This document shows, one piece after another, positions 1-64,000 of a stretch of 64,000 nucleotides of DNA. Made by a program: the position numbers and the translations under genes. Position 1 is the first letter of the stretch; the number at the start of each line of letters is the position of its first letter. Under the pieces are notes generated by a model. That model had not been told where the DNA came from. It saw only the letters and a program-made list of their open reading frames with translations, and searched no databases. Location of the stretch: contig NZ_AP014564.1 in NCBI RefSeq assembly GCF_002369955.1, positions 683,097-747,096 of the forward strand, read 5' to 3'. This stretch comes from Ichthyobacterium seriolicida (GTDB lineage Bacteria > Bacteroidota > Bacteroidia > Flavobacteriales > Ichthyobacteriaceae).

Positions 1-854
1 TCTTTTTTTACCGTTTTGAAAATCTCTTTACGGTTTCTATGAGCGCCTCCCAAAGGTTCTTTTATTACATTGTCTATCAAATTATTTTTTTTCATATCCG
101 AAGCGGTCAATTTTAAAGATTCAGCAGCAGTTTCTTTATAGTCCCAGCTCCTCCACAAAATAGAGGAACAACTCTCTGGAGATATCACCGAATACCAAGT
201 GTTTTCTAACATTAGAACTCTATCTCCCACTCCTATTCCCAATGCTCCTCCAGAAGCGCCTTCACCTATTATAACACAAATTATAGGAACTTCTAAAACA
301 GACATCTGACTTATATTCCTAGCTATGGCTTCTGCTTGACCTCTTTCTTCAGCTTCTATACCAGGAAATGCACCTGGCGTATCTATAAAGGAGACGACTG
401 GAATATCAAATTTCTCAGCTAGTTTCATTAAACGAAGAGCCTTTCTATATCCTTCAGGGTTGGGCATACCAAAATTTCTATACTGTCTCATTTTAGTATT
501 TACGCCTTTTTGATGACCTATAAACATAAATGGAATATTATCTATTTTTCCCAATCCCCCAACTATAGATTTATCATCTTTAAAATTTCTATCTCCATGG
601 ATTTCCATAAAAGAATCGTCGGTTATAGCAGTTATATAGTCCAGAGTATAGGGTCTACAAGGATGCCTAGAGATCATAACTTTTTGCCAAGGAGTGGTAT
701 TAGCATATAAGTCCTTTAGGGCTTTGTCTAATTTTTTTTCTAGTTTGATAATGGAGTCGCGCATATCTACTTTGCTTTCTTCCTCTAAGAGTTTGCATTT
801 ATTCAATTGTTCATCCAAATCCTTAATAGGTTTTTCAAAATCTAGATACTCCAT
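1..854 (-). CDS. accA: Acetyl-CoA carboxylase carboxyltransferase subunit alpha (partial)
   Basis: This is the alpha subunit of the acetyl-CoA carboxylase carboxyltransferase, which with AccD moves the carboxyl group from carboxybiotin to acetyl-CoA to make malonyl-CoA in the first step of fatty-acid synthesis. The minus-strand frame opens with [13 protein letters not shown], the usual flavobacterial AccA start, and runs open for 284 codons to the window edge, so roughly the last 30 residues lie outside. Visible family features are the RHPxRPYTLDY segment, GGLGKIDN, the [17 protein letters not shown] stretch, [19 protein letters not shown] and the oxyanion-hole-like [15 protein letters not shown] segment. 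A TAnnTTTG box lies just upstream. Confidence is high; only the C-terminus is unseen. Confidence 0.96.
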
Positions 855-878
855 AAAATAAAAAAAATTGTGAACCAG

Positions 879-886
879 CAAACTTA
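879..886 (-). promoter_or_regulatory. Probable accA -7 promoter box (TAAGTTTG)
   Basis: Read on the minus strand, this is an exact match to the Bacteroidetes -7 consensus TAnnTTTG, 25 nt upstream of the accA start codon. No well-spaced -33 TTG was found, so the assignment rests on the -7 box and its position. Confidence 0.45.
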
Positions 887-953
887 AGTAAAAAATATTC
901 AATTTAATGATTTTGTCTTTTCAAAGAGTTTGTGATTTAAACTTTGTCTAAGA

Positions 954-1242
954 ACCTGAGATCGATTGATAAACTTCTTAATCTGAATTCGATTAATAAA
1001 CTGAGTTAAAATAGGGATTACATACGTTTTTATATTTGACAGATATTTTTAAGCTTATCATTGATAGTTTTTATGATAGATCTCTTTCCGAGTAATAATT
1101 TGTCAATCATTTTATCTACAAAAAGTTTTCCGAATATTTTAGCTAAAAAAACCTTCATTTTTTAATGGTGTTCTATCATCTTCATTAGTCCTTGTGATGT
1201 AGAAATTTAATTGCCAGAAGTAATTATTAATCAAACTCAGGT
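954..1242 (-). mobile_element. Degraded IS982-family element
   Basis: The segment is bounded by inverted ends: ACCTGAGATCGATTGATAA on the left and the complement of TAATCAAACTCAGGT on the right, both close to ACCTGAGTTCGATTAAT. A second left-end-like sequence lies inside at about 981-1005 (CTGAATTCGATTAATAAAC). On the minus strand it holds a short piece of transposase (1030-1158) with the IS982-family C-terminal pattern. The element is far shorter than an intact IS982 of about 1 kb, so it is an internally deleted relic. It lies immediately upstream of the first of two duplicated lipoprotein genes. Its ends match those of the two MITE-like repeats at 2667 and 16231. Confidence 0.75.
1030..1158 (-). 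pseudogene. IS982-family transposase fragment
   Basis: This is a 42-codon relic. It reads MKVFLAKIFGKLFVDKMIDK followed by LLLGKRSIIKTINDKLKNIC and QI before a stop. FGKLFxDK and KRxIIxTxNDxLKNICQ are characteristic of the C-terminal part of IS982-family DDE transposases of the ISPg1 type. Residues normally found between the two motifs are missing, and the protein stops where family members continue with an IEHSRHRSF segment. That missing segment is found in another relic at 58346-58432. It has no likely function. Confidence 0.75.
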
Positions 1243-1390
1243 ATATAGGAAATTGTTTTGGACAGCCGTTGGTCAGTGTTTTTCCAAATTAAGTTCTTCC
1301 ATTGCCGCGTAGTGAGTTCTGTCATGAAATATTTTCTTCACATCCATCAAATATTTTTTTCCTTCAAAGAAAGCTTTAAAAAATTAGCAT

Positions 1391-1398
1391 TAATTTTG
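1391..1398 (+). promoter_or_regulatory. Probable -7 box (TAATTTTG) of lipoprotein gene 1
   Basis: It matches TAnnTTTG exactly, lies 62 nt upstream of the start codon, and is kept unchanged in the duplicated copy at 3044-3051. No clear -33 TTG is visible. The start codon is preceded by an A-rich stretch (CTAAAAAAAAATG), as usual in this group. Confidence 0.45.
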
Positions 1399-1459
1399 CC
1401 GTCTACTCATATAGTAAATGAGAAGTTTATTAATTGTTAAATTTTAAATCTAAAAAAAA

Positions 1460-2536
1460 ATGTTTAAAAACCTTTTATCCCTACTAACCCTTGGTCTGGT
1501 AGTTTTCTCTTGTTCTAAATCGGATGAGGTATCCGAGAAAGCCCTAGAACTAAAGATTAGTTCTGTGAAGTTTGAGAAGAGTAAGAATTTAAATGCAGAT
1601 AATGTTTCTGAATTTTACGAAAAGTTATTTGTTACAACAACTCCCGCTAGAGCTAAAGGAAAAAATGTTGCTCCAGGTGCAGCTACTAACGGATATCCGA
1701 CTGAGTTTACAATCACAGCTACAAATATAGTAGGGGATAGTGTTATTAATGTAGAACTCCCTTTTAATGCGAACTTTGAAGCTTTAAAAACTAATGCTAC
1801 AGCTAAGGCTACTATTACTTTTAAATCTGCTGTTGAAGGCGTTACTTTAGGGAATACTACTATTACGGGAACTAGCGCAGAAATCCCTTTTGAAATACCT
1901 ACAGCAGAGCTTACTAAAGAGAAATTAGAAGCTGGATTTTTCAAAAAAGAACTCGTATTCTCTAAAGCTGGAGATACTTCCTCAGTAAAAAAATATACTG
2001 TAGTTGTTAAATTCTCTAATGATAAATCTGACAAATGTGATATAAAACAAGGTGAGTTTGGGTTTATAGTTGCTGATACTGGTGCTAATGCTAAGGCTTC
2101 GTTTAATCAACATGGCACTGCACCTACAGCTGGAAAAATAATAGCAGCTCATTATGTTACTCCTAGTAATGGTGATAAAGACGGATCACAAACTAAACCA
2201 TTTGAGTTTGAGCTTAGGAAAGGGAAAAGTAGCGATGCTGCTGGGGAGCTTGCAGCGACTAATGGGGCTACTTCTGGTCAGTATTTTAAAGCAGACGCTT
2301 TAAAACTACCTGATGGGGCTTATATTGAGGTTGATAACACTCCTGGCTCTACTTCTAATACTGCTGCTGATGTTAATCCAATTACTGGAAATAGTAGCTC
2401 AAATACTGATGGTCAGCAGCTTAAAGTGAATTCTAGTACTGCAACTACAGCTCAGAGTTATACATTCAGAGTGGTAGCTCAAGATGGATCTAAAAAATAC
2501 TACAAGCTAACAATTAATGCAACTGCGCCTAATTAG
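1460..2536 (+). CDS. Surface-type lipoprotein, copy 1 of a tandem pair
   Basis: This 358-residue predicted lipoprotein has a signal peptide and a lipobox ending at Cys18 (VVFSC). The residues after the cysteine (SKSDE) resemble the acidic lipoprotein-export signals of Bacteroidetes, which suggests surface exposure; that is an inference. Residues about 1-215 are nearly identical to the product of 3112-4206. From about residue 215 onward the two differ by substitutions and indels around shared blocks (FELRKGK, LPDGAYIEVD, NTAADVNPITG, YTFRVVAQDG, YKLTINATAP). The closing YTFxVxAxDGSxKxYxLxI pattern resembles the repeated DUF5018-type domains of Bacteroidetes lipoproteins. No catalytic motif is visible. 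It has its own promoter box and a terminator hairpin, so it is probably monocistronic. The molecular function is unknown. Confidence 0.85.
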   Translation: MFKNLLSLLTLGLVVFSCSKSDEVSEKALELKISSVKFEKSKNLNADNVSEFYEKLFVTTTPARAKGKNVAPGAATNGYPTEFTITATNIVGDSVINVELPFNANFEALKTNATAKATITFKSAVEGVTLGNTTITGTSAEIPFEIPTAELTKEKLEAGFFKKELVFSKAGDTSSVKKYTVVVKFSNDKSDKCDIKQGEFGFIVADTGANAKASFNQHGTAPTAGKIIAAHYVTPSNGDKDGSQTKPFEFELRKGKSSDAAGELAATNGATSGQYFKADALKLPDGAYIEVDNTPGSTSNTAADVNPITGNSSSNTDGQQLKVNSSTATTAQSYTFRVVAQDGSKKYYKLTINATAPN

Positions 2537-2583
2537 TAGTTAGGAGAACCAGGAAGATTAATTGCTTTGTTTAAAGTTTAGAA

Positions 2584-2615
2584 GCCGTCTCATTAATGAA
2601 ATGAGGCGGTTTTTT
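2584..2615 (+). terminator. Rho-independent terminator of lipoprotein gene 1
   Basis: CCGTCTCATT and AATGAGGCGG form a 10-bp stem with one T-G pair around a 5-nt loop, followed by six T. The same hairpin follows copy 2 at 4241. Confidence 0.85.
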
Positions 2616-2666
2616 AATTTTTGGTATTTAGCGCTACATTTTAGTTTCCTTTTTAAGACACTATCA

Positions 2667-2895
2667 ACCTGAGTCCAATTAATAAAGACGGTTGAATCCT
2701 TTGAATTTATTGGAGTTTAAGATATTATTGGTGTGGTTATTGAAGTCCTTTTATGCTTATGAGGTGATTTAGTTGAAACTTGATACTTTTTGCACAAAAA
2801 CATTCTATTTATCACAAATATGATTCTCTTTAATCCTAGTTAATTCAAGGCTTTTGATTGTTTTAACGTAAGTAAAGTATTAATCGAACTCAGAT
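2667..2895. repeat. MITE-like repeat, copy A (IS982-type ends)
   Basis: This 229-bp non-coding element starts ACCTGAGTCCAATTAATAA and ends TTAATCGAACTCAG, so it carries imperfect terminal inverted repeats of about 16 bp of the same kind as the IS982 relics. It is similar along its length to copy B at 16231-16475; the longest identical core is the stretch around TGATACTTTTTGCACAAAAA. All frames are interrupted. It lies between the two lipoprotein genes, at the position that the IS982 relic occupies in front of copy 1. Confidence 0.75.
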
Positions 2896-3043
2896 ATATA
2901 AGAAATTATTTTGGACAGCCGTTGGTCAGTGTTTTTCCAAATTAAGTTCTTCCATTGCCGCGTAGTGAGTTCTGTCATGAAATATTTTCTTCACATCCAT
3001 CAAATATTTTTTCCCTTCAAAGAAAGCTTTAAAAAATTAGCAT

Positions 3044-3051
3044 TAATTTTG
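3044..3051 (+). promoter_or_regulatory. Probable -7 box (TAATTTTG) of lipoprotein gene 2
   Basis: This is the duplicated counterpart of the box at 1391-1398, with an exact TAnnTTTG match 61 nt before the start codon. The duplicated leader from about 2900 also keeps a 60-codon TTG-started open frame, which I regard as non-coding. Confidence 0.45.
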
Positions 3052-3111
3052 CTGTCTACTCATATAGTAAATGAGAAGTTTATTAATTGTTAAATTTTAA
3101 ATCTAAAAAAA

Positions 3112-4206
3112 ATGTTTAAAAACCTTTTATCACTACTAACCCTTGGTCTGGTAGTTTTCTCTTGTTCTAAATCGGATGAGGCATCCGAGAAAGCCCTAGA
3201 ACTAAAGATTAGTTCTGTGAAGTTTGAGAAGAGTAAGAATTTAAATGGAGATGATGTTTCTGAATTTTACGAAAAGTTATTTGTTACAACAACTCCCGCT
3301 AGAGCTAAAGGAAAAAATGTTGCTCCAGGTGCACCTACTAACGGATATCCGACTGAGTTTACAATCGCAGCTGCAAATATAGTAGGAGATAGTGTTATTA
3401 ATGTAGAACTCCCTTTTAATGCGAACTTTGAAGCTTTAAAAACTAATGCTACAGCTAAGGCTACTATTACTTTTAAATCTGCTGTTGAAGGCGTTACTTT
3501 AGGGAGGACTACTATTACAGGAACTAGTGCAGAAATCCCTTTTGAAATACCTACAGCAGAGCTTACTAAAGAGAAATTAGAAGCTGGATTTTTCAAAAAA
3601 GAACTCGTATTCTCTAAAGCTGGAGATACTTCCTCAGTAAAAAAATATACTGTGGTTGTTAAATTCTCTAATGATAAATCTGACGAATGTGAGATAAAAC
3701 AAAGGGGGTTTGGGTTTATAGTTGCTGATACTGGTGCTAATGCTAAAGCTTCATTTAATCAGACTGCTACTGCGCCTGCAGCTGGGACTAAGGTGTTTGC
3801 GCATTATGCTGCTGGTAATAGTAGTAAGAACGGTGATAGCGCTGCTAATGCGATAGAGTTTGAGCTTAGGAAAGGGAAAGCTAGTACTGCATATCCTGCA
3901 GGTGGGGAGCTTGATACTGCTGGAGTTGATTCTACAAAGTACTTCAAAGCAGATGCGTTAATACTGCCTGATGGGGCTTATATTGAGGTTGATGACACTC
4001 CTGGCTCTACTGCTAATACTGCTGCTGATGTTAATCCAATTACTGGAAAGAAGAAATCTAATGCTGCCACTGCAGCTAACACTACAGATCTTAAAGGGGG
4101 TGCTAGTAACTCAACCCCTCAGAGTTATACATTCCGAGTGGTAGCTCAAGATGGAACGACTAAAAAGCATTATAAGTTAACTATTAATGCAACTGCACCT
4201 TCTTAG
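3112..4206 (+). CDS. Surface-type lipoprotein, copy 2 of a tandem pair
   Basis: This 364-residue paralogue of the product of 1460-2536 has the same signal peptide and lipobox (Cys18). The first 215 or so residues differ at only about a dozen positions. The C-terminal third keeps the same blocks (FELRKGK, LPDGAYIEVD, NTAADVNPITG, YTFRVVAQDG) but differs strongly between them, with several whole-codon indels (for example GNSSKNGDSAANAIE in place of TPSNGDKDGSQTKPFE). The duplicated unit includes about 200 bp of leader and the terminator, so the duplication is recent while the C-terminal loops have already diverged. The pattern suggests a surface antigen with variable loops; the function is unknown. 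Confidence 0.85.
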   Translation: MFKNLLSLLTLGLVVFSCSKSDEASEKALELKISSVKFEKSKNLNGDDVSEFYEKLFVTTTPARAKGKNVAPGAPTNGYPTEFTIAAANIVGDSVINVELPFNANFEALKTNATAKATITFKSAVEGVTLGRTTITGTSAEIPFEIPTAELTKEKLEAGFFKKELVFSKAGDTSSVKKYTVVVKFSNDKSDECEIKQRGFGFIVADTGANAKASFNQTATAPAAGTKVFAHYAAGNSSKNGDSAANAIEFELRKGKASTAYPAGGELDTAGVDSTKYFKADALILPDGAYIEVDDTPGSTANTAADVNPITGKKKSNAATAANTTDLKGGASNSTPQSYTFRVVAQDGTTKKHYKLTINATAPS

Positions 4207-4240
4207 TAGTTAGGAAGATTAATTAAGTTAACAGTTTGAA

Positions 4241-4272
4241 GCCGTCTCATTAATGAAATGAGGCGGTTTTTT
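4241..4272 (+). terminator. Rho-independent terminator of lipoprotein gene 2
   Basis: This is the duplicated counterpart of the hairpin at 2584: CCGTCTCATT pairs with AATGAGGCGG and is followed by six T. Confidence 0.85.
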
Positions 4273-4333
4273 AATTTTTGATATTAGAGAGCTATTTTAG
4301 TTTCCTTTTTAAGATACTATCACGTAAAGTGTG

Positions 4334-4380
4334 TAAATAAAAAGAGCTGTCTCGGTTTTGAGACAGCTTCTTCTTCTTTT
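4334..4380. terminator. Bidirectional terminator between lipoprotein 2 and the KAS III gene
   Basis: AGCTGTCTC (4345-4353) and GAGACAGCT (4360-4368) form a perfect 9-bp stem with a GGTTTT loop. The flank is T-rich on the plus side and A-rich before the stem, so it can terminate from either side; it is best placed to end the minus-strand gene 4429-5505. A near copy of the stem-loop follows gdhA at 11919. Confidence 0.7.
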
Positions 4381-4428
4381 TAAGAACATAACTTAAACTG
4401 TTATAAATGCTGAAAATATTCAAGATAT

Positions 4429-5505
4429 TTACATCTTGTAAAGTATAGAATTGATAAACATGCCCGCTCCTACAGAAGTGAATATTATATTGTCTCCTTC
4501 CTTTATCTCATGATTAGGCATCGATCCTTTTAAAATCATATCCAACATAGTTGGCACAGTAGCCACCGATGAATTCCCTGTCTTTTCTATTATCATAGGC
4601 ATAAAATATTCTGGGATAGTCGTTTTGCCGTACAGATTCATCAATATCTTTAGTATAGAGCTATCCATTTTAGCGTTGGCCTGATGAATAAGCATTTTAG
4701 AGATATCATCTATGTGCATATCTACACTGTCTAACATGCTTTTTACGGCTATTGGGATATTAGTTAAAGCGTATTCATAAATCTTCCTTCCCATCATATG
4801 AATCATCAATTTTTGTTTTGAGAAATCCTTATTGAAAGACGCCCCTTCATACAGGTAGTTTAGCTCTTCTCTCTGGTTACAGATTACATTATGTGTTATG
4901 ATTCCTCTCTCTGTATTACTCTCTTGGGCAGATATTACTACTGCTCCAGCTCCATCGGAAAAAATCATAGAATCTCTATCATGTGGATCTAATAATCTAG
5001 ACATTGTATCAGAGCCTATGACTAAGATGTTTTTAGCTTGTTTGGCCTTTATAAATTGGTTAGCCATTATAACACCTTGCACCCAACCTGGACATCCAAA
5101 AATCATATCATAAGGGATACAAAGAGGATTTTTGATCCCCATTTTATTCTTAACTCTACTAGATACAGAAGGCATCAGATCAGAATAGCCAACTTCTTTT
5201 TGTATATCTCCGAAATTATGTGCCACTATTATGTATTCTAAATCTTCGGGGTTTATGCCAGCATCTTCCAAAGCTCTATTTCCAGCTATGGCAGCTATAT
5301 CTGAATTTACTTGATCATCCTTTATATATCTGCGCTCTTTTATCCCAGTAATATCTTCTAGTTTTTTTACTGTTTTATCTACAGGTGTCTCTATTGGAGT
5401 TCCATCACTCATATGAAAAGAAGAATTGATAAAATAATTATTTTTTATAACTACTTCTGGCAGATAGTGTCCTGTTCCACTTATAATGGCATTAATGTTT
5501 GGCAT
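4429..5505 (-). CDS. 3-oxoacyl-ACP synthase III family protein
   Basis: This beta-ketoacyl-ACP synthase III-type condensing enzyme (358 residues) joins an acyl-CoA primer to malonyl-ACP. The thiolase-fold catalytic triad is complete: Cys138 in FGCPGW, His274 in IHQAN and Asn311 in TGNSSVATVP. The ITGIKERRY segment near residue 52 and the GAGAVV loop near 185 also fit. It stands alone between other transcription units rather than beside plsX/rpmF, so it may be the second, non-housekeeping KAS III that many Flavobacteriia carry. Its exact substrate cannot be read from the sequence. It is transcribed toward the bidirectional hairpin at 4345. Confidence 0.88.
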   Translation of the reverse strand: MPNINAIISGTGHYLPEVVIKNNYFINSSFHMSDGTPIETPVDKTVKKLEDITGIKERRYIKDDQVNSDIAAIAGNRALEDAGINPEDLEYIIVAHNFGDIQKEVGYSDLMPSVSSRVKNKMGIKNPLCIPYDMIFGCPGWVQGVIMANQFIKAKQAKNILVIGSDTMSRLLDPHDRDSMIFSDGAGAVVISAQESNTERGIITHNVICNQREELNYLYEGASFNKDFSKQKLMIHMMGRKIYEYALTNIPIAVKSMLDSVDMHIDDISKMLIHQANAKMDSSILKILMNLYGKTTIPEYFMPMIIEKTGNSSVATVPTMLDMILKGSMPNHEIKEGDNIIFTSVGAGMFINSILYKM

Positions 5506-5645
5506 TAGTTAATTTGTCTAAGAAAATTGATTGAGATGCAAAGTAAAGTATTTTTTATCAGTAGGATTTAATATTAAGTCTCACACAACTAATCCTCACC
5601 TATCGTTTACAGGTAGTTTTTGTCATATTTTTAATTCTAAAAATA

Positions 5646-5653
5646 TACCTTTG
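5646..5653 (+). promoter_or_regulatory. Probable -7 box (TACCTTTG) of the DUF2723 gene
   Basis: It matches TAnnTTTG exactly, 20 nt before the start codon. A TTTTTG at 5617-5622 could serve as the -33 element with a spacer of 23 nt. Confidence 0.55.
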
Positions 5654-5673
5654 CTTGCTTTAGAGAAAAGTTA

Positions 5674-8600
5674 ATGAAAAGGTTTATGAGCCATTATAAA
5701 TTGATTAATAACATATCGGGTTGTGTTGTATTTTTTATATCACTATCGGTTTATTTGTTGACCATGGAGCCCTCCGTTAGTTTTTGGGATTGTGGAGAAT
5801 ATATAGCCACTGGTTCAAAATTAGAGATAGGGCATCCTCCAGGCTCATCGTTGTATCAGATTATAGCTGCATTTTTTTCTATATTTTCATTTGGAGACCC
5901 AACAAAAATAGCCTTGATGGTCAACTCCCTATCTGCTATATCCAGTGCATTTACAATTCTTTTTCTTTTTTGGACGATCACCTCTTTAACTAAAATAGCT
6001 ATAGGGAAAGAAGATCTATCCGATAGTGATATAATCAAAATAATAGGTTCTGGACTAGTTGGTTCTCTAGCTTTCACTTTTACCGACACTTTTTGGTTTT
6101 CTGCTGTGGAGTCTGGAGTGTACGCCATGGGGATGATGTTCATATCTATGATTTTTTGGCTATCGCTCAAATGGTATTTGGATGACAGCCAAAGATCTGA
6201 CAAGTGGATAGTATTAATATCCTATATCATAGGTCTTTCTGTAGGTGTCCATATGCTTGTAATGCTTTCTATACCAGCCGTGGTATTCGTATTCTTATCT
6301 AAGAGAGATAAAGGTATAACCGACAGTATCAAAAAGTTTATTTTAGCTAATCTATTAGTGGTTTTTGCATTAGCTACTGTCTTTAGAGTTATATTTCCTT
6401 CCATCTTAAAATTTTTTCATTGGGCAGAGATATTTTTCACAAATTCCCTAGGGATGCCTTTCAATTCTGGAACGATAATAGCCGCAGTAGTTATAATTTC
6501 AATATTAGCCTTTGGAGTAGTCTATTCTGAGAGAAAAGAGAAGTTTAAATTAAATACATTTTTTATCTCTCTTACATTTATGATATTGGGATTTTCATCG
6601 TGGTTGATGTTACCTATAAGGTCTAATGCAGAACCTCCTATAAATGAGTCTCCACCTAACAACGCTGTAGAGCTTTTGTCTTATTACAACAGAGATCAGT
6701 ACGGAGAATTGAATATTTTGTACGGCCCTATGTATACGGCTTATGAAGGAGGTATAAAATTAGATAAGGAGACCCCTTATCAAGATGGCTTTGTCTATTA
6801 TCAACGAGATTATAAAACAAATAAATACGTAATAGTAGAAGATGGAAAAGATGCTAAACCCGTTATAGATAAAAAGCATATGGGATTCTTTCCTAGGATG
6901 GGAAATCGCTCTCCTGGCAGTATACAAAATTACAAATCCATAGTACCTAGCTTGATGAAAAACAAGGGGGATAAGCCTACTTTTTTTCAGAATGTAGAGT
7001 ACTTCTTAAAGTATCAAGTTAGTTATATGTACTTGCGTTATTTCATGTGGAATTTTGCAGGCAGACAGAATGATCTTCAAGGTAATATGGATCTTATAAA
7101 TGGAGATTGGATTAGTGGTATTTCATTTATAGATGAGATGCGCTTAGGTCCTCAAGATAATTTGCCTGATTCTTTGAAAAACAATAAATCTAGAAATACT
7201 TATTATTTCTTACCTCTTATGTTGGGATTACTAGGTTTATTTTATCACTTTAAAAGTGATAGAAACAGAGCTTACAGTGTTATGTTATTATTTGTATTCA
7301 CTGGAATAGCTATAACGGTTTACACCAATAATAAAGCTTTTGAACCACGGGAGAGAGATTACGCTCTAGTTGGTTCTTTTTATACCTTTTGTATTTGGAT
7401 AGGCTTTGGAGTATTCTTCTTGATAGATAGGGCTAGAGAGTATTTAAATAAAAAAATCACTTCTATTCTAACTATTGTTATTTGTCTATTAGCTGTCCCT
7501 GGAATATTGGCTAAGGAAAACTGGGATGATCACGATAGGTCTAATAGGTACATAACCAGAGATGTAGCTAAAAATTATTTGGATTCCTGTGCAGAAAATG
7601 CCATTTTGTTTTCACTGGGAGATAACGACACCTATCCCCTTTGGTATATGCAAGAGGTAGAGGGTTATAGAACGGATGTAAAATGTGTTAATTTGAGTTT
7701 GTTAAATACTGATTGGCATATAGATCAAGCAAAAAGAGATACCTATGAAGGGAAGGGTATTCCATCTAGAATACCTAAGGAGAGGTATGTCAAAAACAAG
7801 AGAAACATAATATACTTCTACGACAAATACGGAATTATCGATTCTTTGAGGTGGCCATTGTCAAATTTTATGGAGTGGATCACGAGTGATTCTAAGGAGA
7901 CTAAGTTGAGATCTGGAAATACCCAAGAGTACTTTTCCCCTGTCAGAAAGATAAGAATACCCGTTGAAAAAGAAAATGTTTTAAAACACGGAATTGTATC
8001 AAAAGAGGAGGCCCACCTCATATTAGATAAGATAGACATAAATATTCCAAAAAAGAGTAGTGGCATAGAAAAAAAGGACATGATAATTTTCGATATTTTA
8101 AATGAATTGAAATGGACACGTCCTATATATTTCACTATTACTTCAGGATATAGAGATGAAGATTTTACGTATTTGTCTGATTATCTTCAGTTGGAGGGAT
8201 TGACCTATAAGTTAGTTCCCATAAAAACAGATAGGGAGAAGATAAATTTTGGTTCATTCGGTAGAATTAATACCGATATATTGTATAAAAACCTCATGAA
8301 TTTTGGATGGGGAAATGGAGAGGATCCAAATACCTATTTAGACGAAGTCAGCACTAGGATAATATCATTGACGACTAGATCTGTTTTCTTGAGACTAGCT
8401 ACAGCTTTGGTCGAAGAAGGCAAAAATGAAAAGGCTAAACTAGTTTTAGACAGATGTATGGATAAGGCTCCTATAAGTATATATGGCAATAATATATTCA
8501 CATTGGGTATGGCAGAGTTGTACTATCAAATAGATGATAGAGAAACTGGAGATTTAATAATGAGGAGCTATGCCGATAATCTAGTTCAAAATCTAAATTA

Positions 8601-8772
8601 TTACATAAGTTTTGATCGTAATATGTTTAGAATGATTTTTGAAGATGTTCGTAAGAATTTGACCTATTTCAAAACCTTTTTGGAGAGTATACAAGATTAC
8701 AATACAGAGATGCATTCTGAGTACGACAATGTTTTTAAAGATATATACGATAGGATAATATCTAAGGCCTAG
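5674..8772 (+). CDS. DUF2723 family multi-spanning glycosyltransferase-like protein
   Basis: This is a 1032-residue membrane protein of the DUF2723 family, annotated in Bacteroidetes as protein O-mannosyltransferase-like (GT-C fold). The N-terminal half carries about a dozen hydrophobic segments. The first loop has MEPSVSFWDCGEYI and LEIGHPPGSSLYQ, the conserved DUF2723 signature with the acidic residue expected of GT-C catalytic loops. A second cluster of spans lies around residues 510-620, with PRERDYALVGSFY between them. The C-terminal part is soluble and helical. It probably transfers a sugar from a lipid carrier to exported proteins or glycans, but donor and acceptor are unknown. The start at 5674 is chosen for its distance to the promoter box; Met6 is an alternative. 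Confidence 0.85.
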   Translation: MKRFMSHYKLINNISGCVVFFISLSVYLLTMEPSVSFWDCGEYIATGSKLEIGHPPGSSLYQIIAAFFSIFSFGDPTKIALMVNSLSAISSAFTILFLFWTITSLTKIAIGKEDLSDSDIIKIIGSGLVGSLAFTFTDTFWFSAVESGVYAMGMMFISMIFWLSLKWYLDDSQRSDKWIVLISYIIGLSVGVHMLVMLSIPAVVFVFLSKRDKGITDSIKKFILANLLVVFALATVFRVIFPSILKFFHWAEIFFTNSLGMPFNSGTIIAAVVIISILAFGVVYSERKEKFKLNTFFISLTFMILGFSSWLMLPIRSNAEPPINESPPNNAVELLSYYNRDQYGELNILYGPMYTAYEGGIKLDKETPYQDGFVYYQRDYKTNKYVIVEDGKDAKPVIDKKHMGFFPRMGNRSPGSIQNYKSIVPSLMKNKGDKPTFFQNVEYFLKYQVSYMYLRYFMWNFAGRQNDLQGNMDLINGDWISGISFIDEMRLGPQDNLPDSLKNNKSRNTYYFLPLMLGLLGLFYHFKSDRNRAYSVMLLFVFTGIAITVYTNNKAFEPRERDYALVGSFYTFCIWIGFGVFFLIDRAREYLNKKITSILTIVICLLAVPGILAKENWDDHDRSNRYITRDVAKNYLDSCAENAILFSLGDNDTYPLWYMQEVEGYRTDVKCVNLSLLNTDWHIDQAKRDTYEGKGIPSRIPKERYVKNKRNIIYFYDKYGIIDSLRWPLSNFMEWITSDSKETKLRSGNTQEYFSPVRKIRIPVEKENVLKHGIVSKEEAHLILDKIDINIPKKSSGIEKKDMIIFDILNELKWTRPIYFTITSGYRDEDFTYLSDYLQLEGLTYKLVPIKTDREKINFGSFGRINTDILYKNLMNFGWGNGEDPNTYLDEVSTRIISLTTRSVFLRLATALVEEGKNEKAKLVLDRCMDKAPISIYGNNIFTLGMAELYYQIDDRETGDLIMRSYADNLVQNLNYYISFDRNMFRMIFEDVRKNLTYFKTFLESIQDYNTEMHSEYDNVFKDIYDRIISKA

Positions 8773-8797
8773 TTGAAAAACTTTATTTTGATTATTA

Positions 8798-9250
8798 ATG
8801 AGAACTTTAATACAGAGAGTATCCAAAGCCAGTGTGAGTATTGGCGGAAACACAAAATCTGAAATAAATAAAGGATTGGTCGTTTTAGTGGGTGTGGAAG
8901 ACTCCGATACCAAAGATGATATAGTTTGGCTCTGTAATAAGATTACTAACCTCAGAATATTCGATGACAAATCGGGTCTTATGAATTGTTCTTTAAAAGA
9001 TGTAAATGGGGAGATATTAGTGGTGAGTCAATTTACCTTATATGGTAACGTTAAAAAAGGGAATAGGCCTTCTTTTATAAGGGCTTCTAAACCTGACTTT
9101 TCTATTCCCATGTATGAAGATTTTGTAAAGACACTTAAAACTATATCTGGAATAGAAGTCCAGACTGGTGAATTTGGAGCAGATATGGATGTTCATATAT
9201 TAAATACTGGTCCAGTTACAATATGGATAGATTCTAGAAACAGAGAATAA
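8798..9250 (+). CDS. dtd: D-aminoacyl-tRNA deacylase
   Basis: The enzyme removes D-amino acids (and glycine mischarged on tRNA-Ala) from tRNA, which protects translation. At 150 residues it has the normal DTD length. Both active-site motifs are visible: SQFTLYG at 77-83 and NTGPVT at 136-141. The N-terminal MRTLIQRVSKASV is also typical. It lies 25 bp after the DUF2723 gene and 4 bp before a MazG-type gene, so all three are probably cotranscribed. Confidence 0.96.
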   Translation: MRTLIQRVSKASVSIGGNTKSEINKGLVVLVGVEDSDTKDDIVWLCNKITNLRIFDDKSGLMNCSLKDVNGEILVVSQFTLYGNVKKGNRPSFIRASKPDFSIPMYEDFVKTLKTISGIEVQTGEFGADMDVHILNTGPVTIWIDSRNRE

Positions 9251-9254
9251 TAAG

Positions 9255-9581
9255 ATGAGTATTAAACAGTCCCAAGAGGAAGTAGATAAGTGGATAAAGC
9301 AACATGGCGTTCGTTATTTTAACGAATTGACAAATATGGCTCAACTTACTGAAGAGGTAGGTGAGGTGGCTAGAATAATATCTAGAAGGTATGGAGAACA
9401 ATCTGAAAAAGAAAGCGATAAAGGCAAAGATCTAGGCGAGGAACTAGCAGATGTGCTTTTCGTACTGTTGTGTATAGCTAATCAAACTGGAGTGGATTTA
9501 CAAGAGTCCTTTGATAAGATGCTAGACTTTAAAGGTAAAAGGGATCACCATAGGCATAAGAATAATCATAAGATAAGATAG
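9255..9581 (+). CDS. MazG-type nucleotide pyrophosphohydrolase
   Basis: This 108-residue all-alpha NTP pyrophosphohydrolase hydrolyses nucleoside triphosphates, often non-canonical ones, to monophosphate and PPi. The MazG metal-binding pattern is present as EEVGEVAR near residues 33-40 and EELADVLF near 63-70. A charged insert (RYGEQSEKESDKGKDLG) separates the halves. It follows dtd by 4 bp, so both housecleaning enzymes are likely made from one message. The substrate is unknown. Confidence 0.9.
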   Translation: MSIKQSQEEVDKWIKQHGVRYFNELTNMAQLTEEVGEVARIISRRYGEQSEKESDKGKDLGEELADVLFVLLCIANQTGVDLQESFDKMLDFKGKRDHHRHKNNHKIR

Positions 9582-9602
9582 ATACAATCTTAAGTTATAA
9601 TT

Positions 9603-10424
9603 ATGAAAATCAGCAGAGTAGTATATGTTTTATTCCTATTTACTAATGCTGCGTTTGGGCAATACACCTCAAAAGACACTGAAGCCAAAGGAATGTCTTT
9701 AGCTGGAGCTATGGTTTCGGATAATTCTTTTTATTCTTTATATCACAATATCTCTGGGCTATGTTCGTTTTCAGGAATGAGACTAGCTCTGAATTACAGT
9801 AATAAGTTTACGTTGAAAGAGACTTCTAATAAGAGTATTGCTCTAGCTTTTGATGTTTATCCCAATAATGTCTTTGCTGTAGAACTATCCAATTATGGTT
9901 TTTACAAATACTCTGAAAACAAAATATTCTTGGGATATGCAAAAAAGATACACAGTAATATATTTGGAGGCATAGGTTTGTATTATCAATTTTTGGATGT
10001 AATAACTTCAACTAAAAAGTCGCATTTATTCTATTTTAGCATGGGGCTGCAATTTATAATTGATGATGATTTATCCATAGGTGTTCATATTTCAAATCCT
10101 ACATTAAATAAGTACAGTCACAGTTATATCAAAAAATCATATCCAAGTAATTTTCAAGTGGGTATTAAGTGGAATATAAATTCTCACTTGGTTTTGTATT
10201 CTCAACTTCAGAAAGAGTTGTATAGCAATATTTGTCTTCAAATGGGGCTGGAACATTCTATAAAAAAATATGTTTATGTGCGTATTGGTTTAGATAGTAA
10301 TTTTGACTCGTATAATATTGGAGTGTCTATGAAATATTCTCCCTTAGATATAAATCTATCTGTTGGATATCATACAAGGTTAAATTTTACTCCGTCTGTT
10401 TCGACGAGTTATAAATTTTACTGA
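9603..10424 (+). CDS. Outer-membrane beta-barrel protein (PorV/PorQ-like)
   Basis: This 273-residue protein has a signal peptide (cleavage likely after NAAFG) and then alternating beta-strands typical of a small outer-membrane barrel, ending in an aromatic residue (YKFY). The early segment GMSLAGAMVSDNSFYSLYHN followed by ISGL resembles the PorV/PorQ/FadL-like pattern GxxxAxxxDxxxxxxNPAGL, although the normal Pro and Ala are missing. PorV and PorQ are T9SS accessory barrels; whether this protein works with T9SS is an inference. It starts 21 bp after the MazG gene. Confidence 0.65.
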   Translation: MKISRVVYVLFLFTNAAFGQYTSKDTEAKGMSLAGAMVSDNSFYSLYHNISGLCSFSGMRLALNYSNKFTLKETSNKSIALAFDVYPNNVFAVELSNYGFYKYSENKIFLGYAKKIHSNIFGGIGLYYQFLDVITSTKKSHLFYFSMGLQFIIDDDLSIGVHISNPTLNKYSHSYIKKSYPSNFQVGIKWNINSHLVLYSQLQKELYSNICLQMGLEHSIKKYVYVRIGLDSNFDSYNIGVSMKYSPLDINLSVGYHTRLNFTPSVSTSYKFY

Positions 10425-10511
10425 TAGATGAGACTTTTGTTATGTTCATGTTAAATATCATTTTTTTCATAAAGTATTAAAAATTGCCTGTAATATAAAA
10501 AACCCTTTATA

Positions 10512-11855
10512 ATGGAATGTGAAATAAAAAAGTTTATGGATTACGTCTCTGCACGTAATAAATATGAAGATGAGTTTTTACAAGCTGTACACGAAGTTGC
10601 CAGTGTTGTAATACCTTATATAAAAGATAAGCCTAAATACAGGGATAGAAAAATTTTAGAGAGGATGGTCGAACCTGAGAGAGTGATTATTTTCAGAGTT
10701 CCTTGGGCAGATGACAATGGAGAAGTGCAAATAAATAGAGGCTATAGAGTTCAGATGAATTCTGCTATAGGCCCTTATAAGGGTGGCTTGCGTTTTCACC
10801 CTACAGTGAATTTAAGTATTCTCAAATTTCTTGGATTTGAACAAGTTTTCAAAAACAGCTTGACGACTCTTCCTATGGGAGGAGGAAAAGGAGGATCCGA
10901 TTTTGATCCTAAAGGCAAATCAGATTTAGAGGTGATGAGGTTTTGTCAGAGTTTTATGGCAGAGTTATATAGACATATAGGGTCTAATAACGATGTTCCA
11001 GCTGGGGATATAGGTGTAGGGGCAAGAGAGATAGGTTATCTATTTGGTCAGTATAAAAAACTCAGGAATGAGTTCACTGGAGTGCTTACGGGTAAAGGCA
11101 TAGAATGGGGAGGATCGTTAATACGTCCAGAGGCTACTGGTTATGGAGTAGTGTATTTTACAGAGAATATGCTAAAACGTATAGATACAAGTATGGTTGA
11201 TAAAAAGGTTTTAATATCTGGTTCGGGCAATGTGGCTCAGTATGCAGCTGAGAAAGTTATAGAATTAGGAGGCAAGGTGTTGACAATGTCTGATTCTTCT
11301 GGGTATGTATACGATAGTGCTGGAATAGATAGGGAAAAATTAGACTTTATAATTACGTTGAAAAATGTAAAGAGAGGTAGGATAAAAGAATATGCCGATA
11401 AATATCCAGGTGTTTCATTTAACGAATCTAAAACACCTTGGACAGAGAAATGTGATATAGCTCTACCTTGTGCTACCCAAAATGAATTGTGCCAAGAAGA
11501 TGCAGAGAGTTTAGTCAAAAACGGTGTAATATGTGTGGTAGAAGGAGCTAATATGCCATCCACACCTGAAGCGGTGAGTTTCTTTACAAAATCTAAAGTG
11601 CTGTATGCTCCAGGCAAGGCTTCTAATGCTGGCGGGGTTGCTGTCTCTGGATTAGAGATGTCTCAAAATTCATTGAGATATAATTGGACTAGACAAGAGG
11701 TAGATAGCAGGCTAAAGTCTATTATGAAAGATATTCACAATACTTGTATAGAGTACGGTGTAGATGAAAAGGGCTTTGTAGATTACGTTAAGGGATCTAA
11801 TATAGCTGGTTTTGTAAAAGTAGCTGATGCCATGTTAGCACAAGGATTAGTCTAG
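10512..11855 (+). CDS. gdhA: NADP-specific glutamate dehydrogenase
   Basis: The enzyme makes glutamate from 2-oxoglutarate and ammonia with NADPH. It has 447 residues, the usual hexameric GDH length. The glutamate-binding segment NSAIGPYKGGLRFHP and the catalytic-lysine motif PMGGGKGG (121-128, Lys126) are intact. The NAD(P) fold begins at ISGSGNVAQYAAEK, and the NAGGVAVSGLEMSQN segment is typical of the bacterial biosynthetic form. The gene stands alone, with a strong terminator-like hairpin downstream. Confidence 0.96.
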   Translation: MECEIKKFMDYVSARNKYEDEFLQAVHEVASVVIPYIKDKPKYRDRKILERMVEPERVIIFRVPWADDNGEVQINRGYRVQMNSAIGPYKGGLRFHPTVNLSILKFLGFEQVFKNSLTTLPMGGGKGGSDFDPKGKSDLEVMRFCQSFMAELYRHIGSNNDVPAGDIGVGAREIGYLFGQYKKLRNEFTGVLTGKGIEWGGSLIRPEATGYGVVYFTENMLKRIDTSMVDKKVLISGSGNVAQYAAEKVIELGGKVLTMSDSSGYVYDSAGIDREKLDFIITLKNVKRGRIKEYADKYPGVSFNESKTPWTEKCDIALPCATQNELCQEDAESLVKNGVICVVEGANMPSTPEAVSFFTKSKVLYAPGKASNAGGVAVSGLEMSQNSLRYNWTRQEVDSRLKSIMKDIHNTCIEYGVDEKGFVDYVKGSNIAGFVKVADAMLAQGLV

Positions 11856-11918
11856 ATACTCTTAAAATGAGAGACCTTTTTAAAAAGATCTAAAAGAGAC
11901 TAGACTTTTAAACAAAAA

Positions 11919-11957
11919 GGAAGCTGCCTCGGTTTTGAGACAGCTTCCTCTCTTTTT
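11919..11957 (+). terminator. Terminator of gdhA
   Basis: GGAAGCTGCCTC and GAGACAGCTTCC form a 12-bp stem with one C-A mismatch and a GGTTTT loop, then TCTCTTTTTT. Loop and stem core match the hairpin at 4345-4368, so this is a reused terminator sequence. About 35 bp further on, a second GC-rich hairpin (11981-12012) without a T-tract has no clear role. Confidence 0.8.
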
Positions 11958-12085
11958 TGTTTTTGAAACTAGTTTTAGCTCTCCTTGGGTGGGGAGACTA
12001 TCCCCCAAGGGGAAAACGCAAATAGTTAAAAGTATTAAATACAATAAAATTTATATGAATTTGACTATTCCAAAACACCTAATAT

Positions 12086-12622
12086 TCAATCGCTATATAT
12101 AGTAGACAAATTCATACAAGGAAGATCTGTTTTTAATAGTTTATCATACATCTCTTTATCGTAATCTTCTAATTTTTTAGATCTAAAATATAATTCACTA
12201 TCATTCCCCGTGTGAAGTATACCATCTTTAATAATATATCTTTTTTCTCTTAACCGAGAAATAACATTTCTGCCAGGTGGCAAGTAACCGTATACACAAT
12301 GAAAATACCCTTTTCTTTTTACTGACCAAAACGAATTAGGTACGTCAAATTTAGAGCTTTCACATCTAAACTCTTTAAGTTTTTTATTATAAAAAACTTG
12401 TTTATTTAATACTTTATCTTTTCTAAAAATTTCTAGCATAGTAGAATCACTTGGATCATTAGGGATAGTTATGTCGATCCAAATACCTAATAGATTCGGA
12501 TCTATTGTTCCGCTTTTTACCATTTTTATATCTCTCTGATGATCCTCAGGTGTGTATACATTATACCCCATACAACACGCTAAAATTAACGAGGATATGG
12601 ATATTAATATTTTTTTTAACAT
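12086..12622 (-). CDS. Small predicted lipoprotein of unknown function
   Basis: I do not recognise this 178-residue protein. It begins MLKKILISISSLILACCMGY, a lipoprotein signal with Cys16 or Cys17 as the likely lipidated residue. The rest is basic and soluble, with a GIWIDITIP segment near residue 47 and a tract around SKFDVPNSFWSVKRKGYFHC. The GIW-DIT pattern loosely recalls small lipocalin-like lipoproteins, but this is not enough to name a family. It is convergent with gdhA, with no operon partners. Confidence 0.6.
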   Translation of the reverse strand: MLKKILISISSLILACCMGYNVYTPEDHQRDIKMVKSGTIDPNLLGIWIDITIPNDPSDSTMLEIFRKDKVLNKQVFYNKKLKEFRCESSKFDVPNSFWSVKRKGYFHCVYGYLPPGRNVISRLREKRYIIKDGILHTGNDSELYFRSKKLEDYDKEMYDKLLKTDLPCMNLSTIYSD

Positions 12623-13000
12623 AGTTTATTGATTTAATCTTTTACTTTTAAGAGCAATTATATTCGGTGAAAAGACTAATAGTAATTCCTTTTCGTAGGT
12701 ATTTTTTAAACCCATTTATACTGAGACTAATATTAGTTCTTTTTCGCACGTATTTTTTAAAACCCCTTTTCGATCAGTTGTTACACTATTTCTTTATAAG
12801 ACGGAATTTTAAAACGCCTTTTAAGGTATCAACTGTATATAACAACTCCCCAAATACTCAAAGTAATTTTAACTCTACTTAAGTAGGGCTTCTCCTCCAG
12901 GGTATGGCGCAAATGTAAAGGAAAGAATAGGAATAAATATAATAAACTTCTAAAGATTTAAAACTCATTTGGAGTAACACCAAAAATAGTGTCTGAAGTT
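12623..13000. other. Intergenic region with a short imperfect tandem repeat
   Basis: No convincing gene is seen here. Two imperfect direct repeats with a 51-bp period lie at about 12674-12711 and 12725-12764; both contain GACTAATA, a TCxTTTTCG-like core and GTATTTTTTAAA. A weaker third copy may follow. The repeats create a 71-codon plus-strand open frame of low-complexity FILR-rich sequence without a plausible start context, which I do not call a gene. Confidence 0.5.
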
Positions 13001-13996
13001 TTAGTTTAATTTATTCGTTAAAATTTCTATTTGCTTTTTTGGAGATTCATTTTTGTACAAAATATTGTACACAGCAGTCGTAATGGGCATATTTATCTTC
13101 AATTTTTCATTTAACACGGATATACTCTTAACTGCATAATAACCTTCTACTATCATATTCATCTTTTTCTGAGCGGACTCTACAGAGTCCCCTTTTCCTA
13201 TCATATTTCCAAAGGTTCTATTCCTACTAAAGGGAGAGTACCCTGTAACGAGCAGATCTCCTAAATATGCAGAGTCGTTTATATTCCTATTTATAGGGTG
13301 AACCCTTTTTATAAAAGAATCCATTTCCCTTATAGCATTAGACATTAAAACTGCTTGGAAATTATCTCCATACCCCAGTCCATTTGCTATCCCCACTGCT
13401 ATTGAAAATATATTCTTCAATACCGAAGCATACTCGGTTCCAAAGATATCATGGGAAATTATAGTCTTTATATAATCGCAAGACAGATATTTAGCCATTA
13501 CTTTTGCATTGGCTTGGTTCTCAGAAGCTATTGTCAAATAAGAAAGTCTTTCTAAAGCTACTTCTTCCGCGTGGCAAGGCCCAGTTATAACTCCTATATT
13601 TTTGATGTCTATAGAGTATTTTAATTGAAAAAAATCACCCACTATAATTCTATCTTCAGGAATTATTCCCTTTATGGCAGAGAATATTATTTTTTCTTTT
13701 AAAGAGGTATTGAGTTTTTCTAACTCTTTTTTCAGAAAGGCCGATGGCACAGCAAAAACTATGAGTTTATAATTTTCAATTATTTCATTTATATCTGAGC
13801 TGATGTCTAATTTAGACACATTTAGCTTTGCTAAGCTTAAATAATTAGGGTTGGTGCCGTATTCTAATATGTGCTCTATGGCGTTGTTATTTCTCATATA
13901 CCAACCTACTTGGTCCAAATTTCCCGAAAGTATTTTTACTAGAGCAGTGGCCCAACTTCCTCCTCCTATAACAGCCACTTTTTTTGTGTTATTCAT
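13001..13996 (-). CDS. gpsA: Glycerol-3-phosphate dehydrogenase [NAD(P)+]
   Basis: GpsA reduces dihydroxyacetone phosphate to sn-glycerol-3-phosphate, the backbone of phospholipids. The 331-residue protein has the N-terminal GGGSWATAL dinucleotide-binding loop (11-19), the AVPSAFLKKEL segment, AIKGI near 105, the VITGPCHAEEVA substrate segment and the catalytic lysine in SVLKNIFSIAVGIANGLGYG. The start codon overlaps the hisS stop by 4 bp (ATGA), so the two genes are translationally coupled. Confidence 0.95.
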   Translation of the reverse strand: MNNTKKVAVIGGGSWATALVKILSGNLDQVGWYMRNNNAIEHILEYGTNPNYLSLAKLNVSKLDISSDINEIIENYKLIVFAVPSAFLKKELEKLNTSLKEKIIFSAIKGIIPEDRIIVGDFFQLKYSIDIKNIGVITGPCHAEEVALERLSYLTIASENQANAKVMAKYLSCDYIKTIISHDIFGTEYASVLKNIFSIAVGIANGLGYGDNFQAVLMSNAIREMDSFIKRVHPINRNINDSAYLGDLLVTGYSPFSRNRTFGNMIGKGDSVESAQKKMNMIVEGYYAVKSISVLNEKLKINMPITTAVYNILYKNESPKKQIEILTNKLN

Positions 13997-15369
13997 AAGG
14001 AAAAAATATTTAACAGTTCGTCTATAGTATATCTGTCTTGTTTTGCTTCAGACATGTTTTTAACAGTTATAAAATCACTTTTTAATTCTTCATCTCCTAT
14101 CATAGCTATAAAAGGGATATTTCTTTTGTTGGCGTAAGAAATCTGTTTTTTTATGTTTTGACTATCTGGAAACATTTCGGCATTTATATTGTTTTCTCTC
14201 AATATAGAGATGTATTTCATAGACTCAAGAGCTCCTAATTCTCCAAGATTTAGAAATAGTACCTGAGTGATATTTCTATCTAGTTTTTCAAATATTTTAG
14301 ATTGTTCTAAAATCATATATATCCTTTCCAAACCGAATGAAATACCTACGCCTGATATATTTTTTAATCCAAATACTCCAGTTAGGTTGTCATACCTTCC
14401 ACCTCCTCCAATGGAACCTATATCACCATAGTCTGAACGAACCTCAAAAATGCTTCCAGTGTAGTAGTTAAGGCCTCTAGCTAGAGTTATTTTAAAAACT
14501 ATTTTCGCTCTTTTCAGTTTTATATTTGCAAGGGCATCTAGTATAAATTCTAACTCTTTTATTCCCTCTTTCCCTATTTCTGAAGTCGAGAGTATTCTTT
14601 TTAATGTTTTTACCTTTTCTAGATTATCTCCCTCTATATATATCAGTTCAGATAGTTTGTCTACAGATTCTTTACTTATTCCTTTAGATAATATCTCTTC
14701 CTTTACTTTTTCAGCTCCAATTTTATCTAATTTATCTAGAGCTACAGTGATATCTGTTATCTTGTCTATTTCTCCAATTATCTCTGTTATTCCATGTAGG
14801 ATTTTTCTGTTGTTTAGTTCTATTGTGACATCTAGATTTAAATCGTTGAAAACTTGGTCGTATAACTGTATTAATTCTACCTCTTGCCACAGAGATTTAG
14901 ACCCTATTATATCAGCATCACATTGATAGAACTCCCTGAGTCTTCCCCTTTGGGGTTTTTCGGCTCTCCACACAGGTTGTATTTGATATCTTTTGAAAGG
15001 AAAATGGAGTTTATCTTGATGTTGTGTTACAAATCTCGCAAAAGGAATGGTCAGATCGTATCTAAGTGCTTTGTTTGATATTGTATTTGTGAGAAAATTT
15101 AAATCTTCTTTATTCTGTTTATCTAGGAGATTTTTGTCTATATTTTTTGAATAGTTCCCAGAGTTGAGAATTTTGAATATTAATTTATCTCCCTCTTCTC
15201 CGTATTTTCCCATAAGTGTGGAAGAATTCTCTATAGATGGAGTTTCTATCTGGTTAAAACAGAATTTTTTAAATTGATTTTTTATTATGTTTATGACATA
15301 ATTTCTGTTTACCATTTCATCTGGTAAAATATCTTTAGTCCCTTTTGGGGTATTAACCTTAGTAGCCAT
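13993..15369 (-). CDS. hisS: Histidine--tRNA ligase
   Basis: This class II synthetase charges tRNA-His. The 458-residue protein starts with the N-terminal PKGTKDILP motif and has motif 1 around FCFNQIETPSIENSSTLMGK, the LRYDLTIPFARF segment, motif 2 with RRYQ-like FKRYQIQPVWRAEKPQRGR and REFYQCDADIIG, the second histidine loop ARGLNYYTGSIFEV and motif 3 in SGVGISFGLERI. The C-terminal anticodon-binding domain follows. It is the first gene of the hisS-gpsA pair. The TrkA gene ends 83 bp upstream on the same strand. Confidence 0.96.
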   Translation of the reverse strand: MATKVNTPKGTKDILPDEMVNRNYVINIIKNQFKKFCFNQIETPSIENSSTLMGKYGEEGDKLIFKILNSGNYSKNIDKNLLDKQNKEDLNFLTNTISNKALRYDLTIPFARFVTQHQDKLHFPFKRYQIQPVWRAEKPQRGRLREFYQCDADIIGSKSLWQEVELIQLYDQVFNDLNLDVTIELNNRKILHGITEIIGEIDKITDITVALDKLDKIGAEKVKEEILSKGISKESVDKLSELIYIEGDNLEKVKTLKRILSTSEIGKEGIKELEFILDALANIKLKRAKIVFKITLARGLNYYTGSIFEVRSDYGDIGSIGGGGRYDNLTGVFGLKNISGVGISFGLERIYMILEQSKIFEKLDRNITQVLFLNLGELGALESMKYISILRENNINAEMFPDSQNIKKQISYANKRNIPFIAMIGDEELKSDFITVKNMSEAKQDRYTIDELLNIFSL

Positions 15370-15452
15370 TTTATTTAAAAGAGGATGTTTTTATTTGTGT
15401 ATTTAAGAGTTTTCCTCAATATAGGGTTGTAATTTATATTTTTTAAAGAGAG

Positions 15453-16181
15453 TTATTTATTTATCTCTATGAATCTTTCGATCTTTTTTATCTTGCCAAA
15501 AATCAGAAGTCTATCATTTTCTTTTATAATGGTATCACTATCGGGAACCCCTATAATGTTATGTTCTGTTTTAATTTCTTCTTCCTCTCTTTCTCCTTCT
15601 CTTTTTTCTTGTTCTCCTTCTATTTTTTCTTCCCTTAGAAGGGTCACTAAGTTGAGTTCATATTTTTGTCTTAAACCCATATCTTCTATGCTTCTATTGA
15701 TTATTTTTTTTGGAGCGGTAATTTCTACTATTTCGTAGTCATTTGGCAATGGCATGCTCATTATCAATTCTGGATTAATAAGTGTTTGAGCTACTGAAAT
15801 GCCTACCTCATCCTCTGGAGAAAGTAGTTCTTTAATCCCCATTTTGGTTAAGATTTTCTTCTGATCTTCCCCATTGGCTCTCGAGATAATTCTCTTTACA
15901 TTCAGTTCTTGAAGTATGAAAGTAGTCAGCAATAAAGACTGAAAATCTTCTCCTATAGCCACTACAACGGCATCCATATTTTGTATATCCTGAGAGATCA
16001 AAGCATTTTTATCTGTAGATTCTAACATTACAGGATAAGTCACTTTATCTTTTATTTCATCTATTACTTCTTTTCGGTTATCTATAGCTATTACGTCAGC
16101 TCCTTTTTCTGTTAAAGTACGGGCTATAGCAAAACCAAATTGACCTAATCCTATAACGGCAAATTTCCCTTTTTTAGACAT
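15453..16181 (-). CDS. TrkA/KtrA-type potassium-uptake regulatory protein
   Basis: This 242-residue cytosolic regulator gates a Trk/Ktr K+ channel. The N-terminal RCK domain has GLGQFGFAIARTLTEKG (nucleotide-binding glycine loop), the acidic AIDN end of beta-2, and VVVAIGEDFQS. The RCK_C (TrkA-C) domain follows from about residue 140. Inside RCK_C there is an unusual low-complexity acidic/basic run (EGEQEKREGEREEEEIKTEH, about 187-206) that typical family members lack. No Trk/Ktr channel gene is in the window. The -7 box at 16216 gives it its own promoter; a MITE lies directly upstream of that. Confidence 0.9.
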   Translation of the reverse strand: MSKKGKFAVIGLGQFGFAIARTLTEKGADVIAIDNRKEVIDEIKDKVTYPVMLESTDKNALISQDIQNMDAVVVAIGEDFQSLLLTTFILQELNVKRIISRANGEDQKKILTKMGIKELLSPEDEVGISVAQTLINPELIMSMPLPNDYEIVEITAPKKIINRSIEDMGLRQKYELNLVTLLREEKIEGEQEKREGEREEEEIKTEHNIIGVPDSDTIIKENDRLLIFGKIKKIERFIEINK

Positions 16182-16215
16182 AGTTTTATCATTTAAAAAA
16201 TACTTTTAAGGTGCC

Positions 16216-16223
16216 CAAAGGTA
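16216..16223 (-). promoter_or_regulatory. Probable -7 box (TACCTTTG) of the TrkA gene
   Basis: On the minus strand this matches TAnnTTTG exactly, 35 nt before the start codon. The MITE-like element at 16231 begins 8 bp upstream of the box, so any -33 element would now have to lie within the MITE end or its target duplication. Confidence 0.5.
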
Positions 16224-16230
16224 CTTATTA

Positions 16231-16475
16231 ACCTGAGTTCGATTAATAAAATCACTTGAATCTTTTAAATTTATTGGGATTTAAGAGGTTGCTAGTGTAG
16301 TTATTGGAATTCTTTTGTATACTTAGGCCGATTTAATGGAATTCTGATACTTTTTGCACAAAAACATTCAATTTATCACAAATGCGAGTTTCTTTAACCC
16401 TAGTTAATACAAGGCTTTCAAGCATTTTCACTAAACAAACATTTTCACTAAACAAATTATTAATCTAACTCAGGT
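16231..16475. repeat. MITE-like repeat, copy B (IS982-type ends, target duplication)
   Basis: This 245-bp non-coding element starts ACCTGAGTTCGATTAATAA and ends TTAATCTAACTCAGGT, forming terminal inverted repeats of about 17 bp with one mismatch. It is flanked on both sides by TATTA, which looks like a target-site duplication. It is similar throughout to copy A at 2667. It contains a 17-bp tandem duplication near the right end (ATTTTCACTAAACAAAC, from 16441). No open frame survives. Just outside (16482-16497), AGATGAGTTAGGTTAATA looks like another broken end. The rest of the gap up to 16663 shows nothing further. Confidence 0.8.
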
Positions 16476-16663
16476 TATTAAGATGAGTTAGGTTAATAAT
16501 TATTCAGAAATAAATAATAAAAAAAAGATATATTTTGAGCTATTTGATGTGCTAAAACTTTAAACCTCTTAGCTTTAAGAGTATGTCAGTTTTAGTCAAT
16601 GGAAACTCAGATTATTAAGTTTATTTTTTGTGTACATTGGCCCTCAAATATTTTTATTGGTTG

Positions 16664-17179
16664 ATGAAGATATACACAAAAAGAGGCGATAGTGGAGTCA
16701 CAGACTTAATAGGTTCTGAGAGGGTTAGCAAATCTAATTTGCAGATAAAGTGTTGCGGTGAGATAGATGAGCTAAACGCTTATTTAGGCCTGATAAATTC
16801 ATTACATCGCAATGAGGTTATAGTTGAGATACAACATAAGTTATTTGTTGTAGGGACTATGTTAGCAACGTCTTTGAATAAGAGTTTTAGTTGTTCTCTA
16901 CAGGAGAAAGATATTATTTTTCTAGAAAGAGAGATAGATGCTATTTCTGATGAATTACCTTCATTAAGGCGGTTTATACTTCCTTTGGGCAGTGTTGAAT
17001 CTTCTCATTATCACATTGTTAGGGCTATATGCAGAAGAGCTGAGAGAAGTATAGTTCTATTAGATCAAGATGCTAAACGGTATCAAATAGTATTGAGATA
17101 TATCAATAGGTTATCAGATTTATTATTCGTGTTAGCTAGAAAAAATGCTAACGGCAGAGAGATTTTTTGGGAAAAATAA
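16664..17179 (+). CDS. PduO-type cob(I)alamin adenosyltransferase
   Basis: The enzyme transfers the adenosyl group of ATP to cob(I)alamin to make coenzyme B12. The 171-residue protein has the ATP-binding N-terminal motif MKIYTKRGDSGVTDLIG and the C-terminal helix signature with RAICRRAER near residue 125. ATG 16664 is chosen because the N-terminal motif begins there; an upstream TTG at 16628 would add 12 residues unlike the family. No cobalamin riboswitch is visible upstream. It precedes the DUF2795 and secA genes on the same strand. Confidence 0.92.
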   Translation: MKIYTKRGDSGVTDLIGSERVSKSNLQIKCCGEIDELNAYLGLINSLHRNEVIVEIQHKLFVVGTMLATSLNKSFSCSLQEKDIIFLEREIDAISDELPSLRRFILPLGSVESSHYHIVRAICRRAERSIVLLDQDAKRYQIVLRYINRLSDLLFVLARKNANGREIFWEK

Positions 17180-17194
17180 ATTTCTATAGTTATA

Positions 17195-17226
17195 TTTTGG
17201 ATGTATATTTTTAATATGTACTTTCG
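17195..17226 (+). promoter_or_regulatory. Probable promoter of DUF2795-secA
   Basis: TTTTGG at 17195-17200 and TACTTTCG at 17219-17226 are separated by 18 nt, fitting the Bacteroidetes -33/-7 layout (TTG and TAnnTTTG) with one mismatch in the -7 box. The DUF2795 start codon is 27 nt downstream. Confidence 0.5.
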
Positions 17227-17253
17227 CGACTATTTTATAAAATAGTATTAGTT

Positions 17254-17481
17254 ATGTATTGGACATTAGAATTAGCTTCTCATCTGAGTGATGCTCCTTG
17301 GCCAGCTACAAAGGAGGAATTGATAGATTATGCAATTAGAATAGGTGCTCCCCTAGAGGTTATAGAAAATCTTGAAGCTATAGAGGAGGATGATTCCGAT
17401 GCTGTATACGACAGCATAGAAGACATATGGCCTGACTATCCTACAGATGAAGACTTTTTGTGGAATGAAGAGGAATATTAG
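17254..17481 (+). CDS. DUF2795 domain-containing small acidic protein
   Basis: The 75-residue acidic protein matches the flavobacterial DUF2795 family: MYWTLELASHLSDAPWPATK, then EELIDYAIRIGAPLEVIENL, then an acidic tail ending FLWNEEEY. Its function is unknown. It commonly lies directly upstream of secA in this group and does so here (11 bp before the secA start), so the two are cotranscribed. Confidence 0.9.
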   Translation: MYWTLELASHLSDAPWPATKEELIDYAIRIGAPLEVIENLEAIEEDDSDAVYDSIEDIWPDYPTDEDFLWNEEEY

Positions 17482-17492
17482 AGTATCAGAGT

Positions 17493-20400
17493 ATGAGTGT
17501 AATAAGCAAAATATTAACTCTTTTTATAGGTGATAAATCTAAAAAAGATATAAGGGATGCCATGTCTTTGGTATCAAAGATAAATGACATAGGCCTTGTT
17601 CTTAAAGATATTTCTAATGATGAATTAAGAGATAAGACTAAAGAGTTTAAGCTCCGTCTTTGCGATTATGTAAAAGAAGATTCTGCTCTTGTTGAGGGTT
17701 TATATAACAGAGTAAAAGCAGATGATATAAGTGTTGAAGAAAAGGAGAATCTCTATTCTAAGATAGACCTAATAGAGGAGAGGATATATAGAGAACAGGA
17801 GAAGTGTTTAAATGATATTTTGCCCGAGGCATTTGCTGTAGTTAAAGAGACAGCTTATCGTTTTTTTCACAACGAGGAGTTGGTCGTAACCGCTAATGAA
17901 TTTGACATTAGAGTGTCAGCTGTTCATAAACACGTCGAGATACGTGACAACAAGGCTGTGTGGCTAAATTCTTGGGATGTGATGGCCAAGAAAATAGTTT
18001 GGGATATGATACACTACGACGTGCAGTTGATAGGTGGTACGGTTCTTCACAGCGGCAAAATAGCAGAGATGGCAACAGGGGAAGGAAAGACCTTGGTATC
18101 TACTTTAGCGCTCTATTTAAATGCTCTTACAGGTAGGGGGGTTCACTTAGTTACAGTTAATGATTATTTAGCAAAGAGGGATGCGGCTTGGATGGGGCCA
18201 ATTTTTGAGTTTCACGGTCTTAGAACAGACTGCATAGATTTATATGAATCAAATTCTGAGGCTAGGAAAGAGGCTTATTTGGCCGATATAACCTACGGTA
18301 CTAATAATGAATTTGGATTTGATTATCTCAGGGATAATATGGCTCATTCTCCCAATGACATAGTTCAGAGAAAGCACAATTACGCCATAATAGATGAGGT
18401 GGATTCTGTCCTTATAGACGATGCTCGTACACCTCTTATAATTTCGGGGCCGGTCCCGAAGGGAGATAAACAAGAATTTAATGAGTTAAAGCCTAAAGTA
18501 GATAGATTGGTCAGTGCTCAAAGGGAATATCTCAACACTGTTTTATTAGAGGCTAAAAAGTTGATAGCTGATAACAAGACTACAGAGGGTGGATTTAATT
18601 TATTGAAAGTTTATAGAGGTTTACCCAAGAATAAAGCCTTGATAAAGTTTTTAAGTCAAGAGGGAGTAAAAGCTCTACTACAAAAGACTGAGAACTTTTA
18701 TATGAGAGAACAGAATAAGGAAATGATCAAGGTTGATGAATCTCTTTATTTTGTAATAGACGAGAGGAATAATTCCATACAGTTGACTGACAAAGGGGTA
18801 GAGTTTTTATCCGACAGTGATGATTCAGATTTCTTTATAATGCCAGATATCGGCGAGGAAATAGCCAAATTAGAGAGAGAAGAAATAGATCCCGAAAAGC
18901 TATCTGTTTTGAAAGAACAGATATACAGAGATTTTTCTATTAAAAGTGAAAGAATACACACTGTAAATCAGCTATTAAAGGCACACACTTTATTTGAGAA
19001 AGATAAAGATTATGTGCTTATAGATGGTCAAGTTAAGATAGTTGATGAACAGACTGGTCGTATCATGGAAGGGCGTCGTTATTCTGATGGATTACATCAA
19101 GCTCTAGAGGCTAAAGAGAATGTAAAAGTAGAACTTGCTACACAGACTTTTGCTACTATCACCCTTCAGAATTATTTCAGAATGTATAAAAAGCTTTCTG
19201 GGATGACAGGTACTGCAGAGACAGAGGCGGGTGAGTTTTGGAAGATATACAAATTAGATGTGGTGGTAGTGCCTACTAATAAGCCTATAAAGAGGGAGGA
19301 TAATGATGATTTAATCTACAAAACTACTCGTGAGAAATTTAACGCTGTGATAGATCAGGTGGTAAAGTTGTCCAGTGAAGGTAGGCCAGTATTAGTTGGT
19401 ACTACATCTGTTGAAATTTCTGAGTTGCTGAGTAGAGCTCTAAAGATACGCAAGATAAAACACAACGTATTGAACGCTAAACTACACAAAAAGGAGGCTG
19501 ACATAATAGAAGAAGCTGGAGTGTCTGGGGTGGTTACTATAGCTACCAACATGGCTGGTCGTGGTACTGATATCAAGCTTACAGAAGAGACTAGAAAAGC
19601 GGGAGGGCTAGCTATAATAGGCACTGAAAAACATGATTCTAGAAGGGTCGATAGACAGCTTATGGGGCGTTCTGGTAGACAAGGTGATGTAGGGTCTTCA
19701 CAATTTTTTATATCCTTAGACGATAGTTTAATGAGATTGTTTGGATCGGATAAAATAGCCAAGCTGATGGATCGTATGGGGCATAAGGAAGGAGATGTGA
19801 TACAGCATCCCATGATATCTAGATCTATAGAAAGGGCTCAGAAGAAAGTAGAAGAGAATAATTTTGGTGTCAGAAAGCGTTTATTAGAGTACGATGATGT
19901 CATGAACTCTCAAAGAGATGTAATTTATACTCGTCGTCATAATGCTCTGTTTGGAACTAAATTATCTATAGATATAGCAAATATGATTTATGATATTTGT
20001 CAAAATATAGTGTCTTCTAATAAGGAGACAGGAGATTTAAGTAATTTAGAATTTGAACATATAAAGGCTTTTTCTTTCCCAGTTGATATATCTGAAGATC
20101 GATTTAATAGAGATAAAACAGATAAAATAATAGATGAAGTATATAATAAAGCTTACAATCATTATATAGAAAAGTGTTCTAATCTAGCTGAGATTACTTA
20201 TGCTATAATAGACAATATGTATAAGAGTGATGGGGCTAGATTTGAGAATATATCTGTTCCTTTTACAGATGGAGTAAAGGTTATGCATATAGTCACTAAT
20301 CTAAAAGAGGCTTATGAGACTAAGGGTAAGCAGCTTATAAAAGATTTTGAAAAAAATATTACTCTACATTTTATAGACGATTGTTGGAAGGATCATTTAA

Positions 20401-20828
20401 GGGAGATGGATGAGTTAAAACAATCTGTTCAAAGCGCTGTATACGAACAGAAAGACCCTCTTTTAATTTATAAATTCGAGTCGTTTAATCTGTTCAAAGG
20501 TGTATTGAACAAGATAAACTATGAAATAGTTAGTTTTTTATTCAAAGGATTTTTTCCTCAAGATGAAAATAGGGTAAAGCAAGCTAGTAATATCAAGAAA
20601 AAAGAAAAATTAAGTGTAGGCAGAGATAAAGTTGTCTATAAGGGGGTGGGGGCATCTAATAGCGAAACAGAAAACAGTTCTCAACCAATTGTAAATGATT
20701 CCAAAATAGGCAGAAATGAAAAAGTTTCTATCAAAAATATATCTACTGGAGAGGAAAAAACCCTTAAATTTAAGCAAGCTGAGGTATTAATAGAGCAAGG
20801 GGATTGGGTATTGCTCTCAAAACTGTGA
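17493..20828 (+). CDS. secA: Preprotein translocase ATPase SecA
   Basis: SecA is the motor ATPase that pushes unfolded secretory proteins through SecYEG. At 1111 residues it is long, as in other Bacteroidetes. NBD1 carries the Walker A motif ATGEGKT (194-200), TVNDYLAKRDAAWMGP, and the DEVDSVLIDDARTPLIISG Walker B region. There is an insert of about 150 residues after this region. NBD2 has TNMAGRGTDIKL and IGTEKHDSRRVDRQLMGRSG. The helical scaffold includes RKRLLEYDDVMNSQR. The C-terminus ends NEKVSIKNISTGEEKTLKFK without the cysteine zinc motif that binds SecB, as in other members of the phylum. Confidence 0.97.
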   Translation: MSVISKILTLFIGDKSKKDIRDAMSLVSKINDIGLVLKDISNDELRDKTKEFKLRLCDYVKEDSALVEGLYNRVKADDISVEEKENLYSKIDLIEERIYREQEKCLNDILPEAFAVVKETAYRFFHNEELVVTANEFDIRVSAVHKHVEIRDNKAVWLNSWDVMAKKIVWDMIHYDVQLIGGTVLHSGKIAEMATGEGKTLVSTLALYLNALTGRGVHLVTVNDYLAKRDAAWMGPIFEFHGLRTDCIDLYESNSEARKEAYLADITYGTNNEFGFDYLRDNMAHSPNDIVQRKHNYAIIDEVDSVLIDDARTPLIISGPVPKGDKQEFNELKPKVDRLVSAQREYLNTVLLEAKKLIADNKTTEGGFNLLKVYRGLPKNKALIKFLSQEGVKALLQKTENFYMREQNKEMIKVDESLYFVIDERNNSIQLTDKGVEFLSDSDDSDFFIMPDIGEEIAKLEREEIDPEKLSVLKEQIYRDFSIKSERIHTVNQLLKAHTLFEKDKDYVLIDGQVKIVDEQTGRIMEGRRYSDGLHQALEAKENVKVELATQTFATITLQNYFRMYKKLSGMTGTAETEAGEFWKIYKLDVVVVPTNKPIKREDNDDLIYKTTREKFNAVIDQVVKLSSEGRPVLVGTTSVEISELLSRALKIRKIKHNVLNAKLHKKEADIIEEAGVSGVVTIATNMAGRGTDIKLTEETRKAGGLAIIGTEKHDSRRVDRQLMGRSGRQGDVGSSQFFISLDDSLMRLFGSDKIAKLMDRMGHKEGDVIQHPMISRSIERAQKKVEENNFGVRKRLLEYDDVMNSQRDVIYTRRHNALFGTKLSIDIANMIYDICQNIVSSNKETGDLSNLEFEHIKAFSFPVDISEDRFNRDKTDKIIDEVYNKAYNHYIEKCSNLAEITYAIIDNMYKSDGARFENISVPFTDGVKVMHIVTNLKEAYETKGKQLIKDFEKNITLHFIDDCWKDHLREMDELKQSVQSAVYEQKDPLLIYKFESFNLFKGVLNKINYEIVSFLFKGFFPQDENRVKQASNIKKKEKLSVGRDKVVYKGVGASNSETENSSQPIVNDSKIGRNEKVSIKNISTGEEKTLKFKQAEVLIEQGDWVLLSKL

Positions 20829-20933
20829 TAATTATTTCTCTTTCATGATTATATAATCTAAAAAATATATAATTATTTTTATTTTACTTAGTGGCTGCTC
20901 TTAGCGGTTTGTTAACTATTAAAATTATTAGTC

Positions 20934-21344
20934 ATGATACAGAGAATCCAAACATTGTATTTACTTTTTTCGCTTTTAATTTGGGGCCTTATGCTCTTTG
21001 CTCTAAATTTTGATCGTCCAGATCTGGGTGATCGTGATGAACTAACGATATTAGACTGTATGAATTATATCATATACGTGTTGCTCATAGGTAGTCTAGT
21101 TACAATTTTTAGCTTTAGAAAATTGAAAATTCAGATGATCCTCACTCGTATAAATATTTTAATGAGAGTTGTGGTATTAATAGTGTTTCTATTTGCTCTT
21201 TACATGTACGGAGGATCGAATCCAGATATTAGAGAAGTATTGATTCCCATCGTTATAGTATTAGATATGATATTTTTATTTTTATCTCTAAGAGGAATAA
21301 TCAAAGATTATAGAATTATAAAATATTCAGATAGGATAAGGTAG
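20934..21344 (+). CDS. DUF4293 family membrane protein
   Basis: This 136-residue inner-membrane protein has four predicted transmembrane segments (about 8-25, 47-65, 77-95, 101-118). The beginning MIQRIQTLYLL and the basic C-terminal tail with DYRIIKYSDRIR are the hallmarks of DUF4293, a family confined to Bacteroidetes. The function is unknown. It has a separate start 105 bp after secA. Confidence 0.85.
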   Translation: MIQRIQTLYLLFSLLIWGLMLFALNFDRPDLGDRDELTILDCMNYIIYVLLIGSLVTIFSFRKLKIQMILTRINILMRVVVLIVFLFALYMYGGSNPDIREVLIPIVIVLDMIFLFLSLRGIIKDYRIIKYSDRIR

Positions 21345-21412
21345 ATAGGGTTATATGAGTAAATTTTTATGAATACATAAAAATGATATTTGAAAAATAT
21401 AGTTTCAACAAC

Positions 21413-21420
21413 TATATTTG
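21413..21420 (+). promoter_or_regulatory. Probable -7 box (TATATTTG) of the coiled-coil/zapA operon
   Basis: It matches TAnnTTTG exactly, and the likely transcription start is about 6 nt downstream. This places the coding start at 21433 or 21445 and argues against the TTG at 21418, which lies inside the box. Confidence 0.55.
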
Positions 21421-21444
21421 CATGATCGTCAGATGATTTGGACT

Positions 21445-21708
21445 ATGAGTGAAAATTCACTTCAGCTTGTTGAAGAAATAGAGAAACAGATTAAAATTCT
21501 ACTTGAAAAGTATCAAAAGATTAAGGAGTATAATTCTTTTTTGCTAGATAAAATAGGGGAGCTAGAAAAGGAACGTAAAAAATTAACAGAACAGAATTTA
21601 GCGCTTAAATTTGATTCTATATCCGAAGGTAAAGAAGAAGTAAATCAAGAGATAGATTATTTGGTCAATCAGTTGAATGATTGTGTAATAGAGTTAAGTA
21701 GAAGGTAG
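21445..21708 (+). CDS. Small coiled-coil protein upstream of zapA
   Basis: This predicted 87-residue cytosolic protein is almost entirely coiled coil: EEIEKQIKILLEKYQKIKEY through ELEKERKKLTEQN, ending VNQLNDCVIELSRR. Proteins of this size and type sit directly before zapA in many Bacteroidetes and resemble ZapB in shape, so a role in divisome assembly is plausible but inferred. ATG 21445 is used because the promoter box ends at 21420; ATG 21433 is possible. The stop is 2 bp before the zapA start. Confidence 0.75.
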   Translation: MSENSLQLVEEIEKQIKILLEKYQKIKEYNSFLLDKIGELEKERKKLTEQNLALKFDSISEGKEEVNQEIDYLVNQLNDCVIELSRR

Positions 21709-21710
21709 TT

Positions 21711-22004
21711 TTGGATAAAAAAAGAGAGATAAATATAAAAATATCTGTAGGATCCAGGTCTTATCCTTTGAGGGTTTTTATCGATACGGAAATTTCTTAT
21801 AGAGAGGCCGAGAAGTGCATAAAATCTTATGTGAGTGAGATAGAGAGGAGTTATGGTCTTGAAGATGAACACGATGCTATATATATGACTGCCTTGCAGC
21901 TTGCTTTTAGAATGCAGCGTCAAAAAACAATCAATGTAGACGATGAGGTTGCAATCAAAAATAAGTTGAAAAAGATTTTGTCGTATTTTGGTGAATCAAA
22001 GTGA
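21711..22004 (+). CDS. zapA: Cell division protein ZapA
   Basis: ZapA bundles FtsZ filaments at the division site. The 97-residue protein has the ZapA layout: beta-rich N-terminus (INIKISVGSRSYPLRV), then helices with EAEKCIKSYVSEIERSYG and the conserved MTALQLAFRMQRQ helix. A TTG start at 21711 is required, since the beta-strand begins at once and no ATG precedes it in frame. It is translationally coupled to the coiled-coil gene (2-bp gap). A 6S-like RNA follows. Confidence 0.88.
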   Translation: MDKKREINIKISVGSRSYPLRVFIDTEISYREAEKCIKSYVSEIERSYGLEDEHDAIYMTALQLAFRMQRQKTINVDDEVAIKNKLKKILSYFGESK

Positions 22005-22012
22005 TTTTAAAA

Positions 22013-22204
22013 GTCTTGTATTAGTTCTGACGAGTTTTAGTAAACTTAACAGTATTTAATAATAAGAACGGATGTTGTCCCTATAGTAAGCTACACTTTT
22101 CTGTTTTGTGAAGTCAGTAGAAACTTGAATGGCAAGGTAAGTTCTAATCTTGTGTAAAGATGAAGTTTATTTAAATATGTCAGGCTAGTGCAGGGCTTTT
22201 TTTG
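22013..22204 (+). ncRNA. ssrS: 6S-like regulatory RNA (flavobacterial type)
   Basis: The 210-bp gap between zapA and rny holds a sequence that folds into one long rod. Outer stem: CTTGTATTAGTTCTGAC (from 22015) pairs with GTCAGGCTAGTGCAGG (about 22179-22194), with G-T pairs and one small internal loop. A second stem, AGTAAACTT with AAGTTTATT, lies inside it, then a large open bubble closed by AGAAC/GTTCT, then a terminal hairpin region. The 3' end runs into GCTTTTTTTG, a terminator. A rod with a central bubble is the 6S RNA architecture, which mimics an open promoter and binds RNA polymerase, and 6S RNA commonly lies next to zapA. I derived the pairing by eye. Confidence 0.7.
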
Positions 22205-22215
22205 TTAAAAAGTGA

Positions 22216-23784
22216 ATGATTATGGATTATGCGTTATTTATATTAGCTTCTATTGTAAGTGTGGGTACAGGCTTTGTCATGTCTAATGTTTTAGACAAGA
22301 GAAAAAGAAGTGTACTTCTATCAGAAGCAAAGAAAAAAGCTAATGGGATTGTTGAAGAGTCAAAAATAAAATCGGAGAACATAAAGGAAGAAAAGCTTTT
22401 AAGTGCTAAAAAAAAGATAGCTGAAATAAAAAGCAAACACGATAGTGTTATCAAATCTAGAAATAATAAGATAGCTCATATAGAAAAAATACTTAAAAGT
22501 AAGGAGCATAAAGTCAATAAATACTTGGAAGAGTATAAAGTAAAAAGTGATTTATTAGAGGCTGAAAAAAATAATTATAGGACACTTTTATCCATAGTCG
22601 AAAATAAAAAAGAGGAATTAGAACAAAGCAGAAAAGAGCAAATTGCCATATTGGAAAATATATCTAATATTTCTGTAGGAGAGGCCAAAAAAGAGCTTTT
22701 AAAAAGTTTAAAAGAGGAGGTAGATACCGAGGCTATGGTATATGCTCAAGATGTTTTAGAAGAGACTAAAATAGCTGCAGAAGCAGAGGCTAAAAAGCTA
22801 ATAATACAGACTATACAAAGAGTTGGGGTAGAGACTTCAATAGAAAATTCTGTGTCGGTTTTCAATATAGATTCCGATGATATGAAGGGGCGTATAATAG
22901 GGAGGGAAGGTCGTAATATAAGAGCTTTAGAGGCTTGTACAGGTGTTGAAATAATAGTGGATGACACACCAGAATCTATAGTTATATCTTGTTTTGATCC
23001 CGTTAGGAGGGAAGTAGCTAGGCTAGCTCTTAAAGTATTAGTTTCAGATGGTCGTATTCATCCAGCTAGAATAGAAGAGGTAGTGTCAAAAGCTAATAAT
23101 CAGATAGAACAAGAAATTATAGAGGTAGGTAAAAAAACAGTTATAGAGGTAGGGATACATGGGTTGCATCCTCAACTTATAAAAATAGTAGGAAGAATGA
23201 AATTTCGATCTTCTTATGGTCATAACCTTTTACAACACTCTAAGGAGGTAGCTAGATTGTCGGCTATTATGGCATCTGAATTAGGTTTAGATCCTAAATT
23301 AGCAAAGAGAGCAGGCTTGTTGCATGATATAGGGAAGGTTCCAGAGACAGAATCAGAAAAGCCACATGCTCTTTTGGGAATGGAATGGGCCGAAAAATAC
23401 AGGGAAAATAAAGAAGTTTGTAATGCTATTGGTGCCCATCATGATGATATTGAGATGACTTCATTGATATCTCCTATAGTTCAAGTATGTGATGCTATTT
23501 CTGGGTCTAGACCTGGAGTTCGTCATCAATCTGCTGATATATACTCCAAGAGGTTGAGAGATCTTGAAAACCTAGCTATGTGTTATTCAGGAGTTAATAA
23601 ATCTTATGCTATACAGGCGGGTAGAGAGTTAAGAGTTATAGTTGAGAGCGAGAAAATTTCAGATAAGGAAGCTTCTAAATTAGCTTTTAATATCTCTAAG
23701 AAAATTGAAAATGAGATGACCTATCCTGGGCAGGTGAAAGTAACAGTAATCCGTGAAACACGTGCTGTAAGCATAGCTAAGTAG
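22216..23784 (+). CDS. rny: Ribonuclease Y
   Basis: RNase Y is a membrane-anchored endoribonuclease that starts mRNA decay. The 522-residue protein has the full layout: an N-terminal transmembrane helix (about 4-25), a long charged coiled coil to about 200, a KH domain with [20 protein letters not shown], and an HD domain with [18 protein letters not shown] and GLLHDIGK, followed by the conserved [10 protein letters not shown] segment. The C-terminal [20 protein letters not shown] is typical. It is a single-gene unit following the 6S-like RNA. Confidence 0.97.
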
Positions 23785-23895
23785 ACGGAGAAAACGCCCC
23801 TTAAGATAAATATTTTATAGGTTTTGTTTTGCTTTTTATAAAAAAATCCTCTATTTTTTGTAATTTAGCGCCCGTTTAACCAACCTAAAGCAAGA

Positions 23896-24705
23896 ATGAA
23901 AAAGAAAAAAATATTATTTGTCTCTTATGGGGTTAATCCTTATGTAAACGGGTCTGTTTGTGCTTCTGAGAGTTTTAAGCTCTTAAAAAAAGTAAATTCC
24001 GCTGGAAATGAAGTTAGGATGTTTATGCCTAGATACGGTCATATAAATGAGAGGAAGTATCAATTACATGAAGTTATAAGATTATCTGGGATGAATATTG
24101 TAGTCGATGACACAGATCATCCTTTAATAGTGAAAGTAGCTTCTATACCTAATGAAAGATTACAGGTCTATTTTATAGATAATGAAGAGTACTTTAAGCG
24201 TAAAAAGTTGTTTGAGGACGATAAAGGAATTATGTTTAAGGATAATGATGAGAGAATATTATTTTTTATAAAAAGTGTTTTAGAAACGGTAAAAAACTCC
24301 AATTGGATTCCAGATATAATACACATCCACGGATGGCTAGGTTATTTACTTCCTTTTTATTTGAATACTCACTATAAGAATGATCCCGCTTTTTCTTCAA
24401 TAAAAATTGTAGTTTCAGTATACAATGATTATTTTCATGGAGTGATGGACAGTATTGCTGATAAAATGAAATATGATGGAATCCCTAATGAAAAGATAGG
24501 TTATTTCGATACTGCTGATTATTCTAGTTTATTAAAATCCGCTATAGACAATTCTCATTTTGTAATAAAAGGAGAATTAGAAGAATTTGATGATAATATA
24601 AAAAATATATTAGAAAAATATCCAGATTTAGATGTGCTACAAAGCCCAGAAGATGACAAGGAATATGTTAGTTTTTACCAAGAGTTATACGCTAAAGATA
24701 TGTAG
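23896..24705 (+). CDS. Glycogen/starch synthase, GT5 N-terminal domain protein
   Basis: The 269-residue protein matches only the N-terminal Rossmann half of GT5 glycogen/starch synthases: KILFVSYGVNPYVNGSVCAS instead of the canonical KxGGL loop, RMFMPRYGHINERK, and IIHIHGWLGYLLPFYL in place of the HxHDW motif. There is no second Rossmann domain, so the nucleotide-sugar site is incomplete. Short proteins of this kind are widespread in Flavobacteriia and annotated as glycogen synthase; whether they catalyse alone is uncertain. The next gene, a DUF4270 lipoprotein, starts 10 bp after its stop, a pairing typical for this class. Confidence 0.85.
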   Translation: MKKKKILFVSYGVNPYVNGSVCASESFKLLKKVNSAGNEVRMFMPRYGHINERKYQLHEVIRLSGMNIVVDDTDHPLIVKVASIPNERLQVYFIDNEEYFKRKKLFEDDKGIMFKDNDERILFFIKSVLETVKNSNWIPDIIHIHGWLGYLLPFYLNTHYKNDPAFSSIKIVVSVYNDYFHGVMDSIADKMKYDGIPNEKIGYFDTADYSSLLKSAIDNSHFVIKGELEEFDDNIKNILEKYPDLDVLQSPEDDKEYVSFYQELYAKDM

Positions 24706-24715
24706 ATTGAGAATC

Positions 24716-26137
24716 ATGGGAGGTTTTTCTTATTTTTTACTTTTTTCCTTATGTGTTGTATCTCTTTTGTCTTGTGAGAAATCAGTAAGTATTCCCTTGG
24801 AGTTGGTAGACACTCCTCTAAAAACTGGAATGTATTCTGATTCTAGGGTTGTAATATACAATGATATAGATAGTAAGATTCATTCCAATCCCATTGATTT
24901 GTATACTTTTGGCGTTTATAAAGATCCTGTATTTGGCACTTTAAAATCTTCTTTTGCTTTACAAGTTCAATTGCCAGATAAAGTGCCAGGCAAAGATCCA
25001 AATTCAAATAAGAAGTTTGGGACTAATCCAGTTATCGATTCTGTTGCGCTTTACATTCCTTATCTAGCTAGAGGGGTTGATGGTGTTAAAAAAGCATCAT
25101 CAAATATTTTTGACACAGATTCTATATATGGAAACAGGAATTCAAGTATAAATGTGCAAGTTTTAGAGTTATTAGAACGCATAAAGCATGAAGATTCTGT
25201 ATATTACACTAATCATAATTTTGCATTAGGAACTCAAGCAATAGCTAATATTTCCTTTAAACCCTCTATAGATTCTATCGCTTTACTTATAAATGGAGAA
25301 CAAAAAAAATATCCTCCAGGACTTTGGTTGAACTTAGATAAGTCTTTTTTCAAAAAAAAAGTAATAGATAATCAAGGGACTCCTATCTTAGAAAATAATG
25401 TGAATTTCACAGAAAGTCTCAAGGGGTTGTATGTTACAGTAAATAGTAATAATAACTCAGATGGTTCAATTATTTCTGTAGATCCAGAAAAGATTACTTT
25501 GACTATTTTTTACAAAAACGATGAGACCGAATCAGGCCAGAATAATCGTTTTGATTTTAAGATTAAAGGAGTCGATGCTGCAAGGGTCAATAAATATGAA
25601 TATACTCCTAGTCAGGAAATCAGGTCTATTGTAAGTGATAATAACAGAAAAACTCAAGGGCAGTCAAAGGTTTTTGTAAAGGGAAGCACAGATCTCACAA
25701 CTACTATAGAATTATTTGATGAAACTCAATTAAAGAGCCTTAGGGATTCGGTGTGGGCTGTAAATAATGCAGAGTTGAAAATATATACTGATAATATTAC
25801 AAGAGATAATCCTCAGCTGAGATTATTTGATAAGGATAGCAAACGTTTATTAACAGATCAGATACCTTTAAATAGTACAGGTGAAAGTTTATCACAAGCC
25901 TATAAAGACTATGGGGTAAGTGTAAGTAAGGACGATAAAGGGTATTTTTATTCTTTTGATATTACCAAACATGTTCAATCTATTTTGACAAAAAGTGTAA
26001 AACGTAAGAAATATGGAGATAATGTCAAGCTAGGCTTAGAAGTTAAATACAAAAATACAGCTCTAGGCGCTGTCTTATTTGGCAATAGACAACAGGCAGA
26101 TAAAGGGATTAAATTAGTTATACACTATACTAATTAG
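24716..26137 (+). CDS. DUF4270 family lipoprotein
   Basis: This 473-residue predicted outer-membrane lipoprotein has a signal peptide and lipobox VSLLSC (Cys20). Family features are the early YTFGVYKDPVFGTLKSSFAL segment, a series of beta-rich modules with VDSVALYIPY, and a C-terminal FDITKHVQSIL followed by a G-rich LGLEVKYKNT part. DUF4270 proteins are Bacteroidetes-specific and of unknown function; they are usually encoded beside the short glycogen synthase, as here. ATG 24716 is chosen because it begins the lipoprotein signal; an upstream in-frame ATG at 24632 lies inside the synthase gene. Its stop is followed 20 bp later by ribF. Confidence 0.85.
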   Translation: MGGFSYFLLFSLCVVSLLSCEKSVSIPLELVDTPLKTGMYSDSRVVIYNDIDSKIHSNPIDLYTFGVYKDPVFGTLKSSFALQVQLPDKVPGKDPNSNKKFGTNPVIDSVALYIPYLARGVDGVKKASSNIFDTDSIYGNRNSSINVQVLELLERIKHEDSVYYTNHNFALGTQAIANISFKPSIDSIALLINGEQKKYPPGLWLNLDKSFFKKKVIDNQGTPILENNVNFTESLKGLYVTVNSNNNSDGSIISVDPEKITLTIFYKNDETESGQNNRFDFKIKGVDAARVNKYEYTPSQEIRSIVSDNNRKTQGQSKVFVKGSTDLTTTIELFDETQLKSLRDSVWAVNNAELKIYTDNITRDNPQLRLFDKDSKRLLTDQIPLNSTGESLSQAYKDYGVSVSKDDKGYFYSFDITKHVQSILTKSVKRKKYGDNVKLGLEVKYKNTALGAVLFGNRQQADKGIKLVIHYTN

Positions 26138-26157
26138 TGTTTTTTTTATCAGAAAAA

Positions 26158-27120
26158 ATGAAGGTGTATCGTTCATTAGATAAATTTAAGCCTGTAAAAA
26201 ATGCCGTTCTTACAGTTGGGGTATTCGATGGAGTTCACTTTGGTCACAGAGAAATAATAAGAGAATTAAATCGCATATCTTATGAGGTTGATGGAGAGTC
26301 AGTATTATTTACTTTTTTCCCTCATCCTAGAATAGTTTTAGAAGAAAATAGTGATATCAAACTTCTAAATACGTTAGAAGAGAAAATAGAACTATTGGAG
26401 AAAATAGGATTACAACACCTTATAATATATCCTTTCACTAGGGAGTTTTCTAATTTTAGCACCTCTAAATACATAGAGGAGATACTGGTAAATAAGATTA
26501 AACTTAAAACTCTCGTAGTAGGTTATAATCATCGTTTTGGCAAAAATAGAGAAGGGGATTATAATAATCTTATCAAATATTCTAGAGCATGTGGTTTTGA
26601 TATTGAAAGGGTTCAAGAGAGAAAAAATCAAGAGGTTTTGATCAGCTCTACTAAAGCAAGGATAGCTGTTGAGAGGGGAGAGTTTAGTTTGGCTAAAAAA
26701 ATTCTGAGTTATGATTTCTATATAACAGGTAGAGTTGTAGGAGGAAATAAGATAGGGCATCAAATAGGTATTCCTACGGCTAATATACATATAGAGGATA
26801 AAAATAAATTACTGCCAAGTAATGGGGTCTATGCTGTGAGAGTAATCTTAGATGATGATATTTTTAATGGAATGCTAAATATAGGTTTTAATCCAACCGT
26901 GTATTTAGAGTCTGATACCAATTCTAAGGTAGAAGTTCACATTTTTGATTTTAACAGAGATATATACGGTTCTAATATTAAGGTAGAATTCATAGAATTT
27001 ATAAGGGAAGAGAAGAAGTTTCCAGATTTGGAATCATTGAGATGTCAACTGTTAATGGATAAGGAAATTGTTTTAAACAAGTTAATCCATAGTGATAGAA
27101 AAGACAAAATAATATTGTAA
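26158..27120 (+). CDS. ribF: Bifunctional riboflavin kinase / FAD synthetase
   Basis: RibF phosphorylates riboflavin to FMN and adenylylates FMN to FAD. The 320-residue protein has the N-terminal nucleotidyltransferase motif GVFDGVHFGH (21-30), FFPHPR, and GYNHRFGKNREGD with the ISSTKAR segment. The C-terminal kinase domain has GHQIGIPTANI and FNGMLNIGFNPT, then EVHIFDFNRDIYG. ATG 26158 starts the protein at MKVYRS, the family start; an in-frame GTG at 26137 overlaps the previous stop codon. It is followed by the FAH-family gene after 2 bp. Confidence 0.96.
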   Translation: MKVYRSLDKFKPVKNAVLTVGVFDGVHFGHREIIRELNRISYEVDGESVLFTFFPHPRIVLEENSDIKLLNTLEEKIELLEKIGLQHLIIYPFTREFSNFSTSKYIEEILVNKIKLKTLVVGYNHRFGKNREGDYNNLIKYSRACGFDIERVQERKNQEVLISSTKARIAVERGEFSLAKKILSYDFYITGRVVGGNKIGHQIGIPTANIHIEDKNKLLPSNGVYAVRVILDDDIFNGMLNIGFNPTVYLESDTNSKVEVHIFDFNRDIYGSNIKVEFIEFIREEKKFPDLESLRCQLLMDKEIVLNKLIHSDRKDKIIL

Positions 27121-27122
27121 AA

Positions 27123-27722
27123 ATGAAGATAATATGTGTAGTCTCAAATTATAGAGAACACATTTTGGAAGCGGATGATCATCTTTGTGAGGGACCAATA
27201 TTTTTTTTAAAACCAGACAGTTCTATTTTGCTAAAGGGGAGACCCTTTTTTATACCCGAATTTTCAGATTCTATATTTCACAATGTGGGGTTGTTGGTAA
27301 AAATAAATAGAATAGGGAAATATATATCAAAAGAATTTGCTCATAAGTACTATGATGAAATAGGCTTGGGAGTAGATTTTACTGCCACAGATGTATTAGA
27401 TAAACTAAGAAGAGATTATTTGCCCTGGGAAAAATCTAAATGTTTTGACGGCTCGATGGTAATAGGTAAATTTATAGACAAGAAGAATCTAATAAATGAT
27501 TTCAGTTTATTAAAAAATGGTTTAGAGGTCCAGCGTGGGAATATAAATGATATGATTTTTAGTATAAATGATATAATATCACATGTATCTAAGTTTATGA
27601 CAATGAAAATAGGTGATATTATTTTTACAGGCACTCCTTTTGGTTCATCTATAGTTAAGCCCAATGATTTATTAGTAGGCAGATTAGAAGGCGAGCAAAT
27701 GTTTGAGATAAAAATAAAATGA
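27123..27722 (+). CDS. FAH-family hydrolase with degenerate metal site
   Basis: The 199-residue protein has the fumarylacetoacetate hydrolase fold (small acylpyruvase type): GRPFFIPEFSDSIFHNVGLL, INRIGKYISKEFAHKYYDEI, GLGVDFTATDVLDKLR, and the C-terminal GDIIFTGTPFGSS. Canonical members carry HxExE in the first of these, and both Glu bind the catalytic Mg2+. Here the segment reads HNVGL, with both Glu replaced (by Asn and Gly), while the later Asp in GVDFTA remains. Flavobacterial homologues in my memory read HHEVE at this place. The protein is probably inactive as a metal-dependent hydrolase or has changed function. It is cotranscribed with ribF and the phosphohexomutase gene. Confidence 0.85.
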   Translation: MKIICVVSNYREHILEADDHLCEGPIFFLKPDSSILLKGRPFFIPEFSDSIFHNVGLLVKINRIGKYISKEFAHKYYDEIGLGVDFTATDVLDKLRRDYLPWEKSKCFDGSMVIGKFIDKKNLINDFSLLKNGLEVQRGNINDMIFSINDIISHVSKFMTMKIGDIIFTGTPFGSSIVKPNDLLVGRLEGEQMFEIKIK

Positions 27723-27749
27723 TGAATAATCTAGTTTAATCTTTTTGTT

Positions 27750-29459
27750 ATGGAGTACAATGATGCGATATCTAAAGCTAAGACTTGGTTGACACAACCA
27801 TATGACTTAGAGACTAGAAGAGAAGTAGAAAAGCTCATTTTAAGTGATCCTGAAGAGTTAAGAGAATCATTTTATAAAAACTTGAATTTTGGAACGGGTG
27901 GCATTAGAGGGATTATGGGAGTGGGGACTAATAGAATAAATAGATATACACTAGGAATAGTCACTCAGGGGCTGAGTAATTATTTATTTAAATACTACGG
28001 CGACGATCACTTATTAAGTGTGGCAGTAGCATATGATTGTAGGAATAATAGTAGAAATCTTGCTGAGAGTGTTGCTGAAGTTCTATCGGCAAATGGCGTA
28101 AGAGTTTTCATATTCGATGATATACGACCAACGCCAGAATTATCTTTTGCTATAAGGCATCTTAAGTGCAATGCAGGCATAGTCATCACTGCTTCACATA
28201 ATCCTCCAGAGTACAATGGTTACAAGGTATATTGGAATGATGGCGCTCAAGTTGTTCCGCCTAATGACAGAAATATTACAAAGGAGATAGACAGTTTAGA
28301 TATAAAAGATGTAAAATTTGTAAATAAAAAATCACTTATTACTAAGATAGGCAGAGATATCGACGATCTTTTTTTAGAGGAAGCAATCGAGAACACTTGT
28401 TTTTCAGTTAGAGGAAAGGAAGATTTAAAAATAGTTTTCACTCCCATACATGGGACTGCTACTAATATTCTGCCACAGGCCTTAGAAAGAGCTGGTTTTA
28501 CACAAGTATATACTGTTGAAGATCAGATGAAAGCCGATGGTAATTTCCCTACGGTAAAATCTCCTAATCCTGAAGAGAGAGAGGCCTTAAATATGGCGAT
28601 ATCTCTAGGAGAGAGTAAAAAGGCAGATTTGATAATAGGCACCGATCCAGATGCAGATAGAGTTGGGATAGGTGTTAGGGATTTAGAAGGAAATATTATT
28701 CTGTTAGATGGGAATCAGACTGGAGCAGTTATGGTTGATTTTTTACTCTCTAAATTACAATCTAGTGGAAGGTTAGTTGGGAAGAATTTCATAGCTATTA
28801 GTATAGTTACTAGTGATATAATTAAGAGTATAGCCGATAATTTTGGAGTAGATTGTAAAAGGGTATTTACTGGGTTTAAATGGATAGGCAATGAGGTTAG
28901 ATTACTAGAAGGTAAATCTAAATTTATCATAGGTGTAGAAGAGAGTTATGGTTATATGATAGGGGATTTTCTTAGAGATAAAGACGCTGTAACTTCATCT
29001 TTATTAATTTGTGAAATAGCTGCTGAAGCCAAACAAAGAGGAGAGAGTTTTTATTTAAGGTTGATAGAATTGTACAGAAAATACGGATATCATCAAGAAA
29101 AACTTCTTTCGATTACTAAAAATGGAATGGTTGGCACTGAAAAGATATTGAGCATCATGTCAAGATTTAGAAATGCTCCTCTTGATAAAATAGATGGATC
29201 TAGAGTAGTAAAGATAATAGATTATGAAGAAGATAATAATCCAAATGGAGATAGTATCTTACCAAAATCAAATGTTATAGTGTTAAAAACTGCTGACCAA
29301 AGCAAAGTGTCAATTAGGCCATCAGGCACGGAGCCTAAGATAAAGTTTTATTTATCTATAAAGAGCAAAATGGATGAGTTAGATTTAAAGACTACAGTTG
29401 AAAATGGCACTAGAAAGCTCGACAGAATAACAAAAGAGCTATTAGAATATATAGATTAG
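27750..29459 (+). CDS. Phospho-sugar mutase (phosphoglucomutase/phosphomannomutase)
   Basis: This 569-residue alpha-D-phosphohexomutase interconverts hexose 1- and 6-phosphates. Domain 1 has the phosphoserine loop TASHNPPEYNG (Ser149), domain 2 the Mg-binding loop GTDPDADRVG, domain 3 the sugar-specificity loop GVEESYGYMIGD, and domain 4 the phosphate-binding RPSGTEPKIKFY. The N-terminal GTGGIRGIMGVGTNRIN is typical of the PGM2-like group common in Bacteroidetes. The GEESYG-type loop fits glucose or mannose substrates. It lies 27 bp after the FAH-family gene and is followed by a very strong terminator. Confidence 0.95.
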   Translation: MEYNDAISKAKTWLTQPYDLETRREVEKLILSDPEELRESFYKNLNFGTGGIRGIMGVGTNRINRYTLGIVTQGLSNYLFKYYGDDHLLSVAVAYDCRNNSRNLAESVAEVLSANGVRVFIFDDIRPTPELSFAIRHLKCNAGIVITASHNPPEYNGYKVYWNDGAQVVPPNDRNITKEIDSLDIKDVKFVNKKSLITKIGRDIDDLFLEEAIENTCFSVRGKEDLKIVFTPIHGTATNILPQALERAGFTQVYTVEDQMKADGNFPTVKSPNPEEREALNMAISLGESKKADLIIGTDPDADRVGIGVRDLEGNIILLDGNQTGAVMVDFLLSKLQSSGRLVGKNFIAISIVTSDIIKSIADNFGVDCKRVFTGFKWIGNEVRLLEGKSKFIIGVEESYGYMIGDFLRDKDAVTSSLLICEIAAEAKQRGESFYLRLIELYRKYGYHQEKLLSITKNGMVGTEKILSIMSRFRNAPLDKIDGSRVVKIIDYEEDNNPNGDSILPKSNVIVLKTADQSKVSIRPSGTEPKIKFYLSIKSKMDELDLKTTVENGTRKLDRITKELLEYID

Positions 29460-29508
29460 ATGATCAACAAGTAGAAATATTTAGTGATACACGTATTATT
29501 AATGTACA

Positions 29509-29555
29509 AAAGCTAGCAGACACAGAATATGTCTGCTAGCTTTATGTTTTTTTTC
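29509..29555 (+). terminator. Strong terminator after the phosphohexomutase gene
   Basis: AAAGCTAGCAGACA and TGTCTGCTAGCTTT form a perfect 14-bp stem with a 7-nt loop, followed by ATG and a run of nine T. It closes the ribF-FAH-mutase operon and faces the convergent T9SS gene. Confidence 0.92.
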
Positions 29556-29592
29556 GCAGAGCTCACAGTTAGAACTGGTAATAGTATGTTGT

Positions 29593-30156
29593 TTAATTCT
29601 TAATTATCTTAAACGATGCAGATAAGGTGTTTCCGTCGGTTATATGCATAATATACCCTGCAGTTGGAAAATCTTGTAAATCTACTTGAGTTAGATTTGA
29701 AGTTATATCTTTATTCAAAAGTAGTTTTCCGTCATAGCTATATATCTTGTATTTAATCCTTTGGCTGAGTAAAGTCTCCATATCTCCCTCTGAGTTAATT
29801 CCATCTATTTCTATTGTCAGAAGATCAACAACAGGATTAGGATAGACTTTGAAGTTTCCTTCTGGAAAGGTTGGTTTGATAAGTTCATCGTCAGATATAG
29901 GATCATCTCCTAGAATCTCAAATAATTCAAAAGAATGTTGAATACCTTCGTGTACGGTAGTGCCATCTTCCCCTTCAAGGGTATTAAAGAACAGTTGTCC
30001 TAGGCTATAACTAAAGCTGCCAGCAGAGTTGCTAGCTGTACCTCCCGACGAATTGAATGATTGCTGAGCTCTAGATGATAAAGAGCAAGACAATAATACT
30101 ACAAGACAAGAAATAAGAAACCTATTAGGGATAACATTAACTTTTTGTAAGAACAT
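29593..30156 (-). CDS. Secreted protein with T9SS type A sorting domain
   Basis: This 187-residue protein has a signal peptide (cleavage after SSRAQ or so), then a Gly/Ser-rich stretch (QQSFNSSGGTASNSAGSFSY) and a typical type A C-terminal sorting domain from about residue 100: FKVYPNPVVDLLTIEI, the YKIYSYDGKLLL strand, DLQDFPTAGYIMHITDG and the terminal SASFKIIKN. It is therefore predicted to cross the outer membrane through the type IX secretion system. The cargo portion is tiny (about 75 residues) with no catalytic motif; the same short arrangement is common in flavobacterial proteins of unknown role. Confidence 0.9.
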   Translation of the reverse strand: MFLQKVNVIPNRFLISCLVVLLSCSLSSRAQQSFNSSGGTASNSAGSFSYSLGQLFFNTLEGEDGTTVHEGIQHSFELFEILGDDPISDDELIKPTFPEGNFKVYPNPVVDLLTIEIDGINSEGDMETLLSQRIKYKIYSYDGKLLLNKDITSNLTQVDLQDFPTAGYIMHITDGNTLSASFKIIKN

Positions 30157-30195
30157 AACTAGCCTTTTTTTATATCAAAACCTCTCCACTGTATG

Positions 30196-30203
30196 CAAAG
30201 GTA
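30196..30203 (-). promoter_or_regulatory. Probable -7 box (TACCTTTG) of the T9SS cargo gene
   Basis: It matches TAnnTTTG exactly on the minus strand, 40 nt upstream of the start codon; an A/T tract lies immediately upstream of the box. The divergent Smr gene starts 74 bp away. Confidence 0.5.
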
Positions 30204-30276
30204 AAACTTTTTTTTTAAAAAACCTTTTTTAGGGGGGCGAAAATATGTACTTTGGTCATTCTTTTTTTAACTAAAG

Positions 30277-30816
30277 ATGAGTTCAAAATCACGAAACCTA
30301 AAAATAGGTGATAAAGTGTCGGTTATAGATGACGATTTAGATGGGATCATAGTAAGCATAGTAGATGATAATATCTCATTTGTAAGTGATGATGGGATGC
30401 AGTTTGAATGTTTGGTAAATGAGTTAGTTCTCTGTGAAGATTTAACTAAACATTGTGTTGATACAAAGAAATATTTTAGCAGTAAGGATTTTGAGGTTCG
30501 TGATAAACCTAATTTTAAAAAATCACGGTCCAAACTCATAGAGATTGATTTACATATAGAAACTACAGCGGGTAAGTATGTAAATTTATCTAATTCAGAA
30601 ATTATTAGACTGCAAATATCACTAGCAAGAGAGAGATTGGATGAGGCTATAGAGTTGGATATAGAACAAGTGGTATTTATACACGGTGTGGGAAATGGTA
30701 CTTTGAAATGTGAATTATCCAAATTATTTAGATCTAATTACAGTGGTATTGTAAAATACAATGATGCTCCATTGCACGTTTATGGTAGAGGAGCGACTAC
30801 TGTACACATATTATGA
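30277..30816 (+). CDS. Smr domain-containing protein
   Basis: The 179-residue protein is divided into an N-terminal small beta-barrel (LKIGDKVSVIDDDLDGIIVS through FECLVNELVL, about 8-50) and a C-terminal Smr domain (about 85-179) with the IDLH motif, the HGVGNGTLK motif that gives the family its nuclease or nucleic-acid-binding activity, and a terminal GATTVHIL strand. This N-KOW-like plus Smr arrangement is typical for a Bacteroidetes protein distinct from full MutS2, which lacks here the MutS ATPase. The substrate is unknown. It starts a unit divergent from the T9SS gene. Confidence 0.88.
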   Translation: MSSKSRNLKIGDKVSVIDDDLDGIIVSIVDDNISFVSDDGMQFECLVNELVLCEDLTKHCVDTKKYFSSKDFEVRDKPNFKKSRSKLIEIDLHIETTAGKYVNLSNSEIIRLQISLARERLDEAIELDIEQVVFIHGVGNGTLKCELSKLFRSNYSGIVKYNDAPLHVYGRGATTVHIL

Positions 30817-30954
30817 TTGGTTTGATTTTTTATTTAAAAGATATACATTTGTCCCTCGAATTTTCTTCATTTGTGCGATATTATTTGTTTTTGTGAGCAG
30901 ATAGGAAAGGTTGTTTATGTGTAGTTTTTTCATTTGCTATATACTGAGTTTAAG

Positions 30955-31158
30955 ATGATAAACATAACGGTAAATGGTAAGCCCATGTCGGTATCTCCCG
31001 ATACTACTGTGTCGGATTTATTATCTGAGATGGGTGTAGAGGAGTGTGGAACTGCGGTAGCTTTTTCTAATGAGATTTTATCGAGCGCTCTATGGTCTAA
31101 GCAAACATTTAAGGATAATGATAAAATGATTGTAATAAGGGCAATTCAAGGTGGTTGA
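30955..31158 (+). CDS. thiS: Sulfur carrier protein ThiS
   Basis: ThiS is the ubiquitin-like carrier that brings sulfur to the thiazole of thiamine as a C-terminal thiocarboxylate. The 67-residue protein begins MINITVNGKPMSVSPDTTVS and ends with the required GG (IRAIQGG). ATG 30955 is chosen; a TTG 21 nt upstream would add residues not found in the family. It is followed 18 bp later by thiC. The 139-bp leader contains no recognisable TPP riboswitch (no CTGAGA and no ACCTGATCTGGATAATGCC-like segment). Confidence 0.93.
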   Translation: MINITVNGKPMSVSPDTTVSDLLSEMGVEECGTAVAFSNEILSSALWSKQTFKDNDKMIVIRAIQGG

Positions 31159-33033
<1,875 letters not shown>

Positions 33034-33128
33034 AGAAAATAAGTGTTTTTTTTGATCATTTCAGATTTGTGATAATAATTCAATCCCAAAATTTACCTTA
33101 AATAGAGTTTGTGCAAAAATAAAATCAT

Positions 33129-34490
33129 ATGATGAAAAATAAGTTTTTGGTTGTTGGTAATGGAGCGAGAGAGAGTGCATTTGCTATTAATCTTTCCAGC
33201 GATAGTATTGTATATGCTGTTATACAACATAAAAACCCCACTATAGTAGAATGTGTGCAAAATACGCATGGAAAATATTTAGTAGCTGATGTGAACGATC
33301 CTGATGTGGTCTTAAATTTTGCCAGAGATAATGAAATAGATTATGTCTTTGTAAGTTCTGATCAGCCTTTGGCTAATGGAGTTGTCGATGTATTATTAGA
33401 AAATAATATAAGAGCCATAGGCGGAACAAAAGAGGCCACTAGAATAGAGTGGGATAAAATTTATTCTATCGATTTAGTCAAGAAGGTCTGTGGTGAGTGT
33501 GTGCCCTTTTACTTAGTGGTATCTAATGATAAAGAGTTAGTAGATGCAGTAGAAGAATTCAAAAAAAGAAGATTAGATATAGTTGTAAAACCACAGGGTT
33601 TGACAGGTGGCAAAGGGGTGAAGTTAATGCCTAATCACTTAAAAAAATATGAGGATTGTATAGATTACTCTAGGATATTACTAAAAAATAATCCTACTGA
33701 GAGGGTATTACTCGTAGAGAAATTAGATGGTATAGAATTTACTATTATGGGTTTTACCGATGGTGAAAACTTAGTATTATCTCCTGCTTCGTATGATTAT
33801 CCATATAGGCATGAGAATGATTTGGGAGATGGAACAGGTGGAATGGGATGTTTCACAAATTCGGAATTAAAACTTCCTTTTATGAGTGACAGTGATTTGG
33901 ATCAATGCAAAGAGATAATGAAAAAGACATTGTCGGAGATGAGAGAGAGAAATTTAAATTTCAATGGGATTTTGAATGGTGGCTTTTTCAAGACCAAAGA
34001 TGGAATAAAATTTATGGAGTACAATGGGAGATTTGGAGATCCAGAAGCCATGAACGTGTTGAGTGTTTTAAACGAACCATTATCTACAGTATTAGAGAAT
34101 ATATGGCATAAGAAGATATCTGAAGATAATATAACTTTTGTGGGCAAGGCAAGTGTAGTTAAATATTTGGTGGCTAAGGAATATCCTCAAAAAAGTGAGT
34201 CTGAAACGTTATTTTCCATAAAAAAAGAGGAAATGTCCAAATTCGGGATCTCAATATTTTGTTCTTTTTGTGAAGAATTGGGCAATAGAGGCGCTTATAC
34301 TGAGTATAAAACGTTAAAGACATCTAGAGTTATAGCATTTGGTTGTATTTCAGAGGATATAGAATCTGCTTCAGATTTGATTAATGAAGCAATTGAAAAA
34401 TATGTCATGAGGCAAGGTCTAGAATTTAGAAGAGATATTGGTTCTAGAGAAAACTTGATCCTTTTGTCAGAAAAGGCATCTAAGTATTGA
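33129..34490 (+). CDS. purD: Phosphoribosylamine--glycine ligase, archaeal-like form
   Basis: PurD (GAR synthetase) ligates glycine to phosphoribosylamine in purine synthesis. The 453-residue protein has the ATP-grasp layout, but its motifs differ from the usual bacterial ones: GNGARESAF (10-18) where most bacteria have GSGGREHA, ATRIEWDK (about 103-110), KPQGLTGGKGVKL (154-166) where bacteria have KADGLAAGKGV, and MEYNGRFGDPEAM near the C-terminal half. These variants are those I know from archaeal PurD (GSGAREHA, IEWSK, KPxGLTGGKGVKV), which suggests transfer. It stands alone between thiC and ricT. Two adjacent ATG codons (33129, 33132) could start it. Confidence 0.85.
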   Translation: MMKNKFLVVGNGARESAFAINLSSDSIVYAVIQHKNPTIVECVQNTHGKYLVADVNDPDVVLNFARDNEIDYVFVSSDQPLANGVVDVLLENNIRAIGGTKEATRIEWDKIYSIDLVKKVCGECVPFYLVVSNDKELVDAVEEFKKRRLDIVVKPQGLTGGKGVKLMPNHLKKYEDCIDYSRILLKNNPTERVLLVEKLDGIEFTIMGFTDGENLVLSPASYDYPYRHENDLGDGTGGMGCFTNSELKLPFMSDSDLDQCKEIMKKTLSEMRERNLNFNGILNGGFFKTKDGIKFMEYNGRFGDPEAMNVLSVLNEPLSTVLENIWHKKISEDNITFVGKASVVKYLVAKEYPQKSESETLFSIKKEEMSKFGISIFCSFCEELGNRGAYTEYKTLKTSRVIAFGCISEDIESASDLINEAIEKYVMRQGLEFRRDIGSRENLILLSEKASKY

Positions 34491-34585
34491 GTAGTTATTA
34501 TCCACAGGATTGTTTTACTTGTGAAGTATATTTTGTTTTAGTCTATTGGTAGACAGATGGTGGATTTTTTTAAAAAAATCTAAAA

Positions 34586-35614
34586 ATGGGTTGTTCGAGT
34601 TGTTCTCAAGATGGGCGAAGTCCTATAGGATGTAAAAATAATGGGTATTGCAACTCAGGGGGATGTTCCAAATTAAATGTATTTAACTGGTTTTCTAATA
34701 TGAAATTGCCAGAATCTGATCCCGTGTTCAACTGTGTGGAGGTTCGTTTTAAAAACGATAGAAAACAATTCTTCAAGAATAGCGAAAATCTAAAAATTCG
34801 AGTGGGCGAGGCTGTAGTAGTACAAGCTGATATGGGTTATGATATTGGAACTGTCAGCATTGTTGGAGAATTAGCTCGTATGCAAATGCGCAAAAAAAAG
34901 GTCAAAGAAGATGATGGCTCCATAAATGAAATACTTAGAAAAGCTTCTGAAAAAGATATAGAAAAATGGCAAGAGGTTAAAGCTAAAGAGGATAATACTC
35001 TATTTGTAGGTCGTTGCATTGTAGGAGATTTAAGTCTGAAAATGAAAATATCTGATGTGGAATATCAAGCAGATAATACTAAAGCATTTTTTTATTATAC
35101 ATCAGAGAAAAGAGTAGATTTTCGTATTTTGATAAAAGAGTTAGCAGTTCGTTTTAGGGTTAGAATAGAGATGAAACAGCTAAATCAAAGACAAGAGTCG
35201 GCTCTTGTTGGAGGTATTGGATCTTGTGGAAGGGAATTGTGTTGTAGCACATGGCTTACAGAGTTTAAATCTGTGAATACCAAGGCTATAAAATATCAAC
35301 AACTCTCTTTAAATCCAGAAAGGGTAATGGGGCAATGTGGAAAATTAAAATGCTGTCTGAATTATGAATTGGATTCCTATGCCAGTGTGTTGAAGACATT
35401 CCCTAAAGAGTCAAAACTATATACGACCAAGGGAGTTGCTCTGTTTAGCAAGATGGATATCTTAAAAGATATAATGTGGTTTTACTATAAAGATGATAGT
35501 GATTCAGGACTTTTTAAAATAAAGAAAGAGGATGTGCACGATATGGTAAATAAAAACAAAATGGGTAAAAAAGTCATATCCTTAGAGGACTACGCCATAA
35601 CGGATGATGTATAA
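34586..35614 (+). CDS. ricT: RicT/PSP1 family regulatory protein
   Basis: The 342-residue protein has the PSP1 domain found in RicT (YaaT), which in Bacillus forms an Fe-S-containing complex affecting RNase Y-dependent mRNA processing. A cysteine-rich N-terminus (C3, C6, C16, C22, C27) precedes the PSP1 core, which includes VRVGEAVVVQ-like residues, LAVRFRVRIEMKQLNQRQES and the cysteine motifs GSCGRELCCSTW and GQCGKLKCCLNYE. In Flavobacteriia it is the regular upstream neighbour of gldH, as here (18-bp gap). An RNase Y gene lies in the same window at 22216, so a functional partner is present; the link is inferred from Bacillus. Confidence 0.9.
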   Translation: MGCSSCSQDGRSPIGCKNNGYCNSGGCSKLNVFNWFSNMKLPESDPVFNCVEVRFKNDRKQFFKNSENLKIRVGEAVVVQADMGYDIGTVSIVGELARMQMRKKKVKEDDGSINEILRKASEKDIEKWQEVKAKEDNTLFVGRCIVGDLSLKMKISDVEYQADNTKAFFYYTSEKRVDFRILIKELAVRFRVRIEMKQLNQRQESALVGGIGSCGRELCCSTWLTEFKSVNTKAIKYQQLSLNPERVMGQCGKLKCCLNYELDSYASVLKTFPKESKLYTTKGVALFSKMDILKDIMWFYYKDDSDSGLFKIKKEDVHDMVNKNKMGKKVISLEDYAITDDV

Positions 35615-35632
35615 GTATTAATTGAGACTTTT

Positions 35633-36085
35633 ATGTTTTGGTTTTTTATTTTTTTTGTTATTACTGCCTGTAAGAATGATGTAATTTACCATCGGGATTA
35701 TGTAATTGAAGGCGGATGGGTTAAGGATAGTATAGTTTCTTTTTCTTTTGAGATAAAAGATATAAAGAATAAAAAGGATATATTTATACACCTTAAAAAT
35801 AATGATGAATACGAGTTTAGTAACTTGTACTTTTTCACTAAAATGATTACCCCAAAAGGGGTGGTTATAAGGGACACTTTAGAATATGAGATGACAGATA
35901 TAAATGGTAAATGGTTGGGCTCTGGAATATTTGGGGGCATACAAAACATTCTTATCTATAAGAGTTTTTTCAGTTTTAATGATGTGGGTTTGTATAATTT
36001 GCATTTGCAGCAAGGTATGAGAAGAGATATTTTGAAAGGGATAGAAGAGGTTGGGTTGAGAGTAACCGATTCAGATGTAGAGTAA
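35633..36085 (+). CDS. gldH: Gliding motility lipoprotein GldH
   Basis: GldH is one of the lipoproteins needed for gliding in Flavobacterium. The 150-residue protein has a short signal with lipobox FVITAC (Cys13), followed by DVIYHRDYVIEGGWVKDSIV and the conserved C-terminal half with KWLGSGIFGGIQNILIYK and GLYNLHLQQGMR. Length and gene order (ricT upstream, PBP1A downstream) both match the known flavobacterial locus. It stops 1 bp before the GTG start of the PBP gene. Confidence 0.93.
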   Translation: MFWFFIFFVITACKNDVIYHRDYVIEGGWVKDSIVSFSFEIKDIKNKKDIFIHLKNNDEYEFSNLYFFTKMITPKGVVIRDTLEYEMTDINGKWLGSGIFGGIQNILIYKSFFSFNDVGLYNLHLQQGMRRDILKGIEEVGLRVTDSDVE

Positions 36086-36086
36086 A

Positions 36087-38342
36087 GTGAAAAAATATAA
36101 ATTTTACAGTTGTGTAATTGTATTTATATATCTCTCGGCAGTTGCTTTTGTGGGGTCGTTATTATACCTAGGAGCCAATGGTCAATTTGGTGAGTTGCCA
36201 CCTGTTGAGTATATACAAAACCCCAAAATAAATTTGGCTTCTGAGATAATATCTTCCAATGGAGAGGTGATAGGAGTATTTTACGAAGAGAACAGAACAC
36301 CTGTAAAGTATACAGATATTTCTAATCATTTAGTCGATGCTCTTATAGCTACTGAAGACATTCGTTTTTTTAGTCATTCCGGAATTGATTTTAGATCTTT
36401 GGCTAGAGCTGCTCTTAAATTGGGCTATTCTGGTGGAGCTAGTACTATAACACAGCAATTGGCAAAGATGTTATTTACCAAGAGCCCTTCTACTGATTTT
36501 TTCGAGAGGTTAAAGCAAAAGGTAAAGGAATGGATAATTGCTGTAAGGCTCGAAAGACAATACACAAAGCAAGAGATAATAACTATGTATTTCAACAAGT
36601 TTGATTTTTTATATCAGGCTGTAGGAATAAAGTCAGCGGCTAAAATCTATTTTGATAGTACTCCAGATAGTTTAAAGATAGAAGAGGCTGCCGTATTGGT
36701 AGGAATGGCTAAGAATCCCTTTTTGTATAATCCTAAGAAATTCCCTGAAAATTCCTTAAAAAGAAGGAATGTAGTTATAGATCAGATGTATAAAAATGAA
36801 AATATATCTAGACGAGAAAGGGATTCTCTTATTCAGATTCCTTTAAATATTAAATTTAGTGTTGAAGATCACAACATAGGGATAGCTACTTATTTTAGGG
36901 AATATTTGAGACTGCATTTAAATCAATGGATTAAGGAATACGCCAAAGAGTCAGGAAAAAAATACAATCTATATAGGGATGGATTAAAAATTTACGTCAC
37001 ATTAGACTCTAGGATGCAAAGGTATATGGAGGAAGCCATGAAAGAGCATTTATCTAATCTACAAGAGATATTTTTCAAAACACATAAAGACAATATTACA
37101 GCGCCTTTTCTTGAAATCACTCAAGAGGAAGAAGAAACTATTATGAGGAATTCTATTAAGGTAACAGGTAGATACAAGGAATTAGTCAAGAATGGGGTCG
37201 ACCAAAGCAAAATAGATGAAATATTTAATAAAAAAACAAAAATGACTTTATTTTCATGGAAAGGCGACATAGACACATTGATGTCTCCATTAGATTCCAT
37301 AAGATATTACAAGCATTTTTTGCAGGCTGGAATAATGAGTATGGAGCCCAATACAGGACACATTAAAGTTTGGGTAGGTGGTATAAATCACAAACATTTC
37401 AAATACGATCATGTAAAGAAGGGCAAGAGACAAGTAGGTTCATCTTTTAAACCATTTGTATATGCCACTGCTATAAATCAATTGCATTTATCTCCTTGTT
37501 ATAAGTTGCCTAATACCAGGGTCCTTTTTAAAAAGGAAGATTGGGATATAGCAGAAGATTGGTATCCAAAGAATGCAGGAGATAAATACGGTGGTATGAT
37601 CTCGCTAAAAGAGGGATTAGCTAGATCCTTAAATGTCATCACAGCTAGATTGATGAAGATGATAGGGCCTAGACCAGTTGTCGCCCTTGCAAAGAAAATG
37701 GGAATTACATCTGATATACCTCAACAACCTTCTATATCTCTTGGCACTCCAGATTTATCTGTATACGAAATGATTGGGGCTCTATCGGTATTTGCTAATA
37801 AGGGCATGTATATAGAACCTAAATATATACTTAGGATAGAAGATAGGTACGGTAGTGTATTATTAAATCGAGAAAACACTGGAATAGTGAGAGAGGTCAT
37901 GAGTGAAGAAGATTCTTTTGCCACATTAAAACTTATGACAGGTGTCACCCAGTATGGAACTGGAGTTCGGCTTAGGACTAGTCACATGAGTTATCCTTTT
38001 GATTCTTCTACTGGTTATCCTTATGCATTTGTAAATGAAATAGCTGGTAAGACAGGGACTACTAATAATCATTCTGATGGATGGTTTACTGGAATAGTGC
38101 CTAATTTAGCGACTTGTGTTTGGGTTGGAAATGAAGATCGCTCTGCGCATTTCGAAGATTTAACATTTGGACAGGGGGCTACTACAGCTCTGCCTATTTG
38201 GGCTTTGTTTATGAGAAAGTGTTATAACGATTCTACACTGAATGTCAGTATGGATAATTTTGAATCTCCTGAGAATATGAAAATAAATGTAGATTGTAAA
38301 GATGGGGTATACAATGATAAAAAAAACGATACGGAGTTTTGA
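36087..38342 (+). CDS. Bifunctional penicillin-binding protein 1A
   Basis: This class A PBP polymerises glycan strands and cross-links peptides in the periplasm. The 751-residue protein has a transmembrane helix (about 8-28), a GT51 domain with Glu90 in ATEDIRFFSH and GGASTITQQLAK (116-127), and a transpeptidase domain with SSFK (Ser452-Lys455), SLN (514-516) and KTGT (655-658), so both active sites look intact. A GTG at 36087 is the start because it sits directly after the gldH stop and begins the basic KKYKFY leader. It is the third gene of ricT-gldH-PBP1A. Confidence 0.95.
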   Translation: MKKYKFYSCVIVFIYLSAVAFVGSLLYLGANGQFGELPPVEYIQNPKINLASEIISSNGEVIGVFYEENRTPVKYTDISNHLVDALIATEDIRFFSHSGIDFRSLARAALKLGYSGGASTITQQLAKMLFTKSPSTDFFERLKQKVKEWIIAVRLERQYTKQEIITMYFNKFDFLYQAVGIKSAAKIYFDSTPDSLKIEEAAVLVGMAKNPFLYNPKKFPENSLKRRNVVIDQMYKNENISRRERDSLIQIPLNIKFSVEDHNIGIATYFREYLRLHLNQWIKEYAKESGKKYNLYRDGLKIYVTLDSRMQRYMEEAMKEHLSNLQEIFFKTHKDNITAPFLEITQEEEETIMRNSIKVTGRYKELVKNGVDQSKIDEIFNKKTKMTLFSWKGDIDTLMSPLDSIRYYKHFLQAGIMSMEPNTGHIKVWVGGINHKHFKYDHVKKGKRQVGSSFKPFVYATAINQLHLSPCYKLPNTRVLFKKEDWDIAEDWYPKNAGDKYGGMISLKEGLARSLNVITARLMKMIGPRPVVALAKKMGITSDIPQQPSISLGTPDLSVYEMIGALSVFANKGMYIEPKYILRIEDRYGSVLLNRENTGIVREVMSEEDSFATLKLMTGVTQYGTGVRLRTSHMSYPFDSSTGYPYAFVNEIAGKTGTTNNHSDGWFTGIVPNLATCVWVGNEDRSAHFEDLTFGQGATTALPIWALFMRKCYNDSTLNVSMDNFESPENMKINVDCKDGVYNDKKNDTEF

Positions 38343-38357
38343 AATAAAACAAAGAAA

Positions 38358-38365
38358 TATATTTG
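38358..38365 (+). promoter_or_regulatory. Probable -7 box (TATATTTG) of the LysM protein gene
   Basis: It matches TAnnTTTG exactly, 24 nt before ATG 38390. It overlaps an in-frame TTG at 38363, which would otherwise be read as a longer start. Confidence 0.55.
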
Positions 38366-38389
38366 CATCTCTTTTCAAGTACACAATCT

Positions 38390-40078
38390 ATGATTAGATA
38401 TTTTATCTCTTTTTCCCAAAAGAAGAGAAATATAATTTTTCTTTTGACTTTTTTAATTACGTATATATCCCACGGTCAAGAGAAACACACGAAATTGCAT
38501 AAAATAATTCAGGGTGAAACAGTTTACAGCATATGTAAAATGTACAGTATCTCGGAGGATGCGTTTTTTAAATATAATCCTGATATTAATAGAGATAGTC
38601 TTAAAATAGGTGATAGTGTAATTATAGTTGATGATAACTATATTAGTTATCACGTCAAGAGCAAGGAAACGCTTTTTTCAATCAGCAGGGAGTACAATAT
38701 ATCTATAGATGAACTTAAAAGAATAAATCCTTTTTTAAAAGATGGGCTTAAAGCAGGAAATGTATTATTGATACCAGTGGTGAAAGAAGAGGATTTAAAC
38801 GATGTAGATGTCGCATTAGAATCAGACTTGGATACCCAAAAAAGAGTAGAGAGCATAGAGCTGGGGATTACAGAGGATAATTCTCAGAGATATTATGACA
38901 GCTTAGATATAAAAGCAGCACAACGAGTCGATTACGTCAGTGTAAAAGACACATTACATAAAAGATCTTTAGATGTTTGTCTTATGTTGCCATTCAATAA
39001 ATCAGAAGTGTCTTATAGCTTTTATAATGGGGTGCGTTTTGCCTTAGATTCTATTAGTATAGAAGGGGTTGATATAAAACTATCAGTATACGACACAAGG
39101 AATGATAGGAGAATTATAGATAGCATAATAAAACGAGATGATTTCTCTAATACAGATATTATTATAGGTCCTCTTTATAGTTCAAACGTAGAATTCTTGT
39201 CAGATAAGTTAAGGGGGCGTATTCCCATTATTGTTTCGCCTCTATCTAAAAGAATAGTCTTAGATAAGAGACCTAATATAGTTAATACTGTCTCTTATGC
39301 AGAGGATATGCATAATACTATTCTATCTTATTTTGTTCAGAACTATAGTTCTGGAAGAATATGTATAGTTGGAACTTACGACGACTATAAGGAATTTTTA
39401 AAGGTTAAGAAATTTATTTCTAAGGTAGCTCCTATAGATAGTGTACAATCCATATTATTGGAAAAACATAAATTGGAGAGAGATACTCTTATGGTTAAGA
39501 TAGATTCATTTGCTGTGAACAATTTTATATTGGCTACCAAAGATGATGTTATCACAACAGATTTAATAAGTAGTGTATATGGATTAGGAGATACTGTAAT
39601 ACCCAAGATTTTTCTATTAGAAAAAACAGATATGATTGAAAAATTGGAAAGCGAATATTTGTCTAATGTAGAATTACATTTTCCAGATGTGAATCATATA
39701 GATTATCGAGATGAAGACACAAAAGAATTTCTGAAAAGGTATAGAAATAAATACTACACAGAGCCAGATAAATACGGGCTCATAGGCTTTGATGTCACTT
39801 ATGATATTTTATCAAAAAAAATATTTGGCAAAGATATAAACACTCCAACAAAGGGTCTGTACAGCAGATACATATATGAAAAAACAGCTTTAGGAGGTTA
39901 TAAGAATAAGCATTCGCATATAATTAAATATGAGAATATGGAAAAAAAGGAATTATTCTTAAAAAAGGAGGACATCACAGATGAAATAGAATACGAATCA
40001 GACTCAGACTCAGACTCAGACTCAGACTCAGACTCAAAAACAGATAGCATTCCTAATTTAGATGGTATACAAGGATGA
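38390..40078 (+). CDS. LysM and PBP1-like domain protein
   Basis: The 562-residue exported protein has a signal peptide (cleavage after YISHG or so), then two LysM domains: HKIIQGETVYSICKMY and, some 45 residues on, YHVKSKETLFSISREYNIS. A periplasmic-binding-protein-like domain (type 1 fold) follows, with DVCLMLPFNKSEVSYSFYNG, IIIGPLYSSNVEFLSDKL and YGLIGFDVTYDIL. LysM-PBP1 proteins are conserved in Bacteroidetes and probably bind peptidoglycan; the ligand of the PBP1 part is unknown. The tail is unusual: (DS)6 encoded by six perfect GACTCA repeats. ATG 38390 is taken because the promoter box ends at 38365. Confidence 0.88.
   Translation: MIRYFISFSQKKRNIIFLLTFLITYISHGQEKHTKLHKIIQGETVYSICKMYSISEDAFFKYNPDINRDSLKIGDSVIIVDDNYISYHVKSKETLFSISREYNISIDELKRINPFLKDGLKAGNVLLIPVVKEEDLNDVDVALESDLDTQKRVESIELGITEDNSQRYYDSLDIKAAQRVDYVSVKDTLHKRSLDVCLMLPFNKSEVSYSFYNGVRFALDSISIEGVDIKLSVYDTRNDRRIIDSIIKRDDFSNTDIIIGPLYSSNVEFLSDKLRGRIPIIVSPLSKRIVLDKRPNIVNTVSYAEDMHNTILSYFVQNYSSGRICIVGTYDDYKEFLKVKKFISKVAPIDSVQSILLEKHKLERDTLMVKIDSFAVNNFILATKDDVITTDLISSVYGLGDTVIPKIFLLEKTDMIEKLESEYLSNVELHFPDVNHIDYRDEDTKEFLKRYRNKYYTEPDKYGLIGFDVTYDILSKKIFGKDINTPTKGLYSRYIYEKTALGGYKNKHSHIIKYENMEKKELFLKKEDITDEIEYESDSDSDSDSDSDSKTDSIPNLDGIQG
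40001..40036 (+). repeat. Hexanucleotide microsatellite (GACTCA)6
   Basis: Six uninterrupted GACTCA units encode (Asp-Ser)6 near the C-terminus of the LysM/PBP1 protein; a degenerate GAATCA unit precedes them. The unit length is a multiple of three, so slippage would change tail length without breaking the frame. Confidence 0.95.
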
Positions 40079-40430
40079 TATAGATCGAAAATATTTAAGG
40101 GATAAATGGAATAAAGTGATATCTGTGTTATCACTTAGGTTCTCCCAAGGAGAGAATTTAGACATAGATAATGTATTATACATCATAGGACTGAGAGAAT
40201 TTGGTCAGGTTAAAACAAAATTTTCAAAAGATCAAAAGGTAAACTTGATGCATATTGCCATTTGTAGACTGTTGGAGCCATATGGTTATTATGCTATGGA
40301 AGGTATAGATCATGATGGATGGCCTCATTATTCTGAAGTGGAGAAGCTTCCTAATATGAGTGTGGGAGAACAAACTATATTTTTAAAAAAGGCTGTAATA
40401 AATTATTTAGAAGACGAAAAAATTATATGA
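40062..40430 (+). CDS. Conserved small protein of unknown function
   Basis: This 122-residue cytosolic protein begins MVYKDDIDRKYLRDKWNK and contains LYIIGLREFGQVKTKFSKDQ, LMHIAICRLLEPYGYY and a DHDGWPHY segment. I recognise it as a conserved hypothetical of Flavobacteriia located beside LysM-type genes, but no function is known to me. It overlaps the LysM gene by 17 bp and shares an ATGA stop-start overlap with the TonB receptor gene, so the three are coupled. Confidence 0.75.
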   Translation: MVYKDDIDRKYLRDKWNKVISVLSLRFSQGENLDIDNVLYIIGLREFGQVKTKFSKDQKVNLMHIAICRLLEPYGYYAMEGIDHDGWPHYSEVEKLPNMSVGEQTIFLKKAVINYLEDEKII

Positions 40431-42292
40431 TTCTTATGAGAAAAAAAACAAGCTTATTAATGATTTTGATGTATTTAAGTTTAAGTGCTATGGCACAGAA
40501 AGTTAAAGAGTTAAAGGAGGTGGTAGTTACCGATACTCAGTTTAGGGTTCCACTGAAAATTTCGGGAAATAGTGTAGTCCTTATTTCAGAAGAGGATATA
40601 GAAAAACAACAGGGCAAAAGTATATCTCAGTTAATAAATCAAGTTTCTGGTATAGAGATAAATGGAACTCATGGTAATTTGGGTAATAATTTAGCTTATT
40701 ACATCAGAGGGGGTAGGACAAAGGATGTTCTCATATTAATAAATGGTAAGCCATTGACAGATCCTTCAGGAATTTCTTTTACTTACGATCTCAGGAATGT
40801 AGACTTATCTCAAGTGCAACAGATAGAAATAGTCAAAAGTGGAGCAAGTGCATTATATGGATCTAATGCAGCTACAGTAATAGATATAAAGCTAAAAAAA
40901 TACTCTAAGGATTTGTCATTATCTACCAATCATAGATACTCTTCTCACAATACTTTTGACAATAATATTCAATTGTATCTAAATTCAGAAAATATCAATA
41001 CGAGTATGTTTCTCAGTAATACTTATTCTGATGGGTTTTCATCTGCTAAGACAAATAATAGTGATGAAAAATTTGATAATGATGGATTCCACAGGCAAAA
41101 TGCAACTGTTAATTTTATGGGTTCTCCATATGAAAATATATTTACAGAGGTAGAGGCGAGTTATACCAAATACAAGCATGATTACGATTTTGGATCATTC
41201 TCAGATGGCGAACAAAATGGAGTTAGTAAGCAGAAGAATATTTCTATTAAAGGGGTATATGAACCTGCAGAAGATTTATCTGTTTCCTTGTATTATTTGT
41301 TAAACGATATAAAAAGGGAAGATTTTACCTCTCTTGATAAGAGAAATAGTTTTTACAGAGGGATGTCCCACAATATGAAATTATATTTTAAGTATACTAT
41401 TTCAGAGAGATTAAAAATATTGATTGGGTCGGACTATAATAGGTTTTCTATGGATAATCTATCATTTGGAAACACTGACAAAGGTAAATACGATGTTTTA
41501 GATGCTTATTTTTCTACTCTTTCTAATTGGAATGGGCTGAATTTTCATCTAGGAGCTAGATTAAATAATCATAGCAATTATGGAATGAATTTTGTGTATA
41601 ACACGAGTTTGTCTTATTTATTTGGGATTACTGATAATACAGATTTAGTAATAAAAACGAATTTATCTAATTCTTTTAATGCTCCTAGTTTATATCAATT
41701 ATTTTCTAAGTATGGATACAAAGAGCTAAAGCCTGAACAAATATACAATATAGAAGGAGGGATATCTCTATATTCATTTAACAGATTTAATTTGGATATT
41801 TTATATTTCCATAGGCAAGAAAATAATGCTATTATATACGATCGCATGCGTTATGCTAATATAGATGATAAGAGAACAGTTCATGGTAGTGAATTGAATT
41901 TGAAATACGATATAAATTACATGTTATCTATTTTGGGAGATGTTAGTCTTTTATGGACTGATAAAGAGGAATTATTTTACAAAATTCCAAAACAGAAATA
42001 TGGAGTAGGAGTAAATATAATTCCATTTGAAAATTCTAATTTAAATCTGCAGTATAGATATACGAGTAAAAGAGAGGAAAATGTATATGATATGAAAGAG
42101 AAAAAGAGTATCGTAAAAACTTTAAAGCCATTTGGTTTATTAGATCTTCATGCTAATTATAAATTTTTAGAAGATAAGAATCTGACTTTATCACTATTTA
42201 TATACAATCTGCTCGACAAAGACTTTATGACAATGTATGGTTATAATACCTCTGGGATAAGTTTTTCAATAGGTGTTAACTATGTGATATAG
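40427..42292 (+). CDS. TonB-dependent receptor (BtuB-like)
   Basis: This 621-residue outer-membrane receptor is likely for a scarce ligand. After a signal peptide (SAMAQ) comes the plug domain: KELKEVVVTDTQ (near TonB-box position), ISQLINQVSGIEINGTHGNL, YYIRGGRTKDVLILINGKPL and IEIVKSGASALYGSNAATVI. The 22-strand barrel follows and ends in FSIGVNYVI. Size and plug resemble BtuB-type receptors, and the PduO-type enzyme at 16664 shows use of cobalamin, so B12 is a possible ligand; this is a guess. ATG 40427 overlaps the previous stop; ATG 40436 is an alternative. Confidence 0.88.
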   Translation: MILMRKKTSLLMILMYLSLSAMAQKVKELKEVVVTDTQFRVPLKISGNSVVLISEEDIEKQQGKSISQLINQVSGIEINGTHGNLGNNLAYYIRGGRTKDVLILINGKPLTDPSGISFTYDLRNVDLSQVQQIEIVKSGASALYGSNAATVIDIKLKKYSKDLSLSTNHRYSSHNTFDNNIQLYLNSENINTSMFLSNTYSDGFSSAKTNNSDEKFDNDGFHRQNATVNFMGSPYENIFTEVEASYTKYKHDYDFGSFSDGEQNGVSKQKNISIKGVYEPAEDLSVSLYYLLNDIKREDFTSLDKRNSFYRGMSHNMKLYFKYTISERLKILIGSDYNRFSMDNLSFGNTDKGKYDVLDAYFSTLSNWNGLNFHLGARLNNHSNYGMNFVYNTSLSYLFGITDNTDLVIKTNLSNSFNAPSLYQLFSKYGYKELKPEQIYNIEGGISLYSFNRFNLDILYFHRQENNAIIYDRMRYANIDDKRTVHGSELNLKYDINYMLSILGDVSLLWTDKEELFYKIPKQKYGVGVNIIPFENSNLNLQYRYTSKREENVYDMKEKKSIVKTLKPFGLLDLHANYKFLEDKNLTLSLFIYNLLDKDFMTMYGYNTSGISFSIGVNYVI

Positions 42293-42323
42293 TTTTCTGT
42301 ATATTTTTGTTATCTTACGGCGT

Positions 42324-42355
42324 AAAAACAGGAGGTATCTGTTTTCTGTTTTTTT
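42324..42355 (+). terminator. Terminator of the LysM-TonB receptor unit
   Basis: AAAACAG and CTGTTTT form a short stem with a GAGGTAT loop, followed by CTG and seven T. Confidence 0.65.
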
Positions 42356-42483
42356 GTTATTTCGTTTAAGATTTTAGATTGGTGTCAAGTAGTTAATTTT
42401 ACATTTGAAATTTCAATTTTATACTGATATATATGTAACTCGATGGTTAGTTTTTGTAATTATGATTGTATAAAATAATACTT

Positions 42484-42491
42484 TAAATTTG
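42484..42491 (+). promoter_or_regulatory. Probable -7 box (TAAATTTG) of gldJ
   Basis: It matches TAnnTTTG exactly, 25 nt upstream of the start codon. A -33 TTG with ideal spacing was not found. Confidence 0.45.
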
Positions 42492-42516
42492 TCTGCTTCT
42501 TTAAAAAGAAAAGAAT

Positions 42517-44190
42517 ATGATTTATTTTAAGCAAATACTAGAAAACGTTATTCTCGATAGAATATTTTTTGTTTTGTCTTTTTTGTCCTTGATTTTTCTA
42601 AATTCTTGTAGTTCTGGTGCAAGTAGTGCGACTGGATGGGGTTTTAATGATCCAGCAAATGGAGGTTTTTCTGTAAATACTGGTTATTCTGGTCAGCAAG
42701 CAGCTCCAGGATTAGTCTTTATAGAGGGTGGCTCTTTCATTATGGGAAGGTCTCGTGATGATGTAATGGCTGATTGGAATGTTACATCTATTAGGAAACA
42801 CGTTCCTTCTTTTTTTATGGATGAGACCGAGGTAACTAATGTTATGTACAGGGAGTATTTATTTTGGTTACAGAGGGTTTTCCCTCCTTCAGAAGAATTT
42901 TTCAAAAATATTTATAAGTCGGCTCTCCCGGATACTTTGGTGTGGCGTGATAGATTTTCCTACAACGAAGTTTATGTCAATAATTATTTAAGACATCCCG
43001 CGTATAATGATTATCCTGTTGTTGGGGTGAGTTGGGTTCAAGCTACAAAGTACGCTGAGTGGAGGACGGATAGAGTAAATGAAAAGGCTCTGATAGATTT
43101 GGGAGTACTAAAGGACGTAAATGGTTCTAAGGATAAAATTATAAAGGGAGGTTCTAATTTTGTAACAGATGCATATTTAGATGATCCAGAAAAGGTGTTT
43201 GGTGGCAATACTGAGGGGGTTTATGAAAGGGGCTTACCTGATTATACTACTTCTTCTGAAGAGGTTACAAATTCTAATTTTGAAGGTAGACATGTAAATG
43301 TAGAGGATGGTATTTTATTACCTAAGTATAGGCTTCCTACAGAAGCTGAATGGGAGTATGCTGCACTTGCACTAATAGGTGAAAGAACAGGTAGTAATGT
43401 AGAAGGAGGCAGGCTTTATCCTTGGTCAGGTAAAAAGCTAACAGATGACGATGGTTACTTATTAGCTAACTTTAAATTAAGTCAAGGTAATTATAGTGGT
43501 GTTGCTGGATGGACTACTGATAAAGCAGATGTGACTGCTCCTGTAAAATCGTATCCGCCTAATGATTATGGCTTATATGATATGGCTGGTAATGTTTCTG
43601 AGTGGGTTTTAGATGTATATAGGCCTAGTGTTCAGGGAGAAGGAGATTTAGAAGATTTTAAGTATCATAGAGGTAATATTTTCAAAAAGTCCAAATTGGA
43701 TGCTGAAGGTAATAGAGTTAGGGTTGGGGAAGAGGAAATAAAATACGATACTCTTGCAACTGGTAGGATTATGGCTAAGAATCTACCTGGTCAGTTATTA
43801 GAAGAGAATATCACACCCAATGATACTTATATGAGAAAAAATTATCAAATATCTGATAATAGGGATTATTTAGACGGAGATGAATTATCTGTTAAGGCTT
43901 CTTTCGGAGCTAAAAAGCCTATGTATAATGATCCAAAGAATACTGTAGAGGTAGACAATACGGGGAAAATAACTGGGAAGTACGACACCAAGGGGAGCAC
44001 TTTCATAAATAATGATGTTAGGGTATATAAGGGTGGTTCTTGGGCAGATAGGGCTTTTTGGTTAGATCCTTCAAATAGAAGGTTTTTACATCAGGATTTA
44101 TCTAATGCATTTATAGGGTTCAGGTGTGCTATGGATAAACTCGGAGAGGTATCCCTTAAAGGGAGACAATACGAAGGTGTTAGACAATAG
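42517..44190 (+). CDS. gldJ: Gliding motility lipoprotein GldJ
   Basis: GldJ is an outer-membrane lipoprotein required for gliding and for stability of the GldK/T9SS machinery. The 557-residue protein has a signal with lipobox FLNSC (Cys31), then the GldJ-specific TGWGFNDPANGGFSVNTGY region and a sulfatase-modifying-factor (FGE) fold: VFIEGGSFIMGRSRDDVMAD, MDETEVTNVMYREYLFW, YPVVGVSWVQATKYAEWR, YRLPTEAEWEYAA, DYGLYDMAGNVSEWVLD and the closing FIGFRCAMDK. The length agrees with GldJ. Together with gldH it marks a gliding/T9SS-capable lineage. Confidence 0.95.
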   Translation: MIYFKQILENVILDRIFFVLSFLSLIFLNSCSSGASSATGWGFNDPANGGFSVNTGYSGQQAAPGLVFIEGGSFIMGRSRDDVMADWNVTSIRKHVPSFFMDETEVTNVMYREYLFWLQRVFPPSEEFFKNIYKSALPDTLVWRDRFSYNEVYVNNYLRHPAYNDYPVVGVSWVQATKYAEWRTDRVNEKALIDLGVLKDVNGSKDKIIKGGSNFVTDAYLDDPEKVFGGNTEGVYERGLPDYTTSSEEVTNSNFEGRHVNVEDGILLPKYRLPTEAEWEYAALALIGERTGSNVEGGRLYPWSGKKLTDDDGYLLANFKLSQGNYSGVAGWTTDKADVTAPVKSYPPNDYGLYDMAGNVSEWVLDVYRPSVQGEGDLEDFKYHRGNIFKKSKLDAEGNRVRVGEEEIKYDTLATGRIMAKNLPGQLLEENITPNDTYMRKNYQISDNRDYLDGDELSVKASFGAKKPMYNDPKNTVEVDNTGKITGKYDTKGSTFINNDVRVYKGGSWADRAFWLDPSNRRFLHQDLSNAFIGFRCAMDKLGEVSLKGRQYEGVRQ

Positions 44191-44265
44191 CTTTTTCTCA
44201 CCTGGAATATAAAAATACAAAGAACAGTAATATAGCCAGAGGCAGACTCTTATTTCAGTTTCTTT

Positions 44266-45876
44266 ATGAAGAAGGCTACTTTTTTAAGTTTAGTTTCAGG
44301 CTTGGCTCTGTCTTGTTCTTGGCCGACTTATGGATTATCTTATCTGATTTTTTTCTCTTTTGTTCCTTTATTATTAGCCATAGATAGCTTAGGAGACCAA
44401 AGGTTTAGAACTATAAAGGTTTTTGGTCTTTCTTATATCTCTTTATTTATCTGGAATCTATCTACTACCTATTGGCTGTTTTATTCTACTGTTATAGGTG
44501 CTTTTTTGACTATTTCATCTACTGCTCTTTTTATGAGCATTATATTTGTAGTATACAGTAAGGTAAAAAAAATATTAGGATATAATTTATCTCTTATATT
44601 ATTGGTTATGTTATTCATCTGCTATGAAAAGCTCCAGACAATATGGGATTTGGCATGGCCTTGGCTCAACTTAGGGAATGTGTTTTCTAATAATTCGGAT
44701 ATTGTCCAATGGTATGAATACACTGGTAGTCTAGGTGGTAGTTTATGGATTTGGGTTATAAATGTGGTCTCCTTTAAAAGTTATCTGTATTTCAGGAAAA
44801 CAAAGCAAAAGTCTGTATTGAGGAAACAGAGCATATATATAGCATTGTGTATTACAGCTCCCATAATTATATCCCATTTAATATTGTCTAACTATGAAGA
44901 AAATGGTCAAAAGGTAGATGTTTGTATACTGCAGCCCAATATAGATAGTTACACAGAAAAGTTCAATTTTACTAATTATAGTATGATTGAAAATATATTT
45001 GATCTAGTTAAGGACGTAGATTTAACCGAAAAGGACTATCTAATATCTCCTGAAACTTCATTACCCAATCAAATAGACACATCTGAATTAGAGAGTGAAA
45101 TAAGTATTTTAGAATTAAAAAAATATACAAGTCAATATCCTGAACTATACACTGTAATAGGAATAACTTCTAAAAGAGATTACAATCAAGGGGATGTTTT
45201 GCCCTATTCTGCCAGAAAGTATATAGATTACGATATTTGGTATGATATTTATAATTCAGCTATACAATTGCATGATGGGGATAGTATAGATATATATCAC
45301 AAATCCAAACTAGTTCCTGGAGTGGAAATATTGCCATTTAGTAGTATAGTAAAGCCTATTATAGGCAATAGATTTGTAGATTTGGGAGGGGTATATGGAA
45401 GTTTAGGAACACAAGATAGTAGAGAGGTTTTTTTCAATAAAAATGGGATTAAAGTTGCCCCCATAATATGTTATGAATCTGTATTTGGACAATATATCAC
45501 CGAATATTTAAAAAAAGGAGCAGAGTTATTATTTATAGTCACCAATGATGGTTGGTGGAGTGATAGTCAAGGACACAAACAACATCTAGCGTATTCTAAG
45601 ATTAGGGCTATAGAAAATAGGAGATCAATAGCCAGATCTGCAAATACGGGAATATCTGCCATAATAAATCAGAAAGGGGAGATAGTAGACAGTCTACCAT
45701 ATGGTGAAAGAGGAGTATTAGAAGGTCAATTACATATTAATAAATCCCTTACTTTTTACTCTAAAAATGGAGACTATATAGCTAGGATAGCTCTTTTATT
45801 ATCCGTAATAATCATACTTCTGTACATCTCAATTTTGTTGAAAATGAGATATATAAAAACTAGCTTAGATAGTTGA
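44266..45876 (+). CDS. lnt: Apolipoprotein N-acyltransferase
   Basis: Lnt adds the third acyl chain to lipoproteins at the inner membrane. The 536-residue protein has six or so N-terminal membrane spans (starting FLSLVSGLALSCSWPTYGLS), a periplasmic nitrilase-like domain and one C-terminal span (about 503-525). The nitrilase triad is present: Glu263 in SPETSLP, Lys346 in YHKSKLVPGVE and Cys402 in PIICYESVFG. It follows gldJ by 75 bp, and many lipoproteins in this window are its presumed substrates. Confidence 0.95.
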   Translation: MKKATFLSLVSGLALSCSWPTYGLSYLIFFSFVPLLLAIDSLGDQRFRTIKVFGLSYISLFIWNLSTTYWLFYSTVIGAFLTISSTALFMSIIFVVYSKVKKILGYNLSLILLVMLFICYEKLQTIWDLAWPWLNLGNVFSNNSDIVQWYEYTGSLGGSLWIWVINVVSFKSYLYFRKTKQKSVLRKQSIYIALCITAPIIISHLILSNYEENGQKVDVCILQPNIDSYTEKFNFTNYSMIENIFDLVKDVDLTEKDYLISPETSLPNQIDTSELESEISILELKKYTSQYPELYTVIGITSKRDYNQGDVLPYSARKYIDYDIWYDIYNSAIQLHDGDSIDIYHKSKLVPGVEILPFSSIVKPIIGNRFVDLGGVYGSLGTQDSREVFFNKNGIKVAPIICYESVFGQYITEYLKKGAELLFIVTNDGWWSDSQGHKQHLAYSKIRAIENRRSIARSANTGISAIINQKGEIVDSLPYGERGVLEGQLHINKSLTFYSKNGDYIARIALLLSVIIILLYISILLKMRYIKTSLDS

Positions 45877-45924
45877 TATAAATTATTTCAAGTGTACTTA
45901 TTTTGTCAATCTTATGATATAAGA

Positions 45925-47184
45925 TCACTTAGGGCTAATAACTTTTTTAGTGCTTTTTAGGTCGAATACATTATTTATAATGTCAATAGAGCTGCCATCA
46001 TTTTTAATTATGTGATTGGCAATTTGTGTGGTTATTCTCTGTATCATCCTAGATGATATCAAATGGGCATCTTCTTTATTGAAAGAAGGCATTTTTTTTT
46101 CTAAAAAGTCTATTTCGGCATATTTTATATCATTTAGCATATCTCTAAAAGCATTTATGGTAGGGGCGAATTTCCTAGTTTTTACCCACTCGAGAAAATC
46201 TTTTTTATGCTCTTGTATTATCTCTTTGGCCAATGGTATCTGACTTTCTCTGTTTTTTAGAGTACTGCTTACTATTTTAGATATCTGATCTACATCTAGG
46301 TAAGTTATATTTTTCATCTCTTGTACTTTGTGATCTACATTTCTAGGAATAGATAAATCTAAAATCAAAATGTCTCTCTTAGAATAGATGTCATTTACTG
46401 TAATTAGGGGGACTGTTGATGATGTAGAAACTATCAATATATCAGCTAAATTTATTTGCTCAGTTATGTCTTTAGGGTCTACTAGATCCAATTTCATTTT
46501 TCCGGCAAATTTTTCTGCATTTTCTACTGTCCTGTTGTATAGTTTAATGCTTTTGCAAGTAGTGTGTTTTACTAAATTTTCACAAGTATTTTTGCCCATT
46601 TTTCCCATTCCATATAGTAAAATGGTCTTTTGAGGCAGAGTATCGACATTTTTAATAATATAATTAGCAGCTGCAAAAGAGACCGAAGCGGCCCCATCAC
46701 TTAGAAGAGTGCTGTTTTTTATAGTTTTACTAGCCTGCATTACACTGTTTGTAAGCCTTTCGAAAAAACTGCTCAACACTCCATTTTTTTTAGAAGATCT
46801 AACAGCTTTTTTAAGTTGTCCTATGATTTCAAAATCTCCTAATATTTGACTTTTAAGACCACAACCGACTTCATATAAATGTGTTATAGCTTTTTGATCA
46901 GTATAGGTATAGCTTATGCTATCAAATAAATCTTTATTTCCATTGGAATATTTACAGAATATATCGATTAAGAGACTTTTATCATGAGCAAAAGCGTAGA
47001 GTTCAGTTCTGTTACAAGTTGAAATAATCAGCAGTGAGTCTACCCCTAGACCTAGAGCATACTTAAAAACATCTTCTTTAAGATCTTCAGAAATATTGAA
47101 AAGCCCTCTCAATTCGCTATTTGCCTTCTCATAACTCAATCCAACGACAAACAGATGTTTCCCTTGCTCTATGTGCTCAATCAT
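45925..47184 (-). CDS. hemA: Glutamyl-tRNA reductase
   Basis: HemA reduces glutamyl-tRNA to glutamate-1-semialdehyde, the first step of haem synthesis by the C5 route. The 419-residue protein has the catalytic-cysteine motif STCNRTELY (55-63, Cys57), the substrate region with VGCGLKSQILGDFEIIGQLK, the NADPH-binding LYGMGKMGKNTCENL and the domain-linking spine helix. It is a single minus-strand gene, convergent with lnt, with a C-containing -7-like box (TACCTTCG) about 66 nt upstream. Confidence 0.95.
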   Translation of the reverse strand: MIEHIEQGKHLFVVGLSYEKANSELRGLFNISEDLKEDVFKYALGLGVDSLLIISTCNRTELYAFAHDKSLLIDIFCKYSNGNKDLFDSISYTYTDQKAITHLYEVGCGLKSQILGDFEIIGQLKKAVRSSKKNGVLSSFFERLTNSVMQASKTIKNSTLLSDGAASVSFAAANYIIKNVDTLPQKTILLYGMGKMGKNTCENLVKHTTCKSIKLYNRTVENAEKFAGKMKLDLVDPKDITEQINLADILIVSTSSTVPLITVNDIYSKRDILILDLSIPRNVDHKVQEMKNITYLDVDQISKIVSSTLKNRESQIPLAKEIIQEHKKDFLEWVKTRKFAPTINAFRDMLNDIKYAEIDFLEKKMPSFNKEDAHLISSRMIQRITTQIANHIIKNDGSSIDIINNVFDLKSTKKVISPK

Positions 47185-47425
47185 ATACTCAGTCGGATAA
47201 AAATAATATTGTAAAAATAGGTATTAAAATACGTAATAACAGACCAACGCGAAGGTAAAAATAAAAAGCTTGTAATTAAAATGAGCAGTTATAAAATGTG
47301 TAAGAAATGAAAGGGTAATTATTTTACAGACTAATTAAATTTTAAGTTGGATTATCTTTGGGGGTTGAATTTGAAAGAGTGTCTATAATATTTTCTTAGG
47401 ATGAGAACTACTGTGCTGCGAATTT

Positions 47426-47433
47426 TACTTTTG
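47426..47433 (+). promoter_or_regulatory. Probable -7 box (TACTTTTG) of pabB
   Basis: It matches TAnnTTTG exactly, 26 nt before the pabB start codon. A second exact match, TATCTTTG, lies further upstream at 47353-47360. Neither has a well-placed -33 TTG. Confidence 0.4.
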
Positions 47434-47459
47434 ACTTTTGATATCTTATAATTTTAGAA

Positions 47460-48788
47460 ATGCATATTGAGTTTAAAGATAGAATAAGAGTTTCAAAATA
47501 CATAGATGATGTAGACATTTGTAAGGCACAGATCTTAAAATGGACTAATTCTAAGTACGATAAAGCAATACTGTTAGATTCTAATCAATACAATAGAGAT
47601 AAATACAAAACTTTTGATTTCATCTTGGCATTGGGAGTTGAAAGAGAATTATTATGTGAATCTGAAAAAGGAGCTTTTGATGAGTTGATTTCTTTTAGAA
47701 AAGAAGTAGATGATTGGCTTTTTGGTCATTTTAGTTATGATTTAAAAAACGATACGGAAGAGGTATATTCTAGAAATTTCGATGGAATTAATTTTCCATC
47801 TATGTATTTTTTTCAGCCACAAAAAATTTTTATTTTAAAGGGTAATGTTTTAGAGTGTTTAGCATTAAAAAATGTAAGTGTCGAGGAAATAGAAAATGAT
47901 TTTTTCCAAATATTAAATTTAAATACGGAGACTGATACATCTGTTTTACAGTGTGAGATAGAGATAAAAAATCGCATTTCTAAAGAGGCCTATATAATGG
48001 CTGTAAAAAAATTATTGGAAGAAATTCAAAAAGGAAATATCTATGAAGTAAATTTTTGTCAAGAATTTTTTGCAGAAGAGATCACTATACGACCCGAAGA
48101 TGTATTTAAGTCTTTAAATAGTATTTCCAAAGCTCCATTTTCTTGTTTTTACAAGTTTGAAGATCGGTTTTTGATTTGTGCTTCTCCAGAGAGATTTTTG
48201 AAGAAAACAGAGGATAAAATCATTTCTCAACCTATTAAGGGGACGGCAAAAAGAGGAGATAAATATGAGGATCCTTTAATTATTGAATCCTTGAAAAACT
48301 CTTTGAAAGAGCAAACAGAAAATATAATAGTAGTAGATTTAGTTAGGAATGATCTCTCTCATTTCGCTGCTGACAATAGTGTTAAAGTAGAAGAATTATG
48401 CGGGGTTTACACATTCGAACAAGTACATCAGTTAATATCGACTATAACAGCGGAATTAAAAAGTGATGTTTCAATAGAAAATGTGATAAAAAAGGCTTTC
48501 CCAATGGGATCTATGACTGGAGCACCTAAAATAAAAGCCATGCAATTATTAGAAAAATATGAGAGCACAAAAAGGGGTATATATTCTGGATCGGTTGGCT
48601 ATATCACCCCTGGAGGGGATTTTGATTTTAATGTTGTAATACGCAGTATTCTTTATAATAGCACAAAAAAGTATGTGTCGTTTATCACTGGAGGCGCTAT
48701 TACCTCTCTATCTATTCCCGAAGAAGAATATCAAGAGTGTATGTTAAAAGCAAAGGCAATGATAAAAGTATTAAGTGAATATAGATAA
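47460..48788 (+). CDS. pabB: Aminodeoxychorismate synthase component I
   Basis: PabB converts chorismate with ammonia to 4-amino-4-deoxychorismate for folate. The 442-residue protein belongs to the chorismate-binding family. The PIKGTAKRG motif (258-266) carries the Lys typical of PabB rather than the Ala of anthranilate synthase. Further conserved segments are YEVNFCQEF, CASPERFLK, IVVDLVRNDLS, PMGSMTGAPKIKAMQLLEKYE, RGIYSGSVGYI and the terminal ITGGAITSLS. It is followed closely by tsaE, whose start is 16 bp after its stop. Confidence 0.9.
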   Translation: MHIEFKDRIRVSKYIDDVDICKAQILKWTNSKYDKAILLDSNQYNRDKYKTFDFILALGVERELLCESEKGAFDELISFRKEVDDWLFGHFSYDLKNDTEEVYSRNFDGINFPSMYFFQPQKIFILKGNVLECLALKNVSVEEIENDFFQILNLNTETDTSVLQCEIEIKNRISKEAYIMAVKKLLEEIQKGNIYEVNFCQEFFAEEITIRPEDVFKSLNSISKAPFSCFYKFEDRFLICASPERFLKKTEDKIISQPIKGTAKRGDKYEDPLIIESLKNSLKEQTENIIVVDLVRNDLSHFAADNSVKVEELCGVYTFEQVHQLISTITAELKSDVSIENVIKKAFPMGSMTGAPKIKAMQLLEKYESTKRGIYSGSVGYITPGGDFDFNVVIRSILYNSTKKYVSFITGGAITSLSIPEEEYQECMLKAKAMIKVLSEYR

Positions 48789-48804
48789 TTCAAAGTTATA
48801 TAAA

Positions 48805-49218
48805 ATGGAATATATCGCTAAAAATAAGGAAGACTTATTTGCTATAGCAAAGGATATTATCACGAGAAAAACATCAAAGATATTTTGTCTAAATGGAGAG
48901 ATGGGAGTTGGCAAAACTACTTTGATAAAAGAAATATTAAAAGTTTTAGGTGTAGAAGATAATACTTCTAGCCCCAGTTTTTCAATCATAAATGAATATC
49001 TTTCTGCTTTGGACAGTTCGCCTATTTATCATTTAGATTTTTATAGGTTAAATGACAAATTTGAGATTTACGATACGGGATGTGAAGAGTATTTTTATTC
49101 TGGTTATTATTGTTTTATAGAGTGGAGCGATAAGTTTGCTGATATAATACCAGAGGGAGCTGTTCGGATTAACATGAAACTAAGTGGATATAACAGAATT
49201 ATACAGTGCAATTATTAA
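48805..49218 (+). CDS. tsaE: tRNA threonylcarbamoyladenosine biosynthesis ATPase TsaE
   Basis: TsaE is the ATPase that, with TsaB and TsaD, makes the t6A37 modification of ANN-decoding tRNAs. The 137-residue protein has Walker A GEMGVGKTT (31-39), SSPSFSIINEY (switch region), IYHLDFYRL and IEWSDKFADIIPE, all typical. ATG 48805 begins the family-like MEYIAKNKED; an upstream GTG at 48775 inside pabB would add an atypical 10 residues. It overlaps the next gene by 13 bp. Confidence 0.93.
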   Translation: MEYIAKNKEDLFAIAKDIITRKTSKIFCLNGEMGVGKTTLIKEILKVLGVEDNTSSPSFSIINEYLSALDSSPIYHLDFYRLNDKFEIYDTGCEEYFYSGYYCFIEWSDKFADIIPEGAVRINMKLSGYNRIIQCNY

Positions 49219-49571
49219 AGAGGTTTTATTACTACATAATAGGGATTGGAATAGGTATATTAATAACATATTTCTTTTTTAGAGATAGAGATATTTCTTT
49301 TTCGTATATGCCTACAGCCAGAGTGTTAAAAAATATAAATAGCAAATATTTATTATTCACAGATGAATCAAAGCAACAGTTAGAGAGTTTGGATATAGAT
49401 ACCCTTCAAGTAAAAAAAATGTTGAAAGATGGAGATGTAAATTTCTCCGAGAGCGATACTTCTTTAGATTCTTGTAAGATATATCAGATAGAATCCGAAT
49501 CTTTCATTGTGAGAGTAAAAAACTGTGATAGTACAGCTCTTTTAATTCATGCTAAAAGAAAAAATGATTAA
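49206..49571 (+). CDS. Small membrane-anchored protein (DUF4258-like)
   Basis: The 121-residue protein has one N-terminal transmembrane segment (about 8-25, YYYIIGIGIGILITYFFF) and a soluble domain with YMPTARVLKNI, LDIDTLQVKKMLKDGDVNFS and ESDTSLDSCKIYQIE. It resembles small flavobacterial proteins located after tsaE that are listed as DUF4258, but I give that name from memory. The start is GTG at 49206, inside the tsaE end. Its function is unknown. Confidence 0.65.
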   Translation: MQLLKRFYYYIIGIGIGILITYFFFRDRDISFSYMPTARVLKNINSKYLLFTDESKQQLESLDIDTLQVKKMLKDGDVNFSESDTSLDSCKIYQIESESFIVRVKNCDSTALLIHAKRKND

Positions 49572-49625
49572 AATATTTAGGTTTAAATATTTAGGAGGGA
49601 AAAAATAAAGTTTTATAATTAAAAG

Positions 49626-49699
49626 TGACTCCGGCAGGATTCAAACCTGCAACCTCTTGAGCCGTAATCAAGTGCACTATTCAGTTATGCTACGGAGCC
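49626..49699 (-). tRNA. tRNA-Arg (anticodon ACG)
   Basis: Read on the minus strand this 74-nt sequence folds into a full cloverleaf: acceptor GGCTCCG/CGGAGTC, D-arm with GCAT/GTGC, anticodon stem CTTGA/TCAAG with loop TTACGGC (anticodon ACG), and T-arm GCAGG/CCTGC with loop TTTGAAT. The discriminator is A, and CCA is not encoded. The ACG anticodon would need A34-to-inosine editing to read CGC and CGA. Confidence 0.95.
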
Positions 49700-49739
49700 T
49701 AATTTGGACCTCAAAATTAACAGTTTTTTTGCCAAAAAA

Positions 49740-51365
49740 CTAAGAGTTAGAATAAATCTCTTCCCTTATCTTTTTTATATCACTAGAGGATATATACTCA
49801 TCGTAAGTACAGTTTTTGTCTATAGTGCCATTGGGAGTTATCTCTATAATTCTGTTGGCCACTGTTTGGACAAATTCGTGATCGTGTGTTGTCAATAATA
49901 CGGTTCCCTTAAATGTCTTTAAAGAATTATTAAAAGCAGTTATGGACTCCATATCTAAATGCCTAGTAGGCTCATCTAAAAGTAGCACATTAGCTCTCAA
50001 TAACATCATTCTAGAGATCATACACCTGACTTTCTCCCCACCTGAAAGCACATTACAAGGCTTTAGAGCTTCTTCTTTAGAAAAGAGCATTTTACCTAAA
50101 AATCCTCTTATAAAAATTTCATCTTTCTCATTGTCTTTAGCATATCTAGTCAGCCACTCTACCAGATTGTCATCACTTTGAAAATACTCAGAGTTATCAT
50201 AAGGCAAAAAAGCAGTTTTGGTAGTTATTCCCCAGTTGTATTCTCCAGAGTCTGGTTCAATTTCTCCTGCTAATATTTGATAAAAATATGTGGTGGCTAA
50301 ACTGTTTTTAGATAAAATGGCTACTTTATCTCCTTTGTTTAAATTGATATCAATATTTTTGAACAGGCATTCTCCTTCTAAGGATTTAGACATTTTTTTG
50401 ACATGCAATATTTGATCTCCTACCTCTCTTTCTTGTTCGAAGATAATACCTGGATATTTTCTATTAGATGGTTTTATCTCATCTATATTGAGTTTTTCTA
50501 ATAACTTTTTTCTACTTGTAGCTTGTTTGGATTTAGAAGCATTAGCGCTAAAACGATCTATAAAAGACTGCAATTCTTTTCTTTTGTCTTCTATCTTTTT
50601 ATTATCCTGGCTCTTTTGTTTTAAAGCCAATTGACTACTCTCATGCCAAAAAGTATAATTTCCAGTAAATACATTTATTTTTCCGTAATCTATGTCTACA
50701 ATACGCGTGCATACAGAATCTAAAAAATGACGATCGTGAGATACCACTATAACGGTGTTTTCAAAATCTGCGAGAAAATTCTCCAGCCATGATATGGTAT
50801 CCACGTCAAGTCCGTTAGTCGGCTCATCAAGTATTAAGATATCTGGATTGCCAAACAGAGCTTGGGCTAATAAAACTCTAACTTTTTCTTTTTCTGTGAG
50901 TTCTCCCACATTGGAATAATGTGTGTCTTCGAATATTCCTAGAGAGGATAACAATGATGCGGCATCGCTTTCGGCTACCCATCCGCCCATCTCTTCATAT
51001 TTGAGACCTAAGTCTGCCACTTTTAATCCATCTTCTTCCGAAAAGTCTTCTTTAGCATAAATGGCATCCATCTTAGATTTTACCGAATAAAGAGGTTTAT
51101 TGCCCATTATTACAGTTTCTAAAACTTGATATTTGTCAAAAGCAAAATGGTCCTGAGATAAAACAGACATCCTTTTGCCTTGTTCTATGTGTATAGAGCC
51201 AGATGTGGGCTCTTCTTCTTTGGATAGGATTTTTAAGAGAGTAGACTTTCCAGCACCGTTAGCGCCAATTACACCGTAGCAATTTTGAGTTGTAAATTTG
51301 ATATTTACTTGGTCGAAAAGAACCCTTTTGCCAAACTGAACGGACAGATCGGATACTGTAAGCAT
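49740..51365 (-). CDS. ABC-F family ATPase (YbiT-like)
   Basis: This 541-residue soluble protein has two ABC domains and no membrane part; ABC-F proteins act on the ribosome. Domain 1 has an intact Walker A (GANGAGKST, about 36-44) and DEPTNGLDVDT, but the signature is the atypical LTEKEKVRVLLAQALF. In domain 2 the Walker A is degenerate (ILSKNSLATTYFYQIL, no GK[ST]), while the signature LSGGEKVR is canonical, and the Walker B/D-loop reads LLLDEPTRHLD with Arg for the usual Asn. The N-terminal GQFGKR/LFDQVNIKF, FAFDKYQVLETVIMGNKPLY and EEDGLKVADL segments place it near YbiT. Confidence 0.9.
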   Translation of the reverse strand: MLTVSDLSVQFGKRVLFDQVNIKFTTQNCYGVIGANGAGKSTLLKILSKEEEPTSGSIHIEQGKRMSVLSQDHFAFDKYQVLETVIMGNKPLYSVKSKMDAIYAKEDFSEEDGLKVADLGLKYEEMGGWVAESDAASLLSSLGIFEDTHYSNVGELTEKEKVRVLLAQALFGNPDILILDEPTNGLDVDTISWLENFLADFENTVIVVSHDRHFLDSVCTRIVDIDYGKINVFTGNYTFWHESSQLALKQKSQDNKKIEDKRKELQSFIDRFSANASKSKQATSRKKLLEKLNIDEIKPSNRKYPGIIFEQEREVGDQILHVKKMSKSLEGECLFKNIDINLNKGDKVAILSKNSLATTYFYQILAGEIEPDSGEYNWGITTKTAFLPYDNSEYFQSDDNLVEWLTRYAKDNEKDEIFIRGFLGKMLFSKEEALKPCNVLSGGEKVRCMISRMMLLRANVLLLDEPTRHLDMESITAFNNSLKTFKGTVLLTTHDHEFVQTVANRIIEITPNGTIDKNCTYDEYISSSDIKKIREEIYSNS

Positions 51366-51403
51366 GATAATAAATTATTTTTTGAGTTGTAGAATTAGGG
51401 GCA

Positions 51404-51411
51404 CAAAGGTA
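51404..51411 (-). promoter_or_regulatory. Probable -7 box (TACCTTTG) of the ABC-F gene
   Basis: It matches TAnnTTTG exactly on the minus strand, 39 nt upstream of the start codon. The IS1595 remnant begins about 25 bp further upstream. Confidence 0.5.
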
Positions 51412-51435
51412 ATTTTTTATATCTATATATGTTTC

Positions 51436-51557
51436 GGTTCAAGACAAACTTAAGGTAAATTTATATGCGTGTAAATCCTTATCTTATCTATGAAAAATGA
51501 GTATATAATTCGTTTGAGAATTTTTGAGGCAAAATTCAGGTCTATTTTACGGTTATT
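51436..51557 (+). mobile_element. IS1595-family remnant
   Basis: It begins with GGTTCAAGACAAACTTAAGG, nearly the terminal inverted repeat of the element at 52189-52928, and continues with the start of its transposase on the plus strand (MKNEYIIRLRIFEAKFRSIL, then RLF). Homology ends near 51557, so about 120 bp of the element survive. It abuts a fragment of the barrel gene. It probably marks the site of an IS-linked deletion. Confidence 0.85.
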
Positions 51558-51597
51558 TTGCAAGGTTATTACTGAGAATGTAAATTGAATTAAAAAT

Positions 51598-51681
51598 TTA
51601 GAAGTTGTAGGTAATTCCAAAAATTATATATGCTAGAGGTCCGTTATTTATTACTACCTCATCAATTCCATCCGATATAGT
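51598..51681 (-). pseudogene. C-terminal fragment of a second barrel gene copy
   Basis: The 27 codons and the stop read TISDGIDEVVINN then GPLAYIIFGITYNF, matching the last 27 residues of the protein at 52937-55525 (with D-to-E-type changes only at K/E, K/G and D/N). The rest of this copy has been lost. It shows that the barrel and peptide genes were once duplicated as a unit. Confidence 0.9.
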
Positions 51682-51892
51682 GTATAGAATAAGATGAATA
51701 TTAGCATATGCCTCTTAAGATATAGTTATTTAAAGACTTTCAAATGTTTTCGTTAAGCGATTCTATTAATTTTACTAGGGTTACCAGAGATTTTTTTTGG
51801 ATTTGATAAAATTTTTGCAAAAAAAACGAACTTTATTGAAAATTATTTATATATTTCGGGCATGTTTATCGTTTAATTTAAAGAAACAAATT
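51678..51892 (+). repeat. Duplicated leader of the peptide gene, copy 1
   Basis: The sequence between the barrel fragment and the peptide gene is repeated at 55663-55878, with the identical core ATTTAAAGACTTTCAAATGT followed by TTTCGTTAAGCGATTCTATT. It carries the promoter and leader of the peptide gene; the likely -7 box is TATATTTC at 51850-51857, one base from TAnnTTTG. Confidence 0.85.
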
Positions 51893-52087
51893 ATGAAAAA
51901 ATTATTATTTCTCACAATTTCCTTAAGTACTTGTTTATTAACTTATGCTTATTCCTTTTCAAATTTTAATCAAGAAGAGGATACGGTGTATGTTTGTTCA
52001 AGTTCACGGAGCATATGTTATAAATCAGAGGGTGTAGTAGTTCGCGGAGATTTGAAAGCAATAGTAATAGATAAAGGTTCCCGTTAA
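51893..52087 (+). CDS. Small secreted cysteine-containing peptide
   Basis: This 64-residue predicted exported peptide has a signal peptide (MKKLLFLTISLSTCLLTYAY) followed by a short mature part with two cysteines (Cys35 and Cys42, in YVCSSSRSICYKSEG) that could form one disulfide, and a basic end. I know no exact family. In size, cysteines and neighbourhood (beta-propeller lipoprotein, MauE-like protein, GLPGLI protein) it is like the NVEALA-type peptides of Bacteroides, but it lacks the NVEALA motif. ATG 51893 is chosen because the signal begins there and a promoter box lies 36 nt upstream. A broken second copy lies at 55879. Confidence 0.75.
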   Translation: MKKLLFLTISLSTCLLTYAYSFSNFNQEEDTVYVCSSSRSICYKSEGVVVRGDLKAIVIDKGSR

Positions 52088-52131
52088 TTGAAAAGAAGGA
52101 TATGTAAACTTATTCTACGCTTCTTGCCAAT

Positions 52132-52168
52132 AAAAACTGTTTCTGTTATGTAGAAGCAGTTTTTGTTG
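52132..52168 (+). terminator. Terminator of the peptide gene
   Basis: AAAAACTGTTTC and GAAGCAGTTTTT form a 12-bp stem with one G-T pair around TGTTATGTA. The counterpart after the broken copy (about 55978-56011) has a disrupted left arm. Confidence 0.75.
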
Positions 52169-52188
52169 GTTTAGTATTAATAGAATTC

Positions 52189-52928
52189 GGTTCAAGACAA
52201 CTTAAGGGGATTTTTTCTTAGCCATTTTGACAGATAAGAATACAAATTTTCATTGCGATAATTAAATCTCCATTCACACTCTTTTAGGTGATAATAAAAA
52301 TTGTGTTTATGGACTCCTCTAAATCTGGATAATCGAACTTTACATAGTCCCCAAAAACTCTCAATTCCATTAATGTGATTTACTCCTTTAGTAAATTCAT
52401 TTTCACTATGTTTTACTCTATAATGCTTCTTATAACCATAGTTTACCAAGCTGTCATAAGACTTAAAACCATCAGTATAAATTGTACTTTCTTTACTTGC
52501 TCTGCTCTTTATAATAGGCATTATTACTTATTATGAGCAGTTTTTTACAATTTGTGTATAAACTTTTCCTTCTCTCTTTAACATGCCAAATACAGGAACT
52601 TTTCCTCCTGATCCTCGTCCCCTTTTTCCCCTAGCTCGTTTAGCTCCAAAATAACTCTCATCTAATTCTATTTCCCCTTGATTAAAGAGGCTTTCTTCTT
52701 CGCATTTTTGAGCAATTAACAAACGTAATCTGTCAAAAATTTTGTTGATAGTATAACGGTTTACATCAGTCAATTTACTAACTTTTTTCGCTTGAATATC
52801 TAGGTGAGATAACCGTAAAATAGACATGAATTTTGCCTCAGAAATTCTCAAACGGATTATATGCTCATTTTTCATAGATAGGATAAGGGTTTGCACACAT
52901 ATAAACTTGCCTTAAGTTGTCTTGAACC
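52189..52928 (-). mobile_element. IS1595-family insertion sequence
   Basis: This 740-bp element has perfect 19-bp terminal inverted repeats (GGTTCAAGACAACTTAAGG at both ends). It carries a single transposase frame on the minus strand that is interrupted by two stops. No 8-bp target duplication is seen (TAGAATTC on the left, TTAAAAAT on the right), which suggests rearrangement after insertion. Its right end lies 8 bp from the stop codon of the barrel gene. A partial copy in opposite orientation lies at 51436. Confidence 0.92.
52192..52896 (-). pseudogene. IS1595 transposase with two in-frame stops
   Basis: This 235-codon DDE transposase reading frame is interrupted by TAA TAA at 52528-52533; both halves stay in the same frame, so the lesion is not a frameshift. 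The first half has MKNEHIIRLRISEAKF, an HTH-like SKLTDVNRYTINKIFDRL and the first catalytic Asp in ELDESYFGAKR (ISXO2-like domain). The second half has the second Asp in IYTDGFKSYD and the Glu in NGIESFWGLCKVRL. No N-terminal zinc ribbon is present. The original start is probably the ATG of MKNEH. It is likely inactive unless another copy supplies transposase. Confidence 0.88.
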
Positions 52929-52936
52929 TTAAAAAT

Positions 52937-55525
52937 TTAGAAGTCGTAGGTAATTCCAAAAATTATATATGCTAGAGGTTTGTTATTTATTACTACCTTA
53001 TCAATTCCATCCGATATAGTTAGACGAGATTTATACTGAAAATTATCATATATAGAGAAAAGTTGCCCAAAATTCCTGGAAGAAATACTAAAGGTTATTT
53101 TTTCGATTTTGTAAGAAAGAGATACGTTTATCTCTTGTGTGTTGTAAATCTTGTTATTTATTAACCTATTGTTGTACAGTAAAGTCATTTTTCCATTCAA
53201 ATTCTCATTCTTAAAAAGAATTGAAAAGGAACTTTTTATAACTCTATTGTATATATAGCTATCATGTGTTTTTCTCGTTAATTTATTATATCCAAAAGAA
53301 AGACCAAAGGATGTTTTGAAATTTATTAAATGATCGGAAAGAGTTTCTATCTTAAATTTAGGATAAAGAGCCACTTCATTTTGGGACACTTTTTTTTCAT
53401 TTATCATAGATGGATAGAATGAACTACTAGCATTTATTTTCAAATAAAGTTTTACAGGATAAGTTATTTGAAACAAAGTTTTACTAAAATCAGAATAAAC
53501 AGTGTATGTACTTCGAGAATCTGCAGTGAAAAGCCTAAACTTGAAGAAATTTTCTTCTATGTCTAAAAGAGTTCTAGATAGATAGTTTTTATGCTTAGAG
53601 TAACTTGAGCCTATAGAAAATGACTCTCCGTAGAAAAGATTATTGTAACTGTAATAGATATTTCCATTATTTGACTCGCTGTATTCAATTGGATAATCTT
53701 CTCTTCCAATTAATATTATATTACTACTACTAGTTCTATTTATACCTGATTCTAAATTATTAATAGATTCACTTCTATTGAAAGTACAAACAATACTATG
53801 ATTTCCTTTTTCATGCTTCACATAAAATTGAATAGGGATAAATAAAGAGTTATTCTCTTTGTCAAGAGAGAGCTTGTTGGTATTTCTCGCCAGAGAAAAG
53901 GACGCGTCATAACTTATATTTTCAAGTATTTCTCCCCATATTTTTATACCTATACTAGAATTATTAATTCTTCTTTTTATGGAATTATTATCATTTATTT
54001 TCTCTTTCAAATATTCATTAGAAAAAGTATAATCCGAAACTATGGAATATTCAAAATCTTCGTTCAATTTATGATTAAAAGACAAAGAGGGCTCAATGAT
54101 GTTTCTTTTAAAATTAAAATCTTGATTATTGTTTGATAGAATATCATCAATAGTGTATTTATTATTCATAGAGTCGTTTTCCATTTTCATATATACGTTA
54201 GCTTTTAGGATTATATTCTTAGCTGTTTTCATTGTTAATACCGAGTTATTGAAAATGGAAAATACTCTATTAGAACTGTAGAACTCAGTGTAATTATCGC
54301 TAAAACTTTCATTTTTAAAGAGAGTATTTTTTATGTTGTTGTCATAGTTATTATCTGCAAAGTATATTCCTACGAGATTAGATGCGATTATTTTTCTAGA
54401 TAATTTATAGTCTATAGAGGTTCTTCCTAAAACTGAATTTCCATTTGAGGTCATCTCATTATAACTCTTTGACAAAGCTTTATTTTCAAGAGTGTTGATA
54501 TTTTCGTAAATAGTTTTAACCTTAGAGGGTTTGATATAATAATATACGCTAGAGTGTCTTAATTTTTCCATAGTATTTCTCAAGGTTAGGTTAGAAATGC
54601 TAAAAAAATAATTCTTAACCTGTTTTTGCAATGAGATTATTTTACTGAGCTCGGCGATCTCATAAGGAGAAAAAGAACTATGCCGGCCAAAAATATTGCC
54701 GAGTTCTATGTTGCTGATACTGGTACTTATTATATTATTCGTGTTGTTTGTGACAAAAGCATTTGTGTTTTCTGAGAATAAAAACCCGTCTCCTTTTAAT
54801 TGGTACTTGTTGTGATAGCCATAATTTGCGGAAACAGATCCAGTAAATACATTTTTAAAACTCTCCTTAGTATTTAAGTTTAAAACGGTTTCTCCTACTT
54901 CATCAAAACTGATATAAAAATCGTCTTTGTAATCATCTATTACCTGAATATTCTTTATCATTCTCTTTTTTACACTTTTTAATGCTAGTTCATTTTGGTT
55001 GACAAAAGCTTCTTTATTGTTTATTAAAATTTTGTCTATATTTTTCCCTTTGTAAATTATAACTCCACTGTCATCGATTGCAAGGTTTGGATTTTTTTCT
55101 AAAATAGTTTTTAAGTCATCGGATTCTTGTATATTTAGCTTGCTTAGATCAAGTGTATGAGTTCCTTTTTTATCAGATGTGACTACAATTTCTTCTAAGT
55201 TGAGAGTGTTGTTTTCTAAGATAAAATCTATAATAATCTCTTCTTTTTCCAAATCTTTTTTTGAGAAAACCTTTGTCTTTTCTAAAAAAGAAACATGTCT
55301 AACTACCAATCTATATTCTATTTTCAAAGAGTCTTTGATTTCAAAACTACCCTTTTTGTCAGAAGTGGTATACGAAATTATATCATCTTTATCGCTATAC
55401 AACACAAGTGTTGCTCCTCCTATCTCTTGATTTTTTTTATCATAGACATGTCCTTTTAAAATTCTAGTTTGAGAATAAATAGATGTTGATAATAACAGGC
55501 ATGAGATGATGTTTTTAAAAGTCAT
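52937..55525 (-). CDS. TonB-receptor-like barrel with carboxypeptidase regulatory domain
   Basis: This 862-residue outer-membrane protein has a signal peptide (TSIYS), an Ig-like CarboxypepD_reg domain (RILKGHVYDKKNQEIGGATL through VVRHVSFLEK), a plug-like segment with LEEIVVTSDKKGTHTLDLSK and DDLKTILEKNPNLAIDDSG, and a long barrel region (from about residue 230) ending in GITYDF. It lacks a clear TonB box and the full ligand-receptor signatures. Proteins of this build stand beside GLPGLI-family genes in many Flavobacteriia, as here. A role in moving the nearby secreted peptide across the outer membrane is an inference. It is divergent from the propeller-MauE-GLPGLI operon. Confidence 0.8.
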   Translation of the reverse strand: MTFKNIISCLLLSTSIYSQTRILKGHVYDKKNQEIGGATLVLYSDKDDIISYTTSDKKGSFEIKDSLKIEYRLVVRHVSFLEKTKVFSKKDLEKEEIIIDFILENNTLNLEEIVVTSDKKGTHTLDLSKLNIQESDDLKTILEKNPNLAIDDSGVIIYKGKNIDKILINNKEAFVNQNELALKSVKKRMIKNIQVIDDYKDDFYISFDEVGETVLNLNTKESFKNVFTGSVSANYGYHNKYQLKGDGFLFSENTNAFVTNNTNNIISTSISNIELGNIFGRHSSFSPYEIAELSKIISLQKQVKNYFFSISNLTLRNTMEKLRHSSVYYYIKPSKVKTIYENINTLENKALSKSYNEMTSNGNSVLGRTSIDYKLSRKIIASNLVGIYFADNNYDNNIKNTLFKNESFSDNYTEFYSSNRVFSIFNNSVLTMKTAKNIILKANVYMKMENDSMNNKYTIDDILSNNNQDFNFKRNIIEPSLSFNHKLNEDFEYSIVSDYTFSNEYLKEKINDNNSIKRRINNSSIGIKIWGEILENISYDASFSLARNTNKLSLDKENNSLFIPIQFYVKHEKGNHSIVCTFNRSESINNLESGINRTSSSNIILIGREDYPIEYSESNNGNIYYSYNNLFYGESFSIGSSYSKHKNYLSRTLLDIEENFFKFRLFTADSRSTYTVYSDFSKTLFQITYPVKLYLKINASSSFYPSMINEKKVSQNEVALYPKFKIETLSDHLINFKTSFGLSFGYNKLTRKTHDSYIYNRVIKSSFSILFKNENLNGKMTLLYNNRLINNKIYNTQEINVSLSYKIEKITFSISSRNFGQLFSIYDNFQYKSRLTISDGIDKVVINNKPLAYIIFGITYDF

Positions 55526-55662
55526 TTATTATTATGTTGATGTTATTTACTCAAGATAACCTCTTAAGGGAAATTAACATAAATACAAATAAAATCCTTA
55601 TGCTTGAAGTCAAAATCGCAAGATTGCAAAAAAAGTGTCAGAGTGTCGACAAATTACCTCGC

Positions 55663-55945
55663 TAGTATACAGAATAAGATGAGTATTAGCATATCTCTCT
55701 CAAGATACAATTATTTAAAGACTTTCAAATGTTTTCGTTAAGCGATTCTATTAATTTTACGAGGGTTGCCAGAGATTTTTTTAGACTTGATAAAATTTTT
55801 TCAAAAAAAACGAATGTTACTGAGTATTATTTATATGTTTGATAGCACGCCTATCATTTAATTTTAAAAGAATGAATTATGAAAAAAATATTACTTCTGA
55901 CAATTGTCTTGTGTGCTTCTGTGTTAATCTTATGTTTATTCTTCT
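55663..55945 (+). repeat. Duplicated peptide-gene leader, copy 2
   Basis: This copy of the block at 51678 continues into the start of the broken peptide gene. The -7 box here is TATGTTTG (55834-55841), an exact TAnnTTTG match, so the promoter may still drive the downstream operon. Identity is highest from about 55705 to 55800. The sequence 55526-55662 between the barrel start and this repeat shows no gene. Confidence 0.85.
55834..55841 (+). promoter_or_regulatory. Probable -7 box (TATGTTTG) of the propeller-MauE-GLPGLI unit
   Basis: It matches TAnnTTTG exactly in the duplicated leader, 37 nt upstream of the broken peptide start and 218 nt upstream of the propeller gene. Confidence 0.45.
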
Positions 55946-55971
55946 CCAAATTTTGTGAAGCATCTCGATAA
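55879..55971 (+). pseudogene. Truncated second copy of the secreted peptide gene
   Basis: The signal-peptide region is preserved (MKKILLLTIVLCASVLILCL and a few further residues), but the reading frame then reaches FFSKFCEASR and a stop after 30 codons; nothing corresponds to the mature part of the intact peptide at 51893. The sequence passes directly into the remnant of the terminator. It appears to have lost the mature part by deletion. Confidence 0.8.
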
Positions 55972-56059
55972 GCGTTAAAAACTATTTATGTTATGTAGAA
56001 GCAGTTTTTACTGGTTTAGTATTAATAAAATCCATCTAATTCCTTACAAATTATTATAA

Positions 56060-57109
56060 ATGTCTTATTTCAAATTCTATCTATTGGCTGTAACTGTTAT
56101 TTTTTTAAATTCATGTAAAAACGATAAATACAACAACGTGCGAGGATCTGTAATTTTTGATAATATAAAAAACAATAGTGATGTTTTTAAGATTTCAAAA
56201 GTAGGATCTAAAAATATTAAAGGGGATGTTATTAGATCAAATAATGAATATGTATACATCTATCACAATAAAAAAATTAATGTGTTTGATGAAAAACTAG
56301 ATTCTCTAAGAAGTATAAAGATAGACCAAAAAGTCTATAAATACTTACAGAGTTTTGAATCTATTTTTATTTTCGATAATTACTTATTCTTTTCAAAGAA
56401 TAGAACTTCTATTAGCATATACGATTTAAATAATGATACTCTTAAAGAGATAAGACCTCCAAAAGACTTTGTTATTGATGAGTTTGTAATTATTTCTCAA
56501 ACAGATATCTTGGTATTCGGAGCAAAAAGGAAACCTGATAGACATGAAGAAACAACTAACGGGTTTTATAGATTTTATCTTGACAAAGACTCTAACTCTC
56601 TTAATAATCCCGTGTTAATACAAGAGGTAGAATTAAATAAAAATTCAGTAGAAGCTTCTTTAAGGATGTTAGGGTATTTTTTTCTAAATGGAGAAAAGGT
56701 TACCTATAATAATTATTATTTGAATAAAACACACGTTTTGGATTTAGAAAAAGATAAACTAATAACTGTCACTAGCAGACATCCAGTTAGTGACCTTACA
56801 CTTGATAAGTTTAAATTTACAGGTGATCTATATTATAACTATATGTATAGAGAAAAGAAAGTGGGTGAAATTTACTTTGCTTCTATTGCGATAGATGACT
56901 ATTTATTAAACTTCAATGCTAACAAAAAGGGAATTTTATTAGAATTATACTCTGTTTTAAATAAAACACATATTGGTTCTTATCTATTTGATCAAACTAT
57001 TGATTTTTATAATTCAGGTTCTATAACTGTAAAAAAAATACATAAAGATTTATACCTTTTTTCTGATTATGACAACAAAATCCTATACAAGATTGAAAGA
57101 AAAAATTAA
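56060..57109 (+). CDS. Six-bladed beta-propeller lipoprotein (BF3164-like)
   Basis: The 349-residue predicted lipoprotein has lipobox VIFLNSC (Cys19) followed by KNDK. The rest forms repeated beta blades: NEYVYIYHNKKINVFDEKLD, DNYLFFSKNRTSISIYDLNN, DILVFGAKRKPDRHEETTNG and KKIHKDLYLFSDYDNKILYK. The layout fits the BF3164-like propeller lipoproteins that accompany NVEALA-type peptides in Bacteroides. The role is unknown; such propellers bind proteins or peptides. It lies directly downstream of the broken peptide gene, and its end overlaps the MauE-like gene by 41 bp. Confidence 0.75.
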   Translation: MSYFKFYLLAVTVIFLNSCKNDKYNNVRGSVIFDNIKNNSDVFKISKVGSKNIKGDVIRSNNEYVYIYHNKKINVFDEKLDSLRSIKIDQKVYKYLQSFESIFIFDNYLFFSKNRTSISIYDLNNDTLKEIRPPKDFVIDEFVIISQTDILVFGAKRKPDRHEETTNGFYRFYLDKDSNSLNNPVLIQEVELNKNSVEASLRMLGYFFLNGEKVTYNNYYLNKTHVLDLEKDKLITVTSRHPVSDLTLDKFKFTGDLYYNYMYREKKVGEIYFASIAIDDYLLNFNANKKGILLELYSVLNKTHIGSYLFDQTIDFYNSGSITVKKIHKDLYLFSDYDNKILYKIERKN

Positions 57110-57521
57110 AAAAACATATTCTCCACTTGTAGAGATATTGACATTAATTATTTTTTCCTATACGGCAGTTTTCAAAATATTGAATATACAAGGCTTCCAG
57201 CTTAATATAGTTAAAACAGGTATTTTTTATCCACAACTTATTCAACCTGTATCTTTTATAGTAATAGCAATAGAACTACTAGTTATATCCTTAATAGTGT
57301 TAAGACATAAAAAATCTATTCATGTTTCTTTATTATCTATGACAGCATTCACTTTTTACATAATTTTTGCGAAAATTATTGGTAAATTCTCCACATGTGG
57401 ATGTGGAGGCGTAATTTCTCAAATGACGTTTTTACAACATATAACTTTTAATTTAATAGTCATAACTATGCTATCCTTAACTTTTTTATTTAAGCGTAAA
57501 CGTAAATCTATTCATAAGTAA
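57069..57521 (+). CDS. MauE/DoxX-like redox-associated membrane protein
   Basis: This 150-residue protein has four transmembrane segments (about 19-37, 60-77, 87-105, 121-139). It has the MauE-type pattern: an N-terminal PLVEILTLIIFSYTAVFKIL and the motif FSTCGCGG with Cys110 and Cys112 at the membrane surface. Related proteins supply thiol-disulfide electrons to cysteine-containing exported proteins, which fits the disulfide-capable peptide nearby; the link is an inference. The start overlaps the propeller gene by 41 bp, and no later in-frame start exists before the first membrane span. Confidence 0.82.
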   Translation: MTTKSYTRLKEKIKKTYSPLVEILTLIIFSYTAVFKILNIQGFQLNIVKTGIFYPQLIQPVSFIVIAIELLVISLIVLRHKKSIHVSLLSMTAFTFYIIFAKIIGKFSTCGCGGVISQMTFLQHITFNLIVITMLSLTFLFKRKRKSIHK

Positions 57522-57527
57522 TCTTTT

Positions 57528-58241
57528 ATGAAAACACTCTTTATCCTACTAGTTATTTTTAATACTATTCTCTTTGAATCAAAGGGACAGGAAAAAAATA
57601 AACCAATTTTTAAAATTACTTACGAAAGTAGTCCGCTTACAGCAGCCGCCATTAAGAATTTAAAGAGTCAATTTAAAAATCTAGATATGTATGATTTCCT
57701 TGTTTCTGAAATAAAGAAAATTAAGTTTTTTTATTCTTTGTTTTACGATTCAAGGGAAAATACGTCTATCTATGCTCTAGATTCTATAAAACAGGGAGAA
57801 AGGTCTAAAGGTACATATAATGTTGTTTTTGCATACAAAAACAATAATACTCTTTATTCAAAAGAAAATATTTCCAATTCAGATGTTCATGTCCAAGATG
57901 ATGATTCTTTTTTAGAATGGGAAATAACCAAAGAAAGAAAGAGGATAAGTAATTACGAATGCATAAAAGCTTTCTTGAAAAAATACCCTGATCATATAGT
58001 TTGGTTTTCTCCTGAAATTCCTATAGGTATCGGACCATATATATATCATAATTTGCCTGGACTTGTATTAGAATCTGAAAATAAATCTTCATTAAATAAA
58101 TTGACATCTATATCACATGTGGAAAGCAGTATTTTTGAGGAAAAATTAGAAGAAATTAAAAAAAATATGATCAAAGAAAACACTGAAAATTTTAATTCCT
58201 TATTCTTAAAAAGAGATCTCATGAGAAGGAGAAATAAATAA
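57528..58241 (+). CDS. GLPGLI family exported protein
   Basis: The 237-residue protein has a signal peptide (MKTLFILLVIFNTILFESKG, cleaved about Gly20/Gln21). The family signature is present as WFSPEIPIGIGPYIYHN followed by LPGLVLE (about 158-172). The family is Bacteroidetes-specific and of unknown function, and is regularly encoded beside TonB-receptor-like barrels with a regulatory domain, as here. It is the last gene of the propeller-MauE-GLPGLI operon (6-bp gap to MauE). The A-rich tail ends in LKRDLMRRRNK. Confidence 0.9.
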   Translation: MKTLFILLVIFNTILFESKGQEKNKPIFKITYESSPLTAAAIKNLKSQFKNLDMYDFLVSEIKKIKFFYSLFYDSRENTSIYALDSIKQGERSKGTYNVVFAYKNNNTLYSKENISNSDVHVQDDDSFLEWEITKERKRISNYECIKAFLKKYPDHIVWFSPEIPIGIGPYIYHNLPGLVLESENKSSLNKLTSISHVESSIFEEKLEEIKKNMIKENTENFNSLFLKRDLMRRRNK

Positions 58242-58345
58242 TCAGAAATTTAAACAAGGGTTTCTTATTTAGAGATTTTAGTTAGATTAATAAACGGAGT
58301 TAAGACAGGCATTGCTGACGATTGGATGATTAATAGAGGGTTTTT

Positions 58346-58432
58346 TAAGCGAAAAACTTGTAAGCAATAAGTCCAGAAATGATATTGGTTAGAAAATTAG
58401 CGAAACTTCTATGTCTAGAATGCTCTATCTGG
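58346..58432 (-). pseudogene. IS982-family transposase C-terminal fragment
   Basis: The 28 codons read QIEHSRHRSFANFLTNIISG then LIAYKFFA and a stop. IEHSRHRSFxNFxxNxxxGLIAYxFF is the typical C-terminus of IS982-family transposases. The fragment begins where the relic at 1030-1158 ends (ICQI). An end-like sequence (GATTAATAAACGGAGTTAAG, 58286-58305) lies downstream. No function. Confidence 0.85.
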
Positions 58433-58560
58433 ACACTATCCCTTAGAGTGTGTAAATAAAAAATGACATATTTTTTTGTTTTTATTCATAGTCGAACTCT
58501 TTCGTCAAAAATAGTTAAAAATTGATTTAGGATTATTCCTCAATTCAGTATCGGTTTGGA

Positions 58561-59174
58561 TCATTTTTTTGTAGCCTCTCTCAGAGCTAAAAAAGTAGAA
58601 AATCCCATATTTTCTTCTTTAGTGTTTATCTTGGAAATCTTCTCCTGAACATCATAGAGGTGTTTGAGTTCTGAAGGCTTGAGCTGATCTTTCATGTCTC
58701 TCTTAGCTTTGTTTATTAGCTTATGGTATTTATTTTCTGAATATTCTCATTTGATGTGCTTAAAACATTACCACTATCATCGTAGGTGTATAACGAGTTT
58801 ATCTTAGCTGTATAGTAGGCTATTAAAATAGCTAGATCGTTTACCAAGCCCTCATTAAAAGCTATGCACCTATCTACCAAGGTCTCACCTGAATTATGGG
58901 GATTTAAAAACTCAATACGGGTATTATTATCAGGCAATGCATCATCGGGGTTGTTTTTATTCTACTCTGCTAATAGCTCTCTTCAACCTAGGTCTTTTGA
59001 ATACTTATAAACTATTGATTTGCTTATATTAAAGTCTTCAGCAAGCTTTTTAACCCTATCGGGCTAACTCATGCCATTGGGATATGAAAAAAAGTTTGAG
59101 TGTATTTTTTTGATTTTGTTGAATGATCCTACGAAGTTTTTTTCATTAAGAAAATACTTATTTTTAGTTATATC
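58561..59174 (-). pseudogene. Decayed HTH-type gene with three stops and a frameshift
   Basis: A long reading frame can be reconstructed on the minus strand: NEKNFVGSFNKIKKIHSNFF, MS-stop-PDRVKKLAEDFNISKS, IVYKYSKDLG-stop-RELLAE-stop-NKNNPDDALP, then IEFLNPHNSGETLVDRCIAF, and, after a frameshift near 58737, EYSENKYHKLINKAKRDMKD to a final FLALREATKK. KKLAEDFNISKSIVYKYSKD looks like an HTH. All three stops (58985, 58964 and 59066) are one G-to-A change from TGG. I do not recognise the family; the HTH-first layout would fit a phage or mobile-element protein. Its decay with the adjoining IS982 fragment suggests former mobile DNA. Confidence 0.65.
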
Positions 59175-59224
59175 CTATTTAAGATAATAAATAGATAGTT
59201 ATATTTCTCCAATAGAAAAAGAGC

Positions 59225-62062
59225 CTAATTTAGAGTGTCGTTAAGATTTAATTCTTTTTTTAAAAACATAGTCGTAGAACTCTCAGTATTTTCTGCTATG
59301 CTCTCTGGAGTGCCAAAACACACTATATTCCCACCTTCTACTCCTCCTTTGGGACCTATATCTATTATGTGATCAACTACTTTTATCACATCCATATTAT
59401 GCTCTATTACAATAACTGTATTTTGCTTTTCTACTAGTTTATTGAGTATATCTAACAACACTTTTATATCTTCAAAATGCAAGCCTGTGGTTGGCTCATC
59501 CAAAATATAAAGAGTTTTGCCCGTATGTCTTTTAGATAATTCTAAAGCTAATTTCAAACGTTGTGCCTCTCCTCCTGAGATAGTATTAGATGGCTGACCA
59601 AGGGTGATATATCCCAAACCCACATCTCTCATGGTTTTTAACTTCTTATATACCTTAGGTATATTTTTGAAGAAATCTACAGCAGTATTTACAGTCATAT
59701 TTAAGACGTCCGAAATAGATTTGCCCTTGTATTTTATCTCTAAAGTTTCTCTATTAAACCTATTACCATTGCAAGATTCACAACACACGTAAACGTCTGG
59801 CAAAAAATGCATCTCCAAAGTGCTTACACCTGCTCCCTTACAAGATTCGCATCTCCCTCCAGGTACATTAAAAGAAAAACGACCAGATTTATATCCCCTT
59901 ATCTTTGAATCTGGTAACACAGAAAAAACAGATCTTATATCGGACAATACCCCCACATAAGTAGCTGGATTAGAACGAGGAGTACGACCTATAGGATCCT
60001 GATTTACATTTACTACTTTGTCGATATTTTCAATCCCCTCGATAGAACCATATGACAATGGTTCCTTGACAGAATTATAAAAATGCTTACTCAAAATTGG
60101 ATATAAAGTGCCGTTTATAAGACTCGACTTACCACTTCCAGAAACACCTGTTATACATATCATCTTTCCCAATGGGAAAACCACATCTATATTTTTGAGA
60201 TTATTTCCTTTAGCTCCTTTTAAAATCAAATCTTTTCCTGTACCACATCTTCTCTTTTCAGGAATTTCTATAGCCTTACTATTATTCAAATACTGAGCCG
60301 TTAAAGTACTCTGACTCTTAATATCTTCTAAAGTGCCTTGAGCGACTATCTCTCCTCCTTTCACCCCTGCAAAGGGCCCCATGTCTAATATGTAATCTGA
60401 ATGTTCCATTACCTCTTTGTCATGTTCTACCACTATTACACTATTGCCTAAATCCCTCAATTTCTTTAGAGAACTAATCAGCTTTATGTTGTCTATTTGA
60501 TGTAGACCTATGCTAGGTTCATCCAAGATGTAAGTTACCCCTACAAGCTGCGAACCTATCTGAGTGGTTAACCTAATTCTTTGAGCCTCCCCTCCCGAAA
60601 GAGTATCTGAAGTCCTGCTCAACGAGAGATATCCTAAACCCAAATCAATTAAAAAATTTACCCTAAGGGATATTTCCTTTAATATCTCCCGCGCAATCAG
60701 ATTTTGTCTTTGATTTAAAAAATCAGGTATTTTTTTTATGAAATCAATAGAAGTCAATAAATCTAATTGTGATAATTCTGAAATGTTCTTATCCATTATT
60801 TTAAAACTCAGAGATATTTTATTTAATCTGAGCCCTTTACACTGCGGGCAAATAGTCTTATCTATATATTTCTCTGCCCATCGTTTTAGAGTAGGAGAAT
60901 CTGAATTATTGTAATTATCACTTATAAAATTAGCAATACCTTTAAAATCTATATAAAAATCTTTGGAAACACCTATGTTGCCTATTTCTTTGGAAACCTT
61001 TTTATTCCCTCCATACAAGATGATATCTATGGCTTCTTTTGGAAAATTTTTTATAGGAGTATCAAAAGTCAGATCATATACAGATAGTATTATACCTATC
61101 TCATCGTAAATCCAACTCTTGTTTTTTCCAACTAAAGGTGTTATCCCCCCTTGTTTTATACTCTTTTCTAAATCTGTAATTATTTTTCTCTCGTCTACAC
61201 CATAGCTATAACCCAAGCCTTTACAATCAGGACAACTGCCCTTGGGAGAATTAAAAGAAAAAAAGTTAGGTTCAGCAGTAGAATAAGATATCCCTGTAGT
61301 AGGGCACATTAGTTTCCTGCTGAAATAGACGAAATTCTTTGCTTTAGAATCGTATAATTTCATAACCCCTTCTCCGTTGTCCAAAGCCGTTTTTACACTT
61401 GCTGATATCCTGTTGATATTAGCCTTATTGATACTGAGTTTATCGATTACTATATCTATATCGTGAAGTTTATATCTATCTAATTGTAGATCTTTTGTTA
61501 TTTCTATTAATTCATTATCGACAAAAGCTTGTATAAATCCTCTTTTAGAAATTTTTTCGAATAGCTCTCTGTAATGGCCTTTTCTAGATCTCACTACTGA
61601 AGAGAGTATATAAACCATTTTACCGTCGTTTTTTTCTAGTATGTTTTCTACTATTTCCTCATCGGTATAAGAGACCATCTTTTCAGAGGTTTCATAGGAA
61701 TAGGCATCTGCACAACGAGCGTACAAGACGCGTAGAAAATCATATATCTCTGTAATCGTACCGACTGTAGAACGAGGATTTTTATAAACAGTCTTTTGGT
61801 CTATGGAAATAACTGGAGATAGCCCATCTATCTTATCCACATTAGGGCGTTCCATAATACCTAAGAATTTTCTGCCATAGGCAGAGAAAGTTTCTATATA
61901 CCTCCTCTGACCCTCGGCGTAAATAGTATCAAAGGCGAGTGAAGACTTCCCACTGCCACTCAAACCAGTGATTACAACCAATTTGTTTTTAGGTATTTTT
62001 ACATCTATGTTTTTTAGATTATGCTCTTTGGCACCTAAGACGACTATAAATTCACTTTGCAT
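59225..62062 (-). CDS. uvrA: Excinuclease ABC subunit A
   Basis: UvrA finds DNA lesions and loads UvrB in nucleotide excision repair. The 945-residue protein has two ABC ATPase modules. Walker A motifs are GLSGSGKSS (33-41) and GVSGSGKSS; signature motifs are [11 protein letters not shown] and [11 protein letters not shown]; Walker B regions are [11 protein letters not shown] and [11 protein letters not shown]. Zinc-binding cysteines are visible in [14 protein letters not shown] and in CESCKGAG with [10 protein letters not shown]. The first zinc pair reads CPTTG, which I recall as normal in Bacteroidetes. It follows the nitronate-monooxygenase-like gene by 32 bp on the same strand. Confidence 0.97.
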
Positions 62063-62094
62063 ACTATTCTTTTTTCTATCTCAAGGAATTTAAG

Positions 62095-63120
62095 TCAAAT
62101 TAGAGACGACATAAAATCTTCCAAGGAATTGATCTCATTAATCTCAATAGCTCCCTTTCCCGTCCAAAAAGATTGGTATTCTCTCATAGATTTCCCCTTG
62201 GCAAAATTTCTAATACCCTTAGTGGCATAATGCAAAAATGGATATTCTACTTTGCCTTTTATCTCTAATGACGACAGTTTGTTTTTGATACCCTTTGCCA
62301 TCTTGCCAGTAATGCTACTTGTAAATATAATATCATCTTGGTTTTTTGTCTCTACTAACACATTTTTATATAAATCATTGGCTGTGCTCTCTTGGGTCAT
62401 TAAAAAACCCGTTCCTATTTGAACTCCATCATAGCTGTCATTCAAAGCACTTTTAACTCCAGATTTATCTATTACTCCACCAGATTTAATTATATAAATA
62501 CTAGGATATTCTCTTTTCAAATTATCAACTGATAAAAAATCACTATGAGAACTCTCACTTATAAAGCCTCCTACATGACCTCCTGCATCAGAATTTTGAA
62601 AGACAATTACATCTGATCCTCCGTCACTGACAGCTATTTTAAGCTCTTCTAAATTATTGATAGTGGTCATTATCCTTACACCAGCCCTCTTTAATTTTTC
62701 TATATCATCACTGTTGAATATTCCAAATGTGGTGCTCAAAATTCTCACCTTATGATCAATAGTTAATTGTACAATTTCAGAGACTTTAGATTGTGATGGA
62801 ATATCAAAAAAGTCAGATTCATACATCCCTATTTCTCTTTCAATACTAATGATCTCTTCTGGTTTTTTGAGATTTAACAGATTGTATTCATTATAATCTG
62901 CAAATACATTTACCTGAAATGAATGCGATGTCTTACTCTTAACTTCAACTATAAATTTTTCTATATCGTCAATAGTTAGGTATCCACTTGGAATGCTTCC
63001 CAACATACCAAAATTTGAAACCTTCGAGACAACCTCTGGACTTATTATCCCGCCAGCCATAGGCGCCTGTATAATAGGATACTTAATTTTCAATCTCTCA
63101 CAAAGGCTATTATCACTCAT
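62095..63120 (-). CDS. Nitronate monooxygenase / FabK-like flavoprotein
   Basis: This 341-residue FMN-dependent TIM-barrel protein is of the 2-nitropropane dioxygenase family. It starts with the typical KYPIIQAPMAGGIISPEVVS, followed by NFGMLGSIPSGYL, VNVFAD, VIVFQNSDAGGHVGGF (phosphate-binding/catalytic loop), IIKSGGVIDKSG and GVQIGTGFLM. The family includes nitronate monooxygenases and the enoyl-ACP reductase FabK; the sequence alone does not separate them. It lies between the FAD/NAD(P)-binding gene (67-bp gap) and uvrA, possibly in one operon. Confidence 0.88.
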   Translation of the reverse strand: MSDNSLCERLKIKYPIIQAPMAGGIISPEVVSKVSNFGMLGSIPSGYLTIDDIEKFIVEVKSKTSHSFQVNVFADYNEYNLLNLKKPEEIISIEREIGMYESDFFDIPSQSKVSEIVQLTIDHKVRILSTTFGIFNSDDIEKLKRAGVRIMTTINNLEELKIAVSDGGSDVIVFQNSDAGGHVGGFISESSHSDFLSVDNLKREYPSIYIIKSGGVIDKSGVKSALNDSYDGVQIGTGFLMTQESTANDLYKNVLVETKNQDDIIFTSSITGKMAKGIKNKLSSLEIKGKVEYPFLHYATKGIRNFAKGKSMREYQSFWTGKGAIEINEINSLEDFMSSLI

Positions 63121-63187
63121 AATTTTAATTTTTAAATTATCTAGAACCCTCGAAAATAACTGTAGATTTTTAAATTTAAATCTAAAA

Positions 63188-64000
63188 CTATATAAAACTA
63201 CCTAATAAATGTGAAGCCACCTTATTGTTGTCGTACAAAAATGTAGATATCATATTGGGCCTGCCCAATACCAGTGTGAAATATTTAGATCCTTCGGTAA
63301 TAAGACCCAAACCGTATATATTTTCACAGACTTTACCACTCTCGGTTTTTATCCTATGAGTTTTGTCTATTTCTAAACCACCATGAAAAAAATCACCATA
63401 TCTAAATAGTTTATATCTCTTAGAAATATTACTGATGAGCAAATCCTTACTATTTCTATAATTCAAAGATGGTATTCTGGCTTTTATCAAAGAATCTACT
63501 TCTACCTCATTATTTTCTCTGTCGTATGTGCTATAAAGCATGTATTTATCACCTTTGTTAATCTTAGGATATTTGGCGTATTCTATACTGCAAACCCCAG
63601 CTTCTATCAAGGCTTCTAGCTGCTGTAATCTCATATATGGCGGACCTACACATATTTTATTAAAAATAGATTGCCATGCTGATATAAAATCTTGATAACT
63701 CTCACGTGTCAGACCTTTGTATTCCACAGCATATCTCAAAACATCTCTGATATCTCTGATAATATCCTGACAGAATTTATAAGGGCTATTAAATTTACCT
63801 AATCGACATTGTTGAATATCCCAACGCAGATAATCCATAAAGCTGTCTCTGAACTCCTTTGGAGAGGAGGTATTGAGATTTCTCTCTGGAGCAAAAAACT
63901 TGTCTATATCTAATTCTCCCTCGCCTCCCCTATCCTTGTAAGCAAATTCTAATTCTTTTACTACAAGAGGTAATATATTACTTCTAAAATCTAGTTTAGC
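63188..64000 (-). CDS. FAD/NAD(P)-binding protein (partial)
   Basis: The minus-strand frame runs open from the right window edge for 270 codons to its stop; the N-terminal Rossmann part is outside the window. The visible segment has RWDIQQCRLGKFNSPYKFCQ, DIIRDIRDVLRYAVEYKGLT, VGPPYMRLQQLEALIEAGVC and the closing GLGLITEGSKYFTLVLGRPN. These match the C-terminal half of the FAD/NAD(P)-binding proteins of the PF13454 (NAD_binding_9) group. An internal ATG at 63838 (MDYLRWD) is not the true start, since family residues continue upstream of it (KEFRDSF, DIDKFFAPE). The substrate is unknown. Confidence 0.8.
   Translation of the reverse strand, partial: AKLDFRSNILPLVVKELEFAYKDRGGEGELDIDKFFAPERNLNTSSPKEFRDSFMDYLRWDIQQCRLGKFNSPYKFCQDIIRDIRDVLRYAVEYKGLTRESYQDFISAWQSIFNKICVGPPYMRLQQLEALIEAGVCSIEYAKYPKINKGDKYMLYSTYDRENNEVEVDSLIKARIPSLNYRNSKDLLISNISKRYKLFRYGDFFHGGLEIDKTHRIKTESGKVCENIYGLGLITEGSKYFTLVLGRPNMISTFLYDNNKVASHLLGSFI

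Follow-up and report, generated by a model that had tools for sequence, protein, structure and literature searches.

What joins a small exported peptide to an outer-membrane barrel, a propeller-like lipoprotein, a MauE-family membrane protein and a GLPGLI-family protein encoded beside it? The question is raised by a locus, flanked by an ABC-F gene and uvrA, in a 64 000-nucleotide stretch of DNA (the whole stretch analysed, hereafter the window) from a Bacteroidota genome of 1.92 Mb in one contig. A preliminary description had proposed that the five genes make, oxidize and export a disulphide-containing peptide. All five were found at the places described, as judged from the ORF list and family profile searches. 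From left to right the locus holds an IS1595 remnant, a 92-nt barrel remnant, the peptide gene (+), an IS1595-family element, the barrel gene (−), a decayed peptide gene (+) and the propeller, MauE and GLPGLI genes (all +). The G+C content of the locus genes is 25–31%, as compared with 32.5% for the window.

A predicted exported peptide and a probable operon for a propeller-like lipoprotein, MauE and GLPGLI

The peptide gene (51893–52087, plus strand) encodes 64 residues (MKKLLFLTISLSTCLLTYAYSFSNFNQEEDTVYVCSSSRSICYKSEGVVVRGDLKAIVIDKGSR) with a signal-peptide-like N-terminus and a C-x6-C motif in the predicted mature part of about 45 residues, confirming the exported peptide with two mature cysteines that had been described. 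The peptide had no match in Pfam or NCBIfam, and comparison with PF20130 (DUF6520) and PF14055 (NVEALA) gave no match up to E 10; PF14055 had no match elsewhere in the source genome. The gene is followed closely by a 20-bp hairpin whose 3′ side is U-rich (52126–52170, plus strand; −24.8 kcal/mol, z −8.7), which none of 200 shuffles equalled. Judged by its sequence, it is terminator- or attenuator-like.

The other plus-strand genes encode a 349-residue lipoprotein with the lipobox LNSC (56060–57109), a 150-residue MauE-family membrane protein (57069–57521) and a 237-residue GLPGLI-family protein with a signal peptide (57528–58241). Because the end of the lipoprotein gene shares 41 nt with the start of the MauE gene and the GLPGLI gene follows after 6 nt, it is reasonable to regard the three as one operon, as had been suggested. 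The MauE protein matches PF07291 well above the curated cut-off (2.3e-19; 70.4 bits against 27) and has a CGCGG motif, which bears out its earlier assignment as MauE-like. The GLPGLI protein, the single copy in the source genome, matches TIGR01200 at 2.6e-29 (102.6 bits against a cut-off of 50).

The lipoprotein has no meaningful family match. An AlphaFold model (pLDDT 55, pTM 0.56) had beta-propellers as its top Foldseek matches, with TM at most 0.36 for this low-confidence model; a model built from the single sequence was useless (pLDDT 39). The protein did not match PF17170 (DUF5128/6-bladed propeller). A BNR-repeat-like protein was considered as a relative, but this one weak single-sequence match was judged unrelated, and nothing else was recovered beyond the lipoprotein itself. 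Size, position, lipobox and the low-confidence fold make it a putative propeller.

History of the locus

The IS1595-family element (52187–52930, minus strand) lies between the peptide and barrel genes. Its transposase is split into two halves (52192–52521 and 52531–52896), each matched by NF033547 and PF12762; its inverted termini are GGTTCAAGACAACTTAAG, and the element has 51 matches in the source genome. A remnant of a second copy (51436–51557, plus strand) is inverted relative to the complete one: in the alignment, 51447–51556 is an inverted repeat of the IS end, with 110-nt arms that are 91% complementary. Beside it lies the 3′ end of a second barrel gene (51590–51681, minus strand), 96% identical to 52929–53020 and 72% identical in the barrel C-terminus. 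At a 4-nt microhomology (TAGT) this remnant is joined to the region that precedes the intact peptide gene (51678–51892, plus strand). The upstream region recurs from 55663 on, in front of the decayed peptide copy: 51678–51825 and 55663–55810 are 86% identical over 148 nt at a spacing of 3985, and these are the only two copies in the source genome. The segment 51433–52186 repeats part of the IS–barrel–peptide region as a second copy.

An alignment of both peptide copies shows that the decayed gene (55879–55971, plus strand) has kept its leader and lost its mature part (MKKILLLTIVLCASVLILCLFFSKFCEASR); the hairpin, strong behind the intact gene, is decayed in this copy as well. The preliminary description had mentioned neither the IS1595 element, the partial second copy, the decayed peptide gene nor the hairpin. 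The decayed gene directly precedes the propeller gene, from which the intact one is about 4 kb away. Together with the repeats, this position suggests that the ancestral peptide gene directly preceded the propeller gene, and these repeats within the source genome would give an ancestral order of barrel/peptide–propeller–MauE–GLPGLI. The simplest account of the sequence is that an IS–barrel–peptide block was duplicated, aided by an element so frequent in the genome, and that most of one barrel was then lost at the TAGT microhomology, while the peptide of the other copy lost its mature part.

Cysteine-bearing peptides recur beside MauE and propellers

We examined 29 MauE loci of relatives. In 22 of the 29, an exported peptide containing at least two cysteines was encoded on the same strand within 1.4 kb of MauE, as compared with one of 29 on the opposite strand (Fisher 1e-8); the loci served as their own control through that strand, in place of random loci. 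Ten of the 29 had already been inspected visually when the peptide detector was devised, so that it was not blind to those ten. Outside the detector's count, one further locus (L044) showed a peptide on listing. A second search gave 11 standalone MauE loci that had not been read before (one partial standalone match, G002:C4, was left out), and all 11 carried a peptide of this kind on the same strand, by inspection and with no formal control. On these two counts we reject chance adjacency of peptide and MauE.

Propellers belong to the same neighbourhoods. In L063 the order is peptide–propeller–MauE, the same as that inferred for the ancestral window locus; L043/L171 shows MauE–propeller–three peptides, and L064 has MauE–propeller–DUF6520 peptide. 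The window MauE resembles that of L043 (31%, E 3e-21). Many Flavobacterium-type genomes encode MauE–propeller fusion proteins of about 510 residues; the propeller profile hits the C-terminal part of these (best 8e-45), and a profile comparison pairs the fused with the split propeller set at 96%. The window lipoprotein has the same size and position as the propellers beside MauE in L063 and L043. Yet when it was kept out of their profile, it matched the relatives' propellers neither by sequence nor by profile (hhalign probabilities of 0.1–1), and tested alone it resembled neither the fused nor the split set.

In L171 the three tandem peptides are followed by a CarboxypepD_reg/Plug/OMP_b-brl_3 protein. 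The window peptide shares with these three peptides C-x6-C followed by G-x-hydrophobic-hydrophobic-x-G, with shuffle p values of about 0.04, 0.025 and 0.0065; as these are three of six comparisons made, and the L171 peptides are paralogues of one another, the tests are not independent. Nothing above chance was found in the shuffle test with the peptides of L063, L064 and the L065 locus. The sequence similarity to the L171 peptides is weak, and we treat it as a lead. The L171 module adjoins apparent mobilization genes.

A peptide that stays in the envelope could also account for a tight link to MauE. It would be a small structural or regulatory partner of the propeller/MauE unit (substrate, subunit or redox sensor), and nothing would be secreted. 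The fusions, which tie the propeller to inner-membrane MauE, are in keeping with this, as is a peptide–MauE association much tighter than that of peptide with GLPGLI (see below). However, the peptides occur as tandem, diverging copies, three in L171, two in L251 and four in L139, and look more like secreted variable products. We consider retention in the envelope rather unlikely, while giving it more weight than the other alternatives discussed below.

The barrel and GLPGLI genes form a recurrent pair

The barrel gene (52937–55525, minus strand) encodes 862 residues with a signal peptide and an N-terminal CarboxypepD_reg domain (PF13715, 1.9e-9; PF13620, 7.9e-8). Pfam Plug and barrel models gave no match; residues 7–249 match the plug-containing L171 barrel by hhalign and are plug-like. 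A scan of GTDB genomes with the barrel yielded 14 loci, 12 of them with full-length relatives (L072–L083, 28–38%), and a GLPGLI gene is adjacent to the barrel gene in all 12. In 11 (L072–L082) a gene for an SdpB-like protein of about 300 residues precedes the barrel. Eight of these 11 proteins were scanned and every one matched TIGR04033 (best 1e-14), the scores shown being well below the curated cut-off. The twelfth locus, L083 (Tannerellaceae, 28%), has neither an SdpB-like gene nor a peptide gene flanking it. Eleven of the 12 loci carry exported peptides, nine recognized by the detector and those of L072 and L079 by reading the gaps between genes. SdpA was considered for a gene of about 192 residues beside SdpB, but there was no Pfam match and the gene is left unnamed.

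The peptides of these SdpB-like operons mostly lack cysteines, so that barrel and GLPGLI are not tied to disulphides; the shared barrel type suggests that the part of the barrel may be separate from the redox part. The same peptides bear on whether the barrel is an importer. TonB-dependent barrels usually import, which we counted against export by this one. The exported peptide might serve as a metallophore-like carrier, its cysteine pair binding metal, or the barrel might take up the cell's own or a competitor's peptide, with GLPGLI binding it in the periplasm; that peptide genes can lie next to barrel genes is in keeping with this. Yet no metal-handling gene was seen in the ORF list of the locus, and the largely cysteine-less peptides beside the same barrel type argue against this reading. 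Import is in our view decidedly unlikely.

A census of 55 GLPGLI loci in other Bacteroidota found a cysteine-bearing exported peptide directly upstream in eight, as compared with none of 108 control genes (P = 1e-4); counting either side the figure was nine of 55, and six of 108 controls had one downstream. The census was run twice, with the overlap rule loosened for the second version, from whose upstream side the P-value of 1e-4 is taken; the earlier, stricter version gave seven of 55 against two of 210 control genes (P = 3e-4). With eight of 55, the link between GLPGLI and peptides holds for a subset only, and the 47 loci that have no such peptide directly upstream lead us to reject GLPGLI, and with it the barrel, as an exclusive peptide partner.

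These counts support part of the earlier reading. It was to be abandoned if comparable peptides were absent from these neighbourhoods in other genomes, and that outcome did not occur: exported peptides with a cysteine pair do recur beside MauE, propellers and a minority of GLPGLI/barrel pairs; that much of the peptide-locus proposal stands. Against it, most GLPGLI loci lack such a peptide directly upstream, and none of the relatives' loci examined combined all five genes. Both observations, and the IS1595 copies and duplication that flank the barrel, would fit two independent units, peptide–propeller–MauE and barrel–GLPGLI, whose functions are unrelated and which became neighbours when IS elements rearranged the region. 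Speaking against this are the 6 nt between the MauE and GLPGLI genes, the barrel relatives that sit within peptide operons and L171, where a barrel has independently been joined to the module. A fortuitous union of this kind appears the least probable of the alternatives weighed here.

Comparison with known systems

By gene content, the window locus is a mixture of parts of two neighbouring kinds of system, those of MauE/propeller peptides and of SdpB-like peptides. With the systems in which DUF6520 (PF20130) peptides accompany MauE or MauE–propeller fusion proteins it shares a small exported peptide with spaced cysteines, MauE and a propeller-like protein; its peptide differs in being shorter and outside PF20130, its propeller is a separate lipoprotein, and barrel and GLPGLI are added. 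The SDP-like (SdpB/TIGR04033) operons of Aquimarina, Kordia, Tenacibaculum and Lacinutrix have the same barrel type, adjacent GLPGLI and exported peptides. Unlike them, the window locus has MauE and a propeller and lacks an ABC transporter, PadR, DCC1 and an SdpB-like gene, no SdpB-type ORF being present at 51365–59225.

NVEALA (PF14055) systems also place a small peptide gene beside a lipobox-bearing propeller-type protein of about 350 residues. The preliminary description had cited this pairing, and we saw it directly in one genome (G507), where most of six NVEALA matches lie beside such a gene; neither MauE nor a MauE-like CGG motif was seen in those neighbourhoods, and NVEALA was absent from the family of G461. 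The window peptide differs in lacking NVEALA, and its propeller has no profile match to the NVEALA-linked ones. In domain order, a CarboxypepD_reg N-terminal domain followed by a barrel, the window barrel is like Oar of Myxococcus xanthus, which is needed for secretion of PopC (PMC6434023). Oar differs in its cargo, a protease. No description of the module was found in the full-text literature searched, which held no preprints and few subscription papers.

A possible peptide-export system

We tentatively favour, at somewhat below an even chance, an exported-peptide system in which MauE-linked thiol chemistry is combined with handling, crossing, display or sensing of the peptide at the outer membrane by barrel and GLPGLI. 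The peptide and propeller of the window would be the counterparts of those in relatives. The 64-residue precursor would be exported by Sec, and the thiol or disulphide state of the mature C-x6-C peptide would be set in the periplasm by inner-membrane MauE with the propeller protein; a part in disulphide formation has been the subject of speculation for MauE, which is also found in candidate RiPP clusters (PMC7794033). The Oar-like barrel (CarboxypepD_reg, plug and barrel) and periplasmic GLPGLI would then carry the peptide out through the outer membrane or, alternatively, display or sense it there. The barrel/GLPGLI pair would handle the peptide and probably export it. What the comparisons demonstrate in this scheme is the set of gene associations. 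Of signalling, competition and host interaction, the roles that had been suggested, competition seems likelier than host interaction, to which nothing in the genes or comparisons points.

More broadly, small peptides of Bacteroidota in general might leave through the outer membrane by an Oar-type barrel for which GLPGLI serves as periplasmic adaptor, a route interchangeable between MauE/propeller modules with cysteine-bearing peptides, as in the window, and SdpB-like modules with mostly cysteine-less ones. We regard so general a route as unlikely on present comparisons, ranking it just behind retention of the peptide in the envelope. The recurrence, and in places the fusion, of most of these parts in related bacteria suggests a peptide system that is widespread and has received little study. 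GLPGLI, DUF6520 and NVEALA, to which the libraries used assign no function, gain from it a common, testable context in which exported peptides have redox, propeller and outer-membrane partners of their own, and the barrel/GLPGLI pair becomes a concrete candidate for the exit of peptides from a two-membrane cell.

Insertion element and other genes of the window

The IS1595-family element on the reverse strand between the intact peptide gene and the barrel gene (52187-52930) carries a split transposase. A genome-wide search returned 51 matches to this element in the 1.92-Mb genome, about 11 of them near full length and the remainder fragments; the other near-full-length copies are 91-93% identical to the copy at 52187-52930. 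Elsewhere in the window, two closely similar lipoprotein genes (MFKNLLSLLTLGLVVFSCSKSDE...) lie in tandem at 1460-2536 and 3112-4206, and the protein encoded at 29593-30156 ends in VYPNPVVDLL...KIIKN, which by eye resembles the C-terminal signal of cargo proteins of type 9 secretion.

Peptides and neighbours in related loci

Several SdpB-like operons, which include relatives of the barrel, begin with a gene of ~226 aa, as in L073 (4309-4989, locus coordinates) and its relatives; this gene weakly matched the acyltransferase model TIGR03694 (18 bits against a cut-off of 112). Past the signal peptide, the peptides of operons L073-L082 have a stretch such as VSMDDVNVTTVENLDN, to which the leader of NVEALA peptides, VDLSALALDNVEALAN, appears similar by eye; the two peptides scanned from this set gave no match to Pfam NVEALA. 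In L139, a GLPGLI-containing locus of another Bacteroidota genome (G063), five GLPGLI genes and one barrel are interleaved with four different exported peptides, each containing 2-3 cysteines.
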